Source: Rhodothermia bacterium (GTDB lineage: Bacteria; Bacteroidota; Rhodothermia; Rhodothermales; JAAAOL01). Taken from it: a DNA stretch of 38,819 nucleotides. Numbering within the stretch: position 1 is the stretch's first letter; each line of letters opens with the position of its first letter. The notes under the pieces were generated by a model, which was not told the DNA's origin, searched no databases, and was given only the letters and a program-made list of their open reading frames with translations. The stretch spans positions 1 to 38,819 of the forward strand of contig JAUIDY010000056.1 in NCBI GenBank assembly GCA_030428385.1. Direction: 5' to 3'. The position numbers and the translations under genes were made by a program. Below are positions 1-38,819 of the stretch, piece after piece.

Positions 1-336
1 GGCTGCGACATCGGAGCGGTGGAGACGGGCGATGCAGGCATCGGCACCAACCGCGAGGCCGCCGACATCCCCGTGGGCCATGCGCTCTCGGCGGTCTACC
101 CCAACCCGTTTAACCCGGAGGCGACCTTCACCTTGGAGATGACGCAGCCGCAGGCGGTGACGGTGACGGTGCACGACGTGCTGGGTCGTCAGGTGGCGGT
201 GCTGCACGAGGGGGCGTTAGGGACAGGGTCGCACCGGTACACGCTGGCAGCAAGCGCGTGGCCGAGCGGGCTGTATCTGGTGCGGGTTGAGGGCGAGCAT
301 TTTGTGGCTACGCGCCGCGCCGTGCTGCTCAAATGA
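1..336 (+). CDS. Secreted protein, C-terminal fragment with type IX secretion sorting domain
   Basis: The reading frame is open from the first base of the window, so the gene starts upstream and only about 111 C-terminal residues are visible. The segment beginning YPNPFNPEATF, followed by the VHDVLGRQVAVL stretch and ending in LYLVRVEGEHFVATRRAVLLK-like residues, is the typical T9SS type A (Por secretion) C-terminal sorting domain of about 80 residues: an immunoglobulin-like beta fold that directs cargo across the outer membrane and is removed there. The catalytic or adhesive part of the protein lies outside the window, so the function of the mature protein cannot be told. An internal GTG at 19 could be mistaken for a start. 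Confidence 0.85.
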   Translation, partial: GCDIGAVETGDAGIGTNREAADIPVGHALSAVYPNPFNPEATFTLEMTQPQAVTVTVHDVLGRQVAVLHEGALGTGSHRYTLAASAWPSGLYLVRVEGEHFVATRRAVLLK

Positions 337-402
337 TGGACTTTTCTCGGAAACGTCGCGTGATCAGGGTGAAGGCCCTTGTATCACCAGCCGAGAAAAA
401 CC

Positions 403-1059
403 ATGCTTGTCCGTTTATGCCTGTTTTGTGTTCTCTTACTCCTCGCTACCGCTCCGGTGCAGGCGCAGCAGACGCCTGCCGTTGAGTTTGCCTTTCAGGT
501 AGACCGCCAGGGGTTGGACGTAGCGCCCGGCGAGGCCTTAAAAAACGCCTTGCACAGCAACTCGCGCATCGGGATGCACATTGAGCCCGTCGTGCAGATG
601 GATTTGGACATCCTCACGGTGTTCCTGCACGAAGGCATGATTACCCATGTTACGCAAGGCAAACGCGACGTGCGGATCGCACCCGGCTCCGACATCCAGC
701 TTGTGGACGGCAACGAGACCCGTCCCCTCCGGTCGCCGTGGGAAGCGATTGATCATCCTACCGACTTTCAGGGGTTCGAGGAGCCAATACTCGGGTTTGA
801 TAATCCGATCATCTCCTTTCGTCAAGCCCTTGAACTCGACCCCGTAGAGGTCGCGGCGATAGACTACGGCGTGGTTGCGATCAAGACATCCCGCCATACC
901 TTCCCGCTCGAAGCGGGCACATCATTGGAAGGCTGGTTGGGCGAAGGCGAGGTGCCCGCTTGGGCGCTGGTCATGCTGGTGGCTCCGCGCCGTGATGCCC
1001 ATGGCCCCGTGAACGTCCACCCCGCCGTTATCCCCTTTGAGGTGAAAGAGGGACGGTGA
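403..1059 (+). CDS. Exported protein of unknown function
   Basis: The frame is open from a TTG at 379, but ATG 403 places a clean signal peptide at the N-terminus: MLVRLCLF, then a hydrophobic core rich in L and A, then a cleavage region around VQAQQ. I therefore chose 403, giving about 218 residues. The mature part is mixed polar/hydrophobic with no Cys lipobox, no further membrane segment and no motif I recognise. It is probably periplasmic or secreted. It follows the T9SS-domain gene by 66 bp on the same strand and may be co-transcribed with it. The antisense frames opposite it have no support. Confidence 0.7.
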   Translation: MLVRLCLFCVLLLLATAPVQAQQTPAVEFAFQVDRQGLDVAPGEALKNALHSNSRIGMHIEPVVQMDLDILTVFLHEGMITHVTQGKRDVRIAPGSDIQLVDGNETRPLRSPWEAIDHPTDFQGFEEPILGFDNPIISFRQALELDPVEVAAIDYGVVAIKTSRHTFPLEAGTSLEGWLGEGEVPAWALVMLVAPRRDAHGPVNVHPAVIPFEVKEGR

Positions 1060-1100
1060 GGAGGATTTGAGGAAAGCGAGAGAGGGCGTTGTGTCAAGGG

Positions 1101-1220
1101 CACCCATAGCGACGTGCTATGGTGCGCCGCGTGCTGGGTAATACCGCCGCCCTGCCCAGCCCCATAAATTGACGAAGGCTTTGCACCAGCGCCCCCCGGC
1201 AGACGCGGTTTGTCGGGGGG
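1101..1220 (+). promoter_or_regulatory. Structured leader upstream of purL
   Basis: Three potential hairpins follow one another between the unknown exported-protein gene and purL. The first pairs CACCCATAGC (1101-1110, one bulged C) with GCTATGGTG (1116-1124). The second pairs GCTGGG with GCCCAGC (about 1132-1161). The third is the strong GC hairpin at 1192-1220. Such an arrangement could be a 3' end for the upstream gene plus an attenuating leader for purL. I do not recognise a purine riboswitch or any other known aptamer here. Confidence 0.35.
1192..1220 (+). terminator. Strong GC-rich hairpin, terminator or attenuator
   Basis: CCCCCCGGCAGA (1192-1203) pairs with TTTGTCGGGGGG (1209-1220) over 12 positions with two G-U pairs and a CGCGG loop. 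It is followed by TGTTGTTTAT. The T tract is interrupted, so termination may be partial. The hairpin ends 52 bp before the purL start and would lie inside the purL mRNA leader if the promoter is upstream. Confidence 0.5.
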
Positions 1221-1272
1221 TGTTGTTTATCTTGCACGCTCGCTTTGTTTTTCGCCTCCGACGCTGCTGCCC

Positions 1273-3546
1273 ATGCCACCCATCCGCCTGCCCAACGAGC
1301 CCGACATCACCCGCGACCTTGCCCGCGACCACGGCCTGACCGACGACGAGTACGGCTGGATTGTGGAAAAGCTGGGCCGCACGCCCACGTTTACCGAACT
1401 CGGCATCTACTCGGTGATGTGGAGCGAACACTGCTCGTACAAAAATTCCATCGCCATCCTCAAGACGCTCCCGCGCGACGGCGAGGCGCTGCTGGTGGGC
1501 GCAGGCGAAGAAAACGCGGGCCTCGTCGACATCGGCGAGGGGCTGGCGTGTGCATTTAAGATCGAAAGCCACAACCACCCATCGGCCGTGGAGCCGTATC
1601 AGGGCGCAGCGACGGGCGTCGGCGGTATCCACCGCGACATCTTCACGATGGGCGCGCGCCCCATCTGCGCGCTCAACTCGCTGCGGTTTGGCAGCCTCGA
1701 CAACCCCCGCGTGCGCTACCTCGTGGACGGCGTGGTGCGCGGCATCGGCGACTATGGCAACTCGTTTGGTGTGCCCACCGTGGGCGGCGAGGTGTACTTC
1801 GATCCGAGCTACGAAGGCAACCCGCTCGTAAATGCCATGAGCGTCGGCGTCGTGAAGGTCGGCGAGACGGCGAGCGCCATCGCGGAGGGCGTGGGCAACC
1901 TCGTGTTTATCGTGGGCAGCGCCACTGGGCGCGACGGCATCCACGGCGCGACGTTCGCCTCTGAAGAAATCAGCGAAGAGAGCGAAGCCAAGCGCCCGAG
2001 TGTGCAGGTCGGCGACCCGTTCACCGAGAAGCTGCTGCTCGAAGCCACGCTCGAAGCGATCCGGGCCGGACTCATCGTCGGGATTCAGGACATGGGCGCG
2101 GCAGGCATCACCTGCTCGTCGTGCGAGATGAGCGCCAAGGGCGAACATGGCATGGAACTGCACATCGAGCGCGTGCCCATCCGCGAGCGCATGACGCCGT
2201 ACGAAATTATGCTCTCCGAAAGCCAGGAGCGCATGCTGATCGTCACCGAACCGAAAAACGCCGCGGCCTTGCAGGCCATCTTCGAGAAGTGGGACTTACA
2301 CGCCGAAAACATCGGCACCGTCACCGACACAGAGCGCGTGCGCATCTTCTGGCACGGCGACCTCATCGCCGACGTACCCGCCGAGCATCTGGTGCTGGGC
2401 GGCGGCGCGCCGGTCTACCAGCGCGAGACGTGCCGCCCCACGTACCTCGACACCACGCTCGCCTTCGACCCCGAGTCGGTGCCCGACGTCACGCCTGAAA
2501 CGGCTGGGCCGATGCTACTCAAGCTCATGGGTTCGCCCAATATCGCGTCGAAGCAGTGGGTGTTTGAGCAGTACGACACGATGGTGCGGACCAACACCGT
2601 CGCCGGGCCGGGCGCGACAGACGCTGCGCTCGTCCGCATCAAAGGCACCAACCGGGGGCTCGCGGTCAAGACCGACTGCAACGGGCGGTACGTGTACCTG
2701 AACCCGCGCAAAGGCGGGCAGATCGCGGTGGCCGAGGCGGCGCGCAACGTCGTGTGTGCAGGCGGCAAGCCCGTGGCCATCACCAATTGTTTGAACTTCG
2801 GCAATCCATACAAGCCTGAAGTATACTGGGTGTTTAAAGAGGCCGTGGGTGGCATGGGCGATGCCTGCCGCGTGTTCAACACCCCGGTGACGGGCGGCAA
2901 CGTGAGCTTCTACAACGAAAACCCCGAAAGCGCCGTCTTCCCGACGCCGACCATTGGCATGCTGGGGCTGGTAGACGACCTCGACACCCACGGCACCACG
3001 GCGGCGTTTCGGGCAGCAGGCGATGTCATCTTCCTGCTCTCGCCAGAGGATTGGCAGCACCGCAATGAACTGGGCGGCACGGAATACCTCGCCACCATCC
3101 GCGAAATCACGGCAGGCGACGCGCCGCATCTCGACCTGGACGAAGAAGCAGCCGTGCAAGACGCGATGCTGGCCCTCATCCGCGCAGGGCTCGTGCAGAG
3201 CGCCCACGATGTCTCTGATGGTGGCCTCGCGGTCAACCTTGCCGAAAGCGTGGTGTTTTCCAACCTCGGCGCGGAGGTGAAGCTGTACACCGAAGAAGAG
3301 CTTCGGCTGGATGCGCTGCTGTTTAACGAGGCCCAGTCGCGCATTGTGTTCACCGCCAAGGCCGATGACGGCGAGATGATCATGGACACCCTCGTGGGGC
3401 GCGGTGTGCAGGCGGTGCCCATCGGGCGTGTCACCACCGAGCCGGTGTTGCACGTCACGGTTAATAAGGACGAGGTGATTGAACAAACCGCCGATGAACT
3501 GCGCAAACCCTACGACTCCGCCATTCCGACGGCGATGCGTAGCTGA
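1273..3546 (+). CDS. purL: Phosphoribosylformylglycinamidine synthase subunit PurL (small type)
   Basis: Catalyses ATP-dependent conversion of FGAR to FGAM, the fourth step of purine biosynthesis, using ammonia supplied by PurQ. The start ATG 1273 ([13 protein letters not shown]) gives 757 residues, the normal length of the stand-alone PurL that works with PurS and PurQ, rather than the about 1300-residue fused enzyme. Visible family segments include [11 protein letters not shown] near residue 50, [20 protein letters not shown] with the catalytic-site histidine region, [10 protein letters not shown], the SESQERML segment, and in the second half the [10 protein letters not shown] and [11 protein letters not shown] stretches of the paired PurM-like ATP-binding domains. 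Upstream in-frame codons back to 1210 fall inside the leader hairpin and are unlikely to be translated. purS and purQ are not in the window. Confidence 0.97.
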
Positions 3547-3879
3547 TACCGATCAAGGAAACAGGGGACAGACAGCATAAAGGGAACGGGAAGGCCATGG
3601 GCGGCCAAGAACCTCCGCGTTCGATTGGGGCCATACGACCCGCGTACGTAACATCCATTTCTTGTGAAGCTAGGGGCAACCAAGGCCTTTGGCATGGTTA
3701 TTTCGTTGCCGTCCGGATGTTGTTAAGTCATAGCTTCATGTTGTAGAGATCTGTATTCTATAGGTTTACGGAGCGCGGACTGTGGTGGGTGGCTAGCAAT
3801 AATTGAAAGAAGCCGTTGTGCAATTTTCAGACATTCGGCCTTCTTTTGTCTCAATTTTGTCAGTCAACGTCCCATCTTG
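3547..3879. other. Intergenic region, purL to TonB receptor
   Basis: Stretch of 333 bp without a convincing gene. It contains a candidate promoter (3742-3769) and, just before the receptor start, an imperfect hairpin pairing AAAGAAGCCG (3806-3815) with CGGCCTTCTTTT (3836-3847). Short minus-strand frames at 3461-3695 have no signal or motif and are not called. Confidence 0.5.
3742..3769 (+). promoter_or_regulatory. Candidate Bacteroidota-type promoter for the TonB receptor
   Basis: TTG at 3742-3744 and TAGGTTTA at 3762-3769 resemble the -33 TTG and -7 TAnnTTTG elements, but the 17-nt spacer is shorter than the usual 19-21. This is the best match upstream of the receptor and is only a candidate. 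Confidence 0.25.
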
Positions 3880-6615
3880 ATGTTTCTTCGTACCTGCGCC
3901 CTTTGTTTTGGCCTGCTGCTCGTAGGCTTGTCCTTTGCGTATGCTCAAACCGCCACCCTTGAAGGCATTGTGCTGGATGCAGCCACCAGCGAACCACTTC
4001 CGGGTGCGGCGGTGTTGCTGGTGCAGGGTGAAAGCCAGCAAATGATGCATGGCACCACGGCCAACCTGGATGGGCTGTTTTCTATTACAGGTGTTTCGAG
4101 CGGTTCGTACACCGTCGTGGCACGGTTTATTGGGTACGATGAGTACCAGATTCCCATCAGCTTGTCCCCCGATACGACACAAGGCATCACGCTGCCCCTT
4201 GAACAGGTCGAATTAAACCTCAACACCATCGTGGTGTCGGCCTCGCGACAGGGCGAAACGTTGCTGGATGCACCGGCCTCCGTGACCATTCTTGCGAGCG
4301 CCGAACTGGTGGCCGACGTAACCCAAGGGGCCGAGATGGCATTGCGCTCGGCTCCGGGCGTCGAATACTCGCAGGTGGGCCTCCGGCGCACCCACATTTC
4401 ATTGCGCGGGTTCAACCGCTCGTTCCGAACAGCCACCCACGTCATTGCCGACTACCGCCAGGCCAGTGTGCCCGGCCTGGGGTTGGTGTCGTTTAGCAGC
4501 CTCCCCACTTCGCCGCTCGATGTGGCCCGGGTAGAGGTGGTGCGCGGTCCGGGTTCAGCCCTGTATGGCCCCGGCGTAGATCAGGGCGTGGTGCATTTTA
4601 TCTCCAAAGACCCCTTTACCTTCCCCGGTACCTCAGTCATGATTAGTGGTGGGCAGCGTGGGTATATGCAGGCATCGATGCGTCATGCGGGCACGCTCAA
4701 CGACCGGCTAGGGTACAAAGTGGTCGGCTACTATTCCCAGGGCGACGACTTTGAGCTGGATCCCGACGATCCGGAAGATGCCGAAATCATTGCCTCCATC
4801 GCCGATAACATCATCACGCATGAAGGCGAGATTGTGGAGCCGCTGGGCGAGCGTGTTACCGATTTCTATGATGCCCACCTCAACGCCGAACTCAGCTACC
4901 GCGTGCGTCCGGGCGTGACGCTCACCGCCAATGGTGGCTACAGCCAGGCCCAGCAAACCCTCTTTAGCGTAAGCGGCGAGATCCAGTCGAACGGGTTTCC
5001 GACGGCGTTTGGCCAACTGCGGCTGCGTACCCATGACTTTTTTGCCCAGACCTACTGGAACGGCACGTTTAATGAGGACAAGGCTTTTTCGTATGTAGAT
5101 GGGCAACTCGGCTACAACAAGTCCAGCGAGTTCGGGCTGCAAAGCCAGTATAACCTGCAACTGGCCGAAGGGCGCGAACGGTTAATTGTGGGAATCGATG
5201 CGCGGATGCACCGGTCGGATACCAACGGTCGCCTGCATGGGCGTAATGAAACCGATGACAGCTTTGCGCAGGCGGGCGTGTATGTTCAGTCTGAGACGGC
5301 GCTCTCGCCCCAGCTTGACCTCATCCTCGCAAGCCGGGTGGATTACCATGGGGCCACCGAAGAAACCCACCTCTCTCCCCGTGCCTCGCTGGTCTTTAGG
5401 CCCGATGACGACCACAGCGTCCGTTTTTCTTACAACCGCGCCTTCTCGGCACCCGACGCCGCCTCGTATTTCCTGGACCTGCAGCTGGGCGTCAGCCCAC
5501 TTTTTAACGCCAGCGTGCAAGGCAACCAGCATGGCTTTACGTTTGGTCCGTTGCAGACGACGAGCCTGTTCTCGGGGCAGCGCTACGAGGGCGTGGGGAT
5601 TCCGGTGGGTGAAGTGTATCAGGTGGTGCTGGCCGGGTTGGCTGCGCCGGGTGCCCTGGAGGGCTTGCCCCTGCCACAGCGCCAAGCCCTCGAAGCCTTG
5701 CTCAACAGCGGGCTGCTGAACCGCTTTGTGGGCACTGGTTTCTCAGAAGGGGCGTTGTTTTCAGGCGGGCAGATTCTCACCGAACTCGACGATATAGACC
5801 CGCTGCGGCAGGAAGAGACCAATGCGTTTGAGGTGGGCTACAAAGGGACCTTCAATGACCGGGTAGTGCTGGGGGCAGACGTGTTTTACGTCCGCAAGGC
5901 CAACTTCGTCAGTACCCTCGAAACCGTCGCGCCCCTTGTGATGACTCCGACGTTGCCCGAGGATTTGGCCGAAGCCGTGGCGGCTTCGTTTACGCCCGAA
6001 GAACTCGCGCCCTTTGGCTTGACGCCCGAGTTCTTGGCCCAGTTCTTCACCGCAGGCGCCCAGAACCTGGCTGCGCCGGACGGCACCTACATCACCGGAC
6101 TGATTGAGGCGAACGAACTGTATGATCCCGCCACCCCACCGGGCTTGCTGCAAACCGTCATTAACTATGGCGAAATCGACTTTTTTGGTCTTGATTTGAG
6201 CGCCGAGGTGACCGTTAGCGACAACCTGAAGGTGTTTGCAAATTACTCATGGTTGAGCGAGTCGATCTTTGACGCCGCCGCGCTGGGCGAGCCCAATACG
6301 GCCTTGTCGCTCTCGATGAACACGCCGCAAAACAAGTTCAAGGCCGGGTTTGACTACCGCACACCCGGCGGCTTCAGCGTGGGTGCCCGCGGGCGGTACC
6401 TAGATGCGTACCGGGTGGTAGAAGGCACCATCGCCGCCGATATCGATGCGTTCTTTGTGCTGGATGCCCATCTGGGATACGACCTGAATAACTCCGTGAC
6501 CGGGTTGCGACTGGATGTCACGGGGCAGAACATCCTCAACAACGAACACCGCGAATGGGCCAACGCGCCCAAACTGGGCCGTCTGTTTCTTGCGCGGTTG
6601 ACCTACACGTTGTAG
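3880..6615 (+). CDS. TonB-dependent outer-membrane receptor with carboxypeptidase-like N-terminal domain
   Basis: A 911-residue outer-membrane transporter. ATG 3880 (MFLRTCALCFG) is preferred over TTG 3877. A signal peptide ends near AYAQT. Residues about 24-100 (TLEGIVLDAATSEPLPGAAV, then the FIGYDEYQI stretch) form a CarboxypepD_reg-like beta domain. A TonB-box-like NTIVVSASR segment follows near 115-125 and leads into the plug domain, with the conserved LRGFNR and VEVVRGPGSALYGPG motifs near 175-230. The remainder is an alternating polar/hydrophobic beta-barrel ending LARLTYTL. The family imports siderophores, vitamins or oligomers using TonB/ExbBD energy; the substrate cannot be told, and no SusD partner is adjacent, so a SusC role is unlikely. 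Two unusually long loop segments (around residues 540-640 and 680-760), rich in A, L, P and E, interrupt the barrel. Confidence 0.93.
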   Translation: MFLRTCALCFGLLLVGLSFAYAQTATLEGIVLDAATSEPLPGAAVLLVQGESQQMMHGTTANLDGLFSITGVSSGSYTVVARFIGYDEYQIPISLSPDTTQGITLPLEQVELNLNTIVVSASRQGETLLDAPASVTILASAELVADVTQGAEMALRSAPGVEYSQVGLRRTHISLRGFNRSFRTATHVIADYRQASVPGLGLVSFSSLPTSPLDVARVEVVRGPGSALYGPGVDQGVVHFISKDPFTFPGTSVMISGGQRGYMQASMRHAGTLNDRLGYKVVGYYSQGDDFELDPDDPEDAEIIASIADNIITHEGEIVEPLGERVTDFYDAHLNAELSYRVRPGVTLTANGGYSQAQQTLFSVSGEIQSNGFPTAFGQLRLRTHDFFAQTYWNGTFNEDKAFSYVDGQLGYNKSSEFGLQSQYNLQLAEGRERLIVGIDARMHRSDTNGRLHGRNETDDSFAQAGVYVQSETALSPQLDLILASRVDYHGATEETHLSPRASLVFRPDDDHSVRFSYNRAFSAPDAASYFLDLQLGVSPLFNASVQGNQHGFTFGPLQTTSLFSGQRYEGVGIPVGEVYQVVLAGLAAPGALEGLPLPQRQALEALLNSGLLNRFVGTGFSEGALFSGGQILTELDDIDPLRQEETNAFEVGYKGTFNDRVVLGADVFYVRKANFVSTLETVAPLVMTPTLPEDLAEAVAASFTPEELAPFGLTPEFLAQFFTAGAQNLAAPDGTYITGLIEANELYDPATPPGLLQTVINYGEIDFFGLDLSAEVTVSDNLKVFANYSWLSESIFDAAALGEPNTALSLSMNTPQNKFKAGFDYRTPGGFSVGARGRYLDAYRVVEGTIAADIDAFFVLDAHLGYDLNNSVTGLRLDVTGQNILNNEHREWANAPKLGRLFLARLTYTL

Positions 6616-6760
6616 ATACGGGAGCGGCAGTGCTTTATACCGAAAGTGAAAGAGGTTCAGGCAGATAACCTTCTGCTATCAGGTGCGTATCTTTTAGTTG
6701 ATTCCCTGAAAACATCGTAGGGAAGCCTCCTATTCCTGAACAATACGCCCCTCGACATAC

Positions 6761-7099
6761 ATGAACCGCGTTGCTTTCACCCTCCCCGACGTGGGCGTCC
6801 GCGAAGTCAAAGGCATGGTCTACGTGGACGATGGCTATCTGGTAATCAAGGTAGAGAGTGCCATCGCCGGGCTGATAGATACCGAGAAAGACCTCGTTAA
6901 GATTGAACCGAGTGCGTTGGAAACGCTGGAGATCAAACGCGGCATCTTCCGGGATCGGCTGGTGGTGAAGCCGAAAGGTATGGAGTTGCTGGAGCTTATT
7001 CCGGGCAACCATGCCTCGGCCGTGGAATTGCGCGTGTGGACCAAGTACCGCAACGACCTCCAGGCCGTCGTGAATGATTTTTACGACCTGCTGATTTGA
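6761..7099 (+). CDS. Small protein of unknown function
   Basis: 112 residues from ATG 6761 (MNRVAFTLPDVGVREVKG). There is no signal peptide or membrane segment. The sequence alternates short hydrophobic strands (GMVYVDDGYLVIKVES, RGIFRDRLVVKP, SAVELRVWTKY) and ends in an amphipathic helix, which suggests a small PH-like beta barrel; that is inference from pattern only. It stands alone on the plus strand 145 bp after the receptor. Codon usage looks like its neighbours, so I believe it is real, but I recognise no family. Confidence 0.6.
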   Translation: MNRVAFTLPDVGVREVKGMVYVDDGYLVIKVESAIAGLIDTEKDLVKIEPSALETLEIKRGIFRDRLVVKPKGMELLELIPGNHASAVELRVWTKYRNDLQAVVNDFYDLLI

Positions 7100-7191
7100 G
7101 TCGTTCATTGCCGCCGTTGATCGTTTCAGGATAAAATCGCCAGCGCTCCATTCGGCCTGTTCTTTCACGCACGATAATCCATCAGCCCTTC

Positions 7192-7223
7192 AGGTTAACA
7201 AAGGGCTTCTTAATGAGCACACA
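7192..7223. repeat. Degenerate direct repeat, copy 1
   Basis: AGGTT at 7192 and CTTCTTAATGAGCACACA at 7206-7223 recur at exactly 300 bp distance (7492-7523). The last 18 bases match at 16 positions. Confidence 0.45.
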
Positions 7224-7450
7224 GGTTGCACTTCCTTGATGCTCCGCTGAGGCGACGGCTTGAGCCAAAGGAGTGGTTTGTTCTTTCAGGGACCAAAGAA
7301 CCAAAGTCCTGCCGCCTCCGAAACCCGCGAACCCCGATCCAGCCCCACCTAAACCCATACCCAACGGGCTTGGGGCAATGAGCGATTAGGAATGGGCAAT
7401 GAGGAATTATTCATTGTTCATCACGCATTGCTCATCGTCATCGGCGTTTG

Positions 7451-7472
7451 GTCCTTTCCGCTGTGAAAGGAC
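7451..7472. repeat. Perfect hairpin in intergenic region
   Basis: GTCCTTTC (7451-7458) pairs perfectly with GAAAGGAC (7465-7472) around a CGCTGT loop. The flanking TTTG and CAAA can extend the stem past one bulge. A looser relative with GGACC and GTCC arms lies at about 7287-7310, next to the first repeat copy. It could be a dispersed intergenic element. Confidence 0.45.
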
Positions 7473-7491
7473 ACAAAACCAACACCCTCAA

Positions 7492-7523
7492 AGGTTGCGA
7501 ACACCCTTCTTAACGAGCACGCA
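7492..7523. repeat. Degenerate direct repeat, copy 2
   Basis: Second copy of the repeat at 7192-7223: AGGTT at 7492 and CTTCTTAACGAGCACGCA at 7506-7523. Confidence 0.45.
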
Positions 7524-7643
7524 CCTCCTCAATGCCACGCTAAACCCCCATTGGTTAAACGCGCCGGGGTTGCTCCCGCCGCGCCCTTGCCACAGAGGCG
7601 GCCCCGGTGCTCGATTCGGTCGCTTTAGGATGTGGCAACGACA

Positions 7644-8321
7644 TCATCGCTGTGGTGCGGAAACCGGCGTAGCAATAGACCGGCGTTCGAGCCACCATGC
7701 GGCGAGGCCCAGCCCCACCGCCACGCCGCCCCCCAGCAGCGTCAGCGGCATCAGCCGTTGCGGCAGCAGGCCCCGGGCGATGAAGAAAAAGCCCAGCCCG
7801 CTCATCAGAAAAGCGACATAAGCGCACGCGTTGAGCATCTGCGTCCATGAGAGCGTGGCGGCGGATTGGTGAACCGAAGTTGTGCCGGGGAAAAGCAGCC
7901 GCTTCCACTTGTCGAAGTCCCACACCAGCAAATAGGTGGTGGCGAGGAGCATCATGCCTGTAATCACCCAGGTGCCGCGAAAGTGCATCGCCATGGTGAT
8001 AACGAAGATGTTGAGGATGACGGGGAAATACAGCACTGCACCGAGGGCCGCCGTACGCGGGATGAGCAGCAGCAACCCGGCCAGCACCTGCGCCGCGCCC
8101 ACAAACACATAGTATTCGCTCGCCTGAAAAAACGCCTCGAAGAAGCTGCCGATCGGAGTTTCGGGCGAGATGATGGTGAAACGGTGGCCCAGCACCTTGG
8201 TCATGCCCGGCGGAATAAACCCGATGGCGAGCATCACGCGGGTGAAGGCGGTGAGGCGTTGGAGCCAGCGGTTGGTGGTGATCCGGGCATGCAGGTGGTC
8301 GAGGGCAGGTTCGAGCGGCAT
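7644..8321 (-). CDS. DoxX-like integral membrane protein
   Basis: From ATG 8321 (MPLEPALDHLHARI) this encodes 225 residues with several hydrophobic helices: RVMLAIGFIPPGMTKVLG, a segment around YYVFVGAAQVLAGLLLLIP, AALGAVLYFPVILNIFVITM, the TWVITGMMLLATTYLLVW stretch, and two C-terminal helices. The first helix with its GxxKxxG-like end and the Gln/Ala-rich second helix are typical of the DoxX/DoxD-like family of inner-membrane proteins, some of which act in redox or quinone chemistry; the substrate here is unknown. The frame stays open upstream, with further ATGs at 8381, 8432 and 8453. The 8453 start would leave only 14 bp to the divergent gene, so I chose the start just before the membrane domain. 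Confidence 0.75.
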   Translation of the reverse strand: MPLEPALDHLHARITTNRWLQRLTAFTRVMLAIGFIPPGMTKVLGHRFTIISPETPIGSFFEAFFQASEYYVFVGAAQVLAGLLLLIPRTAALGAVLYFPVILNIFVITMAMHFRGTWVITGMMLLATTYLLVWDFDKWKRLLFPGTTSVHQSAATLSWTQMLNACAYVAFLMSGLGFFFIARGLLPQRLMPLTLLGGGVAVGLGLAAWWLERRSIATPVSAPQR

Positions 8322-8467
8322 CGGCAGGGAAAGGGTGTGTGGTTGCGGATCTGTTGAAGAGGCTACGGAGGCACGCGGCATGGGTTGCTGAACCCGGGTT
8401 GGCAGAGTTGAAGAATGTTTTGCGCTTGTCATCTGAACCTGCTTCTTCACCATGCTCCTTTGTTGTA

Positions 8468-9271
8468 ATGCCTCGTCTGGTTTTCCTTTTCCTAATCCCG
8501 TTTTTGGTGCTGGGGTGCGGCACCGAAAGTGATACCGCCCACGCCCAATCCACGGCTTCGCCTGCGGCCGCTTCTTCCCCGAAGGCGGGCATGGAGCCAT
8601 TTTGTCACGCAGGCGTCTGCCTCGACCAAACCGCGGCTGACCTTGAGGTACGCTGGGATACCGAGCGGGCGGAACGCAGCGCTCGCGTGTACCAACGCAA
8701 GGTGGCGCGCGAGGCATCCTTTGCCGCCGAAACGCAGGAAAAAGTGGCCGCGGTTTTTGCCGGGGCCCCGGCTGCTACCCTCGAAGCCCTTGCCGAGGCT
8801 GCGCCGTCGGACATACTCGGCGGAGGCGGCACGTGGGACATAAACAGCCGCACGCAGCGCCATCTGGCCAGCATCGACCAGGTGTGCCGTTTTATCCGGC
8901 TGCGGGGCTGGACGACCGATGCCGACGGCAACGAAGTCACCATCGAATTGCTGCCTCGCATCAATGACGACGGCTCGAACACCTTCGTGGTGACAGACCT
9001 GTATTGGACCCTCGACGGGGTAGACTACAATGCGCCTGCAGGTGAGGCCGAAATCGCCGCCGCCCGTGCCCGCTACGGCGAGATGGCGTTGCTGAACGAC
9101 AACGAGCCCTTCACCACGGCCGCATATCGCCCCGTTCCGACGAACAACTACCAGGATACCTTCCTGGGCTTTTTGCTACGACACCCCGGTTTCTACAACG
9201 CGGGCACCTCGTGGGCCCGCTTCCGCGATGCACAAAAAGAAGCGATCGCCGCCCAGCCTGCCTGTCAATAA
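8468..9271 (+). CDS. Lipoprotein of unknown function
   Basis: ATG 8468 begins MPRLVFLFLIPFLVLGCG, a short lipoprotein signal with the lipobox LVLGC and Cys17 as the lipidated residue. The mature protein of about 250 residues has a Ser/Ala-rich linker, a helical Arg/Glu-rich part (residues about 60-115) and a mixed C-terminal domain with several Trp/Tyr and Cys residues. I recognise no family. It is followed after 17 bp by the YiiX-like amidase gene on the same strand and very probably forms an operon with it, suggesting a joint role at the cell envelope (inference). An in-frame upstream extension to 8339 overlaps the divergent gene and would bury the signal peptide. Confidence 0.75.
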   Translation: MPRLVFLFLIPFLVLGCGTESDTAHAQSTASPAAASSPKAGMEPFCHAGVCLDQTAADLEVRWDTERAERSARVYQRKVAREASFAAETQEKVAAVFAGAPAATLEALAEAAPSDILGGGGTWDINSRTQRHLASIDQVCRFIRLRGWTTDADGNEVTIELLPRINDDGSNTFVVTDLYWTLDGVDYNAPAGEAEIAAARARYGEMALLNDNEPFTTAAYRPVPTNNYQDTFLGFLLRHPGFYNAGTSWARFRDAQKEAIAAQPACQ

Positions 9272-9288
9272 CTCTTTCTCCTACGACC

Positions 9289-10092
9289 ATGTCTCATTTT
9301 CAAGAAAAGCACCACGCGGCGGTGCTCAAAGCCGCCTTTTCCAAGCTCAAACCGGGCGATATTCTGCTCACCGACGCGGGCAGCGGCCTCAACACCCTCG
9401 TGCAGGTGCTGACCGACATTCCCGCCGGCCATGCGATGTTATACACCGGTCATACGTACCGCCGGTATGCAGGCAAGAAGCATTACGTCATCGATCACCC
9501 TCCGCTGAAAGAACGCAGCGCGCTTGCTCATTTCGAGGACAGCAAAGTCATCCGCGTGATTGGTATTCACTGCAAAAAGCTGTCGGACGCCCAACGCAAG
9601 GTGATGATGGACTTTGCCCGAAGCCTAACGGGACAGGTGGGCTACAATGGCGGAATGCTCATGCTCCAAGGGTTGCGGGCCATCTTGCGATCCGTTGATG
9701 ACCGCCTCCTTACGGGAAAGGCAATGACAGCCAAAGAACTCAAGACGGCCATTATCAAGAAGCTGTACGGCGAACGGCAGGCGGTGGATAGCACCGTGCT
9801 GAAGTATCTCAACCGATGGATTAACGGAACCACGGAGTATGACCGCTCGCTAACCTGTTCGGCCGCCGTGGCCGTGGCGCATGAAATCGTAGGTGCGCCG
9901 ATTACCACGATGACGGCCCGTACAGTGGGCACGCAAGACATCTGGCGGGCCATGCAGCACAAACCCCATCGCTACAAAAAGGCGTTCGACATCAAGTTTG
10001 GCGCTACCAACTTCGACAAGGCGGTGAAGAAGCTGAACAAGGTGGGGGCGCAGCTTCAGAAAAAGGGCATGTCGACGAACACGTTTCGGTAG
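9289..10092 (+). CDS. YiiX/YaeF-type permuted papain-like amidase or peptidase
   Basis: 267 residues from ATG 9289 (MSHFQEKHH). LKPGDILLTDAGSG (about 20-33) followed by IPAGHAMLYTG with His48 matches the N-terminal half of circularly permuted NlpC/P60-like enzymes, where the catalytic His precedes the Cys. The nucleophile candidate is Cys190 in SLTCSAAVAVAHEI. Relatives (YiiX, C92 family) are thiol peptidases or amidases proposed to act on cell-wall peptides or lipids; the actual substrate is unknown. There is no signal peptide, so the enzyme is probably cytoplasmic or needs another route. It lies 17 bp after the lipoprotein gene, and its stop is only 3 bp from the convergent kinase gene. Confidence 0.8.
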   Translation: MSHFQEKHHAAVLKAAFSKLKPGDILLTDAGSGLNTLVQVLTDIPAGHAMLYTGHTYRRYAGKKHYVIDHPPLKERSALAHFEDSKVIRVIGIHCKKLSDAQRKVMMDFARSLTGQVGYNGGMLMLQGLRAILRSVDDRLLTGKAMTAKELKTAIIKKLYGERQAVDSTVLKYLNRWINGTTEYDRSLTCSAAVAVAHEIVGAPITTMTARTVGTQDIWRAMQHKPHRYKKAFDIKFGATNFDKAVKKLNKVGAQLQKKGMSTNTFR

Positions 10093-10095
10093 CTG

Positions 10096-13085
<2,990 letters not shown>

Positions 13086-13089
<4 letters not shown>

Positions 13090-13664
13090 GCGGCGGCTCC
13101 AGCGTCCGGATTCAGGGCGCGGAAAAGGTAGGCTTTGGCGCGGGTCCAGTCGCGGTGCACGGTGCGCACGGAGATATCCATAACTTCCGCGATTTCGTCC
13201 ACCTTCATCCCGCCGAAAAAGCGGTATTCCACAATTTGTCCCAGCCGGGGGCTTTGCTGCGTCAGTCCTTCCAACGCTTCGTCGAGATGCAGCAACTCGG
13301 CGGCTTTTAAGTCGGCGACGGCGAGGCGGTCATCCAGCGTGACGCGGTGCTGTTTGCCGCCGCGTTTCTGGGCGTTACGGCGGCGGGCGTAGTCCACCAG
13401 AATATGCCGCATGGCACGGGCCGCCGTGGCGTAGAAGTGGGCGCGGTTGTTCCACGCTTCGTCCGACTGATCGGCCAGGTTCAGGTAGCACTCGTGCACC
13501 AGCGCCGTTGTGCTCAGCGTGTGGTCGCGGCGTTCGCGCAGCAGGTAGCCATGCGCGATGCGGTGCAGTTCGTCGTACACCAGCGCAAAAAGTTCGTCGA
13601 AGGACGCGGTGTGGCCCGCGCGCAGGTGCGCCAGCAAGGCAGTTACGTCCGAAGAACCTGACAT
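13086..13664 (-). CDS. ECF RNA polymerase sigma factor, kinase-associated type
   Basis: 192 residues from ATG 13664 (MSGSSDVTALLAHL); frames further upstream carry no sigma sequence and cross the promoter. Region 2 runs from about 20 to 95 (FALVYDELHRIAHGYL, the TTALVHECYLNL stretch, then FYATAARAMRHILVDYAR), and region 4 from about 120 to 180 (QIVEYRFFGGMKVDEIAEVM followed by an HTH ending in SVRTVHRDWTRAKAYL). It belongs to the group called sig-70_X6 or ECF-like in annotations. The acidic DAED stretch usual in region 2.2 is replaced by LSTTALVHE with Thr52-Thr53, as expected for sigma factors activated by phosphorylation. Its stop overlaps the start of the kinase gene by 4 bp. Confidence 0.93.
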
Positions 13665-13709
13665 ACGAAAAGGTGGGAGCATCCGAAGCCATTCGCGAGA
13701 GGGCGGGCG

Positions 13710-13749
13710 TAAAAATACTATGGATGGGCAGGGGAAACAACTTTGGGAG
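13710..13749 (-). promoter_or_regulatory. Promoter of the sigma/kinase operon, shared motif copy A
   Basis: On the minus strand TTG (13740-13738) and TATTTTTA (13717-13710) fit the TTG / TAnnTTTG consensus with a 20-nt spacer. The surrounding 20 bases CTCCCAAAGTTGTTTCCCCT (13749-13730) recur exactly upstream of the lipoprotein gene. The sigma start ATG is about 46 bp downstream of the -7 element. Confidence 0.55.
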
Positions 13750-13782
13750 GTGCAAGCGTTGGGCACGCAACTAACGGGGAAA

Positions 13783-14490
13783 CTAAAAGGCGCCAAACAC
13801 CATGCTAATCGAGGCGACAGGTTGTTTGAATTCCGGGGCGTATCCTGCATAACCGGTCAAGCGAATGGGGCCCAGGCTTCCATCAGGAGACCGCCCGACC
13901 AGGGTGTGTTGGATGCCTATGGACGAGACGAGGAAACCGTTATAGCGGTATTCAGCTGGGGGTTCTTCCCGGTAGCGAACATCCACATCATAGATGGCAT
14001 AATGACGCTGGTACATTACCCCTATCGCCATGTCCCCCCATCGACTTTTTACAATGCGGCGTTGCAGCAAAATCGCCTGCCCGCCAGCAAGGGAAAACGA
14101 AGCCGTCAGAAAATAGCCCCGGCTCATGTTCACGGTGGCATCTACGCCTGCCATGGCAATGCCGAGGGTGGCCGACAAGGCAAACCCGCGCTTCGAGTAG
14201 TGGCTCAGATAAAAGCCGCCGCCCCGTGCATAGGAGTTTGCGGGTTCTATGTCTGCCACCAGCGCGCCTTCGCCAATCCATCGTTCTTTTGCTGATTCAA
14301 GAAGCACGCCTTGGGGCCGGAACGATTCCGCAGCCGCCACACCCCAGCCATTTCTCCGGTTTGTTGGGAATTTGTATTTGGTAGGATACGAGGCTTCGTG
14401 AAACACCAACGTGTCACTCATCGGAACGTGCATGGCACACCCTGGCAGAAGGGCCAAAAGCACGAACCCGGTTAACAGCGTGTACTTCAT
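13783..14490 (-). CDS. Lipoprotein of unknown function, possible beta-barrel-like
   Basis: ATG 14490 starts MKYTLLTGFVLLALLPGCAM, a lipoprotein signal with the lipobox LLPGC and Cys18, giving 235 residues. The frame extends upstream to 14616 but that would cross the promoter motif. The mature part has alternating aromatic/glycine strands (GGGFYLSHYSKRGFALSA, GYFLTASFSLAGGQA, IGVMYQRHYAIYDVDV, IRLTGYAGYAPEF) ending SISMVFGAF, which looks like an outer-membrane beta-strand protein. I recognise no family. It shares a promoter motif with the sigma/kinase pair immediately downstream, so it may be a target or accessory of that regulator. Confidence 0.7.
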   Translation of the reverse strand: MKYTLLTGFVLLALLPGCAMHVPMSDTLVFHEASYPTKYKFPTNRRNGWGVAAAESFRPQGVLLESAKERWIGEGALVADIEPANSYARGGGFYLSHYSKRGFALSATLGIAMAGVDATVNMSRGYFLTASFSLAGGQAILLQRRIVKSRWGDMAIGVMYQRHYAIYDVDVRYREEPPAEYRYNGFLVSSIGIQHTLVGRSPDGSLGPIRLTGYAGYAPEFKQPVASISMVFGAF

Positions 14491-14558
14491 CCTGTGCTTT
14501 GAGGAAATCGCTGACATTGAAAGAGGAGGCGACGAAGCCCGTTCAAAAGGGGCACAAC

Positions 14559-14598
14559 AGAAAATACTACTAAAGGGTAGGGGAAACAACTTTGGGAG
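14559..14598 (-). promoter_or_regulatory. Promoter of the lipoprotein gene, shared motif copy B
   Basis: Minus-strand TTG (14589-14587) and TATTTTCT (14566-14559) with a 20-nt spacer. It lies within the same 20-base block as copy A (14598-14579) plus the shared TAGTATTTT stretch. Both copies keep the same 9-nt gap between the two conserved blocks, giving an exact 849-bp offset throughout. Confidence 0.55.
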
Positions 14599-14765
14599 AA
14601 TCATGCGTACCAGCACGGGTCCCTCTTCGTTGTTTTACAGCGGCTTCGGTTGACAGATCGTGGGGCCTTTTTACGCTTATATCAGTACATCGCAGCCCTC
14701 GAAGTCCTAGATGTGATCCTCTGCTCCTTCCTTTTCGTTCCTCAACCCAATCTGGCAACGCTGTT

Positions 14766-15716
14766 ATGAAGTCTCCTTGCGCTTTTGTGTTGAATATCCG
14801 TTTCTCGTCCCTCTGGCTGGTGCTGATGGCGCTGATGTTTGCCGTTCCCGGACAGGACACCGTGGCGCAAACCAAAAAGCTGCGCGTGGCGGTTGTCGAT
14901 TTTGAAGACCGCACCAACCAGACCTTTGGGTTTGGCGGGCGCAGCAAACACCCCGGCGAAGGCGTGGCCGACATGCTGGCGACCGCGCTTTTTCAGGCAG
15001 GCAACTATGACGTGATTGAGCGTGACCGCCTCGCTGACCTTTTGGCCGAGCAGGACCTGGGGCAGGCGGGCATCGTCACGCCCGAGAGCGCCGCCGAGGT
15101 GGGCAAGGTGCTGGGCGTGGATGCGCTGGTGTTTGGCGTGGTGACCGAGTTTGGCTACAAAGAACGCGACACCGGCGGCGTGACAGACCGACTGGGCGTA
15201 GGCATTTCGTCCACCACCGCTGTCATCGCTGTGGATGTGCGCATCGTTAACTCGTCTACGGCCCAACTGCTTGCTGCCGACAATGTGCGCAAGGAAGAAA
15301 GCAAGCGCGGCCTGCGCCTGCGCACCACCGAACTGCGCTTCGACACCCAGAGCGACTTCGATGAGTCGCTCGTGGGCGAGGTGACGCGCGAGGCGGTAGA
15401 AGCCATCGTGGATCTAATGGATGACAACCGGGGCGGCATTCAGTGGTCGGCCACCGTCATCACATTTAACAACGGCTCGGTGTTCATTAACGCCGGAGCC
15501 AACGGCGGCGTGGAGGTGGGCGATACGTTTGTGGTGATGCGCGGCGGCGAAGCCCTCATCGACCCGGACACCGGCCTCAACCTCGGCTCGGTGGAGCAGG
15601 AAGTGGGCCGCATCGAGGTGACCAACAACCTTATCGGCGATGGGGCGGCCTCGCAATGCCGCGTCGTCTCCGGCTCCGACTTCCAGCGCGGCGACATCGT
15701 GCGGACGGTGAATTAA
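14766..15716 (+). CDS. CsgG/HfaB-family outer-membrane protein
   Basis: 316 residues from ATG 14766 (MKSPCAFVLNIRF). It has an export signal ending near TVAQT but, unlike classical CsgG, no obvious lipobox cysteine. The block KLRVAVVDFEDRTNQ, the LATALFQAGNYDVIERDRL stretch, then the AAEVGKVLGVDALVFGVVTEF segment is the CsgG domain core, followed by the strand region containing VDVRIVNSSTAQLL. The C-terminal 90 residues (INAGANGGVEVGDTFVVMR, then DPDTGLNLGS and VGRIEVTN) match the FlgT-C-like domain often attached to these proteins. CsgG proteins form outer-membrane export pores for curli-type fibres or act as periplasmic assembly factors; no curli genes are adjacent, so the role is open. It is convergent with the second kinase gene. 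Confidence 0.85.
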   Translation: MKSPCAFVLNIRFSSLWLVLMALMFAVPGQDTVAQTKKLRVAVVDFEDRTNQTFGFGGRSKHPGEGVADMLATALFQAGNYDVIERDRLADLLAEQDLGQAGIVTPESAAEVGKVLGVDALVFGVVTEFGYKERDTGGVTDRLGVGISSTTAVIAVDVRIVNSSTAQLLAADNVRKEESKRGLRLRTTELRFDTQSDFDESLVGEVTREAVEAIVDLMDDNRGGIQWSATVITFNNGSVFINAGANGGVEVGDTFVVMRGGEALIDPDTGLNLGSVEQEVGRIEVTNNLIGDGAASQCRVVSGSDFQRGDIVRTVN

Positions 15717-15756
15717 TTTCGGGGCCCGTATTTAGGGGCGAGAGAGGCGAAATAGG

Positions 15757-18576
15757 CTAGGGCGTTGTGGAAGCGGCCACAGGCAATTGCTCCTGGTATT
15801 CCACCATGCGCTGGGTGCGCCAGTTCGTTGCGCCGAGGGCGTTGCGGAGGACCTGCACCGCTTCGGCAAGCAAGGCGGTTGCTTCTTCCAGATGCCCTTG
15901 TGCCGCCCGCGTGGCTCCGAGTTCCCCTTTGGCTTCCGCAATGGCCCAGTGGTCGGCGTCCATCACATCCTGGCGCAGGGCCAGCGCTTCGCGGGCGAAG
16001 GATTCCGCCTGCTGAAACCGTCCTCGGTCGCGCAGCAAGCGCCCAAAATGGAGCACGGCGGTGGAGCGGCGCACCTGATCGTCCGGGAAGGCGTCGAGGA
16101 TAGCGAGGGCGTCTTCAAACAGCCGCTGGGACTCGGCGAGGTTGCCTTTGTCGTGCTGCAGCATCGCCAGCCGGGTGAGGTCGGCGGCTACTTCGGAGTG
16201 GTCGGGGCCATACACGGCTTCGTCGATGGCGAGGGCCTTGCGGTAGAGCGAGTCGGCGTCGTCGAGTTTGCCCTGCGTGTGCAGCAGGGCGGCGAGGTTC
16301 AGGTACGACACGGCGAGGCTTGGGTGGGTGGTGCCCAGCGCCTCTTCCTTGATCTGGAGCGCCTGACGCTGCAACTCCTCCGCTGCACCAAGGTCGCCCC
16401 GTTGCTCCCGCACCAGCGCGAGGTTGTTCAGCGTCTTGCCCACATCTGGGTGCCGGTCGCCGAGGATCACCCGCTGGATATCGAGCGCTTGTTGATAGAG
16501 CGAGTCGGCGGCTTCATAGGCACCCTGATCATCTTTCAATGCGGCGAAGTTGTTCAGGATGGTGGCCACTCCGGTATGGCGTTCACCCATCACCCGGCGG
16601 GCCAGGCTCAGGGTTTCGAGGTACAGCGATTCGGCGGCGGGGTAGTTGCGCTCATGGCGGCGGAGCAGCGCCAAACTCGTCATGGTTTCCACGATATCCT
16701 CGTGCATCGTGCCGAAGGCTGACTGCTGCAAGGTAAGGGCGGTCTGGTAAAGCGAGTCGGCGGTGGCAAACTGTTCGTTCCGCTGATACAAAAGCCCCAT
16801 TTGGGCAAGGATGCGCGCTTTTTCGGGCAGGGCATCGGGGAGGGGGTCCAGCAGCGTCAGGGCGGTGTCGTAAGCAGACCGTGCCTCGTCGTAGGTGCCC
16901 ATGCTGGTGTGGACATCGCCGAGGTAGCGCCACGTCTCGGCCTGCTCCACCGGCGTGCTTTGGGCCGTCGTCTGGCTGAGGGCGACGGCGGCCTGTAGAA
17001 GCGGAAGCCCCTGCTCATACAACCCCAATCGCTCATAGACGCGCCCGATGGTTTGCAACATCTGGGCCTGCACCTCGGGCTGGGTGGATAAGGCTACCTC
17101 GGCCTGCCGGGCACCCCGGTCCAGCAACTCGCGGGCGGTGACGGCTTCGCCCCGCGCCTCGTCCGGGTCCGAAACCTCAAAGAGATGGATCAGAAACTCG
17201 GAGACCTCGTGCGCCTTGTTGGCTTCCTGCTGGGCCCGGTTGCGTTCGTGGGTCACACGGGTGGTATACACCACTGCGAACAATAGCAGCAGGACCACAA
17301 ACGCCATCCCCGCTCCCACGCCGGCCCAGTGCCGCCGCATGAACTTGCGCACCCGGTACATCGCCGAGCCGCGCCGCGCTTCTACGGGCAGGGCCTCCAG
17401 GTACCGCGCCACATCGTCCACGAAGGCACCGACCGAGGCATACCGCTCCTCCGGTTCTTTGCGCAGCGCTTTGAGCAGCACCGCATCAAGGTCGCCTGCC
17501 AGCAGGCGTCGCAACCCCTGCACATCCACCGACCGATCCCGCGACACCTGGGCTGGGGTGATGGTGGTTTTCTGCGTACCCCGCGTGTGTTCTTCGGTGC
17601 GCAGGACAATGGTGCTGGGGCGGGCAGGCTCTTGCTCGCACACGGCCCGCTCCACCTCGTACGTCGAGGTGGTGTCTACCTGATACGGCTTGTGCCCCGT
17701 CAGGAGGCGGTAGAGCACGACGCCCAGTTGGTAGACATCCGTGGCGGTGGTGATGCGCTGCCCCCGGATTTGCTCGGGTGCGGCATAGTCGGGTGTTAGC
17801 CAGCGCTGTCCGGTTTGGGTGGTAGAGGTTGAAGGTGCGTCGAGCAGCGGGTCGCCCGAGAACACCTTGGCAATACCAAAATCGAGCAGCTTTACCGTGC
17901 CCTCGGCGGTCACGAGAATGTTGGAAGGCTTGAGGTCGCGGTGGATGACGAGGTTTTGATGGGCATATTGCACCGCCGCCCCCACGTCCATAAACAGCCG
18001 CAGCCGCTGTCGAACAGAAAGAGCCTGCTCGTTACCATAGGTATCGATGGGTTGGCCTTCCACATACTCCATCACAAAATACGGCCGGTTCGTTTCTGTG
18101 ACGCCGCCCCCATACAGGCGGGCAATATGCGGGTGATTCAACGAGGCCAGGATTTGCCGCTCGGCCAGGAAGCGCTGCACGCGTTCGTCGGCTTCATCGG
18201 CGGTGCCGCCCCGGATAATCTTGAGGGCTACCTGCTGGGCAAACTGCCCGTCGGCGCGTTCGGCCAGATAGACAGTGCTCATGCCGCCGCGCCCTACCTC
18301 GCGCAGAATGCGGTACGGCCCGATGCGTTCGGGAGGCACCACTTCGCGGTCCATCCGGGCCACCAGGGGCGAGACGAACTTGTCCGAGAGGCCTTCGAAG
18401 AATCCGGTGGCGTCGCCGTCGGCGGCCAGCAGCGAAAGCACTTCGCGGTGAATAAGCGGGTTTTTAGCGTGTAGCTCGGCCAAAAAAGCCGGTCGCTCGG
18501 CTTCGGGGAGGTTTAGAACGTCCTCGAAACGCGCTTCTATTTCGTCCCACTGATCGTTTGCCATAAGCCCGGTCAT
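15757..18576 (-). CDS. Membrane Ser/Thr protein kinase with C-terminal TPR array (second copy)
   Basis: 939 residues from ATG 18576; ATG 18564 (MANDQWDEIEARF) is an equally good start. Same plan as the kinase at 10096-13089: glycine loop GRGGMSTVY at 95-103, Lys119 in VALK, HRDLKPSN at 212-219, DFG at 232-234, one membrane helix near 415-435, then about a dozen TPR units with repeated YEAADSLYQQALDIQ-type motifs up to the end. It is the paralogue of the first kinase; the regions flanking the kinase core and the TPR arrays differ clearly, so the two probably sense different inputs. It follows the second ECF sigma gene by 77 bp on the same strand. Unlike the first pair, the genes do not overlap. 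Confidence 0.95.
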   Translation of the reverse strand: MTGLMANDQWDEIEARFEDVLNLPEAERPAFLAELHAKNPLIHREVLSLLAADGDATGFFEGLSDKFVSPLVARMDREVVPPERIGPYRILREVGRGGMSTVYLAERADGQFAQQVALKIIRGGTADEADERVQRFLAERQILASLNHPHIARLYGGGVTETNRPYFVMEYVEGQPIDTYGNEQALSVRQRLRLFMDVGAAVQYAHQNLVIHRDLKPSNILVTAEGTVKLLDFGIAKVFSGDPLLDAPSTSTTQTGQRWLTPDYAAPEQIRGQRITTATDVYQLGVVLYRLLTGHKPYQVDTTSTYEVERAVCEQEPARPSTIVLRTEEHTRGTQKTTITPAQVSRDRSVDVQGLRRLLAGDLDAVLLKALRKEPEERYASVGAFVDDVARYLEALPVEARRGSAMYRVRKFMRRHWAGVGAGMAFVVLLLLFAVVYTTRVTHERNRAQQEANKAHEVSEFLIHLFEVSDPDEARGEAVTARELLDRGARQAEVALSTQPEVQAQMLQTIGRVYERLGLYEQGLPLLQAAVALSQTTAQSTPVEQAETWRYLGDVHTSMGTYDEARSAYDTALTLLDPLPDALPEKARILAQMGLLYQRNEQFATADSLYQTALTLQQSAFGTMHEDIVETMTSLALLRRHERNYPAAESLYLETLSLARRVMGERHTGVATILNNFAALKDDQGAYEAADSLYQQALDIQRVILGDRHPDVGKTLNNLALVREQRGDLGAAEELQRQALQIKEEALGTTHPSLAVSYLNLAALLHTQGKLDDADSLYRKALAIDEAVYGPDHSEVAADLTRLAMLQHDKGNLAESQRLFEDALAILDAFPDDQVRRSTAVLHFGRLLRDRGRFQQAESFAREALALRQDVMDADHWAIAEAKGELGATRAAQGHLEEATALLAEAVQVLRNALGATNWRTQRMVEYQEQLPVAASTTP

Positions 18577-18653
18577 TCAACGGCAGCCAGGGCGGGTAAC
18601 CGACGATATGGTAAACAAAAAAACTGTAAATAAGCAAAGTCGAAACGGGGCGG

Positions 18654-19241
18654 CTACGCGTCGTCACTTTCCGCGATTTCCCGGTAGAGCCACGCCCGCG
18701 CCATCTTCCATCCGCGCTTGACGGTTGCGGGCGAAAGGTCGAGCACGGCGGCGGTCTCCTCGATGGTCATCCCGGCAAAAAAACGGCATTCGACGATCTG
18801 GCTTTTGCGCTCGTCGCGGGCTTCGAGCCGCTTCAGGGCTTCGTCCAGCGCAATGAGTTCTTCGGCTTCCTGATCCGATACTTGTAACTCATCATTAAAC
18901 GGCACCCGCTGCTGGTCGCCGCCGCGCTTTTGACGGCCTTTGGAGCGGGCATGGTCGAGCAAGACATACCGCATGGCTTTGGCCGCCACCCGCATAAAAT
19001 GCTTACGACTTTCGAGGTCGAGTTGCACCCCATCGGAGAGGCGGAGGTAGGCCTCATGGACGAGGGCAGTCGTGTTCAGGGTGTGGTCGCCTTGCCAGCG
19101 TACCCGCTGTTTGTGCGCCAGGTCGCGCAGTTCGCTGTAGACGAGCGAGAGGAGGCGGTCGAGGGCGCTCTGGTTCCCGTCGCCAAGCTCACCGAGCAGG
19201 CGGGTTATTTCATGAGGAGGGGCAGCCATAGGTATTGCCAT
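18654..19241 (-). CDS. ECF RNA polymerase sigma factor, kinase-associated type (second copy)
   Basis: 195 residues from ATG 19241 (MAIPMAAPPHEITRLL; ATG 19229 is also possible). Region 2: LLSLVYSELRDLAHKQR, the TTALVHEAYLRL stretch, then FMRVAAKAMRYVLLDHAR. Region 4: SQIVECRFFAGMTIEETA followed by the HTH LDLSPATVKRGWKMARAWLY. It is the paralogue of the sigma factor at 13086-13664, and again region 2.2 lacks the acidic DAED motif and has LNTTALVHE with Thr57-Thr58. Upstream, the divergent sigma-70-like gene starts 199 bp away, so the two probably have their promoters in the shared gap 19242-19440. The shared promoter block seen at 13730 and 14579 is not present here. Confidence 0.93.
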   Translation of the reverse strand: MAIPMAAPPHEITRLLGELGDGNQSALDRLLSLVYSELRDLAHKQRVRWQGDHTLNTTALVHEAYLRLSDGVQLDLESRKHFMRVAAKAMRYVLLDHARSKGRQKRGGDQQRVPFNDELQVSDQEAEELIALDEALKRLEARDERKSQIVECRFFAGMTIEETAAVLDLSPATVKRGWKMARAWLYREIAESDDA

Positions 19242-19440
19242 TTGCGGCAAAAAAGGTGGGTTCGTTCCTGCACCTGAATATACACGATTGCCTGTAAAGG
19301 TAGGGCGTGCGTATCCAAAAGCCGACTCAACAAAAAAAATACATGTTGGTGAGCCGTTAGAAAAGAAAAGGGCGAAGAAAGAAAAGGAGGCCCCTCGCAA
19401 GCCTCTGCCTCACCCCCGAACCACCGCCTCGGCTTGTCTT

Positions 19441-20055
19441 ATGTTATTCTACTTACAACGTATTGCGAAGCAACTCCCCTTTCATCTAGAAGATGTCGAC
19501 GCTGCCAATGCCCTTTTTGTACGTTGGCATGCTGAGCGGAAGCCCGAAGACAAGAAGCTGGTTGATATCTGGACCTATTGCTTCATCTATCGCTACTTCT
19601 TGATGAAGTTCGTAGAAGGGGACAAGGGTGTGGCGATGGATCCCTTGATTACCCGGACGTTTGGGGCCATCCACCGGGGACAGGAGGCGGTGCAGCAACC
19701 CGACCGGTATGCCAGTTGGGTGAGCAAGCTCTGCAAACATGCCTTTATCAATTACCTCCGCATCGACCGGTATTATGAGGCGATGGGGGAGGATTTTCAG
19801 GCGCTGCCTGCCCCGCCTGCGGGCCCATATGACGTATCCATGATCCGGCACTCGTTGCACGAAGCCATTGCCTCGCTGCCCCTTTTCTTGCGCGACATCG
19901 CAACCATGCGTCTGGTGGATAACCTGTCCTACGACGAGATGCAGGAGGCCACGGGAAAAGAACTACCGATCCTGCGCTCGTACACCAACAAAGCCATGCG
20001 GCACCTACGCAACAACGGCGGCTTGCACCGGCTCTACAAAGAACTTTACTCCTAA
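19441..20055 (+). CDS. Sigma-70-like RNA polymerase sigma factor
   Basis: 204 residues from ATG 19441 (MLFYLQRIAKQ). An in-frame extension back to 19288 is Lys/Pro-rich and overlaps the region needed for promoters, so I do not favour it. The central part (TYCFIYRYFLMKFVEG, then RYASWVSKLCKHAFINYLR) has the helical pattern of sigma region 2. The C-terminal part (ASLPLFLRDIATMRLVDNL, then SYDEMQEATG and a helix ending TNKAMRHLRNN) looks like a region-4 helix-turn-helix. It is more divergent than the two ECF factors, with no kinase next to it. It is divergent from the second sigma/kinase module, and its stop overlaps the convergent idi gene by 4 bp. Confidence 0.7.
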   Translation: MLFYLQRIAKQLPFHLEDVDAANALFVRWHAERKPEDKKLVDIWTYCFIYRYFLMKFVEGDKGVAMDPLITRTFGAIHRGQEAVQQPDRYASWVSKLCKHAFINYLRIDRYYEAMGEDFQALPAPPAGPYDVSMIRHSLHEAIASLPLFLRDIATMRLVDNLSYDEMQEATGKELPILRSYTNKAMRHLRNNGGLHRLYKELYS

Positions 20056-20594
20056 TTGCTGTTAAGGAGCGGGTGTGCGGCGACGTGGGCCAACACCCGG
20101 TCTATCACCAGTCGAAACCAGTACGTGTAGGCTTCCGGGTGGGCGGCGATATCGGCTTGGAGCGCTGCCGGACTTACCCATTTCCAGGCCGCCACTTCGG
20201 TAGGATGCGGCACCGGCTCGCCGTCGTAGTGGCCGATGAGTACGTGGTCGTATTCATGTTCGTACAGGGCGTCGCCGAGTTGAATTTTGTAGACGAAGCC
20301 AAAGAGGGGACGCACCGGGCAGTCGAACCCCATTTCTTCTTGCAGGCGGCGATGGGCGGCGGCTTCCACGGGCTCGCCGGGACGGGGATGGCTGCAGCAG
20401 GTGTTGGACCACAGCCCGCCCGAATGGTACTTGTCGGGGTGGCGCTGTTGGAGCAGGAGCCGCCCTTCGCTATCGAAGACAAACACAGAAAAGGCCCGGT
20501 GCAGCGTACCGTCCCGGTGGACCTGCACCTTGTCGCCTACCCCCACGGGTTCGTCTTGATCATTGACTAAAAGTACCGGATCAGAAACAGGCAT
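20052..20594 (-). CDS. idi: Isopentenyl-diphosphate delta-isomerase, type I
   Basis: Interconverts IPP and DMAPP in isoprenoid synthesis. 180 residues, the usual length. The Nudix-type fold is clear: LHRAFSVFVFDSEGRLLLQQ, SGGLWSNTCCSHPRPGE with the catalytic-site Cys in NTCCSHP, AAAHRRLQEEMGFDC, and the metal-binding/catalytic Glu region YEHEYDHVLIG. It stands alone on the minus strand between a sigma factor gene (convergent, 4-bp overlap) and smc (divergent, 307 bp away). Confidence 0.95.
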   Translation of the reverse strand: MPVSDPVLLVNDQDEPVGVGDKVQVHRDGTLHRAFSVFVFDSEGRLLLQQRHPDKYHSGGLWSNTCCSHPRPGEPVEAAAHRRLQEEMGFDCPVRPLFGFVYKIQLGDALYEHEYDHVLIGHYDGEPVPHPTEVAAWKWVSPAALQADIAAHPEAYTYWFRLVIDRVLAHVAAHPLLNSN

Positions 20595-20901
20595 GAGGGG
20601 CGGTGGCGGAAGGTGTCAGTGGCGCGAGAAGATCGTTAAGCGCCGGGAAGCCCAAACAGTTCTGCACAGATCGTCCAAATCCCGTAACACGTTGGCTGGG
20701 TGTTGCAGGCTTGATTTGCTGGAACAATAACAGCCATCGAGTTGCGATATTTACGAAAGGAAGAGGGTTAAGATGTTTGTTTATAAGGACTTGGATTGGT
20801 AATAGTGATTTGTTTTTAATGTGGAAAACTCAGCCTTGCAAAACGGCGTTTATCTGCCGTAATTGATAACAATAAGGTTTTTTACCCCACACCCCGCCCG
20901 T
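20595..20901. other. Intergenic region between idi and smc
   Basis: 307-bp divergent gap with an AT-rich right half (about 20740-20885), which should hold the promoters of idi and smc. I could not find a match to the TTG / TAnnTTTG pattern with acceptable spacing. No gene or RNA is seen. Confidence 0.4.
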
Positions 20902-23900
20902 ATGTATCTCAGTAAGCTGGAGCTGCACGGCTTCAAAAGCTTCGCCGACCCCACCTCCCTGCACTTCGACCCGGGCGTGACGGCAATTGTTGGCCCGAAC
21001 GGCTGCGGCAAGTCAAACATTGTGGATGCCGTCCGGTGGGTCATCGGCGAGCAGCGGGCGCGGATCCTGCGGTCGGAGAAAATGGAGAATGTCATTTTTA
21101 ATGGCACCTCCAAACGACGGCCCCTGGGGCTTTCAGAAGTGCTGCTCACCATTGAAAACACGCGGGGGGTGCTGCCTACCGAATACAGCGAAGTGACCGT
21201 GGGGCGGCGCCTCTATCGCTCCGGCGACTCTGAATACCTGCTCAACGGCGTGCCGTGCCGCCTGAAGGACATCGTCGATCTGTTTATGGATACCGGCATG
21301 GGCGCGGGGGCGTACTCGGTCATTGAATTAAAGATGATCGAGGAAATCCTGTCTGACAATGCCCACGACCGCCGGCGGTTGTTCGAGGAAGCAGCGGGCA
21401 TCACCAAGTACAAGCAGCGGCGGCGTCAGGCGCTCAGTAAGTTGGGCACCACGCAGGCCGACCTCGACCGGCTGCGTGACCTCACGGAAGAGATCGACAA
21501 ACGTGTTGCCAGCCTGAAACGGCAGGCGGCCAAGGCCGAGCGGTTCAAGACCTACGAGGCGCAGCTGCATACGTTGGAACTGGCGCTGGCCCAGACGGAA
21601 TACGACCGGCTGACGGCCCAGCAGGTCCAGATTCAGGGCGAGATCCAGGGGCTGGAAGAGGAACTGGAGGCGTATCAGGCCGGGCTGGCCAAAGAAGAAG
21701 CCCATCTCGAAGCCCTGCGCACGACGCGGGTGGGGCGGGAGCAGACACTGTCGGGATGCCAGCAGCGGCTCAATGCCCACCTGGAAACCACTCGGCAGTT
21801 GGAGGCCGACCTTCGGTTGGAGCAGGAGCGGCTGGAAACGGCGCGGCGCGACTACGAGCGGACGACGAAGGCGCAGGAGGAGGCCGAGGCGCGTCGGGAG
21901 GAACTGGAAGCCCACGCCGAAGGGCTGGCGCACGCGCTGGTGGAGGCCGAGCCCGCGCGCATCCACACGGAAGAGGCCCAGCGGGTGGCCCAAGCCGACC
22001 GCGACCGCACCCGGGCCGCCGCCGAAAAGCTGCGCACCGAGGTACAACACGTACGCAACCGCGAAGCCGCCGCCGCCGAGGCCGAGGCCACCGCCCGTCG
22101 TCGGCTCGACCGGCTGGCGGCCCGCATCGAACTGCTGAAGCAGGAACGGGAACGGCTGCAAGCGGAAGCCAACGCGTTGCAGGAAAAGCTGGACACGCAG
22201 GAAACCGCCCAGCAGGCCGCCGAAGCTCATTTCACGGATGCAAAGGCCAACCTGGAGAACGCCCAATCGGATCTGGCCGAGGCCGAGACCCTCCATGCAA
22301 CGCGCCAGCAAACACTCGAAGCGGCCACCCAAACCTGGCAGCAGGCCGAACGCAACCGCGCCGCCATCGCTGCCGAGGCGCAGGTGCTGGAAAGCCTCGT
22401 GTTGTCCTATGAGGCCTTCTCCAATGCCGTGCAGTTTCTCGCCGATGATGCCTCCTGGACCGACGCTCCGCTGCGCACCATCGCCGATGTGCTGACCTGT
22501 GCCGACACCGACCGACGTGCCCTGGATGCGGCCCTCGGCGAGTTGGCCTCGTGTATCGTGGTGGAGACCGACGCTGAGGTGCAGCAGGCACTGGCCCGCT
22601 TGCGCGAGGAAGAACAGGGACAGGCGACGTTTTTGGTGCTGGAGCGGCTTCAAGGACAATCTGTGACGCCTCCAACGTCCATGTTTTCAAATGGGGTGCC
22701 TTTGCTGTCGGTGGTGGGAGTAACCGAGCCGCGTTATGCCCCGCTGGTGCCGGTGTTGTTGTTCGACACCTACCTTGTCGACACGCTGGAAGAGGCACAG
22801 GTCGCCGCCGCCGGGTCGCGGGCGCGGTTCGTCACGCGGGATGGCGAGTGGGCAGCAGCCGGAGGCCTGGCACATGGCGGGAGCGTACACACCGATGGCT
22901 CCGCCCTGTCTGATCGGCTGGGCCGCCGGGCCCAATACGAGGCCGCCCAGCAGCAACACGCCGCGCTTGATACGCAGGTGATGGAGGCTGAGGCAGCGGT
23001 TCAGGCTGCACGTGTGGCGCTTGCCAACGTGCCTGTGGAAGCACACCGGGCGGCGGTGCAGACCGCCCAGCAGGCCTTTGCCAATGCCCGCAGCGCCTAC
23101 GACCAGGCTGTTTTTGCCGTAGATGCGCAGCGGAACCGGGAGCAGGACCTGGCCGCACGGCAGGACACCATCCACGAGGAGCTTGCCGAAAGTCGGCATG
23201 AAATCGAAACGCTCCAGGAAGTGGTTACCCAAGCCGAGGAAGAGCGGGCGTCTTTGCTCGACGAGCGCGAGCAGGCTGAGGAAACCTACCGGGTGGCCGA
23301 GGCCAGCGCCCAGGCGGCCCAGGAGCGCCTCGCCGAGGCCAACGTGGCGGCGGTGCAGGCCCGCAACCACGCCGACAACCTCCAGCGCGACCGCGACCGT
23401 ACCCAGCGGGAGATTGGGGCGCTGGTGCAGCGGGCTGAAGACCAGCAGCAGCACCTCGAAGGGCTGAATGTTACGATCGATGCGGCCCAGCAGCAGCGCG
23501 ATGCGATTAACACCCAATTGGAGGACGTGCGTAGCGGACGGGCTGCACTGGATGACGCCGTGACCGAGGCACAGAAAGCCCTGCTGGAAGTGAAGGTCGC
23601 CATCGATCAGGTGGAACACGGACTGCGCACATTGCGGCAGGAGCGCGAGCAGCGGATGCGCGATGAAAACCTGCGGGCCGTCAAGCAGGCCGAGGTCCAA
23701 ACCCGCCTCGAAGACCTCATCGCCAGCATCGCCGAGGATTTTAACCACGTGCTCACGGACCAGCGGGTGGTGATGCCCGAGGAATTCGAGGAAGCGGTGG
23801 CCCGCGACGAGGTGAAGGACCTGCGTGCCAAGATCCGCAACATGGGCAGTATCAACGCACTGGCGCTGGAGGAGTACGCCGAGGAAAAGGAACGCCTCGA

Positions 23901-24462
23901 CTTCTTGCTTGAGCAGCAGGCCGACCTCGAACAGGCCGAGTCGACGCTGCTCGAAACCATCGACGAGATCAACACCACGGCGGCGGCTCGGTTTGGCGCT
24001 ACGTATCAGGCCATCGAACGCAATTTCCACGAACTGTTCACCGAGTTATTCGGCGGCGATGCCACCGGGCACCTCCAACTCACCGACCCGACCGATCCCC
24101 TCGAATCGCCCATCGAGATTATGGCCAAGCCGCGCGGCAAGCGTCCGGTGGTCATCAGCCAGCTTTCGAGCGGGGAGAAGACGCTGACCGCCATCGCGTT
24201 GCTGTTTGCCATCTACCTCGTGAAGCCCAGCCCGTTCTGTATCCTCGACGAAGTAGACGCCCCGCTCGACGAGGCGAACATCGACCGTTTTATGCACCTT
24301 ATCCGCCGTTTTGCCGACGAGACGCAATTTATCCTCGTGACCCACAACAAGCGCACGATGGAACTCGCCGACCGGCTCTACGGCATCACGATGCAGGAGC
24401 AAGGCGTCTCGCGCCTCGTGGGCGTGCGCTTCGATGAGGCGCTGGAAGTGGTGGGTGAATGA
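20902..24462 (+). CDS. smc: Chromosome segregation protein SMC
   Basis: 1186 residues from ATG 20902 (MYLSKLELHGFKSF), the usual length for bacterial SMC. N-terminal ATPase half with Walker A GPNGCGKS at 31-38 and SNIVDAVRWVIGEQ. Long coiled coil (about 170-500) rich in E, Q, A and R. Hinge domain around 510-650 (SYEAFSNAVQFLADD, then GLAHGGSVHTDGSA). Second coiled coil, then the C-terminal ATPase half with the signature LSSGEKTLTAIALLFAI and Walker B CILDEVDAPLDEANIDRF. It forms the condensin ring with ScpA and ScpB for chromosome compaction and segregation; scpA and scpB are not in the window. The coiled coils produce long meaningless antisense frames. Confidence 0.97.
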   Translation: MYLSKLELHGFKSFADPTSLHFDPGVTAIVGPNGCGKSNIVDAVRWVIGEQRARILRSEKMENVIFNGTSKRRPLGLSEVLLTIENTRGVLPTEYSEVTVGRRLYRSGDSEYLLNGVPCRLKDIVDLFMDTGMGAGAYSVIELKMIEEILSDNAHDRRRLFEEAAGITKYKQRRRQALSKLGTTQADLDRLRDLTEEIDKRVASLKRQAAKAERFKTYEAQLHTLELALAQTEYDRLTAQQVQIQGEIQGLEEELEAYQAGLAKEEAHLEALRTTRVGREQTLSGCQQRLNAHLETTRQLEADLRLEQERLETARRDYERTTKAQEEAEARREELEAHAEGLAHALVEAEPARIHTEEAQRVAQADRDRTRAAAEKLRTEVQHVRNREAAAAEAEATARRRLDRLAARIELLKQERERLQAEANALQEKLDTQETAQQAAEAHFTDAKANLENAQSDLAEAETLHATRQQTLEAATQTWQQAERNRAAIAAEAQVLESLVLSYEAFSNAVQFLADDASWTDAPLRTIADVLTCADTDRRALDAALGELASCIVVETDAEVQQALARLREEEQGQATFLVLERLQGQSVTPPTSMFSNGVPLLSVVGVTEPRYAPLVPVLLFDTYLVDTLEEAQVAAAGSRARFVTRDGEWAAAGGLAHGGSVHTDGSALSDRLGRRAQYEAAQQQHAALDTQVMEAEAAVQAARVALANVPVEAHRAAVQTAQQAFANARSAYDQAVFAVDAQRNREQDLAARQDTIHEELAESRHEIETLQEVVTQAEEERASLLDEREQAEETYRVAEASAQAAQERLAEANVAAVQARNHADNLQRDRDRTQREIGALVQRAEDQQQHLEGLNVTIDAAQQQRDAINTQLEDVRSGRAALDDAVTEAQKALLEVKVAIDQVEHGLRTLRQEREQRMRDENLRAVKQAEVQTRLEDLIASIAEDFNHVLTDQRVVMPEEFEEAVARDEVKDLRAKIRNMGSINALALEEYAEEKERLDFLLEQQADLEQAESTLLETIDEINTTAAARFGATYQAIERNFHELFTELFGGDATGHLQLTDPTDPLESPIEIMAKPRGKRPVVISQLSSGEKTLTAIALLFAIYLVKPSPFCILDEVDAPLDEANIDRFMHLIRRFADETQFILVTHNKRTMELADRLYGITMQEQGVSRLVGVRFDEALEVVGE

Positions 24463-24569
24463 GGCTCCGCTTTAGGCTTATCGTGACAAAAAGGAAATGC
24501 ACCTGATGTGATAATTCACTATTCTCTTTCCTTGTGCTTTTTAGTATTTCTACCTGCTGAGGCCCCTCT

Positions 24570-25217
24570 ATGAAACATGGTTTTGCGCATGGCGATTACC
24601 GCCAGACCGTTTTGCGCCCCTCTCCCACCTTTCTCCACAGCGGCGGCATCGTGCACATCGGCGAGGCGGCCACGTACCGCTTCGACGGGTATAAGGATTC
24701 GATCATTGAGTTTCTCGTCAAGCCGGAAAATATTGACCGCGTCTTGCGGTTCGAGAAGAACACGAAGAAGGACGAGTATGGCACCGAGTTTAGCGATTCA
24801 AACCTGTTTATTCTTGTCTCCGAGCTGATCTCAGGGCCAACGACGCCCGGTGGTGCCATTGTAGAAGGTATTCGGCAGGCAGCAGGCGGCCTCGCGGTGG
24901 GCGCGATCACCAGTTCCATCGCGGCTCTGGGAGCGGCGGGCCGCACCATCATAACGATTTATGAGATCGCGTCCGGCGTGGACAAGGTCGTTAGTACCCA
25001 TTTTGATGTGAAGGCCAAGGCGACGGCGCTTGCGAGCAAGCAGATGTACAAAAACAAGTTCACGCGCCAGGTCCACCACAAATTCCACAAGCGAATCTCC
25101 GTAGCCCTGCGCGGACGGGTAAACGCCAGCCTCGCACGGGCGCACAAAATCATCGACACTGGCGGCACGTCGCTCACGTGCGGTGCCTTGGCCGCCCTCG
25201 TTGATGCCCGGGCCTAA
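24570..25217 (+). CDS. Protein of unknown function with glycine/alanine-rich hydrophobic centre
   Basis: 215 residues from ATG 24570 (MKHGFAHGDYRQTV). The N-terminal third has no signal peptide. The centre (about 90-140: GGAIVEGIRQAAGGLAVGAI, then SSIAALGAAGRTIITIYEIA) is a G/A-rich hydrophobic stretch that could insert in or bind a membrane. The C-terminal third is strongly basic (KMYKN/KFTRQVHHKFHKRI-like). This layout resembles pore-forming or membrane-interacting proteins, but that is speculation from composition. It stands between smc (same strand, 107 bp) and the convergent metalloprotease gene. Confidence 0.6.
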   Translation: MKHGFAHGDYRQTVLRPSPTFLHSGGIVHIGEAATYRFDGYKDSIIEFLVKPENIDRVLRFEKNTKKDEYGTEFSDSNLFILVSELISGPTTPGGAIVEGIRQAAGGLAVGAITSSIAALGAAGRTIITIYEIASGVDKVVSTHFDVKAKATALASKQMYKNKFTRQVHHKFHKRISVALRGRVNASLARAHKIIDTGGTSLTCGALAALVDARA

Positions 25218-25277
25218 CACGCCTATACAGCGTAACAACACCGTTCAGGACCACAACCTACACCGTTGACTCTGGCC

Positions 25278-27761
25278 TCAGGGGTTGGTGTCGAGGAGTG
25301 TGTCAACGCGGTCGGCCACGTCGTCGAGGTGGTACCGGGTGGCTGCGTCTGATGTGCGACGGGCCGCACGGCGGGCGTCGTCACGCACGTCTTTGAGTTG
25401 ACCGCGTACGAAGGGGCGGATGTCTGATTGGCTAACATCGACCGCGCCGAAGAAAAACGCGAGGGCGGGGTTGGGCTCCTCGGTCATCAGGTATTCCATG
25501 CGTTCCAGGTAGCCGCGCTGAAGGTTGCGGCGGTACGTATCGATGGCGGGGCGGGCGTCGTCTAACTCGTGCCACACGCCTGTTTTCAGGTCGTTCATAA
25601 ACGCGATCAGCGAATACGTCCCTGTTTCATCCACCACGTCGGCTTCAATCAGCCGCTGCAAACGAGCCGGGGTGAGCAGGTTGTTGAGGATGGCCACCTG
25701 ACGGCTCCGGATGCGGTCCACGGCTCCGGCGTGCTCGATGCGGCGCAAGAGGTCGGCGTCCAGCAGCCATGCAGGCGTCGTGAACACGTGGTCGGTGAGG
25801 AATTGCATGGCGGCCTCCTGCTTTTCGCGGGGCACCACGTCGTAGACCACCCCCTCCTGGTCCGTCGTTTTGGGGGTTTGATACACCCCGCCCACCACCG
25901 TCACCACGTGGTTCATATAGCGATTCCACATGCCCAGCAGTTCGCCGTAGATCTCGTTGAGGTCGCCGTAGTCCTTGCCGTCCGTCGCCGTCCAGCTTAC
26001 GAGGTTGGGCACCACCCGCTGGAGGTTGGCCACGGCATAGGTGCTCGCCTGCACGGGATCGTCGCCCATGTCTTCGGTCTGGGCATCCGGGTTGTAGCCA
26101 CCAAAGCCGCTGCTGAAGCGGTACATGGGATCCCCGGCATGCTCCATCACGAGCGCATGCAGGGCGTCCCGCTCGTCGGCGGGCGTTTCCACCTCGGGAA
26201 ACCAGCGGTAGCCCCACTCAATCACGTAGTGGTCGTAGGGGCCAATCATGCGGACAAAGCGCGTGACGCCATCCCCCGGCTGGGCGATGTAGTTCTGCCG
26301 GGTGTAGTCCATGATGGTGGGCGCGACGCCGTATTGCGACGTAAACGTGGGCGACCGCAGCGAGTCGACGGGAAAAGCTGAACTGGCGATCATGTTGTGC
26401 GGAAGCCCGAGGGCGTGCCCGATTTCGTGCGCGATCACCTGCCGCATCGTCTCCCCGATCAGCGAGTCCGGCAGCATCAATGAGCGCGCTGCCGGGTTGG
26501 CCGCCCCCGTCTCGATCATCAGGCGGTTGCGGTACGAGCGGATGTGGTTGTGGTACCAGATGATGTCGCTTTCGATGATCTCACCAGTACGAGGGTCTGA
26601 GACGCTGGGGCCTACCGCATTGCGGGTGGTGTTGGCCACGTAGCGGACGGTGGAGTAGCGCACGTCTTCCGGGTCGAAGTCCGGATCTTCTTCCCTCGAT
26701 GGCGGCATTCGGCAGGCGATGGCGTTACGAAAGCCCGCTGCCTCAAACGCTGCGTTCCAGTCCTCGACGCCCTGGCAGAAGAACGAGCGCCACTTTTCGG
26801 GCGTTGCCGGATCGAGGTAATAGACGATGGGGTTCACGGGTTCGACCAATTCGCCACGCAGATAGGCGTCGGTGTCGCTGGGCACCAGCCGCCAGCGGCG
26901 GATATAGGAAACCTGGTCGGCTTTCTGTTCCTCCGACCCGAAGTCGATCTGCTGGACCGTAAAAAAGCCCACGCGCGGATCCGCCTGGCGCGGCGTCATG
27001 GGCACGTCGGGCAGTAATATCATCGACTGGTACATCTGCATTGAGATCGTACCCGTGTCGGTGTTCGAAGGCGGCTCTGTGGCTTCGTACGTCATCGTAT
27101 GGCGCACATTGATGTTGCGCGGGAAGCTTTTGGCTTCGTCGATAAAGGAGCGGTCGGTATCGAGGCGGCGCACCTTAAACTGGGTGCGTTGGTTGGCGGA
27201 GAGGCCGCTGAGGGCAGGCACGTCGGTTTCAAACAGGTCGTTGACCTTGATGACGACCCCTGCGGAGTCTGGGCTCCGGGCTTCGATGGCAAAAGCCGCC
27301 ACAATTGGCTCGAAGTTGTTGACCTGGACGGAGAGCGCCACGGGCAACGAGTCGTTGGCGACGCTCTGGTACGACATGCGCCGCAGCAGCATCTTGTCGC
27401 CGTGGCGTTCCCAGCGCACCACCTGTTCGCCTACTTTACTCCCGCCGTTGAGGAACGGGCTGAGGTTGGCTGGTGTCTGCGCGATGCGGCTGATGAGCAG
27501 CATCTCCCGTCCGAGCAACGCGTCGGGGACTTCGAAGAAAAGGTCATTCTTCACCCGGTGGAGGTTAAACAACCCGCTGTCGCTTACCGCCGCAGCGGTG
27601 ATGACCTCATCGTACGGTTTGTAGGGCGACTCCACGTCTTGGGTCGAGGACGCTTTGACAGTTGGTGTTGCGGAGGTTGATTCGGTGGCCGATTGGCTGG
27701 CCATACAACCGCCCAGGAACAGGCTAAAAAGGAAGACACCAGCGAGGTAAACGAATTTCAT
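25278..27761 (-). CDS. Lipoprotein zinc metalloprotease (DUF5117/DUF4953-type)
   Basis: 827 residues. MKFVYLAGVFLFSLFLGGC is a lipoprotein signal with the lipobox LGGC and Cys19. The mature protein starts with a DUF5118/DUF5117-like beta region, including AFAIEARSPDSAGVVIKVND-type strands and the TYEATEPPSNTDTG stretch. The zinc site HEIGHALGLPH (residues 445-455) fits HExxHxxGxxH with Glu446 as catalytic base, followed by SQYGVAPTIMDYTRQNY with a Met-turn-like methionine. These zinc-dependent metalloproteases are common in Bacteroidota and are thought to be anchored at the cell surface or in the periplasm; their substrates are poorly known. Transcribed towards the unknown gene at 24570, monocistronic as far as visible. 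Confidence 0.92.
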   Translation of the reverse strand: MKFVYLAGVFLFSLFLGGCMASQSATESTSATPTVKASSTQDVESPYKPYDEVITAAAVSDSGLFNLHRVKNDLFFEVPDALLGREMLLISRIAQTPANLSPFLNGGSKVGEQVVRWERHGDKMLLRRMSYQSVANDSLPVALSVQVNNFEPIVAAFAIEARSPDSAGVVIKVNDLFETDVPALSGLSANQRTQFKVRRLDTDRSFIDEAKSFPRNINVRHTMTYEATEPPSNTDTGTISMQMYQSMILLPDVPMTPRQADPRVGFFTVQQIDFGSEEQKADQVSYIRRWRLVPSDTDAYLRGELVEPVNPIVYYLDPATPEKWRSFFCQGVEDWNAAFEAAGFRNAIACRMPPSREEDPDFDPEDVRYSTVRYVANTTRNAVGPSVSDPRTGEIIESDIIWYHNHIRSYRNRLMIETGAANPAARSLMLPDSLIGETMRQVIAHEIGHALGLPHNMIASSAFPVDSLRSPTFTSQYGVAPTIMDYTRQNYIAQPGDGVTRFVRMIGPYDHYVIEWGYRWFPEVETPADERDALHALVMEHAGDPMYRFSSGFGGYNPDAQTEDMGDDPVQASTYAVANLQRVVPNLVSWTATDGKDYGDLNEIYGELLGMWNRYMNHVVTVVGGVYQTPKTTDQEGVVYDVVPREKQEAAMQFLTDHVFTTPAWLLDADLLRRIEHAGAVDRIRSRQVAILNNLLTPARLQRLIEADVVDETGTYSLIAFMNDLKTGVWHELDDARPAIDTYRRNLQRGYLERMEYLMTEEPNPALAFFFGAVDVSQSDIRPFVRGQLKDVRDDARRAARRTSDAATRYHLDDVADRVDTLLDTNP

Positions 27762-28188
27762 AGGGTCAGGAGAGGTCGACGGGAAAAGGCCGAGGGTCCT
27801 TTTTCTTTGTTATAAGATTTGTGGGGCACTATGCGCGTCGAGCAGGGGAAGGGTTGGCATAGGGACAGAATGTACAGAACATACAGCATAGCCACGAGTC
27901 GGGGAAGCAACGACGTTGACAAATTGAGGAGGAATGCCGCTTGGAGTTGCCGAAAGAACCCCTTTTCGAAGGAGGGTTTGGCGTCGCGTTGTGGCATCGC
28001 CATGCCTTATTATTTTGTACAGAGTCTTTCTGTCACATGCGCTACCGACGCGCATGGCTCCCGACTATGAAATTAAAGCGATCTTAGCGTCCGATTTTCG
28101 GAATCCCTCAAAACAGGCGGAACAGCCCGTTTGCATAAGGCATTGATGCGCCTTACGTTTGTGCTCCGTTGTGGAAGCGGACGGATGC
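27762..28188. other. Intergenic region, metalloprotease to tRNA
   Basis: 427 bp without a convincing gene. It should hold the metalloprotease promoter (minus strand) and the tRNA promoter (plus strand). Short frames on both strands lack any signal peptide, motif or codon bias. Confidence 0.45.
27989..28017 (+). promoter_or_regulatory. Candidate promoter for tRNA-Gln
   Basis: TTG (27989-27991) and TATTTTG (28011-28017), separated by 19 nt, resemble the Bacteroidota -33/-7 elements, one T short in the -7 box. It would give a leader of about 165 nt before the tRNA. Confidence 0.25.
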
Positions 28189-28264
28189 TGCCCTATAGCT
28201 CAATTGGCAGAGCGCCTGACTCTGGATCAGGAGGTTCCAGGTTCGAATCCTGGTAGGGCAACCA
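28189..28264 (+). tRNA. tRNA-Gln (anticodon CUG)
   Basis: A complete cloverleaf can be drawn. Acceptor TGCCCTA pairs with TAGGGCA. D-arm is GCTC...GAGC. Anticodon stem CCTGA/TCAGG encloses the loop CTCTGGA with anticodon CTG, reading CAG codons. T-arm CCAGG-TTCGAAT-CCTGG. Discriminator A is at 28261 and the CCA end is encoded (28262-28264). The U1-A72 start is typical of bacterial tRNA-Gln. The sequence immediately 3' changes to less GC-rich, integrase-bearing DNA, so this tRNA is a likely integration site. Confidence 0.96.
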
Positions 28265-28348
28265 CTTCTAAATCGCTTATTTTCAGATATTTACGCCAAA
28301 GATTTTTCGTCGGCATCTGGCCTGCTCTGACAGCCGGTCAACAACATG

Positions 28349-28597
28349 TCAACAAAACGTGTATTGGTTTAGCACTAAAACGCACATGTTGCTCTGCTCA
28401 TAGATGGAATTCCCCATGCTGGATATTAAGTGCAAATCCGAACTCATTAGCGGTTCTAATTGAATGTGCAAACGTTCAATGTGCTTCCATTCGACATGTT
28501 CAAGCTCAATGGGCATATAATTCACAGGATTAAGTGAGGCTTCTGTCCTAAAGCGTTCCCCCAGCCTGTCAATGAGTTCACAACGAAACATCATCAT
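28349..28597 (-). CDS. Possible small protein after the methyltransferase-helicase
   Basis: Frame of 82 residues from one of three consecutive ATGs (28597, 28594, 28591), beginning MMMFRCELIDRLGERF and overlapping the end of the helicase gene by 20 bp. The sequence (EHVEWKHIERLHIQLEPLMS and so on) is mixed polar with no motif. The overlap with the upstream gene is what would be expected for a coupled third gene, but base composition gives little support. If it is not coding, 28265-28577 is an empty stretch between the helicase gene and the tRNA. Confidence 0.3.
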   Translation of the reverse strand: MMMFRCELIDRLGERFRTEASLNPVNYMPIELEHVEWKHIERLHIQLEPLMSSDLHLISSMGNSIYEQSNMCVLVLNQYTFC

Positions 28598-31241
28598 GTT
28601 CCTCGATACCCTCTGAAAGGGGCCGGTCAACACAAAACGCATCAAAATGCACCTCCGTGTCTTGATCCCAGATAATAATCCGATCTTTCTCAAACGTATT
28701 CAGAATAGGATAAAAGGACGTGTGGGTATTCGGAAAAAGTGCGATAATGAGCAGAGCAGCACTCCGGGTAAGGATGGTATACACATACTCCTCCACGTCA
28801 TCCTCCGTGTCCTCAAAGACACGGGTCGACCACACTACACATGTCTTTTCAAGCCCTTTAAGACGAAGAATGGTATTGGTCTCAGCATCCATTCCAATCT
28901 CAGAAAGCTCACTACGTAGCGAGCTATCGCTTTCTAGAATACTGCACCTTCCCAGTTCAAACCCCACCGTGCCGAGCGACTCACTGTAGGCCGTGTAAAT
29001 GGCATGAATCTTTGTAGCCATACGGTGCTCATCCCGTGCCCACACAACAATCGGGCGAGCCCCGGGAGGTGAACCTCGATAGGGGTTTTGCAAGCTTACC
29101 CGGACTTTGTCCTTGCACGACTCGCGCTTTTTAAAGATGCGCTGAGAGAGCGGCACAACCGCCTCACTTATGCGAAAAGGAAGCCGGTAGGACCCTTGTA
29201 GTTCATGGGTGCGCCGATTCTTTTGGCCACCATTTAGACGAGGCAAAATGCTACTGGCCGAGCGCCCCATGTGAACAGCCTGGGCTAAATCGCCCGCCAC
29301 AATGAGTTCGTTGGGATCAGCAAGAAGGCGGTAAAAGATGGCATAATCCGTTTGAGTGCAATCCTGCATCTCATCAACAAAAACGTGCGAAAAGAACTCG
29401 ATATAATCACTGGGTAGGAGACCCGAAATCGCTTTATATTTTTTAATCTTATTTAGCTCCTTCTTTACCCACTCGTCGGGATTCCATTCGGCAGGAGTCA
29501 CGCCCCGAAGCAGTTCTGGGAATAGATTTGTATTCGGTTTCAGGAGTTCAAAGAATCGCTTCCTCCTGGCCGTAAAGGTGGTACCATTCATGCCAGTTAG
29601 CTCTTCAAGAAAGGTCTTCAGACACTCCCATAACGCTTGACGTGGTTTACTATTGACAACAAAGCGGGGACGTCCTGGTCGAGGTCGCGTCAAGAATTTT
29701 TCTTCTGAGGTTCGATAGAGGCCATAGTAGACGCGGTGGTATTCATCGAGGATAAAAACAGGATCAAGAACGCGTTTAATATCAGAAGCGGCAAAGCCTT
29801 GTGCCTTTAATAGCTCTTCCGCCTTAATTACAGAACGTTCGGCTAAGGCAAGAAGCGATGCCCCATGCGCAACGTGCGATGCCGTTTCTAAGTGATGCAC
29901 CATTCCCAAACGGGTGGGAAGAACGTCAAAGTGAAGCAGAAAAATGTTTGGCTTGCTAGACCCTTCGAACTGACCGAGGTAACACGTCTCGCCCGCTTCA
30001 TTGTTGGCCAGTCGCCAACGAACGCGCTCCGTATCTAGCAGCGCACGAAGCCACTTGTAAAGTACCTTTTTGATAAGGGAGCGGTTAAACGTGGTGACAA
30101 GAATCCGCAACTCAGGATCGTACTGGCGCTCCTCTACTAGATTGCGGATCCGTTCCGTGATGACAATGCTTTTCCCGCATCCTGCGGGGCCGTGTATCAG
30201 TGTAGGCCGGTTATCGTGATTGGCCGCATTCTGCTGCTCAGGCGAAAGGTGAATCTCCAAACGCTCTGTGATGTGTGGCATGAAAAGCGAAAGGTCTCCC
30301 TTTTCATTTCGTGGTGCGTCTAGCTCGAAGGCTAGCCCCAATTGACGCCGCGCATAAATGCGACCCGTAAAGCTATAATCATCCCAAGAAGCTGCTGGAC
30401 GCATGGAGCGCACCTGCTGCTGCAACGTAGCCCTTACTTTGTTAAGAGACGGTAAGCTTCCTTTGAAAGGCGCGCTCACCGCCATGTGGCGAGCAACAAA
30501 GTCAGCCGCTTCAAGACGTTTTCCAATTGCATCCAGAAAAGCAATTTTTTTGCTCTGCGCGGAGGTAGAAACCACAACTTGCTGAGGCTTTATGCGGGCC
30601 ACTAACCGATCGAAATCGATAGAGAGGGCTTCTTTCTTGTCTTCATGATCGAATAGGTAGGACGTAAATAGCCAGGTGTCAGAGGTCCCAACAGGGGCAT
30701 GGTGCCACGTGTTGAGTTGGGAGGTGTACTCCACATAATGGCATGCTGAGAACCGGCTCGACAGCTGTCCCCAAAGATGATCCAGGTAGTGCAACATGAA
30801 GGGACTTGAGTCAACGTTGACCATGTGCAAACGAGGGGGCGTCTTGCCTACGGCTTCGAATGCCGCACATGCCAATGCCAACGCCCACTGCACAGCCCCC
30901 GTACCAGCTCCCAAATCATACACCTGCACGGACTTGCCTTCGGCTGTACCCAGAAGACTAAGCGAAAGAGCGAGCGAAGTGTTCACCCGCCGAGCATGAT
31001 ACCATAACCCATAGACAACACCGATGCTGGGGCGGTCGTAGCATAGGTCCTGTCCTTTTGAGAGGCGGTAGGACTCAAGATTCGACGCTTTCAGGTCATA
31101 CCGGGCGTTGGGACGCCTCATTAATTGGTGGACGTAGCTCCTTCCAGCCTCCGCGAGAACCTCATCAAGTAGATCTTGCTGAGACTGTAACCAGCGGAGC
31201 TCTTCTGAAAAATCAGGCTGATGGCTAGGTGTTGGATTCAT
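28578..31241 (-). CDS. Methyltransferase-like domain fused to SF1 UvrD-type helicase
   Basis: 887 residues from ATG 31241 (MNPTPSHQPDFSEELRW), one base after the stop of the radical SAM gene (TGA-C-ATG), so translation is coupled. Residues about 75-270 look like a class I SAM methyltransferase: motif I VQVYDLGAGTGAVQWALA at about 106-123 and an acidic strand end in MVNVDSSPF near 140. Residues about 335-870 are an SF1 helicase: Walker A GPAGCGKS (351-358), motif Ia ILVTTFNRSL, Walker B VDEMQD (622-627), motif III VAGDLAQAV, motif IV GSYRLPFRISEA, motif V LKGLEKTCVVWSTR and motif VI YTILTRSAAL. All helicase motifs are intact, so it should be an ATP-dependent DNA or RNA translocase. I do not know a named family with this fusion. 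Role unknown; a nucleic-acid modification or defence function is inference from the neighbours. Confidence 0.85.
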   Translation of the reverse strand: MNPTPSHQPDFSEELRWLQSQQDLLDEVLAEAGRSYVHQLMRRPNARYDLKASNLESYRLSKGQDLCYDRPSIGVVYGLWYHARRVNTSLALSLSLLGTAEGKSVQVYDLGAGTGAVQWALALACAAFEAVGKTPPRLHMVNVDSSPFMLHYLDHLWGQLSSRFSACHYVEYTSQLNTWHHAPVGTSDTWLFTSYLFDHEDKKEALSIDFDRLVARIKPQQVVVSTSAQSKKIAFLDAIGKRLEAADFVARHMAVSAPFKGSLPSLNKVRATLQQQVRSMRPAASWDDYSFTGRIYARRQLGLAFELDAPRNEKGDLSLFMPHITERLEIHLSPEQQNAANHDNRPTLIHGPAGCGKSIVITERIRNLVEERQYDPELRILVTTFNRSLIKKVLYKWLRALLDTERVRWRLANNEAGETCYLGQFEGSSKPNIFLLHFDVLPTRLGMVHHLETASHVAHGASLLALAERSVIKAEELLKAQGFAASDIKRVLDPVFILDEYHRVYYGLYRTSEEKFLTRPRPGRPRFVVNSKPRQALWECLKTFLEELTGMNGTTFTARRKRFFELLKPNTNLFPELLRGVTPAEWNPDEWVKKELNKIKKYKAISGLLPSDYIEFFSHVFVDEMQDCTQTDYAIFYRLLADPNELIVAGDLAQAVHMGRSASSILPRLNGGQKNRRTHELQGSYRLPFRISEAVVPLSQRIFKKRESCKDKVRVSLQNPYRGSPPGARPIVVWARDEHRMATKIHAIYTAYSESLGTVGFELGRCSILESDSSLRSELSEIGMDAETNTILRLKGLEKTCVVWSTRVFEDTEDDVEEYVYTILTRSAALLIIALFPNTHTSFYPILNTFEKDRIIIWDQDTEVHFDAFCVDRPLSEGIEEHDDVSL

Positions 31242-31242
31242 G

Positions 31243-32103
31243 TCAGATGGGAGGGGCGAACCCGTCTTTGCCAATCCCAACCATCGGGAGCCGATGCTGA
31301 AGGACGCTCAGCACCTCAGCGTATCGTTTTTCCGTCCATTCAAATTGGTCGATGGCTTGCTGGGCTGCCTCGCGGGTTCCAGCGACAAACTTACCCCGCG
31401 TAGGATGGAAAGGCTGCACAATAAACTTCTGAATGCCTGTCTCCAACAGTTGCTCAGCGAGCGCCTCAGGATCCGCAACAGGAAGAAGTGGGGTAAGCGT
31501 AATGCAAGCATTGAGGCCTGCTGCTGCAATCTCCTTGATGGCCCGAAGCCGAACGGTGTTATTGGGGCACGATGGCTCAAAGGCACGGCGGACCTCATCT
31601 GAGTCCGTAGTAACCGTCATATTTACTTGAACATGATCAAACTGTTGGAGCACATCTACATCGCGGGTGACAAGGGGGCTTCGGGTCTGGATTACCAGGC
31701 GCGGCTGATGTCGCCGCACAAGCTCTTTGAGTAGACTCCGTGTTAACTCAATTTTTTTCTCGATCGGCTGATAGGGGTCAGTGACGCTACTCATATATAT
31801 CGTCTTGCCCGTAAGCGAATTCGGACGCTTCTTGTGCAGCAACGCCCGTGCGTTTTCTTTAACGGTTACCCACTGCCCCCAACCGTCACGCGCTTCTTTG
31901 CTACGTGAGAAAAACGCCGCGTAGCAGTAGGTGCAACCGAACGTACACCCCGAGTACGGATTGAGAGTAAAGTCGTAGGAGGCCATAAACCCGTTTCCCG
32001 GCGTGAGGATAGAGCGGGCCTGGTTATATGTGACTTCGCTTTTTCCTAGGCGGGCGGGGCGATTTTCGCCCAGCGGAGGGTCGCTGAATAACGTTCCTTG
32101 CAT
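31243..32103 (-). CDS. SPL-type radical SAM protein
   Basis: 286 residues from ATG 32103 (MQGTLFSDPPLGENRP). The [4Fe-4S] motif CTFGCTYCY (Cys53, Cys57, Cys60; CxxxCxxC) sits after NPYSG. MSSVTDPYQPIEKK and the VIQTRSPLVTRDVDVLQQF stretch match COG1533 (SplB/spore photoproduct lyase-like, also the Rv2578c-like radical SAM group). Members cleave SAM to a 5'-deoxyadenosyl radical; SplB itself repairs a thymine dimer, but most relatives have no known substrate. It is the first gene of a two- or three-gene operon with the methyltransferase-helicase. A 16-bp palindrome lies 33 bp upstream of the start. Confidence 0.88.
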   Translation of the reverse strand: MQGTLFSDPPLGENRPARLGKSEVTYNQARSILTPGNGFMASYDFTLNPYSGCTFGCTYCYAAFFSRSKEARDGWGQWVTVKENARALLHKKRPNSLTGKTIYMSSVTDPYQPIEKKIELTRSLLKELVRRHQPRLVIQTRSPLVTRDVDVLQQFDHVQVNMTVTTDSDEVRRAFEPSCPNNTVRLRAIKEIAAAGLNACITLTPLLPVADPEALAEQLLETGIQKFIVQPFHPTRGKFVAGTREAAQQAIDQFEWTEKRYAEVLSVLQHRLPMVGIGKDGFAPPI

Positions 32104-32135
32104 GGTGCAACTCCCATCAAATGGTTTTATGTAAA

Positions 32136-32151
32136 TCTGATAATAATCAGA
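32136..32151. promoter_or_regulatory. Palindrome upstream of the radical SAM gene, possible operator
   Basis: TCTGAT-AATA-ATCAGA is a perfect inverted repeat of 6-bp arms, 33-48 bp before the radical SAM start codon, in an AT-rich stretch where a promoter would be expected. Confidence 0.35.
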
Positions 32152-32239
32152 CCTTTGAGAGCTTCAACCCCCCCCTTCTATTGAAGGTAACCCGAGGAAA
32201 CGGGGCTGCAAACACGGAAGACCGTAATATAACTTAGAT

Positions 32240-32285
32240 AGCTCTTGTGTTTAAGAAGCTCTTGCATTGGTAGAGATAGTTCTTG
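32240..32285. repeat. Three short direct repeats just after the integrase gene
   Basis: AGCTCTTG at 32240 and 32257 and AGTTCTTG at 32278, ending exactly at the integrase stop codon. Short spaced repeats next to an integrase gene can be arm-type binding sites for integrase or excisionase. The function is inference. Confidence 0.35.
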
Positions 32286-33425
32286 TTAACTGAGCGCAAA
32301 TACTTCCTCGACAATAGCATGGCGCTCGGGAGCAAGGTGCATGTATTTCTCGGTGACAGTCAGGCTTGAATGCCCTGCCCACTCCTTGATACGGTGTGGA
32401 TCTACACCGCGCTGTGCCAGCCACGAGCAAAATGTGTGACGTAGCGTATGCCAGTGAATCGTCTCGTCCAACCCCGCAAGCCGGATAAATCGCTTAAAGC
32501 GTCGGCTTAGCCATGCCGGGTATATTTCGCTACCGAAAGCTGCTTTGAGCAGAAGTTCATCTTGACGGCGATCATGGCCACTTACGTCTTCGTAGACACT
32601 CCGGGCCATTGGTGAGAGCGGAACGGCCCGGTCATGCCCAGACTTTGTTCGAAAACCTTCTCGGTTGCGAACAAAGAGCAACCCCTTTCCTACCTCAACA
32701 TCTCCACACCGCAGCGCAAGGAGTTCGCCTCGTCGGAGTCCCGTGCTTACAGCTAGCCGCACCGCCCGGTGTACAACCAGCGCTCCTTCGGCGTCGATGC
32801 CCGCATGCCCATCAGCATACGCCTTGATTACCTGCAAGAGGTGTTCAAGGTCGCCCTCCGTGAGGAACTGCGGCGTCCGGCGTGTCTGGTGCGGCGCTTC
32901 AATGTCACCAAGTGGAGATTCAAGAAGGCATCCCTGGGCGACACTCCAATTGAGGAACGCCCGCAGGTTGCGGTAATACGTTTTGCGGGAAGCATCCGAA
33001 GTAGGTCGGTTGATTATGCGCTGGCAGTCCGCCACCGTCATATCGCGCAGGAGAAGCCCAGCAGGCACCATGCCTGAGACCATCGACAAGAACTCGCGGT
33101 AGCCCTTGATGGTGCTTGCGCTTCGTCCCTGGCCCTTCTTGGCCGCAACGAACTTCTCACTTGCCTCTTCCAAAGAAATGGGTGCCAGGGCAACCCGATC
33201 CTTCCAGGGGTCATACTCCCCTCGTTCGTATGCCGTTACAAGACGCCGAAAACGGGTGTCGGCCTTACGCTTTTTGTTAGTTTCCATCGATACCCACCGG
33301 CGACGGCGCGTGTCGGGGTCATAGAAGATCGCGTGGTAGTTGCCGCGCTTGTCCTTGAACAGTCTAGGCTCGCCGCGTAGGTGGTGCATCCGTCGTATAC
33401 GTTTTCGAATCAGGGTGTCTCTCAT
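32286..33425 (-). CDS. Tyrosine recombinase / phage-type integrase
   Basis: 379 residues from ATG 33425. The N-terminal part (about 1-75, basic) would bind arm sites; a SAM-like core-binding domain spans about 85-180 (EEASEKFVAAKKGQGRSAST...); the catalytic domain spans about 190-375. Catalytic residues are visible: Arg231 in STGLRRGELLAL, Lys near 261, His326 and Arg329 in HWHTLRHTF, His352 in WAGHSS, and the nucleophile Tyr361 in EKYMHLAPERH. All are intact, so it is probably active. The start lies 6 bp after the stop of the excisionase-like gene, in the same operon. This is the enzyme expected to have inserted the island at tRNA-Gln. Confidence 0.95.
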   Translation of the reverse strand: MRDTLIRKRIRRMHHLRGEPRLFKDKRGNYHAIFYDPDTRRRRWVSMETNKKRKADTRFRRLVTAYERGEYDPWKDRVALAPISLEEASEKFVAAKKGQGRSASTIKGYREFLSMVSGMVPAGLLLRDMTVADCQRIINRPTSDASRKTYYRNLRAFLNWSVAQGCLLESPLGDIEAPHQTRRTPQFLTEGDLEHLLQVIKAYADGHAGIDAEGALVVHRAVRLAVSTGLRRGELLALRCGDVEVGKGLLFVRNREGFRTKSGHDRAVPLSPMARSVYEDVSGHDRRQDELLLKAAFGSEIYPAWLSRRFKRFIRLAGLDETIHWHTLRHTFCSWLAQRGVDPHRIKEWAGHSSLTVTEKYMHLAPERHAIVEEVFALS

Positions 33426-33431
33426 AGCACA

Positions 33432-33734
33432 TTACGGATTGATGGTTTCTCTGGCAAGACGGCGCATAAAGCGTCGCAACACGCCCAGGCTGTACCGAGG
33501 AGATTTGCCCAGCTTGCCATAAGGGAGTTCATCCTCATCCCGCAGGCGGCGCATGGTGCGGGTGCTTGTTTCAAGCAGCCTGGCGGCTTCCTCTTCTGTC
33601 ACGGTCGCATCGTCGCCTAGGTGCAGTGCCATGAGTTCCACGCGCAGCCTAGCGAGCAAGCGCTCTTCGAGGCGGCATACGATCCGGTCAATTACCTCGT
33701 CGGACAGGGCGTTATGTCGGCCAAGCCCATCCAT
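33432..33734 (-). CDS. Helix-turn-helix protein, excisionase-like
   Basis: 100 residues from ATG 33734 (the preceding in-frame TTG 33737 is less likely). The C-terminal half, VTEEEAARLLETSTRTMRRL followed by the wing-like LPYGKLGKSPRYSLGVLRRF, is the helix_turn_helix_17/excisionase-type winged HTH. The N-terminal half is a charged helix (RIVCRLEERLLARLRVEL), perhaps for dimerisation. It sits 6 bp before the integrase gene and its ATG overlaps the stop of the upstream gene (TGATG), so it is coupled on both sides. It is likely the recombination directionality factor or a regulator of the integrase. Confidence 0.8.
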   Translation of the reverse strand: MDGLGRHNALSDEVIDRIVCRLEERLLARLRVELMALHLGDDATVTEEEAARLLETSTRTMRRLRDEDELPYGKLGKSPRYSLGVLRRFMRRLARETINP

Positions 33735-34120
33735 CAAAAGGGAGCAACAGGTTGCAGCTCTGAACGGTCGAACGCGAAGAGAGACAGGTAACTGCTTCCC
33801 ATGCGCCCTTTGACTTTGCTGTCGGCCACGGCGCTAGGTACGCCGCCAACCGTGTTTACCACAGTGCCCCAAAAGCGAAGGCTTAGCATCGACTCCTCAG
33901 CGTCCCAAGCAAGGCGTTCGTCGGGCGACGTTCGCGGGCATGGCTCCGGTTCTGGCATTTTTGCCATCGTGCGGGCCAGGGGGCAGTGGCTGGTAGTGAG
34001 GGAATAGCGTCTCATGTGTTCGGCGTCTCCAGGAACAGAGGTAAAAGTGTTCCACATTGCGCCCAACGAGCAGACATCCGGCTTGGCTAACGGTGATGCG
34101 GCTCCTCCCCCTGAAAGCAA
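33734..34120 (-). CDS. Unknown protein at the head of the integrase operon
   Basis: Up to 128 residues from 34120. Internal ATG 34057 (MWNTFTSVPGDAEHMRRYSL) is a possible shorter start. I recognise no motif; the composition is mixed, with several Ser/Pro/Met residues. The main support is position: its TGA stop shares a base with the ATG of the excisionase-like gene (TGATG), and the three genes run on without gaps, as in a real operon. The A-tract array lies upstream and may include its promoter. Confidence 0.45.
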   Translation of the reverse strand: MLSGGGAASPLAKPDVCSLGAMWNTFTSVPGDAEHMRRYSLTTSHCPLARTMAKMPEPEPCPRTSPDERLAWDAEESMLSLRFWGTVVNTVGGVPSAVADSKVKGRMGSSYLSLFAFDRSELQPVAPF

Positions 34121-34210
34121 CTTCTAAGACAAGCACATGGGTTTAGCCGTAGTTCGATGCCCGCCGTTGAAATACGGAACGCGACCATCTTAGGGACGGC
34201 CAAAGCCAAT

Positions 34211-34350
34211 GAAAACCCCCAATCAAAATGAATCAAATAAAATTAAGTTTGCTCAAAAACACGGAAATAAAATCGGGAATAATCAAAAAAAATCAGAAGT
34301 AATCGAAAAACATCAAAAACACGGAAATAAAATCAAAAATAATCAAAAAA
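34211..34350. repeat. Array of about 14 ten-bp units, phased A-tracts
   Basis: Decamers of consensus AATCAAAAAN follow one another in register. Clear copies start at 34221, 34231, 34271, 34281, 34291, 34301, 34311, 34331 and 34341, with diverged units between them. Superimposed is a 60-bp higher-order repeat: 34253-34291 recurs at 34313-34351 with 36 of 39 bases identical. A-tracts spaced one helical turn apart cause intrinsic DNA bending. The unit length is not a multiple of three, which argues against a protein-level explanation for the repeats. Confidence 0.75.
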
Positions 34351-34360
34351 AGACAACCGC

Positions 34361-34385
34361 TAAAACGCCAATAAACGGCGTTTTA
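34361..34385. terminator. Perfect hairpin next to the A-tract array
   Basis: TAAAACGCC (34361-34369) pairs perfectly with GGCGTTTTA (34377-34385) around the loop AATAAAC, and CGC/GCG can extend it past one bulged A. On the minus strand it is followed, after about 9 nt, by a long T-rich run (the complement of the A-tracts). It could therefore terminate transcription of the VWA gene. Confidence 0.4.
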
Positions 34386-34624
34386 AGCGTTTGGAGTCAA
34401 AAAAGGGGACGGTTTATGCCTGCGTTGGTGGCGGTTTTTCGTGCCAGCGATAAGTAGTAGCACCGCCACTTGTACGCCTTACCATCGTTGGTATTCGCGA
34501 TAGATATGGGGGCTTGGCGGTTACCTGGTTCGAAGAAGCACCCAGGAGCACTTGCGTGCCGTCTGCATGAGTGCCGAATGGATGTGAATAACCCAAGCCG
34601 CCCAGCATACTTGCGAGGCAAGGG

Positions 34625-35239
34625 CTAGGAGTCGCCTTTGGCATCTTTGCGGGGGCGGCTGCGCCGGTCAGAGACCTCGCGGCTCATCTTCGCATAGGCG
34701 ACTTTTACGCCTCCTCCCGTAGGTGCGAAGTTCATGGCATCCTTGGCGCTTATAGAGAGCTTCTGCGCTTCCTGAATCGCATCCTGGTTGGCGGCGAGGA
34801 AGACAAACTCCCAGCCATATTTTTCCTGCTGGTGCTTGATCATCTCGGCCACACGGGCGCGGGTGTAGTCGCTGCTGGCGTTCTCCATGCCGTCGGTGAG
34901 AATGGCCACGATCACGGTCCCTGGACGCTCTTCCTCTGTCGTCTCGGCGAGGCGCTTGCCCACATCGTCGATGGTTCGACCGATGGCATCAAGGAGCGCC
35001 GTCGTGCCGCGGGGTGTGTAGGTGGCCTCGCTCAGCGGAGCTACGTGCTTGATGTCCACGGCGTCGTGTACCCGTTCGTATTCGTGGTCGAAGAGGATTA
35101 AGGTCAGGCGGGCGCTCCCGGGATGCTTCTTTTGCTCTTCGAGAAAAGCGTTGAAGCCACCGATGGCGTCGGACCTGATGGATTGCATGGAGCCAGAACA
35201 GTCAATGATGCAGGCGATTTCGGAGAGGTCGTGTATCAT
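34625..35239 (-). CDS. VWA-domain protein
   Basis: 204 residues from ATG 35239 (MIHDLSEIACIIDCSGSM); an extension to 35314 adds an unlikely leader. It is a single von Willebrand factor A domain with a complete metal-ion-dependent adhesion site: DCSGS (residues 13-17), the Thr of PRGTTALLDAIG near 75-85 and the Asp of ILTDGMEN near 115. The C-terminus is a basic tail. Small stand-alone VWA proteins of this size include TerY-like and other partners of ATPases or modification systems; the partner here is unknown. No signal peptide, so it is cytoplasmic. It lies between the A-tract array and the XRE regulator, all on the minus strand, and may be expressed with the island. Confidence 0.85.
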   Translation of the reverse strand: MIHDLSEIACIIDCSGSMQSIRSDAIGGFNAFLEEQKKHPGSARLTLILFDHEYERVHDAVDIKHVAPLSEATYTPRGTTALLDAIGRTIDDVGKRLAETTEEERPGTVIVAILTDGMENASSDYTRARVAEMIKHQQEKYGWEFVFLAANQDAIQEAQKLSISAKDAMNFAPTGGGVKVAYAKMSREVSDRRSRPRKDAKGDS

Positions 35240-35387
35240 GGCAGTAAAGGAAGGTCGGTGAAGAGGAGGGGCGCGAAACAAGTAGGCGCAGCGGTGCAGG
35301 GATTCACACCACACGTGTGGGCAAAGGGTTTCGGATAAGCCGTAGAGCCATGCTTACAGATAGCACGATCAGCTAACCGGTTGCCCG

Positions 35388-35651
35388 TCAATCCGTTTTG
35401 CGGCGTAACTCGAAGGTTTTGCCCACCACCTCAAAATCTGTGTAGGCTGCTATCATTTCCATACAAGTCGAGAGGTAGCGCGACGCGCCGTTCTCTGCTT
35501 GGCTAATCTGTGGCTGCGTTTTGCTCAGACGCTCTGCGGCTTGGCTTTGAGTCTCGTTGGCACTAATGCGTGCCTCCTTCGCAAGACGTGCAAGCTCTTC
35601 CGCACTAATAATTTGTCCGTCGATAAGGGCGAGGATGTTGCCTTGTTTCAT
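35388..35651 (-). CDS. XRE-family HTH regulator, divergent from dndC
   Basis: 87 residues from ATG 35651 (MKQGNILALIDGQIISAEEL). The helix-turn-helix TQSQAAERLSKTQPQISQAE, followed by GASRYLSTCMEMIAAY, is the Cro/C1-type fold, with recognition helix QPQISQAENG. A short basic tail (FELRRKTD) follows. The size and divergent position suggest a repressor controlling itself and the dnd operon. The 252-bp gap to dndC holds the inverted repeats it would bind. No partner toxin is adjacent, so an antitoxin role is less likely. Confidence 0.82.
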   Translation of the reverse strand: MKQGNILALIDGQIISAEELARLAKEARISANETQSQAAERLSKTQPQISQAENGASRYLSTCMEMIAAYTDFEVVGKTFELRRKTD

Positions 35652-35699
35652 GCGCTCATAAATGCATGGACCGAGTCATTTTTCAACATAAAGATACTA

Positions 35700-35742
35700 A
35701 TTTGTCTACTTGACAAATATTGCCAATAAGGCTATATTTGTC
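35700..35742. promoter_or_regulatory. Inverted-repeat operator upstream of dndC
   Basis: Three ATTTGTC / GACAAAT half-sites. ATTTGTC (35700-35706) and GACAAAT (35712-35718) form a perfect inverted repeat with a 5-nt spacer. GACAAATATTGCC (35712-35724) and GGCTATATTTGTC (35730-35742) form a 13-bp inverted repeat with one mismatch around AATAA. The sites cover the predicted dndC promoter, as expected for a repressor operator. The adjacent XRE protein is the obvious candidate to bind here. Confidence 0.7.
35710..35740 (+). promoter_or_regulatory. Predicted dndC promoter
   Basis: TTG at 35710-35712, a 20-nt spacer and a perfect TATATTTG (TAnnTTTG) at 35733-35740. This is the best Bacteroidota-type promoter in the window. 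Transcription would begin near 35746, leaving a leader of about 155 nt before the dndC ATG. Confidence 0.65.
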
Positions 35743-35903
35743 GGGTCTCGATTTCAGCAGACTGCATGCCGCAAGAAGATGGGAAGTGTTTCTCATTCGC
35801 GGTATCTTTAGCCAGCGGATGGTTTGCCGCAGAACTTTCCATTGTTAACATGTTTATTCACTACTCTCTCTTACTCCAGTAGCCTAAACGCATTTGATTG
35901 CCC

Positions 35904-37307
35904 ATGTTCACAGTTTCGGGTGACCGGCCTATAGACGATGTTTTTGAAGAGATCCGTGGTGTATACCGCGAGCACGACTACCCGTGGGTTATTGGATATA
36001 GTGGGGGTAAAGACTCCACCACCGCGTTGCAGCTTGTGTGGGTAGCGATTGCTGGTCTCCCACAAGAGGAGCGCACGAAACCGGTTTTTGTCATCTCGAC
36101 CGATACGCTGGTGGAGACACCTGTCATTGTTGATCATGTTCGAAACACCATTGAGCGGATCAACGAGCACGCAGCGAAGGAAAAGATGCCCTTCACGGCC
36201 CGGATTCTTCGTCCAAAGGTTGAGGACACGTTTTGGGTTCAGCTCATCGGGAAAGGGTATCCCGCCCCCAACAGTATTTTCAGGTGGTGTACTGACAGGT
36301 TAAAGATTAAGCCCTCCAACACCTTCATTAAGGAGCAGGTGGCGAAGTATGGCGATGTGATCCTGGTGCTCGGCAGCCGACGTGGAGAAAGCATGACGCG
36401 CGACCAGGTGCTCAACAAAAACTATATGCCCGGGATGAAGCTGGCGATGCATGGGCAGCTCAACAATGCCTGGGTATACTTACCGATTGAGCACTTCTCA
36501 ACGGATGACATCTGGACGTATCTGATTCAGCATCACTCGCCCTGGGGCAACGACAATCGGCAGTTGGCGAACCTGTACCAGTCTGCGCAGGACGGCGAGT
36601 GCCCGATTGTTGTTGATACAAGCACACCGAGTTGTGGCAATAGCCGCTTTGGATGCTGGACCTGCACCGTCGTGGCCCGCGACCGCTCGATGGAAGCCAT
36701 GATCGATTCGGGGCAGGACTGGATGATTCCGCTCCTGGAATTCCGCGATTGGCTCGCTGAGACGCAGGACCCGGAAGTCAAGCATGAGCAGCGCGAATAC
36801 AAAGGGCGGGATGGACGGGTCCGCTTTTCTAAAAACGGGCGCTTGCTCTACCGGACGTACAAGCTGGCGTTTTCCAAGGCCATGTTGCAGCGACTCCTCG
36901 AGACGCAGAAAGAGATTCTCGAGTACGATCCCGACTTCAGTCTTATTAGTGAAGGCGAGTTGCACGAGATTCGGCACATCTGGCTATCCGAACGGCAGGA
37001 CTGGGAAGACTCGGTTCCAAGAATCTATAAAGAGGTCACGGGGCGAGATTTGTCATGGAAGCAGTATGATATTTCACTACCGGGACGTCTGGAGCATGAG
37101 GTGCTCACGCGGGTTGCAGACAGGCACAACGTTCCAGCAGGTCTCTTGCAGAAACTGATTGACGCGGAGTGGCAAAATCATGGCCTCAGGAGACGGGCAT
37201 CTATCCATAACCAAATAGCCAAGATTATGGGCGAGGAGTGGCGTACGCTCGACGAGGTGAAAGCAGAGTCCGAACAGCGTCAGAAAGCGACCGCAGAAGA
37301 GGCATAG
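35904..37307 (+). CDS. dndC: DNA phosphorothioation sulfurtransferase DndC
   Basis: 467 residues from ATG 35904 (MFTVSGDRPIDDVFEEI); TTG 35898 is only a track of the same frame. PP-loop SGGKDST at 33-39 marks an ATP-pyrophosphatase/PAPS-reductase-like fold that adenylates or activates the DNA backbone for sulfur insertion. Conserved cysteines Cys129 (FRWCTDR), Cys233, Cys244, Cys251 and Cys254 (SCGNSRFGCWTC) fit the iron-sulfur cluster and sulfur-transfer sites of DndC. The C-terminal part is helical and charged. With DndA or another cysteine desulfurase, DndD and DndE it puts phosphorothioate links in DNA. dndC is the first gene of the operon here, without dndB upstream; dndD follows after 3 bp. 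Confidence 0.95.
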   Translation: MFTVSGDRPIDDVFEEIRGVYREHDYPWVIGYSGGKDSTTALQLVWVAIAGLPQEERTKPVFVISTDTLVETPVIVDHVRNTIERINEHAAKEKMPFTARILRPKVEDTFWVQLIGKGYPAPNSIFRWCTDRLKIKPSNTFIKEQVAKYGDVILVLGSRRGESMTRDQVLNKNYMPGMKLAMHGQLNNAWVYLPIEHFSTDDIWTYLIQHHSPWGNDNRQLANLYQSAQDGECPIVVDTSTPSCGNSRFGCWTCTVVARDRSMEAMIDSGQDWMIPLLEFRDWLAETQDPEVKHEQREYKGRDGRVRFSKNGRLLYRTYKLAFSKAMLQRLLETQKEILEYDPDFSLISEGELHEIRHIWLSERQDWEDSVPRIYKEVTGRDLSWKQYDISLPGRLEHEVLTRVADRHNVPAGLLQKLIDAEWQNHGLRRRASIHNQIAKIMGEEWRTLDEVKAESEQRQKATAEEA

Positions 37308-37310
37308 TGC

Positions 37311-38819
37311 ATGATATTTAAGCAGGTAACACTGGAAAACTACGGTGTCTATGGGGGGCAGCACACCCTAGACCTGGTTCCCCATTCTGATCAGCACTTC
37401 GATAAGCCGATTGTGCTTTTCAGTGGCAAGAACGGGGTCGGGAAGACGACTTTTTTAGAGGCAATTCGGCTCTGTTTGCATGGCTCCCTTGCGCTGGGCA
37501 CACGGGTGAGCCGCTCGAAATACAAAGGGCACCTGCTCAAGCGTATTCACCGCTCTTACCAAGCCGGGCGCGCTAGTGATGAGCCTGGAGGTGACGGCGC
37601 AGCCTCGTTAATCATGGATCCCGATGAGGCTGCGCTGATTGTGAAGTTCGACTTTGTAGAAGCAGGCCAGGTGCTTGCTTACCGTGTGGAGCGCCGCTGG
37701 CATCGCACGCCCAGCGGAGATGTTGCCGAAAGTTTATCCATTCTAGAAAATGGAGCGCCACCCTCAGATCTATTGGATGACCAAAAAGAGCATTTCCTCC
37801 GTGAGCTGATTAGCCCGAGTGCCCTTGAACTTTTTTTCTTCGACGGTGAGCGACTAAAGGCACTGGCCAAGGATGAATTGAGCAACACCTTGCTCGCCAG
37901 CACCATGCGTTCGTTACTCGGCCTTCATCTCGTTGAAAAGCTCCAGATTGACCTTGATGTTTACATCGGGCGTAAGCTGAAGGAGGAAGCGCCTGAGGAT
38001 GTAAAGGCTGAGATTGAGCACTGGGAGAGGGAATACGAAGAGCTAGTCCAGCAACGTGATGTCACTCTTCCCGAGCGTCAGCTCGACAACATTGCAGAGA
38101 TTGAGAATACGAAGGAGGCCATTGCCCATCAGGAAGAGCTGATCGCAAAAGAAGGCGGCAGCTATGCCATACGTGTGGATAAACTTAAGCATGAGCGGAG
38201 CAAGCTAGAACACGAACTGGAGGTACAAAGGCGCAGGGTTCAGGAGATGTGTAGCGGCTTGATGCCCTTCGCTGTTGCTCCCAAGCTGTGTAGGCTCGTT
38301 GCGGAGCGGTTGGTATTGGAAGTCGAGTTCAAGCGCTGGAAAACATCGCAGGATCTCATTGACCACCAGGTCAAAGAAGTCGAGGCCGCCCTGGGCAACG
38401 CTTCGTTTTGGGAGGACCTCCGGCTTTCGCTTGATGGAGAGACGCGAGTGAAAGTTGCACGCAAGCTGCGGGAGACTCTTATCGCAGCCACCCCCGCCGC
38501 GAAGGTAGCAAAGGGTGAGGTTGTGCTGCGGTTGTCTGAGCCGGATCGTATGAAGCTAACAGGCTGGATTGAGCAGGCGCTTCATGAGATACCAGCCTCT
38601 TTTGCCGAGAACACGCAGCACTTCCTCCAGCTGGAAAAAGACTTGCGCCGGGTCAAGCGTGAGTTGGCTAAGACGCCGGACGACCTTATCCTTCAGCCTC
38701 TGGTGGAAACATTGAAGGAACTGAATGCAAAGCTTGAAGGATTGCAGCGTGAGCATACGAAGCTGGCGGATGACCTAGGGGTTGTATGGAATAAGGCCAA
38801 TCATGCCGAAGGAAGACTT
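37311..38819 (+). CDS. dndD: DNA phosphorothioation ATPase DndD (5' part)
   Basis: Starts at ATG 37311, 3 bp after the dndC stop, and stays open to the end of the window (503 codons), so the C-terminus is missing. MIFKQVTLENYGVYGGQHTL and Walker A GKNGVGKT (39-46) mark an SMC/RecN-like ATPase. PSALELFFFDGERLKALA is the conserved DndD segment after it. From about residue 220 the sequence is a charged coiled coil (EIEHWEREYEELVQQ, then HEELIAKEGG-like stretches). In the full protein the second ATPase half follows this coiled coil. DndD is thought to hydrolyse ATP to open or reshape DNA for DndC. It is part of the dndCD(E) operon; further genes must lie to the right. Confidence 0.93.
   Translation, partial: MIFKQVTLENYGVYGGQHTLDLVPHSDQHFDKPIVLFSGKNGVGKTTFLEAIRLCLHGSLALGTRVSRSKYKGHLLKRIHRSYQAGRASDEPGGDGAASLIMDPDEAALIVKFDFVEAGQVLAYRVERRWHRTPSGDVAESLSILENGAPPSDLLDDQKEHFLRELISPSALELFFFDGERLKALAKDELSNTLLASTMRSLLGLHLVEKLQIDLDVYIGRKLKEEAPEDVKAEIEHWEREYEELVQQRDVTLPERQLDNIAEIENTKEAIAHQEELIAKEGGSYAIRVDKLKHERSKLEHELEVQRRRVQEMCSGLMPFAVAPKLCRLVAERLVLEVEFKRWKTSQDLIDHQVKEVEAALGNASFWEDLRLSLDGETRVKVARKLRETLIAATPAAKVAKGEVVLRLSEPDRMKLTGWIEQALHEIPASFAENTQHFLQLEKDLRRVKRELAKTPDDLILQPLVETLKELNAKLEGLQREHTKLADDLGVVWNKANHAEGRL

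Follow-up and report, generated by a model that had tools for sequence, protein, structure and literature searches.

A radical SAM gene and a methyltransferase-helicase fusion gene that are always adjacent: a probable, so far undescribed defence system acting by chemical change of nucleic acid

What could a radical SAM enzyme accomplish together with a protein in which a methyltransferase-like domain is joined to a helicase, when the genes for both lie side by side? The question is raised by a contig of a Rhodothermia bacterium, analysed over its whole stretch of 38,819 nucleotides (the window), in which a first-pass annotation had noticed an SPL-type radical SAM gene 1 base ahead of the fusion gene and had considered a possible anti-phage role. 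The coordinates bear out this layout (Table 1), with the radical SAM stop codon at 31243-31245 and the fusion ATG at 31239-31241; a longer open reading frame of the fusion, starting with TTG at 31280, was set aside as mechanical only. Since these always-adjacent genes travel together through virus-defence islands, they probably make up a defence system, so far undescribed, by which nucleic acid is altered chemically.

Table 1. Positions of the paired genes, their domains and motifs, and neighbouring features in the window.
Feature	Position	Strand	Remarks
Radical SAM gene	31243..32103	-	SPL-family (COG1533-like), 286 aa
CxxxCxxC [4Fe-4S] motif of radical SAM protein	31924..31947	-	C53, C57, C60
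Cys179 of radical SAM protein	31567..31569	-	Subfamily-specific; paired and unpaired relatives compared
Fusion gene	28578..31241	-	887 aa; Rsm22/METTL17-type class I methyltransferase domain (predicted) and UvrD/Rep-type SF1 helicase
Methyltransferase domain of fusion	30342..31241	-	Residues 1-300; AlphaFold pLDDT 80, pTM 0.83; Z 19.6 to METTL17 8csp_7
SAM-binding motif I VYDLGAGTG	30897..30923	-	Fusion residues 107-115
SF1 helicase domain of fusion	28647..30251	-	Residues 331-865; PF00580 1e-17; Z 19.5 to E. coli Rep 1uaa
Walker A GPAGCGKS	30168..30191	-	Fusion residues 351-358; kept across 13 homologues
Walker B DEMQD	29361..29375	-	Fusion residues 623-627; DE.QD invariant across 13 homologues
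Perfect palindrome TCTGAT-N4-ATCAGA	32136..32151	.	Upstream of radical SAM gene
tRNA-Gln (CTG)	28189..28264	+	Attachment target of island; ARAGORN; 3' half repeated elsewhere in genome
46-bp att core	28219..28264	+	3' part of tRNA-Gln; exact second copy on another contig
Tyrosine integrase of island	32286..33425	-	PF00589 2e-29
Small HTH protein, excisionase-like	33432..33737	-	PF12728 4e-7
DndC (phosphorothioation)	35898..37307	+	Defence neighbour; PADLOC 5e-189
DndD	37311..38819	+	Cut by contig end; PADLOC 3e-113

The window pair lies within a tRNA-Gln integrative island, and its earlier placement between an integrase and a tRNA, near a phosphorothioation locus, holds throughout, as the integrase, the tRNA and DndC/DndD were all matched. 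The second copy of the 46-bp repeat, at G000:C152:11085-11130, has no predicted tRNA around it. The 16-bp palindrome upstream of the window radical SAM gene is possibly a candidate operator; it was absent from the other pair loci when a shared upstream regulatory palindrome was sought.

In 13 of 13 homologous loci the two genes are adjacent, with their order kept and a spacing of -14 to +25 bp, which excludes chance as the cause of the pairing; the radical SAM gene and the fusion gene are an obligate unit. The two proteins also co-diverge in their distances (Mantel r 0.855, p 5e-5), so that the tight coupling suspected at first sight is borne out, and no third gene recurs in an all-against-all comparison of the flanking proteins. 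Among 198 genomes, radical SAM proteins of the paired subfamily (505-513 bits; next best match 134 bits) occur only in the two that carry the fusion, and none was found without it. The pair is rare and sporadic, present in 1 of ~295 other Bacteroidota genomes. Scans with single sequences yielded no relative in the genome and viral contig collections; the 11 genome loci were reached only with a three-sequence alignment, and the natural variants of the pair number 13, one of them on plasmid pRUNSL02 of Runella slithyformis DSM 19594. In many genomes the fusion also gave matches of E 1e-4 to 1e-6, which covered short helicase stretches only and were taken for UvrD-type helicases of the ordinary kind; the phage collection contained no fusion, and the sole viral-contig match was a helicase fragment.

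Two Flavobacterium pairs (82% identity in the fusion) adjoin different systems, MADS at locus L026 and BREX at locus L032; the pair therefore moves as a unit. It might conceivably work for the mobile element that carries it, perhaps marking the element's own DNA against host restriction or aiding transfer: one copy resides on a conjugative plasmid, the window copy in its island, and restriction systems adjoin several loci. Yet at several chromosomal loci the neighbours are ordinary genes, and the proteins scanned there include neither an integrase nor a transfer protein; this explanation is highly unlikely.

The radical SAM protein matches PF04055 over its cut-off (5e-15); its matches to the PA0069 family (3e-38), to radical SAM mobile pair protein B (2e-30) and to spore photoproduct lyase (5e-7) all fall beneath the curated cut-offs. 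With spore photoproduct lyase and the COG1533/SplB proteins (PA0069, Rv2578c) it has the radical SAM family and the CxxxCxxC and DPYQP motifs in common, and the CxxxCxxC cysteines do not vary among the 13 paired and 15 unpaired proteins compared. The paired proteins differ by a QPFH...GKF C-terminus, by constant association with the fusion, and by Cys179, a cysteine in 13 of 13 paired proteins and threonine or alanine in 15 of 15 unpaired relatives; judged by sequence, they form a subfamily of their own, marked by this cysteine. The site of the hydrogen-donor cysteine of spore photoproduct lyase, about 45 residues past the cluster motif, falls near residues 105-107 when placed by the TIGR04070 model coordinates, and these residues are Ser-Ser-Val in all 13 proteins. 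Full spore photoproduct lyase identity was rejected, at about 29 bits against the curated full-length TIGR04070 cut-off of 400; "SPL-type" thus stands at the family level only. The radical SAM mobile pair A/B (TIGR04471/TIGR04470) is likewise carried by mobile elements, and its protein B resembles the radical SAM protein; however, the match reaches 106 bits against a cut-off of 410, and the partner here is a methyltransferase-helicase instead of a second radical SAM protein. The PADLOC candidate systems of the DUF5131 type (PDC-M41, PDC-M30) also place a three-cysteine, radical-SAM-like protein in a defence context, but the radical SAM protein matches them very weakly (9e-4), and none of their partner proteins is among the matches listed for the fusion.

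The helicase part of the fusion, earlier described as a complete SF1 helicase, has lived up to that description: the UvrD N-terminal domain is significant, all SF1 motifs (I to VI) are present and conserved across 13 homologues, and the fold agrees. The closest fold matches are the DNA translocases Rep, UvrD and PcrA, with NAT10 also among the matches; from these SF1A helicases, with which it has all motifs and the overall fold in common, the motor differs by the methyltransferase domain in front and by scores far under every helicase equivalog cut-off. Gabija (GajA nuclease and GajB UvrD helicase) is similarly a two-gene cassette of defence islands with a UvrD-like component; here, however, the adjoining partner gene encodes a radical SAM protein in 13 of 13 loci, with no adjacent GajA ATPase-TOPRIM nuclease, which rules out Gabija, and the GajB models match the fusion weakly (47 bits at best).

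The two proteins could also constitute a mobile DNA-repair module, in which the radical SAM enzyme would reverse a base lesion in the manner of spore photoproduct lyase, and the fusion would unwind or scan DNA for a damaged host or element. In Bacteroidetes, COG1533/SplB genes are under SOS control (PMC8565304), and a link of such genes to repair polymerases is known as well (PMC3765255). UvrD/Rep motors work in repair, and an unpaired relative with 44% identity, encoded on a Staphylococcus plasmid, has alkylation-repair genes around it (for a 2OG-Fe(II) oxygenase, an Ada-like protein, a glycosylase and a methylguanine methyltransferase). Against such a role, it is defence genes and not SOS or repair genes that recur beside the pair, and direct reversal offers no obvious role for a methyltransferase; moreover, the pair is rare whereas SplB-like genes are common (matched in 80 of 198 genomes, nearly all of the unpaired type), so that repair would already be served by an enzyme of its own. 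A repair module is unlikely.

The N-terminal part of the fusion, previously called methyltransferase-like, does have a methyltransferase fold: the PF13847 match of the window fusion is sub-threshold (E 0.26), and the predicted model with its fold matches gives a seven-strand, Rossmann-like class I SAM methyltransferase. The alignment for the fold prediction left out the plasmid sequence. The similarity to METTL17/Rsm22, the small-subunit assembly factor, extends over residues 9-300, so that the N-terminal helices are covered too (Z 19.6 over 245 residues, compared to 13.1 for the best unrelated fold); by this model, the domain is of the Rsm22/METTL17 type and not a typical DNA/RNA base methyltransferase, an assignment that the first-pass annotation had not foreseen. 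In sequence, none of the 13 members matches the Pfam Rsm22 family (PF09243) over cut-off, and 12 have no match at all (E 0.037 for the remaining one); a PDB sequence search with the methyltransferase-domain profile gave no significant match, and an hhalign comparison with one distant genomic Rsm22-like protein reached a probability of only 8%, so that the link to Rsm22 is structural only. The fusion further differs from METTL17/Rsm22 in its helicase, its retained SAM motif, and its lack of the Fe-S cysteines: the four [4Fe-4S] ligand cysteines of METTL17 (PMC11046306) are missing from the 13 homologues compared, where Cys67 is the sole conserved cysteine of the domain. Motif I is of the GxGxG type (DLGAGTG), with D109, L110, G111, G113 and G115 invariant in the 13 homologues, and methyl transfer is a putative activity. 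Since METTL17/Rsm22 acts mainly through rRNA binding (PMC11046306, PMC9892005), the fusion domain might, by analogy, be a binder rather than a methylating enzyme.

This fold also raises the thought of an RNA-modification module that shields translation, its Rsm22-like domain docking on rRNA, and the methyltransferase and the radical SAM enzyme modifying rRNA or tRNA against toxins, antibiotics or phage nucleases. The closest fold, Rsm22/METTL17, binds small-subunit rRNA (PMC9892005), helicase modules fused to RNA-modifying enzymes exist, as in NAT10, and the radical SAM enzyme Cfr confers antibiotic resistance by rRNA methylation (PMC3702613). Nevertheless, the fusion motor is nearest to DNA translocases, the missing Fe-S cysteines are those that stabilise METTL17 on the ribosome, and genes for toxins, resistance or ribosomes do not recur next to the pair; an RNA-directed function is quite unlikely.

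The genomic context favours defence. Defence genes lie close to the pair in 8 of 13 loci, and in several of these the pair is directly downstream of a defence operon on the same strand; ordinary genes adjoin the pair, in the proteins scanned, at loci L028-L031 (4 of 13). At E 1e-20, 87 flanking proteins match 157 PADLOC families, compared to 6 for an equal-sized control set, a small control drawn from regions of other genomes and counted in redundant families. The co-occurrence search once proposed for the fusion finds its homologues always with the radical SAM gene and enriched near defence genes, and the possible anti-phage role gains contextual support only; instead of widespread housekeeping proteins with no tie to islands or to the radical SAM gene, the homologues are rare, always paired and defence-enriched. 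As a caveat, location in a defence island is not proof of defence; mobile elements also bear repair and fitness genes. Inferred from this context, the pair serves defence in general with a probability of roughly 0.6; as the whole explanation, a two-gene defence cassette borne by islands and plasmids falls just short of even odds. As had been supposed, no named system has this composition: none was found among the systems compared, or in the literature searched, with subscription papers and preprints mostly outside its scope.

How such a defence cassette might act is a tentative matter, and the favoured model, in which a translocase guides the SAM-dependent modification of invader nucleic acid in two steps, has odds somewhat against it. 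The UvrD/Rep-type motor would load on invading nucleic acid or its replication intermediates, DNA being a likelier substrate than RNA, and would carry the Rsm22-like methyltransferase along; two reactions that both depend on SAM, one by the methyltransferase domain and one by the separate radical SAM enzyme, would follow, and the nucleic acid so modified could no longer be replicated or expressed. To judge from the sequences, the catalytic sites (SAM motif I, all SF1 motifs, CxxxCxxC) appear intact. We infer the defence function, the invader nucleic acid as substrate and sequential action on one substrate; the sequential reaction in two steps is a guess drawn from the composition. Rather doubtful is the fullest version, a new kind of immunity in which a motor would move a methyltransferase, the bacterial relative of an assembly factor of mitochondrial ribosomes, over foreign nucleic acid; this methyltransferase and its dedicated radical partner would use SAM in two different ways to install a modification that cripples the nucleic acid. 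If the pair defends, radical SAM chemistry outside the viperins would join bacterial immunity, and the Rsm22/METTL17 fold, so far met chiefly in the assembly of mitochondrial ribosomes, would gain a role on a motor protein. Handles on the pair are its three separable active sites, the subfamily-specific cysteine and the natural variants, among which the fusion evolves faster (mean identity 39-44%) than the radical SAM protein (64%), as would be expected of a phage-facing sensor.

The radical SAM gene and the adjacent methyltransferase-helicase fusion gene are best supported as a mobile cassette for defence: the fusion's motor would bring its methyltransferase domain to the nucleic acid of an invader, with the radical SAM enzyme contributing a second reaction; function, substrate and reaction order are what we infer from the observed folds, motifs, pairing and context. 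A plasmid search yielded one relative, carried by pRUNSL02, a conjugative plasmid of Runella slithyformis, where the two genes overlap by 4 bp; scanning genomes with an alignment of three sequences yielded 11 loci (L022-L032), in Hymenobacter (two), Dyadobacter, Flavobacterium (two), Balneolaceae, Chitinophagaceae (two), a Cytophagaceae bacterium, an uncultured Bacteroidetes bacterium and a Phycisphaerales MAG. Together with the window these make 13 loci. Each carries both genes, in a constant order and with a gap of -14 to +25 bp; radical SAM and fusion distances are correlated across them (r 0.855, permutation p 5e-5). The pair is rare: by single-genome counts the whole fusion occurs in one other genome of 295, and the methyltransferase-domain profile matched the window genome and one other of 394, besides one short sub-fragment match. 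No model in PADLOC, Pfam or NCBIfam fully describes either protein, and a literature search found no description of this composition. Every part falls in a known superfamily, and UvrD-like motors already feature in known defence cassettes; there is a substantial chance that the pair's chemistry is categorically new.

The radical SAM protein (Radical_SAM domain, 5e-15) belongs to the broad group of PA0069, mobile pair B and spore photoproduct lyase, but falls far below every NCBIfam cut-off (131/360, 106/410 and 29/400 bits, respectively). An alignment that adds 12 paired homologues and 15 unpaired relatives shows its three cluster cysteines kept; position 179 is Cys in 13/13 paired proteins and Thr or Ala in 15/15 unpaired ones, and Cys200 occurs in 12/13 paired versus 0/15 unpaired proteins. 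The paired proteins form a distinct subfamily, whose profile scored 505-513 bits in two of 198 Bacteroidota genomes, both fusion-bearing, and at most 134 bits elsewhere among them. On a Staphylococcus saprophyticus plasmid (L034), an unpaired radical SAM gene (44% identical) is grouped with 2OG-Fe(II) oxygenase, Ada-like, glycosylase and methylguanine methyltransferase genes, with hexulose-phosphate (formaldehyde) genes near, possibly an alkylation or formaldehyde repair cluster that includes a radical SAM member. A repair function for the pair, which would agree with this alkylation-repair setting and with SplB being under SOS control in Bacteroidetes (PMC8565304), is weakened by the lack of recurrent repair genes next to the pair.

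Residues 331-865 of the fusion form an SF1 helicase with all motifs present; structure comparison placed Rep closest to its model (Z 19.5), with PcrA and UvrD close behind. Residues 1-300 are predicted to adopt a class I methyltransferase fold (pLDDT 80, pTM 0.83 for the whole 332-residue model). By Foldseek E-value alone, GRAS-domain proteins rank top for this domain, but with high rmsd; a second-look aligner placed METTL17/Rsm22 structures clearly top (Z 19.6 to 16.8 over residues 9-300; next fold 13.1), so the METTL17/Rsm22 assignment draws on Z score and coverage. Among fusion homologues the D, L and three G of motif I (DLGAGTG), Asp144 and S-Y-L-x-D are invariant. METTL17 binds an Fe-S cluster through four cysteines, and its yeast form has a disrupted SAM motif (PMC11046306); the fusion domain, in contrast, keeps the SAM motif and lacks the Fe-S cysteine set, which suggests a catalytic role and not an architectural one. 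The Rep/UvrD-like motor, like the SPL-family enzyme, favours DNA as substrate, the Rsm22 fold RNA; protection of translation is a rival explanation.

Defence by the cassette is consistent with its neighbourhood. Clear defence genes adjoin the pair in 8/13 loci: L022 has a DRT-type reverse transcriptase, L023 type I restriction genes, L024 both McrBC-like genes and Lamassu LmuA/LmuB, L025 a restriction-modification protein as well as an OLD-like ATPase, L026 MADS mad7/mad8 together with a phosphatase-like protein, L027 TOTE, L032 PglZ, BrxL, a kinase and McrC, and the window Dnd. The Runella pair lies downstream of HipA genes, and ordinary genes flank the pair in L028-L031 among the proteins scanned. 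As a matched control, 87 proteins were drawn from 12 arbitrary 10-kb stretches in other Bacteroidota genomes; these hit 6 PADLOC families at E 1e-20, versus 157 for 87 proteins from within ~5 kb of pairs, a qualitative contrast only, as family counts are redundant. The fusions of L026 and L032 (both Flavobacterium) are 82% identical and their neighbouring defence systems differ, so the movement of the pair is not tied to the genes around it. The L022 reverse transcriptase, immediately 5' of the pair, has a 228-aa partner without known family; the L026 genes, the pair included, follow one another on one strand, nearly gapless and operon-like; and an 870-aa protein 5' of the L024 pair has matches to PDC-S02 and to models of type II restriction enzymes, with a McrC-like gene next. 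The presence of an SMC chromosome-segregation gene close to the pair in both the window and L028, which are unrelated loci, is probably chance.

Features of the window and of related loci
Feature	Locus	Coordinates	Strand	Product
Fusion gene	window	28578-31241	minus	887 aa
Radical SAM gene	window	31243-32103	minus	286 aa
tRNA-Gln, downstream of pair	window	28189-28264		
Palindrome	window	32136-32151		
VWA-domain protein	window	34625-35314		
DndC and truncated DndD	window	35898-38819		
SMC gene	window	20863-24462		
SMC gene	L028	12548-14290		
DRT-like gene and partner	L022	1118-3104		
870-aa protein, McrC-like gene	L024	270-2882		
mad7, mad8, phosphatase-like gene, pair	L026	1463-12478		
Radical SAM gene cluster	L034	4406-11185		
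46-bp repeat	C152	11085-11130		
Macrodomain/PARG-like and ADP-ribosylglycohydrolase-like candidates	C152	11580-13125		

The first-pass annotation had described the window locus accurately, its radical SAM gene, 887-aa gene, tRNA, integrase and Dnd genes all being found. The fusion starts one base past the radical SAM stop codon; upstream of the pair, family search identified a tyrosine integrase and a small HTH protein. A perfect palindrome (TCTGAT-N4-ATCAGA) 33 bp 5' of the radical SAM start is a possible repressor site, and the VWA-domain protein, between integrase and DndC, a possible member of the Dnd neighbourhood. The 46-bp 3' part of tRNA-Gln has an exact second copy on C152, another contig of the same genome, where no tRNA is predicted and a terminator-like sequence comes after it. 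Most simply, this would be an integrated element that extends from tRNA-Gln rightwards beyond the contig end and has the pair just within its left end; C152 is likely, though not proven, to be the opposite end. That the pair serves the mobile element is a further rival to defence. Beside the C152 repeat, macrodomain/PARG-like and ADP-ribosylglycohydrolase-like candidate genes, judged by eye, perhaps belong to the far end of the island.
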